Assembly: GCF_000430765.1 (NCBI RefSeq)
Contig: NZ_KE387238.1
Span: 258,113-302,349, forward strand
Origin: Peribacillus kribbensis DSM 17871
Lineage (GTDB): Bacteria; Bacillota; Bacilli; Bacillales; DSM-1321
DNA length: 44,237 nt
Direction: 5' to 3'
Every line of letters begins with the position of its first letter. Positions within the stretch are counted from its first letter, which is position 1. Below the pieces are notes generated by a model. The model had not been told where the DNA came from and ran no database searches. It saw only the letters and a program-made list of their open reading frames with translations. The translations under genes and the position numbers were made by a program. This document shows positions 1 to 44,237 of the stretch, in pieces.

Positions 1-57
1 GGATTTTTGCTCCGCCATTATTTTTCGCTCATTACTATGAATTTTCGATCATGCCTA
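1..57. repeat. Degenerate ~20-bp TTTTCG repeat, edge of array
   Basis: Three loosely repeated blocks, each starting with a T-run then CG or TG and CTC/ATC (T-runs at 4-8, 21-25 and 42-45). The pattern T4-CG-N-TCAT resembles the 21-bp units of the large array near 10.4 kb. The array may continue off the left edge of the window. No gene is seen here. Confidence 0.4.
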
Positions 58-76
58 AATCCCGAATTCACCAGCC

Positions 77-111
77 AAAAAAGGGCCCGGAAAATATTTT
101 TCCGGACCCAA
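77..111 (-). terminator. Rho-independent terminator after NamA-like gene
   Basis: Read on the minus strand, a GC-rich inverted repeat (GGGTCCGG / CCGGGCCC with an A/T-rich centre) is followed by a run of six T. It lies about 40 nt past the stop of the reductase gene. Confidence 0.85.
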
Positions 112-147
112 TTAGATGTACTTTTTAAAAGATTGGTTTACATGTCA

Positions 148-1173
148 TTATTTACGCAAGCCATAGCCCCGCTCATATTGTTTGGGAGTAAGAGGCTCTC
201 CTCCAAGCTGTATGGAGGCTTCGTTTGCCCAATATGGGCTTCGCAGCATGCCTCGTCCAATGGCTGCAAGGTCGGCCTTTCCATCTCTGATTGCTTGATC
301 TGCCAGCTCTGGATCCTCCAGTCTTCCAACTGCAATCGTCGGAATTTGAACATCCCTGCGGATGGCATGGGCTAAGTCAAGCTGATAGCCCGGTCCTGCT
401 GAAGCTGGTCCCGAAGTGCTTTCCCCCCCGGAGGAAACATGGATGATATCGACTCCCGCTTCTTTATATCTCTGAGCCAGCTTAACGGAATCTTCGATAT
501 TATATCCGCCTTCAGCATATTCCACTGCAGAGAGCCTGAGGATCAGCGGCATGGATTCAGGCATAACCCTTCGTGCAGCCTGGATGACTTCCACTCCGAA
601 GAGGGCAAGATCCTCCCCGTATTGATCCGTACGCTTATTGGTTAATGGAGATTGAAACTGTTGGATTAAATATCCGTGCGCTCCATGAATTTCAATAGTA
701 TCGACCCCTGCTGCCACTGCTCTTGCGAAAGCCGATTCAAACTTCCCAACCATTTCTTTCACTTCTTCAGTAGTCAATTCCCGCGGCTGATTGTAGCGGT
801 CTGAAAACTGAAGGGCTGATGAAGAAACAGGAACTTCAGCATCTTCTGCTTTCCTGCCGGCATGGGCGATCTGAATTCCTACTTTAGCTCCGTAGCTCTG
901 GCATGATTCGATAATCCGCTTAAAGGCGGGGACATGCTCATCAGACCAGATTCCCAAATCATAGTCCGTGATTCTTCCATCTGGCTCTACATCGGTCATT
1001 TCTATAATGATCAGGCCCGTACCGCCGACTGCACGGCTGGTATAATGTGTATAATGCCAGTCATTGGGTATGCCATCCTTTGCTTCAACAGAGTATTGGC
1101 ACATTGGCGGCATAACGATCCTGTTTTTTAGTTTAAGATCTTTTAATTCAAACGTATCCAGAAGATTTGGCAT
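148..1173 (-). CDS. namA: NADPH dehydrogenase NamA/YqjM-like (old yellow enzyme)
   Basis: FMN-dependent ene-reductase of the old yellow enzyme family that reduces activated C=C bonds of enals, enones and related electrophiles with NADPH. The protein is 341 aa, close to B. subtilis YqjM. Visible family signatures are the N-terminal flavin-contact block N17-R18-I19-V20-M21-P22-P23-M24-C25-Q26-Y27 (the cysteine and tyrosine that tune FMN in the YqjM subclass) and the substrate-binding His pair in EIHGAHGYLI (H163, H166). ATG start preceded by AAAGGAAAGGAAG. It is a single-gene unit with its own terminator. Family knowledge points to detoxification or stress defence; the physiological substrate cannot be read from sequence. 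Confidence 0.93.
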   Translation of the reverse strand: MPNLLDTFELKDLKLKNRIVMPPMCQYSVEAKDGIPNDWHYTHYTSRAVGGTGLIIIEMTDVEPDGRITDYDLGIWSDEHVPAFKRIIESCQSYGAKVGIQIAHAGRKAEDAEVPVSSSALQFSDRYNQPRELTTEEVKEMVGKFESAFARAVAAGVDTIEIHGAHGYLIQQFQSPLTNKRTDQYGEDLALFGVEVIQAARRVMPESMPLILRLSAVEYAEGGYNIEDSVKLAQRYKEAGVDIIHVSSGGESTSGPASAGPGYQLDLAHAIRRDVQIPTIAVGRLEDPELADQAIRDGKADLAAIGRGMLRSPYWANEASIQLGGEPLTPKQYERGYGLRK

Positions 1174-1404
1174 ATCTCAAACTTCCTTTCCTTTTTGCAT
1201 TTCTCTCTGATTCATTTATCTCGTTTCTGAGAGATATCCCTTATTTTCACATTCCCTTTAGTCTGTAGCAAATGATTCGACTTGATGATAAAGAATTACT
1301 GGCCCAATAATAAAAATCGAAGGAATATCAAAGATACTTTACCCAAAGTTCGAAGGGAAAATGCCGTTCGGCTTTTAGAGTCTGCTGACCATCATTCGCA
1401 ATCC

Positions 1405-2409
1405 TCAATTATATGACAAGGCATCTGCAGCAAGGCTGCCAAACTCCCGGAGATAATACAGGTAATTCTCTCCGCCATAGTTATAGCGTTTATTAAACAT
1501 TTTCACGATCACAGCATGATATCTAGGAATGATGAGGAGTGCCGGACCTGTTATGCCCAGGATTTGGTAGGATCCTTCAGGTACTCTCCCTCCAATTTCG
1601 CTTTTAGCCGCAGATATCTCATTTTGTACATACCAGAATAATCCGTTTTTAGGCAGCTCCTTGTTTTTGTACGAAGGACTTTGGATATTGACCGCGATGT
1701 CAATCACTCCAGATGGTACAATCTGTTTTCCGTCCAGAAATCCTCTATTTAAGTGAAGCTCTCCCCACCGGGCAAATTCCCGTGCAGAAACAAACAGATT
1801 CGACTCTGTTCCGTCCTGCGTCATTCCTATTTTGTCCATTCCCTGCTCTTCTGGATGAATGATCACTTTAACAAGCTGGGGTAAAGGTTCAGTAAACCAG
1901 CCTGTTTCTGAAAAGCCAAGCGGGGTAAAGACTCGGTCCTGCAGCAGCTTTGTAAAGGGAACTCCATACAGCTTTTTAATCAATTTTGTGACCATCAGAA
2001 CATTGATCCCCCGGTACGCCCATCCCTCCCCTGGCTGAAATTCCCGGTAAACCGTCCCGTCCTCTTTCTCATTCAGGCCATGTGAATGTGTAACAAGATG
2101 GCGGATTGTAGTGCATCCCAGAACATTCTGGTCCATTTCTGGAAAATAGTCACCGGCGGGATCGTCTAGGCTTTTGATTTTTCCTTCAAATAATGCATAA
2201 GCAGCTGCAAGCCCCAAATAAGACTTTCTTGCTGATGCTACATTGAAAAGGGAGTGCGGATTGACCGGATTTGATTCCTTTGTATTAGAATGATTCCCGC
2301 TATAGTGCTCAAGCACCGTTTTCCCGTCTTTTATAATCAGCAGGGCAGCCGCTGAACTATGATTTTTTTCCTTTATCTCTTCCACCCATTGAACCAACTG
2401 TTCAAACAA
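1405..2409 (-). CDS. Serine hydrolase, beta-lactamase/PBP4-like family
   Basis: A 334-aa protein of the class C beta-lactamase-like serine hydrolase family (esterases, D-aminopeptidases, penicillin-binding relatives). The catalytic SxxK motif is seen as S59-A-R-K62 in NVASARKSYL, and the second motif tyrosine is probably Y132 in the PGEGWAYRGIN region. No signal peptide or membrane segment is seen, so a cytoplasmic esterase-like role is more likely than a cell-wall enzyme. The start is TTG, chosen because GAGGTGG lies 9 nt upstream and no ATG fits better. No clear terminator follows. The substrate is unknown. Confidence 0.85.
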   Translation of the reverse strand: MFEQLVQWVEEIKEKNHSSAAALLIIKDGKTVLEHYSGNHSNTKESNPVNPHSLFNVASARKSYLGLAAAYALFEGKIKSLDDPAGDYFPEMDQNVLGCTTIRHLVTHSHGLNEKEDGTVYREFQPGEGWAYRGINVLMVTKLIKKLYGVPFTKLLQDRVFTPLGFSETGWFTEPLPQLVKVIIHPEEQGMDKIGMTQDGTESNLFVSAREFARWGELHLNRGFLDGKQIVPSGVIDIAVNIQSPSYKNKELPKNGLFWYVQNEISAAKSEIGGRVPEGSYQILGITGPALLIIPRYHAVIVKMFNKRYNYGGENYLYYLREFGSLAADALSYN

Positions 2410-2721
2410 TTTCTTTCTCCACCTCTCATTAGGAATTCTGCATTTTCCGCCACTTTCCTTTTTTAGCTTGACTTGTTCCCATAGGTTTCACCTCCACTTT
2501 TGAAGTGCCCAAATGGAAATCTCCTGCCGAAGATATGCATCTTCCATTCCCCCAGTAACCGCCGGACCCACTCAGCCTCGCAGGTTTCTGCCATACCCAC
2601 AGATCATTCATCTTTTGCCATATATAGGCCAGCTGAACTGTATTCCGCATATTGAAAACACTTATGGAAAAACTACAGATGGTGAGTTTTCACCAGTCTA
2701 ACTTCGATGGGGGATATGGCT

Positions 2722-2898
2722 ATGAATATTCGTGAAGGATTGATTCCTGCGGCACTTGGAACTGCAGTTACTGCGGCTGGATACACGATGAAACGAGTTC
2801 CAGGCTCCAATAAAATGATTGCCAACACGGTTTTCGGTTTCGGCTTAGCGCATATCGTCCTGGGTGTAATCGACCTTTTTGAACATCGAGGGCAGTAA
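2722..2898 (+). CDS. Small hypothetical membrane protein (58 aa)
   Basis: The 58-aa protein begins MNIREGLIPAALGTAV. It has two short hydrophobic stretches (about residues 6-22 and 35-52), separated by a basic MKRVPGSNK turn, and ends DLFEHRGQ. The ATG at 2722 is preferred over in-frame ATGs at 2707 and 2716 because the only good Shine-Dalgarno (GGGGG, 2709-2713) sits 8 nt before it. It is convergent with the queuosine transporter and shares a bidirectional terminator with it. I do not recognise the family. The two-helix hairpin topology is inferred from hydrophobicity only. Confidence 0.7.
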   Translation: MNIREGLIPAALGTAVTAAGYTMKRVPGSNKMIANTVFGFGLAHIVLGVIDLFEHRGQ

Positions 2899-2931
2899 AA
2901 AAAGAGGAGCTGCACTCAGCTCCTCTTTTTG
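2896..2931. terminator. Bidirectional terminator
   Basis: AGAGGAGC (2903-2910) pairs with GCTCCTCT (2919-2926). It is flanked by A7 on the left and T5 on the right, so it can serve both the 58-aa gene (+) and the transporter operon (-). Confidence 0.9.
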
Positions 2932-2933
2932 CA

Positions 2934-3467
2934 TTATGCGGAGAATGTCCTTTTTTTCATGAATCCTGAGAGGGCTCCGGCACCGATGCCCTGTATGATC
3001 GTTTTTACGATGATCTGGCCTAGAATGGCGGCAGGAACTGCTTCCCATGGTAGCATCCCGGCTCCAAGAGGGCTTAGCCCTATAATGACAAAGATGGCCG
3101 AGTCCAGAATTCCTCCAACCAGACCGCTGTAGAATACCCTCCAGCTCATTGGCAGATTCAATCTTGAATAGATTTCTGTATCTGTAGTCTCCGAAACGGC
3201 AAAGGAGATGGCAGATGCAAGAGTGATGAGCAATGTATCTCCAAGTGCCGCTGAAACAACGGCCGAAAGGATAAGAGCAGCTGCTATGGCAGCATAAGTC
3301 TTTTTGCGTCCGAATTTATTCTGCACAATATCCCTGAGGATAAAAGTTGCCCCGATCAACAGGGTACCCATTGGAACAATAAATACCCCAAAAGTGAGCG
3401 GTGCGACGGATGCGGTTATGACATTGGCGCATACGATGGCCACTAAGTATAATAAAATGCGTATCAT
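2934..3467 (-). CDS. Queuosine precursor transporter, VUT/YhhQ family
   Basis: A 177-aa, roughly six-helix membrane protein of the VUT family (Pfam Vut_1, COG1738), whose studied members import queuosine precursors such as preQ0 and preQ1. Family-typical blocks are LRDIVQNKFGRK near residue 46, SETTDTEIYSRL near residue 92 and SGLVGGILDSAIF near residue 114. ATG start with GGGAGGAAATC just upstream. It lies 12 nt downstream of queE on the same strand, so it is the last gene of the queC-queD-queE operon and under the same preQ1 riboswitch. In B. subtilis this position is occupied by queF. Transport of a 7-deazaguanine is inferred from family plus context. Confidence 0.88.
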   Translation of the reverse strand: MIRILLYLVAIVCANVITASVAPLTFGVFIVPMGTLLIGATFILRDIVQNKFGRKKTYAAIAAALILSAVVSAALGDTLLITLASAISFAVSETTDTEIYSRLNLPMSWRVFYSGLVGGILDSAIFVIIGLSPLGAGMLPWEAVPAAILGQIIVKTIIQGIGAGALSGFMKKRTFSA

Positions 3468-3479
3468 GATTTCCTCCCG

Positions 3480-4208
3480 TTAAACTCCCCTTTTATTGCC
3501 CCATACTAATGCGTGGAGCTGAGGAAGGACTTTGACGTCTTTTAATTGTTCATCCTTTATCACAAGGTCGATTAATTCTTCGTATTTCAGAAGCAGGCGC
3601 GGAACCAGCCGGTCTCTGTCCTGGGTTGTTAGATCATCATTGCCGGTCTGCAGAAATAGCGGAACTGCAGGATATCTTTCATGAATCTGCTTGGCAAACA
3701 GATAATCCTCCGAATTGAAAATGACCACTTTCAGGCTTTTTTTTCCGAAAAACTCAGGGCCTTCAAGCTTATCCATAATCCTGTCCAGGACCGCAAAGTC
3801 TGTTGTCATATTCGAACTCGGAGGCTTTGGGGACACTGTGAGTTCATCAATATCCAGCATCCATTCCTGCCATCTGGAACCCTGTGTTTCCAGACAGGTT
3901 TTAATCTTTTTTTCTTTCAATAACGAAACGAGCCCTGATAGATTTTTAATAAGCGCAGGATTTCCGCCTGAAATCGTCACAAAGGAAAAACCGCTGCCTC
4001 CAAGCTCGGCAAGCCTCTCCCAAATGGCTTCAGGTTCCATCTGATGAATGAGATGCTTCCCGCTTCCATCCCAGGTAAAGGCCGAATCACACCAGGAGCA
4101 TGAATAATCGCAGCCCGCCGTTCTGACAAACATAGTCTTCTGGCCCGCAGCCATGCCCTCTCCCTGAATGGTCGGCCCGAACACTTCCATCACTGGTATC
4201 TTACTCAT
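3480..4208 (-). CDS. queE: 7-carboxy-7-deazaguanine synthase QueE
   Basis: Radical SAM enzyme converting 6-carboxytetrahydropterin to 7-carboxy-7-deazaguanine. The 242-aa product carries the iron-sulfur motif C33-x3-C37-x2-C40 after the family-typical VFGPTIQGEG block (residues 9-18), plus a glycine-rich TISGGNPAL SAM-binding strand. A much longer reading frame is open upstream, but the start at 4208 is chosen because it gives the normal QueE N-terminus (MSKIPVMEVFG), is preceded by GGGAG, and overlaps the end of queD by 8 nt (ATGAGTAA). Third gene of the operon, translationally coupled to queD. Confidence 0.95.
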   Translation of the reverse strand: MSKIPVMEVFGPTIQGEGMAAGQKTMFVRTAGCDYSCSWCDSAFTWDGSGKHLIHQMEPEAIWERLAELGGSGFSFVTISGGNPALIKNLSGLVSLLKEKKIKTCLETQGSRWQEWMLDIDELTVSPKPPSSNMTTDFAVLDRIMDKLEGPEFFGKKSLKVVIFNSEDYLFAKQIHERYPAVPLFLQTGNDDLTTQDRDRLVPRLLLKYEELIDLVIKDEQLKDVKVLPQLHALVWGNKRGV

Positions 4209-4677
4209 GCTCCATCCACTCCCGCCTGGCTTCTGCATAACTTGTCGCTGTCTCGTAAAGGCGGACGAATTCCACTCTCGCCCCGAAGTACTGCTCTTTT
4301 CTTGCAAAAAGGGCTGCAGCCATCTGTTCATAGATCCAGACCACGATATTTTCGGCAGTCGTATTCATAGGAGGCAGGGTTTCATTCAAATATCTGTGAT
4401 CCAGATGAACTTCTATCTCCTGCTTCCAGATGGTTTTGATATCGCCAAAGTCCATGAGTAATCCTCGTTCATCCAGAAAACCGCTGATTCCAAAGACCAC
4501 TTTATAGGTATGCCCATGCAAATTCTTGCATTTCCCTTCATACTGATGCAAATGATGGGACGCATCAAAGGTAAACTCTTTAGACACAATGACTCTCTTG
4601 GTATGATATTTTAGCTCGCCGGCCGCGATATCCTCACCCATTTTTTGAAGCTTATCCACAATGCGGAATTCAGCCAT
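4201..4677 (-). CDS. queD: 6-carboxytetrahydropterin synthase QueD
   Basis: Zinc enzyme that converts dihydroneopterin triphosphate into 6-carboxytetrahydropterin, the second step of preQ0 synthesis. The 158-aa protein shows the catalytic cysteine C50 and zinc-site histidines H42, H54 and H56 in FDASHHL and KNLHGHTY, and the N-terminal extension typical of the Bacillus subtype. The start at 4677 follows the queC stop by a single base (TGA-T-ATG) with GGGAG inside the end of queC; the longer upstream frame overlaps queC and is not needed. Middle gene of the queCDE operon. Confidence 0.95.
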   Translation of the reverse strand: MAEFRIVDKLQKMGEDIAAGELKYHTKRVIVSKEFTFDASHHLHQYEGKCKNLHGHTYKVVFGISGFLDERGLLMDFGDIKTIWKQEIEVHLDHRYLNETLPPMNTTAENIVVWIYEQMAAALFARKEQYFGARVEFVRLYETATSYAEARREWMEHE

Positions 4678-4678
4678 A

Positions 4679-5338
4679 TCAGGATTCTCCCTTCGTTTGA
4701 AGGTACTCTTCCAGGCCCTTTTTTCTAAGTATACAGGCAGGACATTCTCCGCACCCGTCTGAAACGACGCCATTGTAGCAGGTTAATGTCTTATTCCGGA
4801 CAAAATCAAACGCTCCTAGATGGTCAGCCATCTCCCAGGTTTCTGCTTTATTCAGCCACATCAACGGTGTATGGATAACCAGATGTTCATTCATGGAAAG
4901 ATTGAGTGTTACATTTAAGGACTTGATGAAAATGTCACGGCAGTCTGGATAACCGCTGAAATCTGTCTCACAGACACCTGTGACAATATGCTTCGCGCCT
5001 GTGACATTTGCAAGGATTCCCGCAAAAGACAGAAACAGAAGATTTCGTCCTGGAACGAAGGTATTTGGTAGCTCCCCTTCCTCTCCAGCTTTTACTTCCA
5101 TCTCAGTCCTTGTTAATGCATTTGGGGCAAGCTGGTTCAAAAGCTCCATATCCAGGATATGATGCCTGACCCCCAGCTCCTCTGCAATTTGTGCGGCGCA
5201 TTCGATTTCCTGTTTATGCCGCTGATTGTAGTTGAACGTAACCGCCTCGACCTCACTGAAATTCTTTAAGGCCCAGAACAAGCAGGTTGTACTGTCCTGG
5301 CCTCCGCTGAACACGACGATGGCTTTTTCCTTTTTCAT
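4679..5338 (-). CDS. queC: 7-cyano-7-deazaguanine synthase QueC
   Basis: ATP-dependent enzyme turning 7-carboxy-7-deazaguanine into preQ0. The 219-aa protein has the PP-loop SGGQDS at residues 11-16 and a C-terminal zinc-binding cluster ([16 protein letters not shown], four cysteines). ATG start with AAAAGGAGAAG immediately upstream; this SD lies after the riboswitch terminator, so expression depends on readthrough. First gene of the operon queC-queD-queE-transporter. Confidence 0.96.
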
Positions 5339-5357
5339 AAAACTTCTCCTTTTACAC

Positions 5358-5430
5358 GAAAAAACAGTGCGACTAAGAAAAGCGCACTGTTTTTCCTTAG
5401 TTTTTTATAGAGGGTAGCTAAGAACCTCTA
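5358..5430 (-). promoter_or_regulatory. preQ1-I riboswitch with terminator, leader of queC
   Basis: On the minus strand the aptamer (5430 down to 5395) runs AGAGGTTCTTAGC, CTACCCTCT, ATAAAAAACTAAGG, very close to the B. subtilis queC aptamer. It is followed by a terminator: AACAGTGCG (5391-5383) pairs with CGCACTGTT (5371-5363), then six T. The terminator loop contains TTCTTAGT, a near copy of the aptamer loop TTCTTAGC. The segment ACTAAG can therefore pair either with the aptamer loop (ligand bound, terminator forms, off) or with CTTAGT in the terminator loop (antiterminator, on). The aptamer call is secure; the switching model follows the known B. subtilis logic. Confidence 0.95.
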
Positions 5431-5474
5431 ACGTTTTTCAACGATTTTTATTCGATTAATAAATCAACTTTTTT

Positions 5475-5480
5475 ATCTTA
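5475..5480 (-). promoter_or_regulatory. Candidate -10 of queC operon
   Basis: TAAGAT on the minus strand preceded by a TG dinucleotide (TATGTTAAGAT), about 45 nt upstream of the riboswitch. The -35 is weak. Confidence 0.4.
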
Positions 5481-5673
5481 ACATAAATTTTATAAAACGG
5501 AAGACTTTTTTAATGAAGCCGAAAAAAGATACAAAATCCAGCCCATTTGCATATTTTATATAAAGCCTGCCTTTTTCTGTGTGGCACCATTATTATAGAT
5601 ACTTGAAAAAACAGGTCATTATATTGACTTCTCCTGTGGAAGATTGGGCACACTTGGAAGAAGGAGTGAGCCC

Positions 5674-6240
5674 ATGAAGAGAAAAATCATAATCGGAGCA
5701 TCTGCTATTTTTATGGCCTTTATGGCTGGCCTCTTTATTTATTTTTTCATGAAGCATGATACATCCCGCTGGGAGGTAGCTTTAGGCGGAATTCTGGTCA
5801 GCGGATTTCCTTTACTTTTGCTTCTGTTAAAAAAGATTCCTTTTAGTACCTCAGTCATCATCGGCTATTATCTTTTTTTATTCTGCACTACTTTTTTAGG
5901 CTCGATCTGCAAGTTCTATGTTTCTATCCTCTGGTGGGACACGGCATTGCATTTATATAAGGGGCTTTTTATGGGAATCATTGCAATCACCTTATTTAAG
6001 ATATTCGTCCCAAAGCACCTTCAGAACGAAGTTTCTAAATGGCTCTTATTCTTATTTGTCCTGTCCCTTTCCATAGTTGCCAGCGCCATCTGGGAAATAT
6101 ATGAGTTTTTCGGGGATGTCTTTTATACCGAAACCATGCAGCGCGGAGGCAATCAAGATACGATGTTCGATTTATCAGCAGGACTTCTTGGAGGCTTGAT
6201 CATCGCTGTCTATTCGCTGCTGCGGCGGCAGAAGATTTAG
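5674..6240 (+). CDS. Membrane protein, DUF2238/YjdF-like, paralogue A
   Basis: A 188-aa polytopic membrane protein with about five hydrophobic segments. Conserved polar motifs sit between helices: WWDTALHLYKG and WEIYEFFGD followed by QRGGNQDTMFDLSAGLLGG. These resemble the YjdF/DUF2238 pattern of a WWD..LH block and a WE.YEF..D....DTM.DL block, so I place it near that family without certainty. The start at 5674 is chosen over an in-frame ATG at 5644 because AAGGAG lies 8 nt before it. It is followed 36 nt later by a clear paralogue. Function unknown; the conserved acidic and histidine residues could bind a metal or a lipid head group, which is inference. Confidence 0.72.
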   Translation: MKRKIIIGASAIFMAFMAGLFIYFFMKHDTSRWEVALGGILVSGFPLLLLLLKKIPFSTSVIIGYYLFLFCTTFLGSICKFYVSILWWDTALHLYKGLFMGIIAITLFKIFVPKHLQNEVSKWLLFLFVLSLSIVASAIWEIYEFFGDVFYTETMQRGGNQDTMFDLSAGLLGGLIIAVYSLLRRQKI

Positions 6241-6276
6241 CGGGCACATACAAAATTAGCAAAAACGGGTGATTTT

Positions 6277-6867
6277 ATGAACAGAAAAATTGTAATGGCA
6301 GCAAGTTTAGTTTATGTCCTTTTTATGGCCTATAACTGTATCGATTATTATCAGGCTGGATACTCCTTTAAAGCCTCCGTGGCTTTTGCAGGAATCCTCT
6401 GCGGGCTTTTTCCACTGTTTCTTTCTTTTTTTGCAAGGCTGACGTTCAATCTGCCCCTTACCTTTTCTTATCTCATTTTCTTAGTTGCTTCCCAATATCT
6501 TGGTTCCATTAGAGGATGGTATGGGTTAGGCTGGTGGGATACATTTCTTCATGGCCTTAGCGGGATCATTTTAGGATTTACCGCTGTGGCTCTGTACGAA
6601 CGGTTAACCCATAGAAGTGCTGGACCGGAAATTTCATCATGGTTTATATTTCTTTTCATCTTCTCTTTTGCTGCTTTATGCGGCGTCATATGGGAAATAT
6701 ATGAATTTTCTTCGGATCAGCTGTTCGGCACGACTCTTCAGGGCGGCGGGAATACAGATACGATGACCGACCTGATTGCTGACACCATTGGAGGTCTTTT
6801 GGTTGCCATTTGGTCCGGGATTAGGACACAAGTCAAACATCATGCATCCAAGTCTCCCACACAATAA
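6277..6867 (+). CDS. Membrane protein, DUF2238/YjdF-like, paralogue B
   Basis: A 196-aa paralogue of the preceding gene. It has the same layout: N-terminal helix pair, then LGWWDTFLHGLSGIILG, then GVIWEIYEFSSDQ and LQGGGNTDTMTDLIADTIGGLL. The two proteins keep the WWDT, WEIYEF and DTM-DL motifs while the helices have diverged, so the duplication looks old. The RBS is weak (GGGTGA, 6 nt before ATG), suggesting translation partly coupled to the upstream gene. The pair ends at a strong terminator. Function unknown. Confidence 0.72.
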   Translation: MNRKIVMAASLVYVLFMAYNCIDYYQAGYSFKASVAFAGILCGLFPLFLSFFARLTFNLPLTFSYLIFLVASQYLGSIRGWYGLGWWDTFLHGLSGIILGFTAVALYERLTHRSAGPEISSWFIFLFIFSFAALCGVIWEIYEFSSDQLFGTTLQGGGNTDTMTDLIADTIGGLLVAIWSGIRTQVKHHASKSPTQ

Positions 6868-6870
6868 GGA

Positions 6871-6901
6871 AAATAGACCGGATTATACCGGTCTATTTTT
6901 A
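6871..6901 (+). terminator. Terminator of the paired membrane genes
   Basis: AATAGACCGG pairs with CCGGTCTATT around the loop ATTATA, followed by T5. Confidence 0.9.
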
Positions 6902-7191
6902 TGAAAACAGCACGATATATTAGAAAGGGCACCCGCTATTCATAAGCTTGGATGAAAACTAGTAGAAAGAATAAAATGATGGAATAACAGGGTAGGATGA
7001 TACCTGAATTTTTATGTTCGTGTTTCTCAGGGATGGTGAGTAAGCAGGAAAATACAGCAAATACTAAAAGCAAAGCTTGATGCACTCAGTTTAAATGCCA
7101 AAAAAAATTAAATTAGAGGCCTTGGTTTTTACATAAAGGAAATGATTAAAAAAGATAAGCTGCCGAGGCAAAATACCTGGAGGATTATGGG

Positions 7192-7827
7192 ATGGATCAG
7201 ATTAATTGCGATTTCTCGCCGATGAAGGAAGAAATTATAAAAGGCATAGAGCATATCATGGCGGAGCTTCAGGGCAGTATTAAAATACTTGGGAATGAAC
7301 ATCAGTGTCTCCTTGGCAGACTGGAGCATATCCGCAAAGACTTTTTACAAATTGAATATTCAGCTGCAACCTTTTATTTAAACTGTTATTTATCTGCATT
7401 TACCGATAAATTTAAAGAGCTTTCTATTTCGCTTCAGTATCTTTCCAAGCATCGGTTCGGCGCTTTGATTGTTATTGAACGGAGCGATCCGCTAGAGGGG
7501 CTTATCCAAAAGGGTACTCCTGTTGGCGCTGAGCTGTCATCAGTCCTCATTGAAACGATTTTTTATCCTGGGAATCCCCTCCATGATGGAGCGGTTATTG
7601 TCCAGGGGAATCAGATTGTTTCAGCAGCAAATGTCCTTCCGCTTACCCAGCAGGCGGTAACAGAAAAAAAATTAGGCACCAGACACAGGGCTGCGCTTGG
7701 GGTTACCGAGATGTGTGATGCACTGGTGCTCATTGTATCTGAAGAAACAGGAAAGGTTTCCTTCGCATTGAATGGAAAATTATTTCCGATATCAGATGTG
7801 CAATCCCTCCTCCATGTAGAACGATGA
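7192..7827 (+). CDS. cdaS: Diadenylate cyclase CdaS (sporulation type)
   Basis: Makes cyclic-di-AMP from two ATP. The 211-aa protein has a helical N-terminal regulatory region (about residues 1-80, as in B. subtilis CdaS/YojJ, 207 aa) and a DisA_N catalytic domain (about 85-200) with both signature motifs, D132-G-A in NPLHDGAVI and R164-H-R in GTRHRAALG. No membrane helix is present, which separates it from CdaA, and no DNA-binding domain, which separates it from DisA. ATG start with GGAGG 8 nt upstream. In B. subtilis the gene is expressed in the forespore; I could not see a convincing SigG promoter upstream, so timing here is inferred from family. Confidence 0.93.
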   Translation: MDQINCDFSPMKEEIIKGIEHIMAELQGSIKILGNEHQCLLGRLEHIRKDFLQIEYSAATFYLNCYLSAFTDKFKELSISLQYLSKHRFGALIVIERSDPLEGLIQKGTPVGAELSSVLIETIFYPGNPLHDGAVIVQGNQIVSAANVLPLTQQAVTEKKLGTRHRAALGVTEMCDALVLIVSEETGKVSFALNGKLFPISDVQSLLHVER

Positions 7828-7912
7828 GCATCCAGAGTTTTACTTTGACCGGCTTTCCCATAAAAATCCCTGCGATACAGGATTATTGTCCATTCCTTTT
7901 TACATATACACT

Positions 7913-7921
7913 CATACATTA
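7913..7921 (+). promoter_or_regulatory. Candidate SigE/SigK -10 element
   Basis: CATACATTA matches the mother-cell -10 pattern (SigE CATACA-T; SigK CATA-N3-TA). It lies 30 nt before the start of the low-complexity gene at 7951. No convincing -35 is visible. Confidence 0.4.
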
Positions 7922-7950
7922 ATGTTAGGAAAAGTGAAAGGGGATATCCA

Positions 7951-8355
7951 ATGGGGAAAAACGTCAAGAATAACTCAAATTCAAAATCCAAATCTAAATC
8001 CAACTCCAACGTGGATTTTAGCATTGATAACGATTTGAGAAACAAATCTCGTTCAAAATCAAACACTAATACGGATGTTCATAGCAAAAACATCTCCCGT
8101 AATCATAATGACAGTGATAATGAGTTGAAAAATCACAATCAAAGCCATTCACGGGCCGATTCTCGTATTGAAAACAGCGGTAATGCCAGAGTTGATTTCT
8201 GTATTGATATCTGCGTGGATTCCGAATCAAGATCCAGAGTGCGTTCACGGTCTGAGTCTGATGCTGAATCCGATCAAGACCAAACACAGAACCAGAATCA
8301 GGAACAGGATCCCGGTCGAGATAGGAATAGGGATAGGGACGAAGAAAGTAGTTGA
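7951..8355 (+). CDS. Low-complexity Ser/Asn/Asp/Arg repeat protein, possible spore surface protein
   Basis: A 134-aa, extremely hydrophilic protein made mostly of S, N, K, R, D, E, Q and H. It shows SK dipeptides at 11-17, RS dipeptides around 33-37 and 92-101, NQ repeats around 111-119, and DR/NR repeats at 124-130. Two ordered-looking islands break the bias: VDFSID at residues 21-26 and VDFCID at 81-86, exactly 60 residues apart, each followed by an SRS motif, so the protein is an internal 60-residue duplication. Strong SD (AAAGGGG) before ATG and its own terminator support translation. The SigE/K-like -10 upstream and the composition suggest a spore coat or exosporium filler; this is inference and no named family is recognised. 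Confidence 0.75.
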   Translation: MGKNVKNNSNSKSKSKSNSNVDFSIDNDLRNKSRSKSNTNTDVHSKNISRNHNDSDNELKNHNQSHSRADSRIENSGNARVDFCIDICVDSESRSRVRSRSESDAESDQDQTQNQNQEQDPGRDRNRDRDEESS

Positions 8356-8359
8356 TTAT

Positions 8360-8390
8360 TTAAGGCGATCCAGGTCGCCTTTTTATTTTT
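8360..8390 (+). terminator. Terminator of the 134-aa gene
   Basis: AGGCGA pairs with TCGCCT around the loop TCCAGG, followed by T5-A-T5. It overlaps the stop codon of the convergent GNAT gene. Confidence 0.85.
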
Positions 8391-8907
8391 CGCAAAAAAT
8401 ATTTTCCTGTCTGCCACATTGATAAATAAGATGGGGTCTTCCAAACACAAACTCTTGTATTTCAAGGCGTAAACCAATTTTCTCGGCAGTCTTTTTGGAC
8501 GCTTCATTTTCAGGGGCGATGATACTGATCAGCCTTTTTAATCCAAGCTTCCATGCGAAATCTTTTGAAGCCGACCCTGCCTCTGAGGCAAAGCCCTTCC
8601 TCCAATAGTTTTTATGGATATGAAAGCCTAATTCTACCTCTTCCCTGCCGGAGACCTCCTGTTTTACAAGGCCGCAGTCGCCTATCAGAGCATCGGAGGA
8701 CTTCAGACAGACCGCCCACAGTCCATAACCGTCCCTTTTATACCGATTTTGGTTTCGAAGGATCCACTGAAGGGTATCATCTTTAGTAAATTGAGATGGA
8801 TAATGCGACATGGTTTCCTTGTCTCCCAGAATTTCGTGCAGGTCTTCAACATCTCCCAGACCGAAGGATCTTAGATAGATTCTTTCTGCTTCAATAATTT
8901 TTTGCAC
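8383..8907 (-). CDS. GNAT-family N-acetyltransferase (RimJ/RimL type)
   Basis: A 174-aa acetyl-CoA-dependent acetyltransferase of the RimJ/RimL-like branch. Family features are the opening ERIYLRSFGLGDVEDLHEI, the central GDCGL strand, the GFHIHKNYWRKGFASEA block that holds the pyrophosphate-binding turn, and the late ISIIAPENEASKKTAEKIGL helix. The start is GTG at 8907, with AAAAGGGG about 11 nt upstream. It begins 27 nt after the sigH-like gene on the same strand, so the two probably share a transcript. The substrate is unknown. Confidence 0.85.
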   Translation of the reverse strand: MQKIIEAERIYLRSFGLGDVEDLHEILGDKETMSHYPSQFTKDDTLQWILRNQNRYKRDGYGLWAVCLKSSDALIGDCGLVKQEVSGREEVELGFHIHKNYWRKGFASEAGSASKDFAWKLGLKRLISIIAPENEASKKTAEKIGLRLEIQEFVFGRPHLIYQCGRQENIFCEK

Positions 8908-8934
8908 AGCAAATATACCCCTTTTAAAGATTGT

Positions 8935-9588
8935 TCAGCTATGAATAACTTCCCTGAGCTCGAGATACCGCTCAAGCTTTCGTTTTACTCTTTGAAGGGC
9001 ATTATCGATTGATTTCACATGAGTATTAAGTTCTATGGATATTTCCTGATACGATTGTCCTTCGATGTATAAAGCCAGGACTCTTCTTTCTAAATCGCTT
9101 AATAATGCAGCCATTTTATACTCGATGTCATCCGCATTTTCCTGATTGATAATCAGCGCCTCCGGGTTCATGATTTTAGCGGCAGGGATGACATCCATCA
9201 GAGTATGGTTCGATTCTTCATCGTAAATCGGCTTGTCCAGAGAAATATAAGAATTAAGCGGCAGATGCTTCTGCCTCGTCGCAGTCTTTATCGCTGTAAT
9301 GATCTGCCTTGTTACACAAAGCTCTGCAAATGCTTTGAAGGACGTAAGCTTGTCCTCCTTATAATCGCGTATAGCTTTAAATAAGCCGATCATTCCTTCC
9401 TGAATAATATCTTCTTTGTCAGCACCAATCAAAAAGTAGGGGCCAGCCTTCGCACGGACAAAATTTCTGTATTTATTGATCAGGAATTCAGTGGACTCAG
9501 CATCGCCTCCATGGACAAGCCTTACCAGCATTTCATCTTCTAAATCCGCATAATTTTCTACCAGCTTTACTCCGAAGTCTACACTCAC
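8935..9588 (-). CDS. sigH: RNA polymerase sigma-H-like factor
   Basis: A 217-aa sigma-70-family protein very similar to B. subtilis SigH, which directs early stationary-phase and sporulation-initiation genes. Region 2 is nearly the canonical SigH sequence (KYRNFVRAKAGPYFLIGAD, EDIIQEGMIGLFKAIRDYKE, then LTSFKAFAELCVTRQIITAI). Region 4 ends with SYQEISIELNTHVKSIDNAL, the DNA-recognition helix area. The N-terminus (about 20 residues) differs from SigH. GTG start with GGAGGGAT upstream. The usual sigH neighbours (yacP upstream; rpmG, secE and nusG downstream) are absent; a GNAT gene follows instead. It may therefore be a second SigH-like factor or the sole sigH at a new place. Confidence 0.88.
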   Translation of the reverse strand: MSVDFGVKLVENYADLEDEMLVRLVHGGDAESTEFLINKYRNFVRAKAGPYFLIGADKEDIIQEGMIGLFKAIRDYKEDKLTSFKAFAELCVTRQIITAIKTATRQKHLPLNSYISLDKPIYDEESNHTLMDVIPAAKIMNPEALIINQENADDIEYKMAALLSDLERRVLALYIEGQSYQEISIELNTHVKSIDNALQRVKRKLERYLELREVIHS

Positions 9589-9602
9589 TTAAGGATCCCT
9601 CC

Positions 9603-10050
9603 ATCATTCAGGATGAATTTTTTGATTTATGCACGCAGGTACTGACAAGTGAATATCAAAGGAAGCAATATTGAAAATTTTTAAATAATATATTATTCAT
9701 ATTAACTCAGACTTAGACTAATTGGTATCAGCAAATATCGACTATTCCTGACAAGCTTCTTTCCCCTTTTTCAGTCCAATTTTCTGTTGACATGAATTTC
9801 TAAACCCGTAAGGCGCGGAAAATCATGCAGCTTTACAAACAAAGTTCGGCATCAAGGGATGTTTTTGGAATATTTTAAGATATTTTTAGGCTGATTGTAC
9901 TAACTTTTCAATCGGCCAAAAAACAAAGCGTACAGGCGCAAACCGCTTCTAAACTGAATAAAAATACATTATATCTATTCCTCAGCAGAAGCTGGAAAAC
10001 AGCTAAATATAGAAATTGGAATAGATGAGTATTTTTAGGAGGTTATTCAT
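9603..10050. other. Gene-free stretch upstream of sigH-like and coat-like genes
   Basis: About 450 bp of AT-rich DNA between divergent genes with no supported ORF. It holds a perfect 14-bp palindrome AATAATATATTATT (9684-9697) on the sigH side and a lone TTGACA (9787-9792) without a matching -10. No riboswitch or RNA gene was recognised. It must contain the promoters of both flanking genes, but I cannot place them with confidence. Confidence 0.5.
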
Positions 10051-10308
10051 ATGCAGGAGCAAATTCCTTTTCAATATATCGATGATCAGATGGATCTACA
10101 GGAATATGATGACAGACAATACTGGCCTGGCTACGGCCATTATCCGCGGCCAAGACCGCGTCCTTACCCCTACTACCCATACTATCCTGGATACTATCAT
10201 CCACATCCGCATCCATATCCATACCCTTACCCACATTATGGAGGAGGCTATGGCGGATATGGCGGTGGCTACGGCGGCGGATATGGCGGCGGCTACAGCC
10301 ATTACTAA
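10051..10308 (+). CDS. Tyr/Gly/Pro/His-rich coat-like protein
   Basis: An 85-aa low-complexity protein in three parts: an acidic N-terminus (MQEQIPFQYIDDQMDLQEYDD), a Pro/Tyr/His zone of RP, YP and HP dipeptides (about residues 30-61), and a C-terminal GGYGGGYG repeat ending SHY. Tyrosine is very abundant, a feature of spore coat proteins that can be cross-linked; that role is inferred from composition. The SD is perfect (AGGAGG, 7 nt from ATG) and a strong terminator follows, so it is certainly expressed as a single gene. No homologous family is named. Confidence 0.8.
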   Translation: MQEQIPFQYIDDQMDLQEYDDRQYWPGYGHYPRPRPRPYPYYPYYPGYYHPHPHPYPYPYPHYGGGYGGYGGGYGGGYGGGYSHY

Positions 10309-10345
10309 AAACAAAGAGGCTGACAATTGTCAGCCTCAGTTTTGT
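10309..10345 (+). terminator. Terminator of the coat-like gene
   Basis: Perfect inverted repeat AGGCTGACAATTGTCAGCCT (10317-10336), flanked by AACAAAG and TTTTGTT, followed further on by an eight-T run. Confidence 0.85.
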
Positions 10346-10370
10346 TATCTGGTTTTTTTTCGGACTGTGT

Positions 10371-10781
10371 GCCCTGGCACCGGTTTCGAGCATGATTCCC
10401 CCGCTTCCGAGCACGGACCCGGGTTTTTCGCGCATGGCTTACCGATTCCGAGCAATGACTCCTGCTTTTTCGATCACCACCACCGGATTTTCGAGCATAC
10501 CCCGAAGACTCCTCCAGCCTGCTTGCCCTGGTGACAGCCTGACACCTGTTCGAGCATGATTCCCCCGCTTCCGAGCACGGACCCGGGTTTTTCGCGCATG
10601 ACCATACCGATTCCGAGCATGACTCCTGCTTTTTCGATCACCACCACCGGATTTTCGAGCATACCCCGAAGACTCCTCCAGCCTGCTTGCCCAGTGACAG
10701 CCTGACACCGGTTTCGAGTGTGATCCCCCCGCTTTCGAGCACGGACCCGGGTTTTTCGCGCATGACCATACCGATTCCGAG
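10371..10781. repeat. Hierarchical tandem repeat: 164-bp units of six 21-bp blocks
   Basis: Two complete 164-bp units (10382-10545 and 10546-10709) and a truncated third (10710-10781). Each complete unit is six 21-bp blocks with the loose pattern N-TTTTCGAGCATGAN2CC plus a 38-bp spacer ending near GGTGACAGCCTGACACC. Units 1 and 2 are almost identical by eye; a +1 and a -1 change in adjacent blocks cancel so the 164-bp period is kept. The DNA is clearly more GC-rich than its surroundings. Frames on the minus strand encode heptad-like HARK repeats but lack RBSs. Confidence 0.92.
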
Positions 10782-10810
10782 GCTGCTGATTTAATCTGCA
10801 GTTTTATAGG

Positions 10811-11380
10811 TCATGCATGCTTTTCAAGAATTCCCTTGAGTTCCTCCCAGCTCGATATTCTTGGGATTGCAGATGTTTGATTATAGGACTGGTTCATCAA
10901 ATATAATTGAATGCCTTCCTCCAGCAGGGTTTCAAGTATGGCCGGCTTATCATCAAAATAATAGTCTAAGTGGAGGTCCCTGATGACATGTACCTTTTCG
11001 TGATCTTTCATTCCGCAAAAGAACCGGTCCTCCTGGACAGGGAAGCCCTGCTGTTTCATCCATTCTTTTGTGCGTTCACCGTAAGCCTTTCCTCTTGCAG
11101 TGATATAAAAGATTTCATGACCCTCCTGTTCAAGGATTTGCAATACTTGGACGGCCTCAGGAAGAGGGGGGCATGCTGTAAAATAGATTTCCTCCAGTGT
11201 GCTTTCCCACATATGCTTTCCCTGTTCGGCGGATAACCCGAAGGCTTCATGTATTTCGACTGTTTCCAAGGATTTGAAAACCTCGATCGGGATATCTTTC
11301 TTCAATTTTTCCTTATAGATATGAAAGGCATGTTCCCTTAAGTTGATTAATGTATCATCTATATCGAATCCAAATTTCAT
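10811..11380 (-). CDS. HAD-family 5'-nucleotidase-like protein (YqfW type)
   Basis: A 189-aa haloacid dehalogenase-fold phosphatase of the small 5'(3')-deoxyribonucleotidase/YqfW group. Motif I is seen as F5-D-I-D-D-T-L in KFGFDIDDTLIN (nucleophile aspartate followed by DDT), motif II as FYITARGKAY, and a late acidic motif as DYYFDDKPAI. Length fits the group (about 190 aa). Start ATG with AGGAGAGTAAC directly upstream. It probably dephosphorylates a small phosphate ester or nucleotide; substrate not predictable. It stands between the tandem repeat and the GTP cyclohydrolase gene, 45 nt downstream of the latter on the same strand. Confidence 0.83.
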   Translation of the reverse strand: MKFGFDIDDTLINLREHAFHIYKEKLKKDIPIEVFKSLETVEIHEAFGLSAEQGKHMWESTLEEIYFTACPPLPEAVQVLQILEQEGHEIFYITARGKAYGERTKEWMKQQGFPVQEDRFFCGMKDHEKVHVIRDLHLDYYFDDKPAILETLLEEGIQLYLMNQSYNQTSAIPRISSWEELKGILEKHA

Positions 11381-11425
11381 GTTACTCTCCTATGTCTGGC
11401 TGCTTCCTTAAAAAGGGTTAGCTGC

Positions 11426-12181
11426 TTATGTTTGTTCTTTATTCACTTCCATGTCAAAATGACCGGAACGGCGGATTTTAGTCTGAAGATATTTTTCATT
11501 GAACTCTGAGATATCGCCCCATATCGGCGTCCTGCCTTCCACATGCATTCCTGATTCCTGTAGCGCACGCAGCTTTTTTGGGTTATTGGTAATAAGGATT
11601 ACCGGTTTCGTCCGCAATGCTTTTAGTACCAGGATTGCATCTGTATAATTCCGGGAATCATCGACAAAGCCTAGACTGACATTGGCATCCACCGTATCAT
11701 AGCCGTTTTCCTGCAAAACATATGCCATGGCCTTGCTGAAAAGTCCTATTCCCCGTCCTTCATGATTCGCAAGATAGAATAGTGCACCTGTCCCGTGTTC
11801 TGCGATCATCTTCATGGATTGCTTGAGCTGGTAGCCGCAGTCACAACGTTTACTTCCAAAAATATCACCGGTGTGGCAGATGGAATGCATTCTGATCAAA
11901 GCTTCATCTTCATCTTTGAAATCTCCGTAGACCAATACACTCGATTGCTGAAGCTCAGCTAAATTTTGTGAAGACAGCTTTTCAATGATCTTTTCATAAT
12001 CATGAGTTACCTCATCACAGTTCAGCCAGCAGTACCATTGGAAGACTACGGTTTCCCCGAACAGGTTAACCGGCAGCCGGATCGGCCCTACTAGGTAAAT
12101 AGCTCCTCTTTCAGTTTTAATTAGTTGAATTTTATCCCCGAGTAACGCCAACACTTTGGGATCGAGTTTTTGCAAAGTCAT
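11426..12181 (-). CDS. GTP cyclohydrolase II (stand-alone RibA domain)
   Basis: Hydrolyses GTP to the pyrimidine precursor of riboflavin. Signatures are the zinc site C-HTGDIFGSKR-C-D-C, the conserved R-x-H-S-x-C block (RMHSICHTGD), and ANHEGRGIGLFSKAMAYVLQ with the catalytic arginine region. The DHBP synthase half found in B. subtilis RibA is absent, so it is a single-domain enzyme of 251 aa. The start at 12181 is chosen for its AGGTGGGAG; an upstream in-frame ATG at 12247 lacks an RBS and would add 22 residues. It is isolated from any rib operon, so a role outside bulk riboflavin supply is possible. Confidence 0.88.
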   Translation of the reverse strand: MTLQKLDPKVLALLGDKIQLIKTERGAIYLVGPIRLPVNLFGETVVFQWYCWLNCDEVTHDYEKIIEKLSSQNLAELQQSSVLVYGDFKDEDEALIRMHSICHTGDIFGSKRCDCGYQLKQSMKMIAEHGTGALFYLANHEGRGIGLFSKAMAYVLQENGYDTVDANVSLGFVDDSRNYTDAILVLKALRTKPVILITNNPKKLRALQESGMHVEGRTPIWGDISEFNEKYLQTKIRRSGHFDMEVNKEQT

Positions 12182-12387
12182 AATCTCCCACCTTTTTTCG
12201 ACTGGATGCAAGATTGCCGGTGCATCCTTAAAATGTATGTTATCCATGCTTTCATTGCAAGAAAGATGTTCATTCCATTACTTATATTGCCATAATTCCT
12301 TTATATCAGTATTATTTTTTTATCATTGCTTTTCAAAATATCTAAAGCTATTATTTAGGACATATATGAATAAAAGGAATGTTCTTC

Positions 12388-13506
12388 ATGAAACAGTTTG
12401 TAGTTATAGGCGGGGGCATATTGGGGGCCTCCACTGCGTATAGTCTGGCAAAGCGGGGAGCCAATGTCACGATCATTGACAGGAAAGATACAGGACAGGC
12501 GACCGATGCAGCCGCCGGCATTGTCTGTCCCTGGCTGTCGCAGAGAAGAAATAAAGCCTGGTATTTCCTTGCGCGAAATGGCGCACGTTATTATCCTGCA
12601 TTAATCTCTGAGCTTGAGGATGAAGGAGAGACCCATACTGGATATAAAAAAGTCGGGTCCCTGAGTCTGCATACAGATCCCCAGAAGCTTGCCGCGATGC
12701 AGCAAAGAGCTCTCGATAGAAAAGAAGAGGCACCGGAAATGGGAGATATCAGAGTATTATCCTCTCAAGAGACAAAAGAACGGTTTCCCCTGTTAGAGGA
12801 CAGTTATGGCTCCGTTTTCGTATCCGGGGCTGCCAGGGTGGATGGGCGATCGTTAAGGAATGCTCTCCTCCGGTCCGCCCAGAAACATGGCGCCTTATTG
12901 ACAGAAGATGAAGCCATTCTATCTGTAAAAGAGAACCGGATTATCGGGGCGGAAACAAAAAAGTCGGGATATATTTCTTCTGACGAGATGATTGTCTGTG
13001 CAGGTGCCTGGGCAAATGAATTTCTGGCTCCTTTGGGAATCCCGTCAACAATCAGCTGGCAGAAAGCCCAGATTATGCATTTTGAAGTACCCGATGAAGA
13101 AACGGGGGCATGGCCGGTGGTTATGCCGCCAAGTGATCAATATCTTCTGGCTTTTGATTCCGGAAAAGTGGTTGCCGGTGCAACACATGAAAATACCGAT
13201 GAATTCGATACACGCATAACCGCCGATGGCCTGCAGGAGGTTCTGCAAAAGGCACTGCTTACGGCCCCCGGCCTGGCAAATGCCTCTTTTGTGGAAGCAC
13301 GGATGGGATTCCGGCCTTTTACCCCCGGGTTCCTGCCCATGATGGGAAGACTCCAAGGCTGGGAAGGAATCATTGCGGCAAACGGACTCGGAGCATCCGG
13401 ATTGACCATGGGTCCTTATATAGGTTCAGAACTTGCCAAGTTTGCTTTGGAAATGGATACTGAGATACCTTTTGAACAATATTCGTTTGAAGCTGATCGA
13501 TCATAA
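12388..13506 (+). CDS. FAD-dependent oxidoreductase, DAO/glycine-oxidase-like
   Basis: A 372-aa flavoenzyme of the D-amino-acid-oxidase superfamily. The N-terminal Rossmann motif is G9-G-G-I-L-G in VVIGGGILGASTAY, followed by an acidic residue at the end of strand 2 (IIDRKD). The C-terminal GFRPFTPGFLPMMG and GLGASGLTMGPYIG blocks are the family FAD-closing segment. It probably deaminates an amino acid or related amine; substrate not predictable. The ATG at 12388 is used because AAAAGGA is 9-10 nt upstream, while the in-frame ATG at 12379 abuts it. Single-gene unit ending at a shared terminator. Confidence 0.87.
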   Translation: MKQFVVIGGGILGASTAYSLAKRGANVTIIDRKDTGQATDAAAGIVCPWLSQRRNKAWYFLARNGARYYPALISELEDEGETHTGYKKVGSLSLHTDPQKLAAMQQRALDRKEEAPEMGDIRVLSSQETKERFPLLEDSYGSVFVSGAARVDGRSLRNALLRSAQKHGALLTEDEAILSVKENRIIGAETKKSGYISSDEMIVCAGAWANEFLAPLGIPSTISWQKAQIMHFEVPDEETGAWPVVMPPSDQYLLAFDSGKVVAGATHENTDEFDTRITADGLQEVLQKALLTAPGLANASFVEARMGFRPFTPGFLPMMGRLQGWEGIIAANGLGASGLTMGPYIGSELAKFALEMDTEIPFEQYSFEADRS

Positions 13507-13507
13507 A

Positions 13508-13549
13508 AAAAACCAAGTCCACCCATTCAGGTGGACTTATTGGTTTTAA
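13508..13549. terminator. Bidirectional terminator containing a stop codon
   Basis: AACCAA-GTCCACC pairs with GGTGGAC-TTA-TTGGTT, flanked by A8 and T4. The stop codon of the convergent minus-strand gene (13527-13529) lies in the loop. Confidence 0.85.
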
Positions 13550-14141
13550 AGGAATCGGATTCATTTAAGCTTAGGCTTCTAAAACGCTTAGCTGTAAAAG
13601 CCCAATCTTCCATGAACTTCGGCAGCAGATTCGGCCTCCTTCTTACTGCTAGAGGATGGTAGGCTGCAGTTGCAGGAATCCCCCCTGCCTCATACCATTT
13701 CCCGCGAACCGATTTCACATCTATTTCCGGATTATGAAAGAAGGCCTGAACAGCCACATTTCCGAGGCAAAGTATCAGCTTGGGGCTGCTCGCCTGGCAC
13801 TGTTCCTTCAAATGCCTGATACACGTCATTCGTGCAAACTCTTTATCATAGCCCCGTAATGGTCTTCTTTTCAGCACATACGTTATAAAGATTTGATCCA
13901 TAGTTAAACCATTTTCATGGACAGCCCTCTGCAATGTCTGCCGGGTGCCGCAGACAAAAGGATTTCCATCAGGATCTTCCCTGGCTCCGGGGTTATCCAG
14001 AATCACCATTATTGGAGCAAGGACATTTCCCTCACCCCAGATCATCCGCGAACCATGTTCATACAGTCCGCATTCCCGGCAATTTTCATCCTTTTCCGGA
14101 ACGGGCACTTCCGGCCAAATCTCCGGACAGAAATCCATCAT
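13527..14141 (-). CDS. Uracil-DNA glycosylase superfamily protein
   Basis: A 204-aa protein of the UDG superfamily (family 4/5-like). Signs are the CxxC pair C21-x2-C24 in ENCRECGLYEHG, the motif I region LDNPGAREDPDGNPFVCG (compare GEAPG-ED-G-PFVG), CLGNVAVQAFF, and the motif II-like AAYHPLAVRR. Motif I reads DNPGARED rather than GEAPGxxED, so whether it keeps uracil excision activity is uncertain; it could be a relaxed or altered-specificity member. Start placed at the ATG-ATG pair at 14141 after AGAGGTGG; the longer frame starts with a non-ATG codon. Confidence 0.8.
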   Translation of the reverse strand: MMDFCPEIWPEVPVPEKDENCRECGLYEHGSRMIWGEGNVLAPIMVILDNPGAREDPDGNPFVCGTRQTLQRAVHENGLTMDQIFITYVLKRRPLRGYDKEFARMTCIRHLKEQCQASSPKLILCLGNVAVQAFFHNPEIDVKSVRGKWYEAGGIPATAAYHPLAVRRRPNLLPKFMEDWAFTAKRFRSLSLNESDSFKTNKST

Positions 14142-14322
14142 GCCTTCCACCTCTAAGAAAATCAAAATCTGTTAATATGGATTGTACCCGTTTCCATACA
14201 AGATTATTTATGACCTCTGGCAGCAGAAAAAAATTTGAAACAAACTTTTAATCTTTTCAACATGCTATAGTAATGTTTTTTTGTTAAATTATACTAATAA
14301 AATGTACAAATGGAGAAGAACC

Positions 14323-14496
14323 ATGGAACATACTAATTGTAAGATTCAGCAGAAATTAAACGAATTGATTAATAAAAGCAATGAAATTAAAAAAGAGCTT
14401 GATGAAACTCCACACCAGGATAAAAAAAGGTTTGTATCTCTTTTATCCAGATTGCTGAAGGTCCATAAGGATATGGATGAAATAAATGGAATGTAA
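14323..14496 (+). CDS. Small hypothetical coiled-coil protein (57 aa)
   Basis: A 57-aa charged, helical protein (MEHTNCKIQQKLNELINKS...) with heptad-like leucine/isoleucine spacing across most of its length and one cysteine (C6). The start at 14323 follows GGAGAAG by about 5 nt; the open frame extends further upstream without an RBS. It has its own terminator, which supports expression. Family not recognised. Confidence 0.65.
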   Translation: MEHTNCKIQQKLNELINKSNEIKKELDETPHQDKKRFVSLLSRLLKVHKDMDEINGM

Positions 14497-14498
14497 TA

Positions 14499-14535
14499 AG
14501 CCGGCCCGGTATCTGCATGCCGGGCTGTTCTTTTA
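14499..14535. terminator. Terminator after 57-aa gene
   Basis: GCCCGG pairs with CCGGGC around TATCTGCATG, followed by TGTTCTTTT. It also borders the stop of the convergent dipeptidase gene. Confidence 0.7.
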
Positions 14536-15573
14536 TTCTTTCCAGGTCTGATGTAATACCCGTACCCAATTCTCCCATGCAATTTTTTTCAGATGATCAT
14601 AGGAATATCCCCTCTGCTTTAACTTTTCGATCAGTATCGGCATCCCTGTTACATCCTTCATTTCTGCAGGAATTGTAGTTCCATCGAAATCAGAGCCAAG
14701 CGCCACATAATCAATACCGAAATGTTCGACAATATAATCAATGTGTTTTACAATTTCATCCATGGAGGTGTTGGGATCCCTGCCTCCGTCTTCTCTCAGC
14801 ATGTTGACCGAATAGTTAATGCCCACCACACCGCCGGACTCTGCAATCGCCGAGATTTGTTTATCCGTCAGGTTCCGCGACATCGGACAGATGGCATGGA
14901 CACAGGAGTGGCTGGCGACTAGGGGGACATTTGTAATGCCGGCCACATCCCAAAATCCTTTCTCGGTAAGGTGGGCCGTATCCACCATTATCCCTAATGA
15001 ATTGCATTCCTTCACCAGATCTTTTCCTCTGTCTGTAAGGCCGGGACCGGTATCAGGCGAAGAAGGATAACGGAAAGGAACTCCGTGTCCATAGGCGTTA
15101 GGCCTGCTCCACACTAAGCCTAAAGAGCGGAGTCCTGCTTGATACAGGACATGCAGGGCGTTAAAATCACGGTCAATTGCTTCTGCTCCCTCAATATGAA
15201 GGACAGCCGCCATGGTATCGTTCAGAAGGCACCTCTCCAGCTCCTGCGCTGCTGTAACCACCTTCAGTCCCCCATCCGATTGGGATTCAATTTTGAATAG
15301 TTCCGCAATCATGGCAAGGCTCGTTTGAAGGGCATATTCCTGTGTGATTGGCGGAGGAAGCGGCGTCTCATATCCATCCTTTGTTTCCTTTGTCACCATT
15401 TTATACTGTTCATTTGGTGTGAAAACCGCAAAAAAGCCTCCACCGAAGCCGGATCTCTTCGCCCGTGGTAAATCTATATGGCCGGATGATGATTCCTCAA
15501 AAAAGGTTCTGCCGGAATAGAGCAGGCTTAGCAGGGTATCATTATGGCCGTCAAAAATGGGCAGATTATTCAT
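14533..15573 (-). CDS. Membrane dipeptidase-like peptidase (M19 family)
   Basis: A 346-aa zinc peptidase of the renal-dipeptidase family (M19), which cleaves dipeptides including those with D-residues. Metal ligands are visible as H10-x-D12 in FDGHNDT, the glutamate in VLHIEGAEA, and the histidines in VDTAHL and LVASHSCVHA; GSDFDGT near the C-terminus is the family signature. No signal peptide, so it is cytoplasmic here as in other Bacillus members. ATG start with GGAGGGGGAATAA upstream. Likely peptide turnover or cell-wall peptide recycling; exact substrate unknown. Confidence 0.9.
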   Translation of the reverse strand: MNNLPIFDGHNDTLLSLLYSGRTFFEESSSGHIDLPRAKRSGFGGGFFAVFTPNEQYKMVTKETKDGYETPLPPPITQEYALQTSLAMIAELFKIESQSDGGLKVVTAAQELERCLLNDTMAAVLHIEGAEAIDRDFNALHVLYQAGLRSLGLVWSRPNAYGHGVPFRYPSSPDTGPGLTDRGKDLVKECNSLGIMVDTAHLTEKGFWDVAGITNVPLVASHSCVHAICPMSRNLTDKQISAIAESGGVVGINYSVNMLREDGGRDPNTSMDEIVKHIDYIVEHFGIDYVALGSDFDGTTIPAEMKDVTGMPILIEKLKQRGYSYDHLKKIAWENWVRVLHQTWKE

Positions 15574-15686
15574 TTATTTATTCCCCCTCCGGATTCTCTC
15601 TTCTCCATCATATAAAAACCAAACGAATATTCAAACTATTTAAACGAAATATTCAAAGACTTGAAAAATTGGAAATATTACCCTCA

Positions 15687-15715
15687 TTGTTAATTAAGCG
15701 CTTCTCCCTTATAAT
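15687..15715 (+). promoter_or_regulatory. SigA promoter of the surface protein-sortase pair
   Basis: TTGTTA (15687-15692), 17-bp spacer, TATAAT (15710-15715). The start codon follows 37 nt later. Confidence 0.8.
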
Positions 15716-15751
15716 TCTCTAGAAAACATAAAATGACAAAAGGGGAAAAGT

Positions 15752-17149
15752 ATGAAAAAAACAGCTGCACTCTTGATTTCCATTTCCATTATTCTTAGCT
15801 TCATCCCTCAAATGGCAATGGCTGCCTCAAAACTGGATTTAACCGCTTATTTAAAGGAACTCTCAAAGGAAAGAGGCTTTGAGGTAACCCGCAGTGATAT
15901 CGAAGAACTGTTCGATAAAGATGAACTACCGTTGGAAAGCTCTTTTGAATCTGTGGATGAGCTAAAGGAATACCTTGGTGTAGTTATTTCAAAGGACTAT
16001 AGCAATCTTAATTCTATTTATAAAGATTACGATATTGACAGAGGTACATTAGATTCCATTCTTGCAGAAAATAAGGAGACTCTGGATGATTACATATTCC
16101 TGGACGATCTTGATTTCACCGTTGGAACTTATATGGAAGAACATGTGAAACAAGAACCTGATTTTGACAATAAGCTAAAAGTATACTTAGACAAGATCAG
16201 CTCTGAGCGGGGCATGACTGTAACAAAAGAAATGCTCGAGGATTATCTTTCGCTTTACGATGACAGCGTGGCTTACTATGCAACCGTTGACGAGCTTAGT
16301 AAATATATGGGGGATGTAATCAGGGCGGATTACAGCAACCTGGATTACTTCCATAAAAACTATCAGCTTGACCGAAAAGGATTAGAAGATCTTTTACAAA
16401 AAAATAACAAGAAGCTTGAGGACTATATTTTTATGGACCAGCTTGAAGAGGATGTCTGGGATTTTTCAGGAGGCAGCCTTCCAGGCATGGAGGATGAAAT
16501 TGCTGATGAACTTCTCCCGATCTTTGAGCAGCAGCTCGGATTGACCAAAGAAGAGCTTAAAAGAATACAGGATCATCTTGCCTCATTGGAGGAAAAACTA
16601 AGCAGTGATGAAACCACCAAGCGGCTGGATGCCATCGCTGAACAGATGATGGAATTTCAGGATTTTGATACCGTCACGGAGCTGACACCGGCGCAGATTG
16701 CAAAGCTGCTCGGGATTTATGATCAGCTGCTGGATATATTTGAAATGAAAGCTTCATACAGTCTTGTAAGCAACGGAAAAGAAACTCCCATCAGTCTTGC
16801 TGGACTCTTAAAGATCGATGATATTAAAGGGGCCAAGCTGAAGATCAATCTATACAACCTTAAGGGAGAGCTTTTGGCGGATATGCTTATCTCCGGCGAT
16901 ATGGTAGATTCAGGAGCTCTCGGGGAAACAGGACAACAGGTGCAGCAATCTGTAAAGGAAGTTAAGCATACGATTTCTGACCCAGTTCCAGTGCAAAAGC
17001 ATATTAAGCCAAAGCACGAAAGAGTCCATAAAACGGTAAGCGGAGCAAAGCTTCCAAAAACCGGCGGCGGCTATCTCCAGAATGCACTGGCGGGACTTGC
17101 CGCTGTCTTTGCAGGGCTATTCATTTTCAGGAAGGTTAGGAAGGCTTGA
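15752..17149 (+). CDS. Processed acidic surface protein with LPKTG sorting signal
   Basis: A 465-aa secreted acidic protein matching the group called processed acidic surface proteins of Bacillus. Signal peptide: MKKTA-, hydrophobic to residue 20, likely cut near AMA-A. Two repeats of about 95 residues follow (about 27-122 and 141-233), sharing YL--IS-ERG, the DYSNL block (82-86 and 193-197) and the LDDYIFLDDL/LEDYIFMDQL end (111-120 and 222-231). A coiled-coil-like region spans about 250-310. The C-terminus is a classic sortase signal: LPKTG at 434-438, a hydrophobic helix and the basic tail RKVRKA. SD AAAGGGG. The sortase gene overlaps its stop codon (TGATG), so they are made together and presumably act together. 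Confidence 0.88.
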   Translation: MKKTAALLISISIILSFIPQMAMAASKLDLTAYLKELSKERGFEVTRSDIEELFDKDELPLESSFESVDELKEYLGVVISKDYSNLNSIYKDYDIDRGTLDSILAENKETLDDYIFLDDLDFTVGTYMEEHVKQEPDFDNKLKVYLDKISSERGMTVTKEMLEDYLSLYDDSVAYYATVDELSKYMGDVIRADYSNLDYFHKNYQLDRKGLEDLLQKNNKKLEDYIFMDQLEEDVWDFSGGSLPGMEDEIADELLPIFEQQLGLTKEELKRIQDHLASLEEKLSSDETTKRLDAIAEQMMEFQDFDTVTELTPAQIAKLLGIYDQLLDIFEMKASYSLVSNGKETPISLAGLLKIDDIKGAKLKINLYNLKGELLADMLISGDMVDSGALGETGQQVQQSVKEVKHTISDPVPVQKHIKPKHERVHKTVSGAKLPKTGGGYLQNALAGLAAVFAGLFIFRKVRKA

Positions 17150-17787
17150 TGGAAGAACCAAAAAAGAAACTGAACCGGAAAAAGAGATTTATTCTTTTGA
17201 TGGCTTCCCTGCTGGTCATTTCAGGCGGTTTCTGGTTTACCTCCACCAATCTTTATAAATTTGCAAAGGGATATATGCTGTTTAAATACCAGACCAAGCA
17301 CCCTCATGTAACAAAGGCGGTAGAGGTCCCGTCCCAAAAGCAGCAGACAGAAAAAGCAGTTCTTTACCCTGTGCAGCCAAAGATGGGGGAAAATATCGGA
17401 GAATTATATATTCCAAAACTGAAGGCATCTCTTCCAATCTTTCATGGAACAAATGAAGATGAGCTGGAAAAGGGAGTTGGACATTTTGCCGGCAGCGTAC
17501 TTCCCGGTGAGAAAGACAACAGTGTCCTTTCCGGACACCGTGATACCGTGTTTAGAAGACTTGGTGAGGTAGGAAGGGGCGATAGGCTGATTGTCAGGAC
17601 CACTGCTGGAGAATTCACCTATAAAGTAAATAGAGTTCGGATTGTCGACGCCGATGATCGTACCGTGATCGTGCCGAAACCCAGGGCTGTCTTAACCGTC
17701 AGCACCTGCTATCCGTTCCGCTATATTGGTTCAGCCCCAAAAAGATATATCTTGTCTGCTTACCTTGTAAAAAGCAAACTCTCCTAG
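17149..17787 (+). CDS. Class D sortase
   Basis: A 212-aa transpeptidase that anchors or processes LPXTG proteins. It has a basic N-terminus, one transmembrane helix (about 14-30), and an extracytoplasmic sortase barrel with catalytic H130 in VLSGHRDTVF, C187 in VSTCYPF and R199 in APKRYIL. The ATG at 17149 overlaps the TGA of the substrate gene by 1 nt and has AGGAAGG upstream; an in-frame TTG at 17146 is less likely. Size and motif set fit the class D group found next to processed acidic surface proteins. Its dedicated substrate is almost certainly the neighbouring LPKTG protein. Confidence 0.92.
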   Translation: MEEPKKKLNRKKRFILLMASLLVISGGFWFTSTNLYKFAKGYMLFKYQTKHPHVTKAVEVPSQKQQTEKAVLYPVQPKMGENIGELYIPKLKASLPIFHGTNEDELEKGVGHFAGSVLPGEKDNSVLSGHRDTVFRRLGEVGRGDRLIVRTTAGEFTYKVNRVRIVDADDRTVIVPKPRAVLTVSTCYPFRYIGSAPKRYILSAYLVKSKLS

Positions 17788-17829
17788 TCGAGCATAAAGT
17801 CCGGCCCTGGTCCGTGCTTTCAACGGTAT

Positions 17830-17866
17830 AAAAAGTTCGGAATGATTTTCATTCCGAACTTTTTTG
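17830..17866 (+). terminator. Terminator of the surface protein-sortase operon
   Basis: AAAAGTTCGGAATGA pairs with TCATTCCGAACTTTT around TTT, followed by more T. It is a long, near-perfect stem. Confidence 0.93.
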
Positions 17867-18053
17867 TTTCAATCAGTACAGCCCTATTTTCCATTTCAAA
17901 AATCAAAGGTGAGAAAATTCAGCTTTACCTGATCGCTCAGGGCCATCCCTGTTCTATTCACAAACATTACTTCCTACGTTTATCTGGAAATACGGATAGG
18001 GTATATCAATATTCTATGAGACAATGCCAGATCAATTTAAAGGAGAGAGCCTG

Positions 18054-19523
18054 ATGAATACAGATTTCACTAAACTATATATAAATGGCGAATGGAAAAA
18101 CGGATCCAGCGATAATAGGCAGCAAAATGTGAATCCATATACAGGTGAAGAATTGTTCACTATACAGACAGCGAGCAAAGAGGACTTGGATGAGGCTTAT
18201 ACAGCTGCAGCAGCCGCACAGAATGTCTGGGCAGATGAATTGCCCCAAAAGAAACAGGAAGTCATTGAAAATGCGATTGCTTTAATAAAAGAAAATGAGG
18301 ATTTCATTACCGAATGGCTGGTTAAGGAATCCGGAAGCACCCGGACGAAGGCCGAGCTTGAAATCATGGCCTCCATCAATATCCTAAAGGAAGCTGCTTC
18401 TTTCCCATTCCGGATGGAAGGAAAAATCCTTCCGTCCCAAAACGCAGGAAAGGAAAACAGAGTCTATCGGAATCCTTTAGGGGTAATCGGGGTAATCAGT
18501 CCGTGGAATTTTCCTTTTCATTTGGCCATGAGAACCATCGGTCCCGCACTCGCTGCAGGCAATGCTGTTGTCGTAAAGCCGGCAACGGATACCCCAGTAA
18601 CAGGCGGATTGATCTTTGCAAGCATCTTTGAGGCAGCAGGTCTTCCTAAAGGCCTGCTGAACATCGTGGTCGGCAGGGGTTCGGAAATCGGCGATGATAT
18701 GGTTACACACCCTGTCCCCCGCCTCATATCCTTCACTGGATCCACAGAAGTTGGACGCCACATCGGCGAGCTGGCAGGAAAAGGACTCAAGAAGGCAGCT
18801 CTTGAATTAGGCGGCAATAACGTTTTTATCGTATTGGATGATGCGCACATTGACCAGGCTGTGGATTCAGCCATTTTTGGGAAGTTCTATCATCAAGGGC
18901 AAATTTGTATGGCAATCAACCGGATCTTTGTACATGATTCCATACATGATGACTTTATTGAAAAGTTTATTGAAAAAGTGAAAAAATTGAAATATGGAAA
19001 TCCGGCCGAAGCCCAAACTCATGTAGGTCCTCTAATCAACGGGAAGCAGGTAGACCGAATTCTAAGTGATGTTGAGGAAAGCGTTGGCCAGGGTGCAGAA
19101 ATCCTGCTTGGCGGCGAAGCAGAAGGAAACGTTTTACAGCCGACCGTAATGATTTCCGTAACCAATGAAATGCCCATCGCCGTTAATGAAATTTTCGGTC
19201 CTGTTGCAGCCATTATTCCGTTCGCAGCGGACGAAGAAGTCATCGACATGGCCAATGAGCTCCCTTATGGACTAAGCGGGGCGGTCCATTCATCCAGCAT
19301 AGAACGCGGAACCAATCTAGCCCGCCGCATTCATACAGGCATGGTCCATGTCAATGACCAACCCGTCAATGATGAAGCCCATGTACCTTTCGGCGGTGAA
19401 AAAAATTCTGGGCTTGGCCGCTTTAATGGCCAATGGGTACTGGATGAATTCACTACCTTAAAATGGATCGGTGTGCAGCATTCTCCTAGAAATTACGGGC
19501 CTTTCATCAACGAATTATCCTAA
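18054..19523 (+). CDS. Aldehyde dehydrogenase (YfmT/vanillin dehydrogenase-like)
   Basis: A 489-aa NAD(P)-dependent aldehyde dehydrogenase. Catalytic E251 lies in LELGGNN and the nucleophile C285 in HQGQICMAINR; the cofactor-binding SFTGSTEVGRHIG block precedes them and the C-terminal PFGGEKNSGLGRFNG motif is typical. By overall feel it is closest to the B. subtilis YfmT-type aromatic aldehyde dehydrogenases, but ALDH subfamilies are hard to separate by eye. The start at 18054 is used because AAAGGAGAG lies 7 nt before it. Single-gene unit with its own terminator. Confidence 0.88.
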   Translation: MNTDFTKLYINGEWKNGSSDNRQQNVNPYTGEELFTIQTASKEDLDEAYTAAAAAQNVWADELPQKKQEVIENAIALIKENEDFITEWLVKESGSTRTKAELEIMASINILKEAASFPFRMEGKILPSQNAGKENRVYRNPLGVIGVISPWNFPFHLAMRTIGPALAAGNAVVVKPATDTPVTGGLIFASIFEAAGLPKGLLNIVVGRGSEIGDDMVTHPVPRLISFTGSTEVGRHIGELAGKGLKKAALELGGNNVFIVLDDAHIDQAVDSAIFGKFYHQGQICMAINRIFVHDSIHDDFIEKFIEKVKKLKYGNPAEAQTHVGPLINGKQVDRILSDVEESVGQGAEILLGGEAEGNVLQPTVMISVTNEMPIAVNEIFGPVAAIIPFAADEEVIDMANELPYGLSGAVHSSSIERGTNLARRIHTGMVHVNDQPVNDEAHVPFGGEKNSGLGRFNGQWVLDEFTTLKWIGVQHSPRNYGPFINELS

Positions 19524-19533
19524 ATGCATGAAT

Positions 19534-19580
19534 GGAATGCCGGCGGCTGGATGATCCAGCCTTCTGCATTCCTTTTTTTC
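19534..19580 (+). terminator. Terminator of the aldehyde dehydrogenase gene
   Basis: GGAATGC...GGCTGGAT pairs with ATCCAGCC...GCATTCC, followed by T7. Confidence 0.88.
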
Positions 19581-19687
19581 TGTAAAAATTCCGGGACAGA
19601 ATCATCCTTCATCTCTAAAAATGATGGTTTTTGTATTTTTTTGTGTATATGGAGATTTTTTATTTTATTCGCATTGGTAATAAATGT

Positions 19688-19693
19688 TATAAT
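19688..19693 (+). promoter_or_regulatory. Extended -10 promoter of the GGDEF gene
   Basis: TATAAT preceded by TGT (TG at 19685-19686), a classic extended -10 element, 57 nt upstream of the chosen start. The -35 is weak. Confidence 0.6.
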
Positions 19694-19749
19694 ATTAAGA
19701 AGACTATTCTACCGGCCTTTCGCCTTAAGAAATGACTGGATGTGTAATC

Positions 19750-20946
19750 ATGAATGAAAATAAACCAAACGGGCAAGCTGTCCACTTACAAGAAATATTA
19801 AATCTGGTCAAGTCTGTAGGCACGACTTCATATCGAAGTGCTGAAGCGGCTTTTACAACGTTTTTCCACAGCGGAAAGACAGAAAACCCTTCCCTTTTTG
19901 CTGATATCTTAGACGAGATTCATGCCCTCAATGAGAAAATTATTGATATGACATGGCTCAATGAGCATTTGAGGATTTTGCATGATTTTGGGAGGACCTG
20001 TTCCCAGACCTTAAATGAGAAGGTTTTAATGGAAAAAGCGTTTGAGCTGGTATCGCAGGTTATGCCCACAGATTCTTTTTTTATTGCTCTGTGGGATGAA
20101 GGAAGCCATGTGATCCAGATGTCCTTTATGGTCGAAAACGGAGAAATTCTCCCTCCTGTAGACATCCCTTTTGAAGATGGCAGCTTTACAGCAAAGGTCA
20201 TTAAATCCAAGGAAACGATACATGGAAAAACAGCCAAGGAGCTGGATGAATTCAATTATATCATCGGTGCCGATGAACCCGACACATGCATTTTTGTTCC
20301 GCTGCTGGTCGATGACCAGGTGAAAGGGGTAATATCTGCACAAAGCAACCGGGAGTTTGCTTTTCGGAAAGAGCATGAAGATCTTCTGCAAATCATCGGA
20401 AACCAGGTCATTTCTTCTATTGTGACAGCCAGGCTGTATACAGCCAATTATGAAATGTCGCTCACCGATGAAATGACAGGGCTTGGCAACTACCGGGCCT
20501 TTCACTCGGACTTAGAAAAGCTTGTACAGGCCGGGAAGAGTTCTGTGTCTCTACTTATGATCGATTCTGACGGGTTAAAATCCATCAATGATCGATTTGG
20601 ACATCATGCGGGAGATTTATATTTAAAAACGATTGCCGATGGCATGAAGTCCCTATGCGGCAGGTATGTAAAAGCGTACCGCTACGCCGGCGATGAGTTT
20701 ATGCTCATTTTAGATGGTGCCGGACTGGATGAACTGGATTCTTATTTCATTAAATTGAGACAATATTTAGACACAAAACCGTTATACTTTCAAAACATTA
20801 AACTCCACGCTTCCTTCAGCGGGGGAGCTGCCGTCTATCCGCTCCACGCTGACTCCTCAGAAGCGCTTAAAAGAACCGCGGACCTTGCCCTCTACAAGGC
20901 CAAAAGAATGGGTAAAAATCAATATTACATATTCAGCCAGCTATGA
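19750..20946 (+). CDS. GAF-GGDEF diguanylate cyclase
   Basis: A 398-aa cytoplasmic signalling protein. An N-terminal helical region is followed by a GAF sensory domain (about 80-225) and a GGDEF domain (about 235-398). The GGDEF domain shows the substrate-binding NDRFGHHAGDLYL block and the active-site signature A313-G-D-E-F317; AGDEF is a variant known in active cyclases. No EAL domain and no membrane helix. An I-site RxxD just before the signature is not obvious (the preceding residues read GRYVKAYRY). The start at 19750 has a modest SD (GGATG); an in-frame ATG at 19732 would add six residues. It probably makes cyclic-di-GMP in response to a small ligand. Confidence 0.9.
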   Translation: MNENKPNGQAVHLQEILNLVKSVGTTSYRSAEAAFTTFFHSGKTENPSLFADILDEIHALNEKIIDMTWLNEHLRILHDFGRTCSQTLNEKVLMEKAFELVSQVMPTDSFFIALWDEGSHVIQMSFMVENGEILPPVDIPFEDGSFTAKVIKSKETIHGKTAKELDEFNYIIGADEPDTCIFVPLLVDDQVKGVISAQSNREFAFRKEHEDLLQIIGNQVISSIVTARLYTANYEMSLTDEMTGLGNYRAFHSDLEKLVQAGKSSVSLLMIDSDGLKSINDRFGHHAGDLYLKTIADGMKSLCGRYVKAYRYAGDEFMLILDGAGLDELDSYFIKLRQYLDTKPLYFQNIKLHASFSGGAAVYPLHADSSEALKRTADLALYKAKRMGKNQYYIFSQL

Positions 20947-20979
20947 TATTGATCTTTTCCTTCCTGTCTTTCTTAACAT

Positions 20980-21016
20980 GAGGGCCTGATTTTTTCATTA
21001 GAGTCAGGCCCTTTTC
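20980..21016. terminator. Bidirectional terminator
   Basis: GGGCCTGA (20982-20989) pairs with TCAGGCCC (21004-21011) followed by TTTTC. It lies between convergent genes. Confidence 0.75.
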
Positions 21017-21031
21017 TATTGCGCTTAGGAA

Positions 21032-22450
21032 TCAATGCGGAAGGAATACAGTGCCGGCATATAAAAGAGCTGTTATGCCGGCTGCAATCAATGCCGGCTT
21101 TAATTTAAATCTTGCATACTCGATGACTGATATATTGAGAATCCTGGCAAGAGTATTGGTATCATCGCTAAGCGGGGAAGCAAATGCCCCAAATGTTCCG
21201 CTCGCAAAGACAGCACCTATCATAATCGGCAGAGAAATTCCGGCAGCCTGCGCCATCGAAATCCCCATTGGCATCAGTATCCCCCAGGTCCCCCAGGCTG
21301 ATCCGATAAAGTAGGATAAGGCACCTCCAAATAGAAACAAAACCGGCACTACAAAAAAAGAGGGAATCCAGCCGGTGTGCTGGGTTATGAAAGCTGCAAA
21401 CCCCAGTTTTTCAGCAACCGAGGAAAGCCCCCACACGATACTCAGCAAAACAATGACAGAAACCATTTCATTTCCGCCCTGGATGAAGCTTCCTATCAGA
21501 TCATTCAGCGTAAAACGCTGAAAAAGGAGCCAGACAAAGGTCAGCAGTGAAACAGCTAATAAGGCTGCCAGCATGGCTGCCATCACGTCGGCGTTTAAAA
21601 AGGCCTCTACGATTCCCCTATTCTTTTGGTAGCCACTCCACCAGGTAAAAACCATTGTTAAAATGATGATCAAAGCCAATGGTGCAAGAAGATTCCATGG
21701 CTTCACAGGCAGCTCCCTGTTTACAGAAGGATCACAGCTATGCCAATCATCCCCGCCTTCAGTGTTTCTGCCAATCTGATTGGGATCGCTGTTTTCGGTA
21801 GAACGAGAGCGATGAAAAAAGCTTAAATAGATTCCTACTATAATCATGACAAATGAAAAAAAGTTGAACGGAATACTCTGAATGAATAAGCGGTAAGGAT
21901 CCAGTGACACATTCCCTGCATGGACTGCTGCATCCACCATGGAAGTCATATATCCTACAAAAGCCGTAGCGATGGGAATCAGGACAATGATAGGCGTAGC
22001 CGTCGTCTCAATCACAAATCCCAGCTCCTGTGCAGACATATTCACCTTCTGAAGCAGAGCCCTCATGATCGGTGCAATTGTGACAAAACGGAAGCTCGGT
22101 GCAGTAAAAGTTCCGAGGGTTGAAAGATATGTAAGAATTAAAGCCTCTTTTTTTGTATGTATCCTCTCCGAAGCTTTTTCCACAAATCCCCTCACTCCAC
22201 CTGATATTTTAATGATTCCGATGAGACCCGAGAACATATATAGAAATAATATGATTTTAATATTGTTTTCATCCACCATTCCCTTTACCAAAAGACGGAT
22301 GAATACATCCAATCCACCCGTGAGAGAAGGACTCAATAGATAGGAACCGGCAAGAAAACCGGCGAACAGCCCTGCCAAAACCTGCTTTGTAAGAATGGAC
22401 AATGGTATCACAATTAAAAAAGGCACAACGGAGACCCAATTCCCTTCCAT
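21032..22450 (-). CDS. Na+/H+ antiporter, NhaC family
   Basis: A 472-aa integral membrane protein with about eleven hydrophobic segments, of the NhaC-like antiporter family. Family-like blocks are the N-terminal PFLIVIPLSILTKQVLAGLF, TFTAPSFRFVTIAPIMRAL, ATPIIVLIPIATAFVGY, and in the second half SYFIGSAWGTWGILMPMGIS and ASPLSDDTNTLA (polar residues inside helices, probably the ion pathway). A hydrophilic central loop (about 215-250) separates the halves. ATG with GGGAGGGAG upstream. Ion and physiological role (pH or sodium tolerance, or amine exchange) are inferred from family. Confidence 0.87.
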   Translation of the reverse strand: MEGNWVSVVPFLIVIPLSILTKQVLAGLFAGFLAGSYLLSPSLTGGLDVFIRLLVKGMVDENNIKIILFLYMFSGLIGIIKISGGVRGFVEKASERIHTKKEALILTYLSTLGTFTAPSFRFVTIAPIMRALLQKVNMSAQELGFVIETTATPIIVLIPIATAFVGYMTSMVDAAVHAGNVSLDPYRLFIQSIPFNFFSFVMIIVGIYLSFFHRSRSTENSDPNQIGRNTEGGDDWHSCDPSVNRELPVKPWNLLAPLALIIILTMVFTWWSGYQKNRGIVEAFLNADVMAAMLAALLAVSLLTFVWLLFQRFTLNDLIGSFIQGGNEMVSVIVLLSIVWGLSSVAEKLGFAAFITQHTGWIPSFFVVPVLFLFGGALSYFIGSAWGTWGILMPMGISMAQAAGISLPIMIGAVFASGTFGAFASPLSDDTNTLARILNISVIEYARFKLKPALIAAGITALLYAGTVFLPH

Positions 22451-22609
22451 ATGCTCCCTCCCTGACCGATAATATCTTTTAGCATGTGAAATCCATTAGC
22501 TTTTTATCCTCAGCCAAATTTCCATCGTTTTTCCGGAAAGATTAGGACAGCCATTGAATAAGGTTTAAAGAGAAGATAAAAAGAGCTGATTAAAGGAGGC
22601 TGTCTGTTA

Positions 22610-22759
22610 ATGTTACTCATCTTTATATGCTTTTTGAGCATCCTTGGCTTGCTCCAGATCATTGGACTTGACACTCCGGGCAAAAACAGCGGTGAATTGC
22701 TGCAAAATGAAGAGCAATTAAAAGCCCAGACCATGATGTCACTGGATCCGGACAATTAA
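22610..22759 (+). CDS. 49-aa membrane peptide
   Basis: A short gene with AAAGGAGG ten nt before ATG. The product (MLLIFICFLSILGLLQIIGL...) has one N-terminal hydrophobic helix (about residues 1-19), then a hydrophilic tail rich in E, Q, N and D ending MMSLDPDN. It could be a single-pass membrane protein or a poorly cleaved secreted peptide. It sits alone between two minus-strand genes. A perfect inverted repeat TTGCAGCC/GGCTGCAA (22776-22811) follows within 20 nt and may be its terminator or a structured 3' end. Family not recognised; supported by the strong RBS and good codon pattern. Confidence 0.65.
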   Translation: MLLIFICFLSILGLLQIIGLDTPGKNSGELLQNEEQLKAQTMMSLDPDN

Positions 22760-22775
22760 TGATGTTTCGTAAGTA

Positions 22776-22811
22776 TTGCAGCCATATATGGGAGTTCGGC
22801 ATAGGCTGCAA
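22776..22811 (+). other. Inverted repeat after the 49-aa gene
   Basis: TTGCAGCC and GGCTGCAA separated by 20 nt; possible 3' stem of the small gene's transcript. There is no adjacent T-run, so termination here is uncertain. Confidence 0.4.
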
Positions 22812-22849
22812 GGCTTACCCCCGGCCCTTTTCTTCTATTCCCGAAACTC

Positions 22850-22884
22850 ATAATAAACAGCCGCCCCCCAGCAGGAGCGGCCGC
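22850..22884 (-). terminator. Terminator of the gnd gene
   Basis: On the minus strand GCGGC and GCCGC flank a G-rich loop, followed by TGTTTATT. GC-rich stem just after the stop codon. Confidence 0.6.
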
Positions 22885-22894
22885 TCATTTAATT

Positions 22895-23788
22895 TTATTT
22901 CACTACATCATGTCCGCCGAATTCGTTTCTTAATGCTGCTACGACTTTGCCTGCGAAGGTATCATCTTCTAGAGATCGGTATCTCATCAGGAGTGACATA
23001 GCTATGACCGGTGTAGCTACCTGAAGGTCCAATGCTTCCTCCAGGGTCCATTTTCCTTCGCCTGAGGAATGCATGATTCCTTTAAGTCCTTCAAGCCGAG
23101 CATCTTTCGAGAAGGCGTTTTCTGTTAATTCCATCAGCCATGAGCGAATGACCGAGCCATTATTCCATACCCTGGCCACCTTTTCATAGTCAAACTGAAA
23201 ATTGCTCTTTTCCAAGACGTCAAATCCTTCTGCAATGGCCTGCATCATCCCATATTCCACGCCGTTATGTACCATTTTTAAGAAGTGGCCGCTTCCGCTC
23301 TCTCCTGCATATAAATAACCGTTTTCGACACAAATATCCTTAAATATCTGCTCTACATGCTGAAAGGCTTCTGGGTTTCCGCCTACCATTGTACAAGCTC
23401 CATGGCGCGCCCCTGACATTCCGCCGCTCGTTCCGGTATCCAGGAAATGGATGCCCTTTTCTTCGAGGTTCTTGGCCCTTCTTATGGATTCCTTATAATT
23501 GGAATTTCCTCCGTCAATCACGATATCGCCTTTGTCTAATAATCCTTTTAGCTCATCGATTACATTTTCGGTGATTTTCCCTGCCGGAACCATGATCCAG
23601 ACTGCCTTAGGGGATGGAAGGCTTTCAACTAATTCCGGAATGGACCCTGCCCCGGACGCACCCTCTTTAGTGAGTTTCTGAACATTCTCTGCATTAACAT
23701 CGTAAGCTGTTACCTCATGCTTATGATCCATAAGATTCAATGCCAAGTTATATCCCATTTTTCCTAATCCAATTAATCCTATCTTCAT
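22895..23788 (-). CDS. gnd: 6-phosphogluconate dehydrogenase, short decarboxylating type
   Basis: Oxidises 6-phosphogluconate to ribulose 5-phosphate and CO2. The 297-aa protein is the short form (YqeC/GndA type, compared with about 470 aa for the classic enzyme), usually NAD-preferring. N-terminal GLIGLGKMGYNLA is the dinucleotide-binding glycine motif; IDGGNSNYKES and DTGTSGGMSGARHGACTMVGG are family signatures; KMVHNGVEYGMMQ carries the catalytic lysine-asparagine region. ATG with AGAGGCGG upstream. It supplies ribulose 5-phosphate, the same sugar used by the hxlAB pair 8 kb away, though no operon link is seen. Confidence 0.93.
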   Translation of the reverse strand: MKIGLIGLGKMGYNLALNLMDHKHEVTAYDVNAENVQKLTKEGASGAGSIPELVESLPSPKAVWIMVPAGKITENVIDELKGLLDKGDIVIDGGNSNYKESIRRAKNLEEKGIHFLDTGTSGGMSGARHGACTMVGGNPEAFQHVEQIFKDICVENGYLYAGESGSGHFLKMVHNGVEYGMMQAIAEGFDVLEKSNFQFDYEKVARVWNNGSVIRSWLMELTENAFSKDARLEGLKGIMHSSGEGKWTLEEALDLQVATPVIAMSLLMRYRSLEDDTFAGKVVAALRNEFGGHDVVK

Positions 23789-23992
23789 AATAACCGCCTC
23801 TTTTTAAAATTTTTCAATGCTTATCCATCCTAAAATAGGAGTTTGAAGTTTGCCTGCCCTTGAATACCAGTTACATGCACATGCTTACCTTTTATAGTTT
23901 CCAGTCATCTGTAATAAATTCAAATAAGGGTATTATTTTTTAAAATCAGCACAAGTTATAACCGTACCAGATCTCAGGCAGGAGTAATCCAA

Positions 23993-24490
23993 GTGAAAAT
24001 CATAAGAAGCTATTTTAATAACTATAGACTTTATATGTATATCGGGATAAACGTCTGCCTTCTCATCCCCCTGACAGTGTCTTCCTATATTGAAGCAGAC
24101 CTGATGATTCCTTTTATACTGTTCCTTCCGGTTTGTGTATACCTTCTCTATAAATTTCTTGTGGATATCCCTGGTTCAATGGACTCCACGCTGAAGCTGC
24201 TTTCCTGCTCGCTCTTAATGCTCAGCATCGTTCTCCTCACCTATTCCAACTTGTATTTATCTATTTACAAACAATATGGACAATCTTCATTTTCCGGGCC
24301 GAATCTGACAGCAGATGATTTTATCTATTATAGTGTAACCACCTTTACGACTACCGGTTACGGTGATATCACTTCCACCTGCTCTCTTTCATATGCAGCA
24401 GCAGCCTCTGAAATGCTGATTGGCTTTCTTAGCAGCACAATCTTCATGGCCATCCTGGCAGCTAAGATTGCCAGGACATTCAATAAATAA
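23993..24490 (+). CDS. Small potassium channel (ion channel family)
   Basis: A 165-aa membrane protein with about four hydrophobic helices: two N-terminal (about 15-32 and 38-57), one about 68-90, then the pore region and a final helix (135-160). The selectivity filter is unmistakable, T120-T-G-Y-G-D125 within TTFTTTGYGDI, as in two-pore-helix K+ channels (Ion_trans_2). No cytoplasmic RCK/TrkA domain follows, so gating must be intrinsic or by a partner. GTG start with GCAGGAG about 9 nt upstream. Single gene. Confidence 0.9.
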   Translation: MKIIRSYFNNYRLYMYIGINVCLLIPLTVSSYIEADLMIPFILFLPVCVYLLYKFLVDIPGSMDSTLKLLSCSLLMLSIVLLTYSNLYLSIYKQYGQSSFSGPNLTADDFIYYSVTTFTTTGYGDITSTCSLSYAAAASEMLIGFLSSTIFMAILAAKIARTFNK

Positions 24491-24517
24491 ACAAGCGCAA
24501 TATAAAAAAGAAGGCAT

Positions 24518-24550
24518 CAAAAAAAGCCTGTGGGATACAGGCTTTATCAT
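24518..24550 (-). terminator. Terminator of the 49-aa acidic gene
   Basis: AAAGCCTGT pairs with ACAGGCTTT around GGGAT. The seven-A run lies on the left, so it works best in the minus direction; weaker for the + strand channel gene. Confidence 0.75.
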
Positions 24551-24615
24551 ACAGCATGAAGAATATCTTGATCCAGAAACAGACCTTTAAGGAGTCACTT
24601 CACCCCCGCGATTTT

Positions 24616-24765
24616 TTATTGGTAATATTGAGCATAACGAGGATCGTTTTTCATGCAGGCTTCCTGTGCCAGGGCCTCGTTATTCAGCATGGAGCCAGCC
24701 AGAGTTTCTTGTGCCTCATCCACCTTTTCAGTCATAGACTCTTCCATAGAATTTTTTTCATCCAT
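24616..24765 (-). CDS. Small acidic hypothetical protein (49 aa)
   Basis: A 49-aa hydrophilic protein (MDEKNSMEESMTEKVDEAQE...) rich in E, D, M, N and Q, ending PRYAQYYQ, with a single cysteine. The start at 24765 follows a near-perfect AAAGGAGGAAG; the longer frame upstream lacks one. Own terminator. No family recognised; composition is reminiscent of small stress or spore-associated peptides, but this is only an impression. Confidence 0.65.
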   Translation of the reverse strand: MDEKNSMEESMTEKVDEAQETLAGSMLNNEALAQEACMKNDPRYAQYYQ

Positions 24766-24846
24766 ATTTCTTCCTCCTTTTTTGAACCATAGTATCACCA
24801 TCGTTCCAGGAATTATCCCTCTAGGAGGAGAACTGGAAAGCAGCCT

Positions 24847-25332
24847 CTATTTCATATGCTTTACTTTTGACTTGATGGGAGTCCGTTCCTTTTCAGCGGG
24901 GATTTCTTCAGGATACCCTGTACCGAAAATGCCAACAACATCATATTCTTCGCTGACCTCAAGCGTCTTTTTAACAGAAGAAGACACTCCGAGTGAACTC
25001 CAGAATGTGCCCACTCCATGGGACCAGGCAAGCAGGAGATAGTTTTGGATCATACAGGAAACCGCGGCCAGGTTTTCATCTCTCATTGCTTCAGAGCTTC
25101 CTCTATGGCTTAATACCGCAAAGACCACAGGCGCTTTTCCAAAATCTGTTTTATGGTTCAGTTGTTTTCTCGTTTCAGGACCGATGAAAATTACTTCCCA
25201 TGGCTCAGTCATTTTATGGTTCGGAGCCACTCGTGCGGTTTGAAGCCAGGATTCCACTGTTTTAACATCCAGCTCCTCCTGCTTGAATTTCTTTATGGTT
25301 CTGCGGGATAGGATCAACTTTTCAATATCCAT
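24847..25332 (-). CDS. Nitroreductase-family protein
   Basis: A 161-aa FMN-dependent nitroreductase-fold protein, on the short side for the family. Typical features are the opening EKLILSRRTIKKFKQEE (SRRS/T-R-x-F type FMN-binding start), the ARVAPNHKMTEPWEVIFIG block (usually APS-NxQPW; here NHKMTEPW) and the late GTFWSSLG and VVGIFGTGYPEEIP segments. Family members reduce nitro compounds, quinones or enals with NAD(P)H. ATG with AAGGAGAAG upstream. Substrate unknown. Confidence 0.85.
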   Translation of the reverse strand: MDIEKLILSRRTIKKFKQEELDVKTVESWLQTARVAPNHKMTEPWEVIFIGPETRKQLNHKTDFGKAPVVFAVLSHRGSSEAMRDENLAAVSCMIQNYLLLAWSHGVGTFWSSLGVSSSVKKTLEVSEEYDVVGIFGTGYPEEIPAEKERTPIKSKVKHMK

Positions 25333-25444
25333 ATTTTCTTCTCCTTTATTTTATAAATTCAGTGATTTTCCAGACATCCTTTATTATTTCTCTTTTATAG
25401 GGTATTCTCCTGTATTTAAATTTAAACTTTTACATAGGAATGCT

Positions 25445-25474
25445 TTGACTCGAGCCAATTTTTCCATTTACAAT
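25445..25474 (+). promoter_or_regulatory. SigA promoter of the lysozyme-like gene
   Basis: TTGACT (25445-25450), 18-bp spacer, TACAAT (25469-25474), 42 nt before the start codon. Confidence 0.65.
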
Positions 25475-25516
25475 GATAGAGGCACTACGAGTTTACTAGA
25501 ATAGCAGGAGATAGTT

Positions 25517-26167
25517 ATGAAAAAGCGTAAAAACAAACGATGGAAGTCCTTTTTAATCCTGGCAGGAGTACTGCTGCTATTTCTTGCGGTGATGCGCCAT
25601 CCAGCCATTAAGTCAGGAATACCTTCCTCTGTTCTTAAAGAGCAGATTGATCCTTTTAAACAATCCAGGCAATATACGCCTTTAATAGAAAGCGAATTAA
25701 AAAAATATGGACTTGAAGAGTACACCATGACAGTGGTAGCACTGATGCAGCAAGAAACAAAAGGAAAAGGAGGGGACCCTATGCAGGCTTCCGAGTCAGC
25801 CGGCCTCCCTCCAAATACCATCAACAGCCCTGAAAAAAGCATTCAACAGGGAATCAAACATTTTAATTCGGCCGTTACTTATGGAAAGAAGAAAAATGTA
25901 GATTTCCCAACGATTATCCAGGCTTATAATATGGGCACTGGCTATATCAATTATGTCTCTTCGCATGGCGGAAAGCACAGTGAGGTTCTGGCCAAGCAAT
26001 ATTCCATACAGCAGGTTAAAAAACAGCCGAAGATTTATAACTGTAAAGGAGATAAGAATAATTTCCGCTACCCTTACTGTTATGGAGATTTCACTTACAC
26101 CAGCAAGGTAGAAAAAAATTTGGCAGCCCTTGCTGCCACCGGTCCTGCCAGGACGGCCGGTACATGA
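25517..26167 (+). CDS. Lysozyme-like cell wall hydrolase
   Basis: A 216-aa protein with a basic N-terminus and a single hydrophobic segment (about 10-26) that acts as signal anchor, followed by a lysozyme-like/transglycosylase domain (Lysozyme_like, as in the N-terminal half of CwlT). The catalytic glutamate is probably in QQETKGKGGDPMQASES; related proteins usually read QES, so the T-K after the glutamate is a variation. AYNMGTGYINY is the later family motif. The C-terminal 40 residues hold paired cysteines (NCKGD and YPYCYGD) that could form a disulfide outside the cell. SD GCAGGAG. It ends 10 nt before the convergent DUF2512 gene. Confidence 0.85.
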   Translation: MKKRKNKRWKSFLILAGVLLLFLAVMRHPAIKSGIPSSVLKEQIDPFKQSRQYTPLIESELKKYGLEEYTMTVVALMQQETKGKGGDPMQASESAGLPPNTINSPEKSIQQGIKHFNSAVTYGKKKNVDFPTIIQAYNMGTGYINYVSSHGGKHSEVLAKQYSIQQVKKQPKIYNCKGDKNNFRYPYCYGDFTYTSKVEKNLAALAATGPARTAGT

Positions 26168-26177
26168 TCTTTTCGTT

Positions 26178-26546
26178 TCAGGTCTGATGATTTACGCCCT
26201 GGCCGGTGTCCCGCTCCTTATTTTTTATCAGATACCTATGAATGCCTATTTCGATAAAGAAAAGGAAAGCTCCAATAAACAGGGATCCGGCAAGCCCCCG
26301 GAGGCCGTACCTCCCTATAACATCAATGGTGATCCCATAAAGAAAAAAGGCACAGCACCCATCTACAATCCCTGCTCCCAGGGGTCCCATTTTAGGGAGA
26401 AGATACAGATCGATTATAAGAAAGGATAATAAAAAATAGGTGATGCCAAACGCCAGTAATGGGCGAAAGGGCAATGCGGTTATATACACCAGGCCTATTA
26501 TCGCCGGGATCATACAAAAGGCTTTTATCAATAATTGCTTGATCAT
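26178..26546 (-). CDS. DUF2512/YndM-like membrane protein
   Basis: A 122-aa protein with four predicted membrane helices (about 8-25, 31-50, 57-78, 84-105) and a hydrophilic C-terminus, resembling the YndM/DUF2512 family (LLIKAFCMIP start, YFLLSFLIIDLYLLPKMG centre). The ATG at 26546 is used because AAGGGGTG lies 6 nt before it; an in-frame GTG at 26555 is inside that SD. It follows the first MpsC-like gene and its terminator element on the same strand. Function unknown. Confidence 0.78.
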   Translation of the reverse strand: MIKQLLIKAFCMIPAIIGLVYITALPFRPLLAFGITYFLLSFLIIDLYLLPKMGPLGAGIVDGCCAFFLYGITIDVIGRYGLRGLAGSLFIGAFLFFIEIGIHRYLIKNKERDTGQGVNHQT

Positions 26547-26574
26547 TAGCTTCACCCCTTATTTAAAAATGCAT

Positions 26575-26650
26575 GCAAAAAGCCAAAACAAAAACAGCCT
26601 TTCAGCAGTTTTGTTTTGGCTTATGTCTAGCTCTTATAGTCTAGTTCATT
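26575..26650 (-). terminator. Terminator with conserved upstream tail (element R1)
   Basis: On the minus strand a tail (26650-26623) runs AATGAACTAGACTATAAG, then AGCTAGACATA, and leads into a hairpin AGCCAAAACAAAAC / GTTTTTGTTTTGGCT (one bulge) followed by T5. It ends the MpsC-like gene 1 transcript. The tail and the AGCCAAA stem foot recur at 28311-28387. Confidence 0.8.
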
Positions 26651-26657
26651 GCTGCCT

Positions 26658-27347
26658 TTATCCTTTAGGCCTTAGAATCAGCACGATAACGCTGCGATCA
26701 CGGGAAAAGTCCCAATCCACAAATATATCAGAACAATCCTGTTGAATTAAAGAATCCAGGTCACTGTTGTGCAGGTATTTCTTTTCTAAGATCCTTTTGG
26801 TAGATTTTAAGATTTTCTCATACCCCTGGCGTATGAGTTCTTTTTCAATCCTGACGAGAATACCGTCCCTAACGAAGATGAGCATCCTGCCGTTAATATT
26901 ATAGCTGCTCGTTTCGTCAGGGACTTTTTGTGCTTCAGCACTGATTTTATTTATTTTATGATGCAGAGCCTCTTTATTCGGGACTTTATCGGACATCTCC
27001 ATCCCTGCTTCGGTTAAATCCGTTAAACCTACAAAGACTCCTGATTTATTCTGCAGATTCCAATCAAAGAACGCCTCTTCAATCTCTAGGCCGGCCAATC
27101 CCTTTATGTAGGCTTTGATTTCAGGTACCAGATTCGTGAATACAATTTCCCTCGTATTTTGGACGATATTCAGGTTCTCCTGATTTAACAGGGCAGTCTC
27201 CATTGGTGAAATGAAGTTCCTCATATGAATGACAATGAATGGCCTGGCAATAGTGACAAAAACGGATTCCGGTCCTTTGCCGAAGTTATCCCTCAGCAGT
27301 CTGCCCACATAGCTTGAAATCTCGACTTCTGGAGCTCTTCTTTCCAC
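26658..27347 (-). CDS. Double DUF2294 (MpsC-like) protein 1
   Basis: A 229-aa soluble protein with two tandem DUF2294 domains (Pfam PF10057, now linked to the MpsC subunit of a cation-translocating system). Domain 1 is about residues 9-108 (SSYVGRLLRDNFGKGPESVF, then FISPMETALLNQ) and domain 2 about 125-229 (ISAEAQKVPDETSSYNINGR, then LVRIEKELIRQG). Each domain has the G-K/R-GP or NGR turn and the ETALL/EKELI helix. GTG start with AAAGGGGC upstream. No MpsAB-type membrane partner is encoded nearby, so the ion-translocation link is uncertain. Paralogue of the next gene. Confidence 0.82.
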   Translation of the reverse strand: MERRAPEVEISSYVGRLLRDNFGKGPESVFVTIARPFIVIHMRNFISPMETALLNQENLNIVQNTREIVFTNLVPEIKAYIKGLAGLEIEEAFFDWNLQNKSGVFVGLTDLTEAGMEMSDKVPNKEALHHKINKISAEAQKVPDETSSYNINGRMLIFVRDGILVRIEKELIRQGYEKILKSTKRILEKKYLHNSDLDSLIQQDCSDIFVDWDFSRDRSVIVLILRPKG

Positions 27348-27483
27348 ATCAGCTGCCCCTTTATAAGCTTATAGTAAAAATTAAATCCCCTGCTTACATT
27401 TCCTGCCTCAGCAGATAAAAGCATCATTTTCTTTTATCCTTTATTTACTAATACGTTTCCCAGCCAAGACGGCTTTTAAACAT

Positions 27484-28197
27484 TTAAGAGGGACCGACCT
27501 GCTTGTTAGATTTAAGAATAAAGATAATCGTACTTTTATCCTTCTCAAAATCAAAATCAATAAACACATCTGTGATGTCTTGATTCAGCACGCTTCCAAA
27601 GTTGTAGGCATTGTTCATAAAAATGGACCGTTCCAGATTCTTTTTCGTAAATTTCAATGTGTCCCTATACCCTTTTACAAGCAATTCCCCTTCCACCATG
27701 GTCATGACTCCTTCTCTTGAAATTAAAAGAGTCTGTTGATTTATAAACAGGGAAGAAACCTTTAAAGGCGGTTTTTGGACTTTGGTGCTGATTTTACTTA
27801 CCAGGGCATTTACCTGTGCAGAGCCTTTATAGTCTTCTGCCTGAAGTACATCCTCCGCATTGCTGATTAAACCGATCATAAAACCGGTCCTGTTCTCAAT
27901 ATTCCAGTCATAATACAGATCTTCGCACTCAAAGCCGGTCAGTGACTTGAAATAACTTTTCATTTCCGGAATCAGCAGCTTCATGATGATTTCCCGCGTC
28001 TGGAAGATGGTCATTTCATGTTTCTGCTCGAGAAGTGCTTTTTCAATGGGAGAAAGGAAATTTCTAAAGTAAATGGTCAAGTATGGCGGACGGATGGTTA
28101 CAAAAATGGACTCCGGTCCTTTCCCAAACTGACTTCTAAACAGCTTACCAATGTAACTGCTATAATCCGTCTGTTCAATCTTATACGTATTTTTCAT
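27484..28197 (-). CDS. Double DUF2294 (MpsC-like) protein 2
   Basis: A 237-aa paralogue with the same two-domain layout: domain 1 about 12-112 (DYSSYIGKLFRSQFGKGPES, FLSPIEKALLEQ) and domain 2 about 128-232 (ISTKVQKPPLKVSSLFINQQ, MTMVEGELLVKG, then DVFIDFDFEKDKSTIIFIL). It matches protein 1 nearly end to end and the shared motifs (SSYxGxLxRxxFGKGPES, SPxExALL, TREI, FxDWN-xNxxG) suggest gene duplication rather than separate acquisition. Start ATG with AAAGGAGG. A copy of the R1-type terminator element lies about 115 nt upstream. Function unknown beyond the family. Confidence 0.82.
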   Translation of the reverse strand: MKNTYKIEQTDYSSYIGKLFRSQFGKGPESIFVTIRPPYLTIYFRNFLSPIEKALLEQKHEMTIFQTREIIMKLLIPEMKSYFKSLTGFECEDLYYDWNIENRTGFMIGLISNAEDVLQAEDYKGSAQVNALVSKISTKVQKPPLKVSSLFINQQTLLISREGVMTMVEGELLVKGYRDTLKFTKKNLERSIFMNNAYNFGSVLNQDITDVFIDFDFEKDKSTIIFILKSNKQVGPS

Positions 28198-28310
28198 CGC
28201 TTCCTCCTTTCTATAAGACGGTTCATAGGATTCTGCTGCTTCCGGAAAGGCAAGCTATATATAGTTTCGGGGTAGATCTCAATGAGCTTGACCTGGATGA
28301 ATATATAAAG

Positions 28311-28387
28311 AAAATAAAAAAGCCAAATAGAAGGAAAGGATGATTCCTTCTATTTGGCTTAAGCCCAGCTCTATAGTCCAGTTCATT
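28311..28387 (-). terminator. Terminator-plus-tail element R2 upstream of MpsC-like gene 2
   Basis: On the minus strand the tail (28387-28361) AATGAACTGGACTATAGAG, CTGGGCTTA leads into a perfect 16-bp hairpin AGCCAAATAGAAGGAA / TTCCTTCTATTTGGCT followed by T6-A-T4. The tail is the same as in R1 apart from a few changes. Unlike R1 it follows no gene on this strand; it lies in front of MpsC-like gene 2, so it may be a leader attenuator or the end of a separate small transcript. Confidence 0.78.
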
Positions 28388-28605
28388 ACCACCAAAATCT
28401 ATTAAAATCCAAGATGTTTTTCAAAAAAGAAATTAGATAAAAGCGATTTTTTCTGTTATCCATTGATTATTTTATTCATTGTACTAAGATAATTCAACAG
28501 TTTTTTTGTTATTTCAGGCGTACGATGAAAATATTTATCTGTTTTTCACTATTATTTCACATTCAAGGGAAACCTAAGTCAAACTCAATTATTGGTGGTG
28601 GCAGG
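28361..28605 (+). promoter_or_regulatory. kimA upstream region with candidate SigA promoter
   Basis: AT-rich region ahead of kimA. A candidate promoter is TTGATT (28463-28468), 16-bp spacer, TAAGAT (28485-28490). I looked for the ydaO-type c-di-AMP aptamer (long, with GGGG/GCCGA-like conserved strands) and saw no match; the leader is only about 110 nt from the -10 to the start codon. Confidence 0.5.
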
Positions 28606-30432
28606 ATGTTTTCTTCTCTAAAACGATTTTTGATTGGCAGGCCCCTTAAATCAACTGAACTGGGAGAACAAAAGTTAAATAAAACAAAAGCGCTTGCGAT
28701 TTTATCATCCGACGCCCTTTCATCCGTTGCTTATGGTCCTGAGCAGATATTAATCGTTCTTGTTACGGCCGGTGCCGCCGCATTTTGGTACTCCCTGCCT
28801 ATTGCAGCTGGTGTGTTATTTCTATTGGCGGCTTTAATCCTGTCCTACAGGCAGATTATATTCGCATATCCGCATGGCGGCGGTGCCTATATAGTCTCCA
28901 AACAGAACCTGGGCGAAAATCCCGGGCTGATTGCAGGCGGATCGCTGCTCGTGGATTATATTCTGACCGTGGCAGTCAGTGTATCTGCCGGTACAGATGC
29001 CATTACTTCGGCTTTCCCGGCCCTTCATCCCTATACGGTCCTAATTGCATGCATACTCGTCCTACTTATCACGATCCTTAATCTCAGAGGATTGACAGAA
29101 TCCGCATCCATACTCGCTTATCCAGTCTATTTGTTCGTGCTGGCTCTTTTTATCATGATTGGCGTTGGCTTTTTCCATATTTCCGGAGGAGAGGTTTCTC
29201 CATCCCGGCATGCTTCTATTGGTACACCGGTGGCTGGAATCAGCTTATTTCTCCTTCTGCGGGCATTTGCATCGGGAAGTTCCGCTTTAACCGGTGTGGA
29301 AGCCATTTCAAACGCTATTCCCAACTTCAAGAGCCCTGCCCCGAACAATGCGGCTAAAACCCTTGCAGCGATGGGATTGCTGTTGGCACTATTATTTACC
29401 GGGATTGTATATTTATCTTATTATTATGGGATCGTTCCAAACGAGAAAGAGACGGTTGTATCCCAAATTGCAGAGGGAATCTTCGGGAGGAATGTTTTTT
29501 ATTATATTATCCAGGGAACCACCGCAATGATTCTCGTATTGGCGGCTAACACTGGATACTCCGCCTTTCCGCTTCTTGCCTATAATTTGGCCAAAGACAG
29601 GTATATTGCGAGAATGTTCACCATACGGGGAGATCGTCTGGGCTACTCTAATGGCATTATCTTTCTTGCCATTACCTCCATGCTTCTGATCCTTGCATTC
29701 AGGGGCAGGACCGAAAAACTTATTCCGCTATATGCCGTTGGAGTGTTCATCCCATTTACCCTTTCCCAGTCCGGAATGCTGGTTAAATGGCTGAAGGAAA
29801 AGCCGGAAGGCTGGAAAATTAAATTAACCATCAACTTCATCGGTGCATTGATCAGCTTTCTCGTTATGATGACCTTTTTCATAACAAAGTTCACACAGGT
29901 ATGGCCGGTTTTAATTTTTCTGCCGCTGCTGGTCCTGCTCTTTCACAGGATTAAAAAACATTATACCGCAGTCGGGAAACAGCTGGACCTCACCACCTGC
30001 GAGCCTGCTCTGCCAATCAAGGGCAATGTGATCATTGTCCCTGTCGCCGGGTTTACACATGTTGTAGAAAATTCCCTCAACTATGCAAAATCCCTTTCGG
30101 CCGACCAAATCATCGCCGTGTATGTCGCCTTTGAACGGGAAGAAGAAAAGAAATTTGAAGAGAAATGGAGGAAATGGCAGCCAGACATTAGGCTTGTGAC
30201 CTTAAACTCCTATTATCGAAGCATCATTCACCCGCTGACCAAATTCATTGATACCGTCCAGAAGAAGGCAAACGCAGCCGATTACAGCGTCACTGTGCTG
30301 ATTCCTCAATTTATTCCTAAAAAAAGCTGGCATAACATTCTCCACAATCAGTCGAGCCTGCTTATTAGGGCATTCCTGCTTTACAGAAGGAATGTCATAG
30401 TCACAACAGTGCCCTACAGGCTGAAGGAATAA
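28606..30432 (+). CDS. kimA: KimA-type potassium importer (YdaO)
   Basis: High-affinity K+/H+ symporter of the APC superfamily. The 608-aa protein matches B. subtilis KimA (607 aa) in length and start (MFSSLKRFLIGRPLKSTEL). About twelve helices fill residues 28-450; SSDALSSVAYGPEQIL in helix 1 and YPHGGGAYIVSKQNLG are family hallmarks. The soluble C-terminal domain (about 460-608) has the DQIIAVYVAFEREEEKKFEE fold seen in KimA. The start at 28606 is preferred because it gives the normal N-terminus, although its SD (GGTGG...AGG) is weak; an in-frame ATG at 28525 would add 27 residues. In B. subtilis it is repressed by a c-di-AMP riboswitch, not seen here. Confidence 0.92.
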   Translation: MFSSLKRFLIGRPLKSTELGEQKLNKTKALAILSSDALSSVAYGPEQILIVLVTAGAAAFWYSLPIAAGVLFLLAALILSYRQIIFAYPHGGGAYIVSKQNLGENPGLIAGGSLLVDYILTVAVSVSAGTDAITSAFPALHPYTVLIACILVLLITILNLRGLTESASILAYPVYLFVLALFIMIGVGFFHISGGEVSPSRHASIGTPVAGISLFLLLRAFASGSSALTGVEAISNAIPNFKSPAPNNAAKTLAAMGLLLALLFTGIVYLSYYYGIVPNEKETVVSQIAEGIFGRNVFYYIIQGTTAMILVLAANTGYSAFPLLAYNLAKDRYIARMFTIRGDRLGYSNGIIFLAITSMLLILAFRGRTEKLIPLYAVGVFIPFTLSQSGMLVKWLKEKPEGWKIKLTINFIGALISFLVMMTFFITKFTQVWPVLIFLPLLVLLFHRIKKHYTAVGKQLDLTTCEPALPIKGNVIIVPVAGFTHVVENSLNYAKSLSADQIIAVYVAFEREEEKKFEEKWRKWQPDIRLVTLNSYYRSIIHPLTKFIDTVQKKANAADYSVTVLIPQFIPKKSWHNILHNQSSLLIRAFLLYRRNVIVTTVPYRLKE

Positions 30433-30496
30433 GGCAGGTAATTAGAAAAGAGGCTGTCCAGAAAGCCAAGTCAGTAAAATAAAGACAAAAGCAGGA

Positions 30497-30537
30497 GGAG
30501 AAAAATTTTTTCGTTATTCTCCACCTGCTTTATTTGG
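30497..30537. terminator. Terminator of kimA (hairpin family with 39170)
   Basis: GCAGG-A-GGAGAA pairs with TTCTCC-A-CCTGC around an A/T loop, then TTTATTT. The right arm TTCTCCACCTGCTTTATTT recurs at about 39200. Confidence 0.75.
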
Positions 30538-30555
30538 ACTGTCCGTTTTCTTCCT

Positions 30556-31443
30556 TTAAACTTTCATTCTTCTTTTAAATGTAATATTTACAAAGCCTAT
30601 ACTAAGAACAATAAGAAAAAGTCCTAAGATCAGATTGAGAGTTAAGGCCTCGTGCAACAGGAATGAACTGCAGGTAATGGCAATCATCGGAATAAGAAAG
30701 GTATATGATCCCACTTTACTTGCTTCTCCTGATCCGACCAGGGTGAAAAAGGCCAGCCACCCGAGGGCGATGACAAAGATGGAAATGAAAAGAAGATTGG
30801 ATATGAACGGCAGTTTCCATTGGATATCTCCCCAGCTTTCATAGCCGGATCCTACAGCCAAAAGGACCAAACCCCCTATAATAAGCTGAAGGCTCACCAT
30901 CCAGATGGAATCCGTCCGGTCTCCCGTTTTCTTAACGAATACCGTACCAAGTCCCCAGCCCAAAGCCGATCCAAGGGCTAAAAGGATCCCGGTGCTGGAA
31001 ATATCACCAGTGAATCCTCCTGCGCTGATGACGGCCACTCCTGCAAAACCTAGGATAAGTCCAAATATTTTAAGGCCATTCATGGATTCCCCAAGCCATA
31101 GCCAGCTGAAGATCCCAAGAAGCACAGGCTCTATAAAGACAATGGCTGAAAACAAGCCAGCCCCCATATATCCAAGACCGATTGTCTGAAGGCCATAAAA
31201 CATGATGATATTTAAAAGTGCTGATATCGCGTATAAGTGCCAGTTCTTTTTAAGTTGCAGCTTTTTATATCTCGGCAGAGCCACAATAAGCAGGAGCAGC
31301 CCTCCAATAAGTGTCCGGATGCCCGCAAATAAAATGGGGGGCGTATAAGATAAAGCCATTTTAGACAACGGCCAGTTAATTCCCCAAATTACGACTAAAA
31401 ATAATAAAATGAACATCGACTGCATTTTGGTAAGTTGTTTCAC
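30556..31443 (-). CDS. DMT-superfamily (EamA) transporter
   Basis: A 295-aa membrane protein with ten predicted helices in two EamA repeats (about 10-140 and 155-290). Repeat signatures include LFLVVIWGINWPLSKMAL at the start of repeat 1 and the GW-G-V-KKTG motif at the start of repeat 2. Likely exporter of a metabolite or amino acid; substrate unknown. GTG start with AGGAGAT 8 nt upstream. Single-gene unit convergent with kimA. A second EamA protein is encoded at 39719. Confidence 0.88.
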   Translation of the reverse strand: MKQLTKMQSMFILLFLVVIWGINWPLSKMALSYTPPILFAGIRTLIGGLLLLIVALPRYKKLQLKKNWHLYAISALLNIIMFYGLQTIGLGYMGAGLFSAIVFIEPVLLGIFSWLWLGESMNGLKIFGLILGFAGVAVISAGGFTGDISSTGILLALGSALGWGLGTVFVKKTGDRTDSIWMVSLQLIIGGLVLLAVGSGYESWGDIQWKLPFISNLLFISIFVIALGWLAFFTLVGSGEASKVGSYTFLIPMIAITCSSFLLHEALTLNLILGLFLIVLSIGFVNITFKRRMKV

Positions 31444-31559
31444 AGTACGTATCTCCTAACTTGATTCACTTTCTTGCATTAAATCCCCACATTATATAAT
31501 ACTCCTTCTTTTTTATATCACAAGGGTAATGCTTAGCATCCTTTTTCCGATTGCACACA

Positions 31560-31620
31560 AAAAGCCTGCCAGCACATTCTGATGGCATGACTTTAAGCCA
31601 TTCCTTTGTCAGAGTGCTGA
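31560..31620 (-). terminator. Terminator of hxlAB
   Basis: On the minus strand GTCTGTCAGCAC-TCTGA pairs with TCAGA-ATGTGCTGGCAGGC around a long loop, followed by T5. Long imperfect stem directly after hxlB. Confidence 0.8.
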
Positions 31621-31633
31621 CAGACTTCATCAC

Positions 31634-32188
31634 TTATTCCAAATTTGCATGACTGCCATACATCCGGCTGGAATCCATATTCTTCAATTCCATTATTTTC
31701 AGTACAAGCGAGTCTAAAATCAGCAGAAGCATTTGTTCAAATAACGATCCCATCGGCTGGATGGTGGTACGGCCCTCACCATTCCGGTCCTTTGGAGTCC
31801 CCGGAATCTGCACGGTTAGATCTGCCATCCTGCCAATGGAAGAATCGGGATTGATTGTCATTGCGGCCATTTCCCCTGACATTCCCTTAGCTTTTTCAGC
31901 CATGGCGGCAAGGCTTTTCGTTTCACCCGATCCAGAAGCAATGATGAGAAGATCATCCTTCTCAAAGGCTGGAGTAATCGTTTCACCCACTACATAGGCT
32001 TCAAGGCCAAGATGCATCAGGCGCATGGCGAATCCTTTTGCCATTAATCCAGACCTTCCCGCTCCTGCCAAGAAAATCTTCCTCTTGTCCAGGATCTTAG
32101 AAGCAAGAGAGTGGATCTCTTTATCGTTGACTAATGCAGCGCTTTTTGCCAGCTCGTCCACGATCTGGCTTAAGTAGGAAGCTTCCAT
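31634..32188 (-). CDS. hxlB: 6-phospho-3-hexuloisomerase HxlB
   Basis: Isomerises hexulose 6-phosphate to fructose 6-phosphate in the ribulose monophosphate pathway that detoxifies formaldehyde. The 184-aa SIS-domain protein shows the family phosphate-binding strand LAGAGRSGLMAKGFAMRLMHLG, GETITPAFEKDDLLIIASGSGET, and the C-terminal QPMGSLFEQMLLLILDSLVL helix. ATG start 4 nt after the hxlA stop (TAA-TTCC-ATG) with a short AAGGG SD, so translation is coupled. Second gene of hxlAB. Confidence 0.95.
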   Translation of the reverse strand: MEASYLSQIVDELAKSAALVNDKEIHSLASKILDKRKIFLAGAGRSGLMAKGFAMRLMHLGLEAYVVGETITPAFEKDDLLIIASGSGETKSLAAMAEKAKGMSGEMAAMTINPDSSIGRMADLTVQIPGTPKDRNGEGRTTIQPMGSLFEQMLLLILDSLVLKIMELKNMDSSRMYGSHANLE

Positions 32189-32192
32189 GGAA

Positions 32193-32825
32193 TTACCCTT
32201 GCTTGATCATTTCCTGCATTTGTGCAGCTGCTTCTTTTTTATTGTCTTTGCTTGTGATGCCGCCACCGACAATAATCAGGTCAGGGTGCTGCTTAATGAC
32301 TTCTGGAAGTGTTTCAAGCTTGATGCCTCCTGCGATGGCAGTTTTAGAATTTTTTACAACCTTTTTAATGGTGTTCAAATCTTCAAAAGAGTTTTGTCCA
32401 ACCGCCTGCAGGTCATAGCCTGTGTGCACACAGATGTAATCCACGCCAAATTCATCAAGCTCCTTGGCACGTCCTTCAAGATCCTTTACAGCAATCATAT
32501 CAACAAGAATCTTTTTCCCCTGTTTTTTAGCTTCCTCAACGGCACCTTTAATGGACTCATCTTCTGCGGCACCAAGGATGGTGATGATATCTGCGCCGGC
32601 TTCTGATGCCTTCATGACTTCATAACCTGCTGCATCCATGATTTTAAGGTCTGCAAGAACACTAAGATCAGGGAAGGCATTTTTTATTTCTTTAACAGCC
32701 CTAAGGCCTTCATTAATAACGACAGGTGTACCGATTTCAACAACATCAATATGTTCCTCAACCTCACGAATCAATTCAATCGCTTCAGGGATATTTACTA
32801 AATCTAATGCTAATTGTAATTGCAT
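32193..32825 (-). CDS. hxlA: 3-hexulose-6-phosphate synthase HxlA
   Basis: Condenses formaldehyde with ribulose 5-phosphate to hexulose 6-phosphate. The 210-aa TIM-barrel protein of the OMP-decarboxylase superfamily shows VEIGTPVVINEGLRAVK, LADLKIMDAAG (the DxKxxD active-site motif) and IVGGGITSKDNKKEAA (C-terminal phosphate site). The start at 32825 follows AGAGGTGA; the longer frame upstream runs through the promoter region and is not used. First gene of hxlA-hxlB. Confidence 0.95.
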   Translation of the reverse strand: MQLQLALDLVNIPEAIELIREVEEHIDVVEIGTPVVINEGLRAVKEIKNAFPDLSVLADLKIMDAAGYEVMKASEAGADIITILGAAEDESIKGAVEEAKKQGKKILVDMIAVKDLEGRAKELDEFGVDYICVHTGYDLQAVGQNSFEDLNTIKKVVKNSKTAIAGGIKLETLPEVIKQHPDLIIVGGGITSKDNKKEAAAQMQEMIKQG

Positions 32826-32899
32826 ATAAGTCACCTCTTCTGTGATGTAAAATGACATGAGCCATTTCCACTTGTTGAATACCCTCAACAAATCAAATC

Positions 32900-32962
32900 G
32901 TAACTCATATATACAAAATTTTAAAGTACGCACTTTATTTTCATATAGTGACTTAAAAGTAA
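32900..32962 (-). promoter_or_regulatory. hxlA promoter with candidate HxlR sites
   Basis: Two inverted repeats lie upstream of hxlA: ACTT-AA-AAGT (32951-32960) and AAAGT-ACGC-ACTTT (32923-32936), centres 26 bp apart. On the minus strand the second covers a poor -35 (AAAGTG), 17 bp from a TATATA -10. A weak -35 covered by an operator fits activation by HxlR, which in B. subtilis binds two sites upstream of hxlA. Assignment of these repeats to HxlR is inference. Confidence 0.5.
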
Positions 32963-32993
32963 GGTAGTATCAAAAAACATACTATGGAGGCAC

Positions 32994-33030
32994 AAAAGCA
33001 CCATACAGAATAATCTGTACGGTGTTTATT
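32994..33030. terminator. Terminator of hxlR
   Basis: CACCATACAGA pairs with TCTGTACGGTG (one G-T pair) around ATAA, with T-rich tails on both sides (TTTATT and, on the minus strand, GCTTTTG). Confidence 0.8.
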
Positions 33031-33069
33031 ATTCGATAAACCTTCACATATATACTGGTTAATCCTTCT

Positions 33070-33432
33070 TCATTCTGCTGGCTGCAGAATGAAGACATCA
33101 TCCTTCATGACCGTTTTGCTGTAGGTTTTTCCCCACTCATACATGGCATCAATAATGGGAATCAGGCTCGTTCCTTCAGCGGTGAGAGAATATTCAACTT
33201 TTGGAGGAACAACCGGATATACTTCACGATGGATGATCAAGTCGTCTTCAAGCTCTCTCAGCTGGTTTACCAGCATGCGCTGGGTAACACCCGGCATTAG
33301 GGATTTCAGTTCCCCAAACCGCTTTGTACCATTTTTCAGATGCCATAATATCAGCATTTTCCATTTACCTCCAATTACGGCTAGGGTCAATTCCTTTTCA
33401 CAGCTGAAGGTTTTTCCACTTAAATGTCCCAT
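33070..33432 (-). CDS. hxlR: HxlR, MarR-like activator of hxlAB
   Basis: A 120-aa winged-helix regulator of the HxlR family, the formaldehyde-responsive activator of hxlAB in B. subtilis. It keeps the family cysteine in [20 protein letters not shown] (C11), thought to sense formaldehyde or other electrophiles, and the HTH/wing blocks [20 protein letters not shown] and [17 protein letters not shown]. The start at 33432 gives the same length and N-terminus as B. subtilis HxlR and has GGGAG about 8 nt upstream; ATG at 33453 is an alternative (+7 residues). It is upstream of and co-directional with hxlAB, separated by its own terminator. Confidence 0.92.
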
Positions 33433-33542
33433 CCTTGTTCTCCCTTTTTCCATTTATCCTTAGTTCTTCACCGCCAAACGCAGTGACTTTTTAAAAGTAT
33501 ACAATACGAAAATGGTTCTTGTATAGAACAGAGCCCCGAGCC

Positions 33543-34409
33543 CTAAATGGCATGGATGGTTACAAACGTCCTCAACGCCTCTCCCCCTCCGATTTTTGGC
33601 AGGGCTTCCTTCCTGTTCATTTCGCCGGGCAGAGCCATCCATGGCTCCACACAGACAAATGGCTGATCTTCTTCTGCCCATAAAACGATATATGGAAATT
33701 CAGGACCATATTCCATCTTGATCGTTTTATCTGCTTCCGGCAGCTTGAACGCTATTTCCTTTTGAACAGCATCCAGAAGGACCAAAGATTCCTTCTTCCC
33801 TTCAAGGTCTAGGTTTTTCTGAATGGGATAATGCTTCCCATCATTATAATCCAGATATGTTTTTGCATCGGTATCGTAAACGAGCCCCTTCTCCCTTGTT
33901 TTAAAATAGGGATGGAAACCCGCATATAAAGGCATGGATGCCTTTGAGTTGTTTCTATATTCCTGATGGATGGAGAGGCTGTGACCTGTAAGGATATAGG
34001 TGAACAAAACCTCGAATTCGAATGGATATTCATTCAATGTGTCTTGATTGCTTCTGATTCTTAAAGTAATCGAAGCTTGATCCTCATTACACTGAGATCC
34101 AGACACCTGCCAGGATAGATTCCTTGCAAATCCATGATTTTTCATTTTATAGGTTGTTCCATCCCAATCATATTCCGAATTCTTCAGCTGTCCTGAAATA
34201 GGGAATAATACAGGAATCCCTCCCCTGACATTTTTGGAAAGATTATGAAGGGTTTCCTCGTTTAAAAATAATAATTCCGTATGGCCGACCCCAAAGCCCG
34301 TGATTATGCCCCCTCTTTCAGGAGCTATCTTCACCCAGGCAGATCCATCAGGGGAGGTTAATTGATACAGTGTCAAACTTTGTTCTTTATATGTAAGAAT
34401 CTGATACAC
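33543..34409 (-). CDS. Aldose 1-epimerase-family protein (mutarotase-like)
   Basis: A 288-aa beta-sandwich sugar-binding protein of the galactose mutarotase superfamily, closest in pattern to hexose-6-phosphate mutarotases (YeaD type). Typical features are VRGGIPVLFPISGQL, the first conserved histidine in YKMKNHGFAR, the second in YAGFHPYF, and the late glutamate in VCVEPWMALPGEMN. The GTG start is chosen because AAGGAGGAAGGAAGC lies just upstream. It interconverts anomers of a hexose or hexose phosphate; which sugar is not clear. Confidence 0.85.
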   Translation of the reverse strand: MYQILTYKEQSLTLYQLTSPDGSAWVKIAPERGGIITGFGVGHTELLFLNEETLHNLSKNVRGGIPVLFPISGQLKNSEYDWDGTTYKMKNHGFARNLSWQVSGSQCNEDQASITLRIRSNQDTLNEYPFEFEVLFTYILTGHSLSIHQEYRNNSKASMPLYAGFHPYFKTREKGLVYDTDAKTYLDYNDGKHYPIQKNLDLEGKKESLVLLDAVQKEIAFKLPEADKTIKMEYGPEFPYIVLWAEEDQPFVCVEPWMALPGEMNRKEALPKIGGGEALRTFVTIHAI

Positions 34410-34481
34410 AGCTTCCTTCCTCCTTCAACGTTTTATGTACTTCTTATACCTGTCTGCATATGAAAGAACATTTTTTTGTGA

Positions 34482-34487
34482 TATAAT
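34482..34487 (+). promoter_or_regulatory. Extended -10 promoter of the exonuclease gene
   Basis: TATAAT preceded by TGA (TG-A-TATAAT), with a weak -35; about 120 nt leader before the start codon. Confidence 0.5.
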
Positions 34488-34608
34488 AGTTAATTGGCTG
34501 CAATATTTTTATTTAACATATAAAGTCCTCTTTCCCTTAAAGGAATCCTGGACAAGCCTCTAAAACAAATCAGCCAGTGAAAAGTGTTCAATGAAAAAGG
34601 TGAATTCA

Positions 34609-35424
34609 ATGAATTATATAGTAGTCGATGTTGAAAGAAATAGCTTTAAATACGAAACAGTGAAGCCGAGTGAAATTATCGAAATTGGGGCTGTCAAAAT
34701 CCTTGAGGATGGAACGATTGCAGATAAATTTTCCGCCCTCATTAAGCCTTCCTGCCCTCTTTCAAAATTCACCACGAAGCTTACCCACATTACAGATGAC
34801 GATGTAAGGAACGCCCCTGTATTTAAAGAAGTATACCCAAAGTTTGTTGAGTTTTTAGGGGAAGATTATGTATTTGTTTCCTGGGGCAAGGAGGACTACC
34901 GGTTCTTTGAGGCAGACTGCAGCCGCAGCGGACTTCAAATGTTCACCCCCGCCTCCCATCTTGATATACAGGAAGTCTATATGTTTGGGATTTTAAATAC
35001 CTTTACTACTCCAAGCCTGGCCGCTTCCCTCGAGGCGCTGAATATTCCTGTGAATGAACATTCCCACAGGGCATTGAGTGATGCAGAAAGCACCTCTCAC
35101 ATCCTTTTGGAGCTTAAAAGGCGGATCGACATCCATTCTGTCGAAAAGCCTAAAAGATATGCAGAAAAACAGTTTTTTACTGACGGAAGAATAAACAGTG
35201 CAGGAAAAAGAAAATATTCCAAGCTCATTCAATCCGTTCTGAAAAAGACTCAAAATGAACAAATTACCTGGCTTGAATTCAGCTCCCATCCAAAGTGGAG
35301 AGAATATGTGGAGGATTTTCAGGTCAGCCCTGCTTTGGAAAGCTTCTATGAGGGCCAGTTTGATCAATTCAAGGGGCATATCCTAACTAACAGTAAACCA
35401 AAAGAAACGGCTAAGCCCATTTAG
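34609..35424 (+). CDS. DEDDh 3'-5' exonuclease-domain protein (KapD-like)
   Basis: A 271-aa protein with an N-terminal DEDDh exonuclease domain (about 1-180): motif I V-D-V-E in IVVDVERNSF, motif II in the WGKEDYRFFEAD region, and motif III H-R-A-L-S-D-A in NEHSHRALSDAEST. The C-terminal 90 residues are charged and unassigned. In B. subtilis a similar protein, KapD, modulates KinA signalling into sporulation; similarity of the first domain is clear but orthology is inferred. Start ATG at 34609 with AAAAAGGTGA; an in-frame ATG 18 nt upstream lacks an RBS. Confidence 0.82.
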   Translation: MNYIVVDVERNSFKYETVKPSEIIEIGAVKILEDGTIADKFSALIKPSCPLSKFTTKLTHITDDDVRNAPVFKEVYPKFVEFLGEDYVFVSWGKEDYRFFEADCSRSGLQMFTPASHLDIQEVYMFGILNTFTTPSLAASLEALNIPVNEHSHRALSDAESTSHILLELKRRIDIHSVEKPKRYAEKQFFTDGRINSAGKRKYSKLIQSVLKKTQNEQITWLEFSSHPKWREYVEDFQVSPALESFYEGQFDQFKGHILTNSKPKETAKPI

Positions 35425-35442
35425 GAGCCAGCCGTTTTTTGT
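35403..35442 (+). terminator. Terminator of the exonuclease gene
   Basis: ACGGCT pairs with AGCCGT around a 17-nt loop that includes an inner GCCC/GGAGC pairing, then T6. It overlaps the last codons of the gene. Confidence 0.75.
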
Positions 35443-35463
35443 TTTGTGCTGTGTCAATGGTAT

Positions 35464-36696
35464 TTATAAACTTTGAATAGCAGCAATGAATCTTTCCGCT
35501 TCTTCTTCCGAATTGTAAGGCGCCAATCCTGCCCGGATCCAGCCTCCTGAGCGATTGATCCCCAGCTTGTCCGCCAGGGTTGTTGCATAGAAGTCGCCGT
35601 CAGCGATAAAAATGGCATGCTGTTCAGCCAGGATCCTGCATACCTCCCTTGGCTCGTATCCTTCTACCGTAAATGCGATGGTAGGAGTCTTTTGGATGTC
35701 CGCACCCGCCTGATACAAGTTGATAGGTTCCATCCCGCCAAGTGCATCCCGAATCATGTCCGCAAGGGCTCCTTCATGCTCCTCGATCTGCCGGATGCCT
35801 GAGACGATACGCTCCCTCCGTGTACTTCCAGTTCCCATCTGTTCGAAGAAGGCGATGGCCGGCTGTATACCCGCAATGCCTTCGTGATTTTGGGTTCCTG
35901 TCTCCAGTTTATCCGGATAGCAGGACGGAGCTGGTTCCAGCTTGTATGGCTGAAGATCTTTAAATATATTCTCCCGTATAGCTGCTATCCCAATATGTGG
36001 ACCAAAAAACTTATAGGACGAACACAAAAGAATGTCTGCATCAAGCTCATCCCTATCTATCGGGATGTGGGGCGCAGCATGGACGGCATCCACCGCCATT
36101 AGGGCTCCCGCCTTCCTTGCCCGTGCAGCAATTGTTTGAATAGGGGCAATCGTTCCTACTGCATTCGATGCAAGTCCTGCTGCGACCAGCCGGGTCTTCC
36201 TGTTAATGATGGTATCCAAGTCTGATAAGTCCAGAGTCAGTTTCTCTGGATCCACAGGGATCCATCTGATGGTCAGCCCCCGTTCTTCCGCTGCCGACAG
36301 CCATGGATCTACATTGGCCCTGTGATCTAATTCAGTTACAACGATTTCATCGCCCTTTTCCCAATTCCTGCTCAGTGCACGGGCAATGGCAAATGCCAGC
36401 GTAGTCATATTAGCGCCAAAAGCCACTTCCCTCGGATCGACATTCAAAAAGTCTCCGACAGCCTCCTTCGATTCCCTTATGATGTGTTCTGTTTCCACAC
36501 TGGAAGGGAAGGCTCCATGAAGATTCGCCCCTCCATTCTCCATATACCGGGTAATGGCTTGGATTGCTGTGTTAACTGTCTGCGACCCTCCAGGCCCATC
36601 AAAGTAGGCAGCCGGCTTTTCATGGTATTTGCGCCTTAATGCAGGAAACTGCTCACGGACTTTACTTATGGGATAAACTGCGCTCGTATGGTTCAT
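35464..36696 (-). CDS. Cysteine desulfurase-like class V aminotransferase
   Basis: A 410-aa PLP enzyme of the class V aminotransferase fold, of the cysteine-desulfurase-like group (TIGR01976 type) that lacks proven desulfurase activity. Seen are YFDGPGGSQTV at the N-terminus, HRANVDPW, the AVDAVHAAPHIPI block with the PLP-contact aspartate-alanine-histidine, the PLP lysine K229 in SSYKFFGPHIG, and the C-terminal GGWIRAGLAPYN. The catalytic mobile-loop cysteine of IscS/SufS is not recognisable. ATG with GGAGG upstream. Substrate unknown. Confidence 0.87.
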   Translation of the reverse strand: MNHTSAVYPISKVREQFPALRRKYHEKPAAYFDGPGGSQTVNTAIQAITRYMENGGANLHGAFPSSVETEHIIRESKEAVGDFLNVDPREVAFGANMTTLAFAIARALSRNWEKGDEIVVTELDHRANVDPWLSAAEERGLTIRWIPVDPEKLTLDLSDLDTIINRKTRLVAAGLASNAVGTIAPIQTIAARARKAGALMAVDAVHAAPHIPIDRDELDADILLCSSYKFFGPHIGIAAIRENIFKDLQPYKLEPAPSCYPDKLETGTQNHEGIAGIQPAIAFFEQMGTGSTRRERIVSGIRQIEEHEGALADMIRDALGGMEPINLYQAGADIQKTPTIAFTVEGYEPREVCRILAEQHAIFIADGDFYATTLADKLGINRSGGWIRAGLAPYNSEEEAERFIAAIQSL

Positions 36697-36797
36697 TCAA
36701 GATCCTCCGATCATTAGAATCATTCATCATTGATAATTTACACACTGAATGATGGAATCCCTTCCTGGCACAGCGGAAAAATGAAGCTGCTCTTGTT

Positions 36798-37871
36798 TTA
36801 TTTTTTTGCTTCTTCAATGAATTTCACAATAAGTGCCGCTGCGTTTTCCAGATCATCAAGATGGACACAGCCTGTGGCAGAATGAATATATCGAGACGGA
36901 AGAGAAATACAGCCTGCAGCAGCTCCTTCACCGGCCAATGACATGGCCCAGCCATCTGTAGCTCCATGCAAAAGCACTTCACGCTGAAACGGAATGGCAT
37001 TCTTCCGTGCTGTCTGGACTAATTGCTGGGTTAACCATCTGGGAACTGAATTTCCAATCATTCCTGAGTTTGGCGCCCAGTCAAAAAATTTGATGGCAGG
37101 TCCTTTTCCAAGCTCCACGGGTATCTGCTTTTTTTCGATTCCCGGTGTCCCTCCTGCTAATGTAACATCAATTGCAAGGGCGATCTCTGGCTTTACATAA
37201 AAGGCTGCCGGACCGGCACCGCGGATTCCAACTTCCTCCTGTACAGATGCTACACCATATACCGTGGCGTCGATTTCCTTCTCGGAAAGCTGCTTCATCA
37301 CTTCAATCAATACAGCTACCCCGGAGCGGTCGTCCACTGCTTTACCAGTAAATACCTTCGTATTGTTGAGGAAGTGTCCTTCTCTGTCAAAGGTCACATA
37401 ATCCCCTATCTGCACCCCTAATTCTTCCGTTTCTTCCCTTGATGTTGTTCCCGTATCTATAAATAGCTGGGAAATCGGAATCGATTTTGATGCTTCTTCG
37501 GCTGAGACGATATGTGCCGGTTTTCCGCCGGTAATGCCTTTTACTTCCCCTTTTTCAGTATGTATGGACAATACTTGGTTGATGACCATGCGAGGATCAT
37601 GACCGCCCGCGGGAGCAAAATGAATAAAGCCGTCATCATCGATATATTGGACTACAAAGCCTATTTCATCCATATGCGCACTGAGCATGATTTTAAAATC
37701 TGGATCCTTCCCTTTTTTAATAAAGAACTGATTCCCAAGACGATCGGAATGAAATTCATCATAATATCCTGCCAGTGCTTCCTTGGTATAAGACGCAACC
37801 TGTTCCTCCGCTCCTGAGACTCCCGGAATTCTGTCAAGCTCGGTCAACACCTGTGCCAAATTCTTCTCCAA
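36798..37871 (-). CDS. M42-family aminopeptidase (YsdC/FrvX-like)
   Basis: A 357-aa cobalt/zinc aminopeptidase of family M42, which trims peptides as a large tetrahedral oligomer. Metal ligands are seen in SAHMDE (H66, D68), GKAVDDRSG, ASVQEEVGIRG and the late PSRYIHSATGCVHLDDL. ATDG near the C-terminus is also family-typical. TTG start with ATGGAGG 7 nt upstream. Cytosolic peptide degradation is inferred from family. No clear terminator. Confidence 0.92.
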   Translation of the reverse strand: MEKNLAQVLTELDRIPGVSGAEEQVASYTKEALAGYYDEFHSDRLGNQFFIKKGKDPDFKIMLSAHMDEIGFVVQYIDDDGFIHFAPAGGHDPRMVINQVLSIHTEKGEVKGITGGKPAHIVSAEEASKSIPISQLFIDTGTTSREETEELGVQIGDYVTFDREGHFLNNTKVFTGKAVDDRSGVAVLIEVMKQLSEKEIDATVYGVASVQEEVGIRGAGPAAFYVKPEIALAIDVTLAGGTPGIEKKQIPVELGKGPAIKFFDWAPNSGMIGNSVPRWLTQQLVQTARKNAIPFQREVLLHGATDGWAMSLAGEGAAAGCISLPSRYIHSATGCVHLDDLENAAALIVKFIEEAKK

Positions 37872-38067
37872 CTTACTTCCTCCATTCCACCTGGTACTAT
37901 TAGTCTCCAGTTTAAAGATGTTAACAGTTTACAGAGAAACTCTTTTCTAGTCAATAAATTTAGAAAATTGAGAAAAAAGTATAAAATTGCAGACTTATTC
38001 GTTGTGCCTTACCTCTTATGCTGATACACTAATGACTACACTATCTGCCTTATACGGAGGGGTTTTT

Positions 38068-38973
38068 ATGGCTGAAACATTGGCTTGCAAGGATATTATT
38101 TATGCGTTCAGTAAAGATCATAAACCTGTAAAACAGGTTAAGCCAGGCACTACCATTTCAATTGATACATATGATTGCTTTCAAAACCAGATCACTTCAA
38201 GTGAAACGGGAATATCCTCAATCGATTGGGATCAAATTAATCCCGCGACTGGTCCCATTTATGTCGAGACCGCTGAGCCCGGGGACCTCTTAAAGGTAAA
38301 GGTCCAAAGCATAAAATTCTCTGAAACCGGGGTCATGACAGTTGGGCCGGATCTTGGTGTATTAGGTCCGCATCTGGAAAAGTTCGAGGCGAAAATCATC
38401 CCCATTAGAAATAATAAAGCCATTTTTAATGAAAAAATCGAACTTCCCCTGAATCCAATGATTGGTGTTATCGGCGTAGCTCCTGCTGGCGAGCCCGTTT
38501 CCTGCGGGACACCTGGACCGCATGGCGGGAATATGGATACAAAGCTCATTACCGAAGGAGCTGAAATCTACTTCCCTGTTTTCACAGAAGGAGCCTTATT
38601 CGGCCTTGGGGATATGCATGCAGCCATGGGTGACGGTGAAGTCGGGGTATCCGGAATCGAGGTTTCCGGAACAGCAGTTGTCACTTTGGATGTGATCAAG
38701 GGAACATCGCTGAACTATCCACTGTTAGTGAATGATGAAGGAATCGCATTCTTAGTTTCCGCGGAGACACTTGATGAAGCCGTAAGAGTCAGTATTGAAG
38801 AGATGATGGCGTTTCTTCTACCAAAAACAGAGCTTACCATGAATGAATTGACTATGCTTTTCAGTGCTGCAGGGGAAACACAGATCAGCCAGGTGGTTGA
38901 TCCTCTCGTAACCGCCAGATTCTTTATACCTGCACACCTGCTGGAATCACTAGGAATAAAATGGTTTGATTGA
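38068..38973 (+). CDS. Acetamidase/formamidase-family protein
   Basis: A 301-aa member of the FmdA/AmdA amidohydrolase family, which hydrolyses short amides. Family features: VETAEPGDLLKVKV, GPDLGVLGPHLEKF, GVIGVAPAG, the GPHGGNMDTK metal-proximal block and LFGLGDMHAAMGDGEVG. Start ATG at 38068 with GGAGGGG; a longer frame from 37987 lacks an RBS. The stand-alone gene is followed by a promoter-hairpin unit. The true amide substrate is not predictable. Confidence 0.9.
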   Translation: MAETLACKDIIYAFSKDHKPVKQVKPGTTISIDTYDCFQNQITSSETGISSIDWDQINPATGPIYVETAEPGDLLKVKVQSIKFSETGVMTVGPDLGVLGPHLEKFEAKIIPIRNNKAIFNEKIELPLNPMIGVIGVAPAGEPVSCGTPGPHGGNMDTKLITEGAEIYFPVFTEGALFGLGDMHAAMGDGEVGVSGIEVSGTAVVTLDVIKGTSLNYPLLVNDEGIAFLVSAETLDEAVRVSIEEMMAFLLPKTELTMNELTMLFSAAGETQISQVVDPLVTARFFIPAHLLESLGIKWFD

Positions 38974-38988
38974 ATTTACCATACGAAG

Positions 38989-39016
38989 GTTTAAAAAGAG
39001 AGCAATATGGTATAAT
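38989..39016 (+). promoter_or_regulatory. Extended -10 promoter of candidate small RNA
   Basis: TATAAT at 39011-39016 with TGG directly in front (extended -10), and a weak -35 GTTTAA at 38989-38994 (16-bp spacer). Confidence 0.6.
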
Positions 39017-39022
39017 ATAAAT

Positions 39023-39085
39023 ATACTCGTTGCGGGACTTAACCAGGTCGCAACAGTAGGGGCCCGGTTATCCGGGCCTTTTTTG
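39023..39085 (+). ncRNA. Candidate ~62-nt small RNA
   Basis: Predicted transcript between the extended -10 promoter and a strong terminator, with no ORF. Hairpin 1: GTTGCG (39029-39034) pairs with CGCAAC (39049-39054) around a 14-nt loop GGACTTAACCAGGT. Hairpin 2 is the terminator GGCCCGG/CCGGGCC (39061-39078) followed by T6. No family recognised. It could equally be a leader/terminator with a ligand-responsive loop, but no gene follows on this strand for over 500 nt. Confidence 0.5.
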
Positions 39086-39086
39086 C
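39056..39086 (+). terminator. Strong terminator
   Basis: GGCCCGG, loop TTAT, CCGGGCC, then TTTTTT. Confidence 0.92.
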
Positions 39087-39167
39087 TGCGATCCAATATA
39101 CCTGTTTTTTTAAGATGCTCTTGATTATGGTTGGATAATAAGAGTCTTGATAAACTGCTGAGTATAT

Positions 39168-39222
39168 ACAAAAGCAGGTGGGGACGGTCTCCACCTGCTT
39201 TATTTTTAGGGACTTAATGGAT
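39168..39222. terminator. Hairpin/terminator related to that at 30497
   Basis: AAAGCAGGTGG-GGA pairs with TCTCCACCTGCTTT, then TTATTTTT on + and TTTTGT on the minus strand. The arm sequence ACAAAAGCAGG and TCTCCACCTGCTTTATTT matches the hairpin after kimA. Confidence 0.65.
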
Positions 39223-39238
39223 AGCCCCGCTTTTCCTA

Positions 39239-39499
39239 TTATTCTACAGCTCTTCCGCTGCGGTATTCATGAAAGACTGAATTTGAAAGATATTTATGGA
39301 AGAACCATTCTCCTCCGCCGTGACTACGGCAGAAATTAATGACCCCAGTACGACATTTTCCTGTGTCAGTAAATAAGGCCTGTCCCATCAGCCAGATTAC
39401 AATAAAGCTGACCACCATATCTGAAATGACAGCGACCATATTCCTTTTCGTATAATCGGTCTTCCCATTAGTGCCCCGGTAAATCATTAGGTCGCCCAT
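39239..39499 (-). CDS. Doubtful small ORF with one hydrophobic segment
   Basis: An 86-codon frame with GGTGAT five nt before ATG (good complement to the 16S tail) and a terminator-like hairpin downstream. One hydrophobic stretch (VISDMVVSFIVIWLMGQALF) and a C-terminal half with two Cys. Codon use is unremarkable and no family is recognised; it may be non-coding. Confidence 0.3.
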   Translation of the reverse strand: MGDLMIYRGTNGKTDYTKRNMVAVISDMVVSFIVIWLMGQALFTDTGKCRTGVINFCRSHGGGEWFFHKYLSNSVFHEYRSGRAVE

Positions 39500-39544
39500 C
39501 TGGAATCACCCGGGCATTTTTATTTTTATGTATCCTTTATCTGA

Positions 39545-39550
39545 TACAAT
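39545..39550 (+). promoter_or_regulatory. Candidate extended -10 of the leader-EamA unit
   Basis: TACAAT preceded by TGA; start of the leader peptide is 47 nt downstream. The -35 is only a T-rich tract. Confidence 0.45.
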
Positions 39551-39596
39551 AAATACATATTCTTTTAACTAATCTGAAAAAACTGAGGTGAATGAC

Positions 39597-39653
39597 ATGT
39601 ATTGGACCCCATTATTTGAAATCGATGTACCCCCAGCACCCTTCTGCTCTTAA
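39597..39653 (+). CDS. 18-aa leader peptide upstream of EamA transporter
   Basis: A very short ORF, MYWTPLFEIDVPPAPFCS, with a near-ideal SD (GAGGTG, 6 nt from ATG). It is proline-rich near its end (VPPAPF). Its TAA stop overlaps an ATG in the frame of the downstream transporter (TAATG at 39651-39655). After the stop, CCTCCGTT (39672-39679) can pair either with GGAGG at 39660-39664 or, over eight bases, with AACGGAGG (39704-39711), the transporter's own SD. This is the layout of a translational-attenuation leader. Direct evidence is the ORF, SD and complementary segments; regulation is inferred. Confidence 0.6.
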   Translation: MYWTPLFEIDVPPAPFCS

Positions 39654-39654
39654 T

Positions 39655-39713
39655 GGAAGGGAGGAGCTGCACCTCCGTTAAGGGCTGTATCCAACCTAAA
39701 AAAAACGGAGGGT
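39655..39713 (+). promoter_or_regulatory. Alternative RNA hairpins masking the EamA RBS
   Basis: Hairpin A: GGAGG (39660-39664) with CCTCC (39672-39676), loop 7 nt. Hairpin B: CCTCCGTT (39672-39679) with AACGGAGG (39704-39711), loop 24 nt, which hides the SD of the transporter gene. The two share CCTCC and exclude each other. No T-run follows, so control would act on translation. Confidence 0.6.
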
Positions 39714-39718
39714 ATAAC

Positions 39719-40594
39719 ATGAAAAACACCTTATTGGGTTCTTCGTATTTAATGCTGGCTTCAAGTCTTTGGGGCGGCATGTATGTTGTAGTAAAAGTGG
39801 TTGTCTCAGTCATTCCTCCGCTGGAACTTGTTTGGCTCAGGTATGCGGTCGCGATCGTCGCACTTCTCGTAATCGGGCTGATCACCAAACAAAATTGGCG
39901 GATTCAAAAACATCATTTCTTGCTGATCATCGCCATTGGAATCATAGGCAACGCTATTTCCATCGTAACCCAGGAAACGGGCACCATGCTGTCCACGGCT
40001 CAAATGGGAGCCATTATCACGTCTGCCACACCTGCATTTATGGTTGTTTTTGCCCGATTTTTCCTCAGGGAACGAATAACGTTAAAAAAAGCGATATCCG
40101 TCCTTTTAGCAACCATTGGAGTGTTTCTCATCGTGGGCATTGGGGATCTGGATGTATCCAGCAAGCTTGGAGGCCTTTCCCTCCTAATCGCTGCCCTGAC
40201 CTGGGCACTCATGTCTGTACTTGTAAAACGTCTGCCGGATGATTATTCACAAATTGTGGTGACCGCCTATTCCATAGCAACAGCCTTAATCATATTGACT
40301 CCCTTTGTTTTACCAAGATTACATCTGCTTGAAGCCTCTCAGCTGGCACACCCGGCCATCTGGGGAGGGATTCTGTACTTGGGGATTATATCAACAGCGT
40401 GTGGATTTCTGCTTTGGAATCGAGGTTTACAGATGCTCAACGCCGCAAGCGGAGGAATATTTTTCTTCTTTCAGCCTGTGGTTGGGACCCTGCTCGGATG
40501 GCTTATTCTTGGTGAGAAGATCGGCTTTTCCTTTTGGGCTGGCTCCATTTTGATTCTAACGGGGGTCTTATTCGTTATCCGCGAAAAAGAGTAG
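39719..40594 (+). CDS. DMT-superfamily (EamA) transporter 2
   Basis: A 291-aa ten-helix membrane protein with two EamA repeats (about 5-137 and 148-288). Repeat 1 opens LGSSYLMLASSLWGGMYVVVK and repeat 2 LLIAALTWALMSVLVKRL. The start at 39719 has CGGAGGG six nt upstream and gives a normal EamA N-terminus; the frame is also open back to an ATG at 39653 that overlaps the leader peptide stop, which would add 22 hydrophilic residues. It likely exports a small molecule. The leader arrangement suggests induction by something that affects ribosomes or leader translation. Confidence 0.88.
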   Translation: MKNTLLGSSYLMLASSLWGGMYVVVKVVVSVIPPLELVWLRYAVAIVALLVIGLITKQNWRIQKHHFLLIIAIGIIGNAISIVTQETGTMLSTAQMGAIITSATPAFMVVFARFFLRERITLKKAISVLLATIGVFLIVGIGDLDVSSKLGGLSLLIAALTWALMSVLVKRLPDDYSQIVVTAYSIATALIILTPFVLPRLHLLEASQLAHPAIWGGILYLGIISTACGFLLWNRGLQMLNAASGGIFFFFQPVVGTLLGWLILGEKIGFSFWAGSILILTGVLFVIREKE

Positions 40595-40602
40595 GATGTA
40601 AA

Positions 40603-40657
40603 AAGAGGCGGACTCAATAGGCCGATAAAAAAATCGCCTTGTGAGTCGCCTCTCTAT
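40603..40657. terminator. Bidirectional terminator between EamA 2 and the queT operon
   Basis: AGAGGCG-GACTCA pairs with TGAGTC-GCCTCT around a loop with a seven-A run; A5 on the left and a T-rich right flank. Confidence 0.75.
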
Positions 40658-40676
40658 TTGTTTTATCCCTGATTGC

Positions 40677-40832
40677 TTACTTTTCCGTAATCCTGATATC
40701 CGTAAAAGCCTGATTGAATAGTTCACTTTTAATGAGAAGATTACCTAATACGTCTCTCTCGTCCTCAGCCTGCATGACTTCAGAAAGCAAAACGTCTCTC
40801 CCATTCTTCACAACTACTTTATATTCGTTCAA
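40677..40832 (-). CDS. 51-aa hypothetical protein in the queT operon
   Basis: A short gene with TTG start, GGGGTG five nt upstream, 27 nt after queT on the same strand. The product begins (M)NEYKVVVKNGRDVLLSEVM and continues AEDERDVLGNLLIKSELFNQ to the end TDIRITEK. It looks like a small beta-beta-alpha-type soluble protein with balanced charge. It shares the transcript, and so the preQ1 riboswitch region, with queT and ends just before the terminator at 40603-40657. Family not recognised; codon pattern and RBS support it. Confidence 0.65.
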   Translation of the reverse strand: MNEYKVVVKNGRDVLLSEVMQAEDERDVLGNLLIKSELFNQAFTDIRITEK

Positions 40833-40859
40833 GGTACACACCCCGATCTTTAGGTTAAT

Positions 40860-41348
40860 TTACCCAATCATTTTTTCAAATTTAACTTGCTTGTTAATCA
40901 TATACATAATCGGCATCCCTACCGCCATTACGGCAAATTCCCCTATGGCTGTTGTCAGCCAGGTAAACAGGAAAGGCAGCCCAAAGGCAAGATGCAGCTC
41001 AAGGGCAATGAAAAACATCGTAAACGTAAAGATCAACGTGTTGAAAATCATACGTGTCCATAGGCCTTTAATAAATTTTGCAGTCATGATGGTAATCAAT
41101 AGAGCAACCAAGGACTGTCCGACTCCAAATATGAGATCGTACATCTTCATTGGGGAGAAAAACAGATTGGTTAAAAATACCCCAAGAATAATGCCCAAAA
41201 TATATTTTTTATTAAACACCACTAAGTGGTTAAAAATTTCGGAAACCCTGAACTGAATCTGGGTAAATCCAAATGGCTGGATAATGGCAGAAACCGCGAT
41301 ATAAAGAGCAGCCAGCATCCCATTTACTGCAATGGATCTTATATTCAT
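40860..41348 (-). CDS. queT: QueT, ECF-type queuosine precursor transporter S component
   Basis: A 162-aa membrane protein of the QueT family, the substrate-binding subunit of an energy-coupling-factor transporter that imports preQ1-type queuosine precursors. About five helices; family-typical blocks are ALYIAVSAIIQPFGFTQIQFRVSEIF at the N-terminus, HLVVFNKKYILGIILGVFLTNLF, and GMPIMYMINK at the C-terminus. ATG start with the SD inside the preQ1 riboswitch. The energising EcfA/EcfT module is not in this window and is usually shared. Confidence 0.93.
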   Translation of the reverse strand: MNIRSIAVNGMLAALYIAVSAIIQPFGFTQIQFRVSEIFNHLVVFNKKYILGIILGVFLTNLFFSPMKMYDLIFGVGQSLVALLITIMTAKFIKGLWTRMIFNTLIFTFTMFFIALELHLAFGLPFLFTWLTTAIGEFAVMAVGMPIMYMINKQVKFEKMIG

Positions 41349-41356
41349 CTCTAAAA

Positions 41357-41395
41357 CTCCTTAGTTTTTTATCGTGGGAGGTTCTCGAACCACGT
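41357..41395 (-). promoter_or_regulatory. preQ1-I riboswitch, translational type, leader of queT
   Basis: On the minus strand CGTGG, loop TTCGAGAACCTC, CCACG, then ATAAAAAACTAAGGAG. The GGTTC-AG and A6-CTAAGG signatures match preQ1-I aptamers. There is no terminator; instead AAGGAG at the end of the aptamer is the SD of queT, 8-9 nt before ATG. Ligand binding would therefore hide the SD and shut translation. Confidence 0.92.
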
Positions 41396-41405
41396 CAACT
41401 AAAAT

Positions 41406-41434
41406 AGTCTAAAGCATTATAAAAGACTAGTCAA
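41406..41434 (-). promoter_or_regulatory. SigA promoter of queT
   Basis: On the minus strand TTGACT (41434-41429), 17-bp spacer, TAGACT (41411-41406), placing the start site right at the riboswitch. A second -10-like TATAAT lies inside the spacer. Confidence 0.65.
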
Positions 41435-41489
41435 TGGACAATTTTTAATCAATTTTTTTAGAAAATGAGTTTGTAAAGATATTATAATC

Positions 41490-41528
41490 GCAAAAAGACC
41501 CTGACTTTTGAAGTCAGGGTCTTTCGTT
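41490..41528. terminator. Terminator of the MFS gene
   Basis: AAAGACCCTGACTT pairs with AAGTCAGGGTCTTT around TTG. Very strong, works in both directions. Confidence 0.92.
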
Positions 41529-41534
41529 ATCAAT

Positions 41535-42857
41535 TCAGTCCACAGAGCTGGCTTCCGCTAAGGTTTTTCCTTTTGTTTCCGGTGCCCATGCAATCGAAAC
41601 GAGAAGGCCTAGGATTGTTAGCCCGCCGCCAATTAACATGGTGATCCCAATTCCTAAAATGTTTAAGGAATACGGAAGAAGGAATGTCCCTACAAAGGAA
41701 CCTATGCGGCTGAAGGCTGTACCCATACCTACTGCTGATGCACGGATCTCAGTTGGGAAGAGCTCATTGGGATAAATATAATCCAGGACACTTGGCCCCC
41801 CTGAGAAGAACGCATATAGGGCAAAACCTAATAACACGACCCATATGGAAGAATGAGGGAAAATCCCTAAAATGAACATCCCGACGGCCATCATAACAAA
41901 AGACCATATTATGACGGGACGCCTCCCTAATTTGTTAACAAAGATCAAGGCTGGAATACAGCCGATCAAGAAGAACAAGCTGATGATAATTTCACTTAAG
42001 AATGCTACATTTTCTCCTTTTAAATGGAAAGCCTCTAATATCTGAGGGCCGAAAGTGTATATCGCAAAAGTAGGAATGATTTGGAAAGTCCAAAACAGGC
42101 CGATAAATAGAGTCCGTTTTAAATATTCCCCTTTAAACATGCTGCTGAACTTTGCTTTTACTACCTTTTCTTCTTTCAATTGTGTTAAATCAACATCCAC
42201 ACCATATACGTCTTGGATGATTGCACTGGCTTCCTTGAAGCGTTTTTTGCTTACGAGCCATCTGGGTGATTCAGGCGTACCCCATCGCATGACCAGCAGA
42301 AGGAGAGTTGGGACCGCACTGCTTACGAGCATCCAGCGCCAGGCACTGTCACCTAATGGAAGCAATAAATAACCAACAATATAAGAAACAAGTGCTCCTA
42401 AATACCAGGTTGACATTAAGATACCCAGCATTTTACCGCGTTGTTTTCTCGGAGAAAATTCGGCCAGTAAGGCAGTCGCTATCGGGTAATCAGCACCTAT
42501 TGCAATTCCCATTAAAAATCGTACAATGGTCAGCTCGACTGCATTGTGTACAAAAAATTGCAAAACTGAAAATACTAAAATAGCCACTAAATCCAAGGTG
42601 TACATAACATGCCTTCCAACCCGGTCAGTGATATACCCAAACACTAATCCCCCTAACAATAATCCAGCAAGGGCAGAAGCACCGATCATTGCGCTCCAAA
42701 AAGTAGTCACGTGCATTTGGTTATTCATATGAGATAAAGCTACGCCAATAATTGTTAAGATATATCCATCTAAGAATGGACCTCCGCATGTATAAAGAGT
42801 TAATTTGCGGTGAAATGAAGTGAAGGGAGATTCATCCATTATAGTTTGTAAACGCAT
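41535..42857 (-). CDS. MFS transporter, sugar-porter-like
   Basis: A 440-aa twelve-helix major facilitator. MFS signatures: GYITDRVGRHVMYTLD after helix 2, and the sugar-porter-like ESPRWLVSKKRFKEA in the central loop, plus NELFPTEIRASAVGMGTAFSRIGSF in the second half. The opening LYTCGGPFLDGYILTIIGVAL (a D-G-Y in helix 1) is like those of carboxylate or aromatic-acid/inositol porters. Substrate not determined. ATG with AAGGAGA upstream; single-gene unit. Confidence 0.88.
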   Translation of the reverse strand: MRLQTIMDESPFTSFHRKLTLYTCGGPFLDGYILTIIGVALSHMNNQMHVTTFWSAMIGASALAGLLLGGLVFGYITDRVGRHVMYTLDLVAILVFSVLQFFVHNAVELTIVRFLMGIAIGADYPIATALLAEFSPRKQRGKMLGILMSTWYLGALVSYIVGYLLLPLGDSAWRWMLVSSAVPTLLLLVMRWGTPESPRWLVSKKRFKEASAIIQDVYGVDVDLTQLKEEKVVKAKFSSMFKGEYLKRTLFIGLFWTFQIIPTFAIYTFGPQILEAFHLKGENVAFLSEIIISLFFLIGCIPALIFVNKLGRRPVIIWSFVMMAVGMFILGIFPHSSIWVVLLGFALYAFFSGGPSVLDYIYPNELFPTEIRASAVGMGTAFSRIGSFVGTFLLPYSLNILGIGITMLIGGGLTILGLLVSIAWAPETKGKTLAEASSVD

Positions 42858-43106
42858 CTATCCGTCTCCTTAGGTGATATTTGTTTAGAGATATTGCACA
42901 ATATCATCCCCCAAGAGGAAGAATAGTATTAGAAATACAATATTGAAGCTAATCGGCAAAATAAAAAAATAATCCCGATTCTCTGCCACCTTTATGGGAC
43001 AAACTTGTCAACGATAGCCATTAGACCCCGCTGCAAATTTTATTAACCTGGCAGACTGATTACTTTTTTACTCAACCGATTTTTATGAATTAGAAGGAAC
43101 TTTGAA

Positions 43107-43862
43107 TTAATCAGGATCAGATGAATAAGTATTCGGCCAGATGATGCTTCGAGCCTTTGGATATTTACGGTGTAATTCACCGCGTTCGGCCAGTTCATCC
43201 CACCCTCTTACTGAGCCATCCTGCGCGCGATAAGCAGACAGAACTTCCGCTGACTCCTCATACCCGGCCATTCTGAGTCTTTCCACAGCTTCCTTAAACG
43301 ATACCCTTTCTTTCTGGGCATTTACCAGATATTGACTCAATCTTTCCAGAATTTCTTCCATATGGAGATCAGGCTGCTCATTTAATTGACGAAGAATCCG
43401 ATCGGCAGCACTCTGCTTAATGGCATAAAGGCTTTCTCCTATACGAGGACGGATATTCAGGCCTGCCTCCTCTAATGTTAAACCAGGTTTAGGAGGCATA
43501 ACCCACTCAAGTTCAATCGAATATGGCCACTGCCCATCTGAGGGTTTTACCGGAGATACGACCCTGGTAAGGCCAATGATTCGCTTAACGGGCCTTATTA
43601 CATAAATAAACACCATCTGTCCGGCTTTAATTTGTTCAGCTACCTTTCTTCGGTTATGCGGAAATCCCACTGAAGGGCTTTTTTCGGGGTCATAAATTCC
43701 TGGATATACAACCTTGATCATCCACTCTCCTGCCCTGTTCGCTATCCATTCAGAATCCTCTGCTAAATCCTTGACCTTCAACAGCTTCTTCAAGTTTTTT
43801 ACTTCTTCTTTAAGAAGTGCTGTTTCTTTTTCTAATTCAAACACTCTATCTTCAAGAGACAA
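43107..43862 (-). CDS. EVE/PUA-like domain protein with N-terminal coiled coil
   Basis: A 251-aa protein in three parts: a coiled coil (residues 3-32, EDRVFELEKETALLKEEVKN), an EVE-like PUA-fold domain (about 40-165: GEWMIKVVYPGIYDP, AEQIKAGQMVFIYVIRPVKRIIGLTRVV, ending near SLYAIKQSAADRILRQL), and a charged C-terminal tail with an WPN motif near the end. EVE domains bind modified bases in DNA or RNA in several restriction and RNA-modification contexts; assignment here is by pattern and moderate. TTG start with GGGGGGAA six nt upstream. Its promoter overlaps a palindromic operator-like site. Confidence 0.65.
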   Translation of the reverse strand: MSLEDRVFELEKETALLKEEVKNLKKLLKVKDLAEDSEWIANRAGEWMIKVVYPGIYDPEKSPSVGFPHNRRKVAEQIKAGQMVFIYVIRPVKRIIGLTRVVSPVKPSDGQWPYSIELEWVMPPKPGLTLEEAGLNIRPRIGESLYAIKQSAADRILRQLNEQPDLHMEEILERLSQYLVNAQKERVSFKEAVERLRMAGYEESAEVLSAYRAQDGSVRGWDELAERGELHRKYPKARSIIWPNTYSSDPD

Positions 43863-43899
43863 TGTCTTCCCCCCTGGGGTGCAATATAATCTGTTGCTT

Positions 43900-43928
43900 A
43901 TTCTAACTTAATATAAACATGGAGTCAA
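43900..43928 (-). promoter_or_regulatory. SigA promoter of the EVE-like gene
   Basis: On the minus strand TTGACT (43928-43923), 17-bp spacer, TAGAAT (43905-43900); start codon 38 nt downstream. Confidence 0.72.
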
Positions 43929-43947
43929 ATAACATATATGACTCCAT
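43919..43947. promoter_or_regulatory. Operator-like palindrome overlapping the -35
   Basis: Perfect 9-bp inverted repeat ATGGAGTCA and TGACTCCAT, 11-bp spacing. The -35 TTGACT of the EVE-like gene lies in one arm. No T-run, so an operator is more likely than a terminator. The regulator is unknown. Confidence 0.6.
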
Positions 43948-44052
43948 TTCCGGATTAAAACTCGGTATACCCTAAACTTTATAAGTTAAGGCCCTGACCC
44001 CAAATATAATTAACTTTTATTAAGTATGAACCACCTTAAATGGTTTTAAGCG

Positions 44053-44092
44053 AAAAAGAAGAGACTGAAAATAAACAGCCTCTTCTTCCGTT
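44053..44092 (-). terminator. Terminator of the Gly/Tyr-rich gene
   Basis: AAGAAGAG-A-CTG pairs with CAG-C-CTCTTCTT, followed on the minus strand by T5. Confidence 0.8.
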
Positions 44093-44100
44093 CCTTTAAT

Positions 44101-44237
44101 TCAATATCCGCATCCACATGATTCATGATGATCATAAAGAGACGGCAAAACTCCGGTCATTCCATGGCCCGGGTATCCCCCGCCCATTCCGTAGCCCGGA
44201 TATGCTCCGCCCATTCCGTAGCCTGGATATCCTCCGC
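44101..44237 (-). CDS. Gly/Tyr/Pro/Met repeat protein, 3' part (coat-like)
   Basis: Only the C-terminal 44 residues are in the window; the 5' end lies off the right edge. The visible part is three ~11-residue repeats of the form GGxYPGYGMGG (last copy PGHGMTG), then VLPSLYDHHESCGCGY and TGA. The Tyr/Gly repeats and the terminal CGC-Y resemble spore coat or spore-surface proteins. Role inferred from composition only. Confidence 0.7.
   Translation of the reverse strand, partial: GGYPGYGMGGAYPGYGMGGGYPGHGMTGVLPSLYDHHESCGCGY

Follow-up and report, generated by a model that had tools for sequence, protein, structure and literature searches.

In the ermC system, as laid out in excerpts of PMC10219788 and PMC12121999, a ribosome stalled on the leader ErmCL changes the pairing of the transcript and exposes the Shine–Dalgarno (SD) sequence of the main gene, and the stall codon is Ile9 (PMC12121999). 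Excerpts of PMC10314930 describe MsrDL of msrD, a very short leader of six residues on which a drug-stalled ribosome switches on the resistance gene, there through blocked termination at the stop codon and transcription attenuation. In Bacillus subtilis, the bmrB leader and the upstream open reading frame (uORF) of vmlR answer ribosome inhibitors ahead of the BmrCD exporter and VmlR, respectively (parts of PMC4191407 and PMC9226507), and in Bacillales the structured candidate uORFC-6-1 before hflX is thought to sense antibiotics (parts of PMC8632094). Here we describe a leader peptide with the motif E-x-D-x-P that precedes an EamA/DMT-family transporter gene in Peribacillus kribbensis DSM 17871, and argue from sequence comparison that it very probably belongs to an erm-type translational attenuator controlled by a new, short arrest peptide.

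The window, that is, the whole stretch of DNA analysed (44,237 nucleotides (nt)), carries the locus on its forward strand. A leader SD, GAGGTG (39585–39590), is followed by an 18-codon ORF, MYWTPLFEIDVPPAPFCS (39597–39653, with its ATG at 39597–39599 and its TAA stop at 39651–39653), which is conserved in relatives. Its E-x-D-x-P core codons (39618–39632) read EIDVP and continue as EIDVPP, ENDVP being the commonest form among relatives; conservation and the footprint scan below point to the Pro codon (39630–39632) as the stall codon. The leader codons 3′ of this Pro form arm A (39633–39646), the partner of arm B (39654–39670) in the ribosome-free state, and arm B′ (39650–39664) lies across the leader stop and, by duplex prediction and the footprint model, would pair in the ON state with arm C. 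Arm C (39670–39683) is an anti-SD element that contains CCTCCGTT (39672–39679), upstream of the transporter SD, and that in duplex tests and the footprint model pairs with D (OFF) or B′ (ON). Arm D is the transporter SD itself, AACGGAGGG (39704–39712), and its eight-base pairing with C has a predicted energy of −14.6 kcal/mol (RNAduplex). The transporter (39719–40594, 291 amino acids, ATG at 39719) matches the EamA Pfam model PF00892 at 159.9 bits (E = 5.4e-47, cut-off 28.2); the nearest NCBIfam models include amino acid and amine exporters, all below their cut-offs (TIGR00950 with 98.1 bits against 230.2, YddG with 55 against 300). The 18-codon leader, its SD, the TAATG overlap at its stop and the CCTCCGTT/AACGGAGG pairing, all listed in an earlier note on this DNA, are present. 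No curated Rfam family matches the leader region at its gathering score.

The locus shares with erm/cat-type attenuators a short leader ORF that has its own SD and precedes the main gene, a main SD sequestered by upstream sequence together with an alternative helix that frees it and, in silico, a shift of pairing towards the open state when a ribosome stops within the leader (SD opening up by more than 0.2 at 34 of 53 loci). As in the excerpts on ermC/ErmCL (PMC10219788, PMC12121999), a leader ORF stands ahead of the main gene and stalling would expose its SD, but the peptide is of the E-x-D-x-P type and the target is a DMT exporter, whereas the ermC target is an rRNA methylase. Unlike MsrDL, as described in parts of PMC10314930, the E-x-D-x-P leader would have an internal stall codon and act by translation attenuation. 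A partly hidden SD is shared with vmlR, where the last stem–loop hides it (PMC9226507, in part). The bmrB–bmrCD and vmlR systems, however, concern an ABC exporter or an ABC-F protein and involve intrinsic terminators (excerpts of PMC4191407 and PMC9226507), whereas the window has no terminator-like site between 39597 and 39719 when loops of 3–8 bases are scanned; a transcriptional attenuator of the bmrB or MsrDL type was rejected for the window on this ground. SecM, ApdA and the RAPP-type arrest peptides likewise have a Pro at the arrest point, which here is a predicted one, but the E-x-D-x-P leaders lack the R-A-[P/G]-P motif, and their chains reach the Pro after 8–23 residues as against a spacer of more than 30 residues that serves, with an N-terminal localization signal, as a criterion for that class (PMC10987492, in part). 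The uORFC-6-1 candidate differs by its Arg-Leu-Arg motif and by its gene, hflX, in the parts of PMC8632094 that describe it, and the words EamA and DMT occur nowhere in the main text of that paper. We found no description of a leader before an EamA gene, or of an E-x-D-x-P arrest motif, in the open-access literature. To the extent of these searches, the principle is that of an erm-like attenuator, and neither the arrest motif nor the target class has been described; no attenuator has been described before for the DMT/EamA class in the open-access literature searched.

We propose that, when no ribosome is stalled, the leader end would fold on itself (A:B), leaving arm C available to sequester the transporter SD (C:D) and keeping the exporter off. 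A ribosome stalled at E-x-D-x-P, its A or P site occupied by the Pro codon, would cover arm A; arm B′ would then be free to pair with C, and the transporter SD would open. A ribosome that reaches the leader stop would instead cover B′, so that the gene stays off. In this model arm A is the element that makes the switch work.

Comparison with relatives confirms that the leader and the SD-masking hairpin before the exporter are real and extend far beyond the window, as a family across the class Bacilli. Among 61 genomes searched around the window, 25 loci had at least 67% identity, the window's own included, and a short upstream ORF with E-x-D-V-P was found in 23 of the 24 other closest homologues (L002–L025); the exception, L012, carries a degenerate FENDVH. 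A pattern scan of a named genome collection, combining the motif with a CTCCGTTA arm, gave 117 matches, comprising 91 leaders (86 with an automatic EamA signature and five assigned by eye) and 26 in unrelated sequence. An EamA start is visible downstream in 90 of these 91 leaders; among the five assigned by eye, the fetched stretch ends after the first EamA codons in L037 and before the gene in L140. Among the 80 of 117 loci with titles shown, the leaders represent at least 18 genera of broadly defined Bacillales, including Neobacillus, Peribacillus, Paenibacillus, Brevibacillus, Sporosarcina and Sporolactobacillus, and also occur in Bacillus inaquosorum and B. sonorensis. In the other three assigned by eye (L061, L082 and L108), the leader and arms are retained and the EamA frame is disturbed soon after its start. 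In the window's own genome, eight places match the pattern, of which only that in the window resembles a leader.

Part of the RNA is fixed by the pattern scan, and tests of covariation were therefore confined to loci identified through the transporter protein. This protein was searched for in 397 genomes from the order and in 398 from the class, and the upstream regions were then taken. Of the order-search rows that had no locus yet, all but two were fetched, whereas 30 rows of the class search became loci and 40 more were picked across its list; the rows were thus chosen rather than exhaustive, and the leader counts are no census. A short E-x-D-x-P ORF is present in 115 of 170 pooled homologue upstream regions from the class Bacilli or, since five genes are in the pool twice, in 111 of 165 distinct regions (L012 and L028 lack a proper leader and were left out; L030 is included as L228). 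The other 55 of the 170 regions are leaderless by the rule used, although the motif is present in three of those counted so (L008, L171 and L191), where the stop is shifted or comes early or the region is cut. In L008, as in L123, the leader stop is out of frame and reading continues through to arm C. The leader and the anti-SD helix occur together, with a helix of −11 kcal/mol or stronger in 100 of 114 regions with a leader against 19 of 55 without, yet these 19 leaderless regions keep a strong helix over the SD. By eye, several of the leaderless L204–L217 start just 3′ of an acetyltransferase-like reading frame and hence may be in an operon with it.

The same comparison reveals, along with the conserved leader and its linkage to EamA genes, three predicted helices that are mutually exclusive and show compensatory change: A:B at the leader end, C:D over the transporter SD and B′:C, which frees it. 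Duplex prediction over 66 loci (L190 was dropped as no SD was found, and L008 and L191 were left out) gave mean energies of −13.9 kcal/mol for A:B (weakest −5.0), −20.2 kcal/mol for B′:C (weakest −10.5) and −14.0 kcal/mol for C:D (weakest −10.5). Arm C takes forms as different as CTCTCCGTTAGG, CCTCGTCTTAGG, CTCCTTCGTTCC and CTCCGTTAAATTCG, unrelated stem sequences that each come with a matching B′ and D. When cognate arms were set against exchanged ones among 23 divergent representatives (below 75% identity; 5,000 permutations), cognate pairs were stronger for A:B (−14.0 versus −8.9), B′:C (−19.9 versus −12.7) and C:D (−13.8 versus −10.8), and none of the permutations was as good for any of the three. 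The C:D values come from an unbiased rerun, since the first swap located arm C by its match to D and so favoured cognate pairs. With the eight non-Q representatives alone, 1, 15 and 92 of 5,000 permutations were as good for A:B, B′:C and C:D, respectively.

Locus by locus, B′:C and C:D were better than one-arm shuffles at the 5% level in 20 and 19 of the 23 representatives and A:B in just 10, which makes A:B the least certain helix. Among 20 aligned ENDQP leaders, both sides had changed in 7 of 11 A:B, 8 of 15 B′:C and 4 of 9 C:D pairs, and sliding the partners by 1–3 columns lowered pairing from 77, 76 and 93%, respectively, to 36–64%. In column shuffles of this alignment, B′:C and C:D held up on each of the five measures (no more than 13 of 500 shuffles) and A:B on three; A:B failed on the number of pairs altered at both positions (125 of 500) and on further pair types (467 of 500). 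Arm B is misaligned in a few rows of alignment A1. In the window, B′:C and C:D were each better than all 200 one-arm dinucleotide shuffles, whereas 121 of 200 shuffles were as good as A:B, for which arm A is thus supported by the swap test in relatives and not above shuffles in the window itself. The window copy is a weaker variant of the switch. Folded alone, its leader region exceeds shuffled sequences in stability by only a small margin (z = −1.19; 21 of 200 shuffles are as good), and the case therefore rests on comparison with relatives.

Ribosome positions were modelled by removing a footprint whose end lies 15 nt downstream from where the P-site codon begins and then computing SD openness by folding, in 53 of the 55 divergent representatives (the two left out have no recognized SD). 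The leaders were aligned by the Pro, and the folding itself uses no peptide conservation. On average, the SD was unpaired at 0.41 when the motif Pro codon occupied the A site, at 0.35 when it occupied the P site, at 0.13 in the ribosome-free RNA and at 0.11–0.09 with the ribosome 4–5 codons past the Pro, near the stop. When the segment from the Pro to arm C was shuffled, the profile across these positions was flat at about 0.105 (318 controls); SD opening rose by more than 0.2 in 34 of 53 loci against 2 of 318 shuffles, and by 0.2 or less in the remaining 19. An earlier version of the scan, with 48 loci and another SD rule, gave a profile of the same shape. For the window, the values were 0.23 free, 0.40 at the Pro and 0.08–0.00 at the stop, or 0.14, 0.28 and 0.00 by an alternative SD rule. 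The modelled opening is modest (mean 0.41), and the scan places the predicted stall codon with a precision of about one codon. This modelled stall codon coincides with the end of peptide conservation and the start of arm A. With conservation, compensatory change and a footprint peak all in place, translational attenuation by a leader peptide and an SD-masking hairpin, the central proposal of the earlier note, is supported, although that interpretation had neither arm A nor the stall site.

The motif itself is ENDVP in 51 of the 115 leaders, ENDQP in 35, ECDVP in nine, EHDVP in six, ERDVP in four and EIDHP in two, with eight other variants seen once each, and its commonest context is LFEND[V/Q]P. 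Because the search pattern demanded E, D and P, it accounts in part for their constancy; their neighbours were not criteria. Codon and residue statistics were taken from 55 representative leaders below 75% identity. Ahead of the motif, F is found in 47 and L in 37 of the 55, and the residue preceding the motif Pro is only ever V, Q, H or T. One Pro is constant across the 55 leaders, that of E-x-D-x-P, and it ends a chain of 8–23 residues, being residue 8 in the shortest leaders (L178, L184, L186 and L247). From the next codon onward, amino-acid entropy is about 3 bits and the RNA still pairs; peptide conservation stops at the motif Pro. The motif Glu codon is GAA in 49 of the 55 representatives, against 75% GAA in the transporter genes. 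The E-x-D-x-P leaders add a sizeable candidate family, marked by a motif of its own, to the few arrest peptides known.

In a tree of 76 transporters, V-type leaders fall mainly in one branch (41 of 43 rows), and the other branch holds 13 Q-type, four other, three V-type and 13 leaderless rows. Families f1, f15 and f43 each occur at several places in the tree, which suggests horizontal exchange, though long branches leave parts of the tree unsure. Homologues lie on 11 plasmid records, eight of them from Priestia, and four of the five plasmid regions read have a leader, the one from Selenomonas having none. The exporter family appears to move between Bacilli and is found on Priestia plasmids as well. 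On two Priestia megaterium plasmids (L222 and L225), csaA stands directly upstream of the transporter, and among 86 other loci, 5 have a csaA-like ORF downstream of the transporter. Phage carriage was rejected, with no phage record at E = 1e-20, and the six viral matches to the pattern were all judged by translation to be chance. Apart from EamA and overlapping frames, no family recurs in more than 8 of the 86 leader loci as a conserved operon partner.

We infer that ribosomes stall at E-x-D-x-P and that a small molecule triggers the stall. This trigger would be toxic and exported by the pump, and a ribosome-targeting antimicrobial seems more likely than a metabolite. The short nascent chain resembles those of drug-sensing leaders such as ErmCL and MsrDL, and lone, mobile exporter genes under short leaders would fit a resistance role. 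We suggest tentatively, and with somewhat less than even confidence, that E-x-D-x-P is a new ligand-dependent arrest peptide for a natural ribosome-targeting antimicrobial, and that the EamA pump is a dedicated, horizontally spread resistance exporter of Bacilli. If so, the leader could serve as a biosensor to find that antimicrobial. As a reporter, it could reveal the inducer of the pump and, through it, a substrate class for a family of unnamed exporters.

The same switch could instead respond to a metabolite or amino acid, with the leader peptide sensing the exported compound within the ribosome in the manner of TnaC or SpeFL. Amino acid and amine exporters are among the nearest NCBIfam models, though these score below their cut-offs, so a metabolite may yet be the signal, and the acidic residues of the leader peptide are conserved. 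Both TnaC and SpeFL, however, are longer than the shortest E-x-D-x-P leaders, in which the Pro is already residue 8 (2 of the 55 representatives), and any one partner gene is shared by at most 8 of 86 loci; we regard this variant as unlikely, though of appreciable weight.

Improbable, by comparison with a peptide-dependent stall, is sensing at the level of the codon, in which a ribosome awaiting prolyl-tRNA, or slow at Pro without EF-P, would open the SD. The scan does peak when the Pro codon occupies the A site, and every counted leader has the Pro, as the pattern demands, but there is a single constant Pro codon, all four Pro codons are in use (CCC 21, CCA 15, CCT 10 and CCG 9 of 55) and the residues ahead of it (F, L and V/Q/H/T) are kept while synonymous codons vary. 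Pro-Pro follows the motif in only 2 of 115 leaders, those of the window (L001) and L005; poly-proline pausing was therefore rejected, and with it the earlier note's view that a proline-rich leader slows the ribosome. That note also had ribosomes ending the leader re-initiate at the overlapping ATG (39653–39655, forward strand), travel through hairpin B and melt the SD hairpin. This ATG is in frame and open in the window, starting an ORF at 39653–40594, and it is so in 1 of 115 leaders, the window's own; relatives keep the leader and stem pairing but not the in-frame TAATG. In addition, a ribosome modelled close to the leader stop occupies B′ and leaves the SD closed, and re-initiation is very improbable. 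A chance ORF with chance pairing in the 5′ untranslated region, to which the unexceptional single-sequence fold would be no obstacle, can practically be dismissed given the conservation, the compensatory change and the localized footprint peak.

Other RNA elements lie around the locus. Between the upstream gene and the leader, a hairpin with a T run at 39171–39201 (forward strand) scored as terminator-like, and a second (GGGCCCGGTTATCCGGGCCTTTTTT, about 39060–39085, forward strand) was not flagged by the terminator scan; the latter lies about 45 nt past a TATAAT-like box and could terminate a small RNA. On the reverse strand, a PreQ1 riboswitch at 41355–41399 (55 bits against a gathering score of 39) is the sole match above its gathering score. 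It stands just upstream of a 162-amino-acid ORF (40860–41348, reverse strand), whose product resembles a QueT-type transporter.
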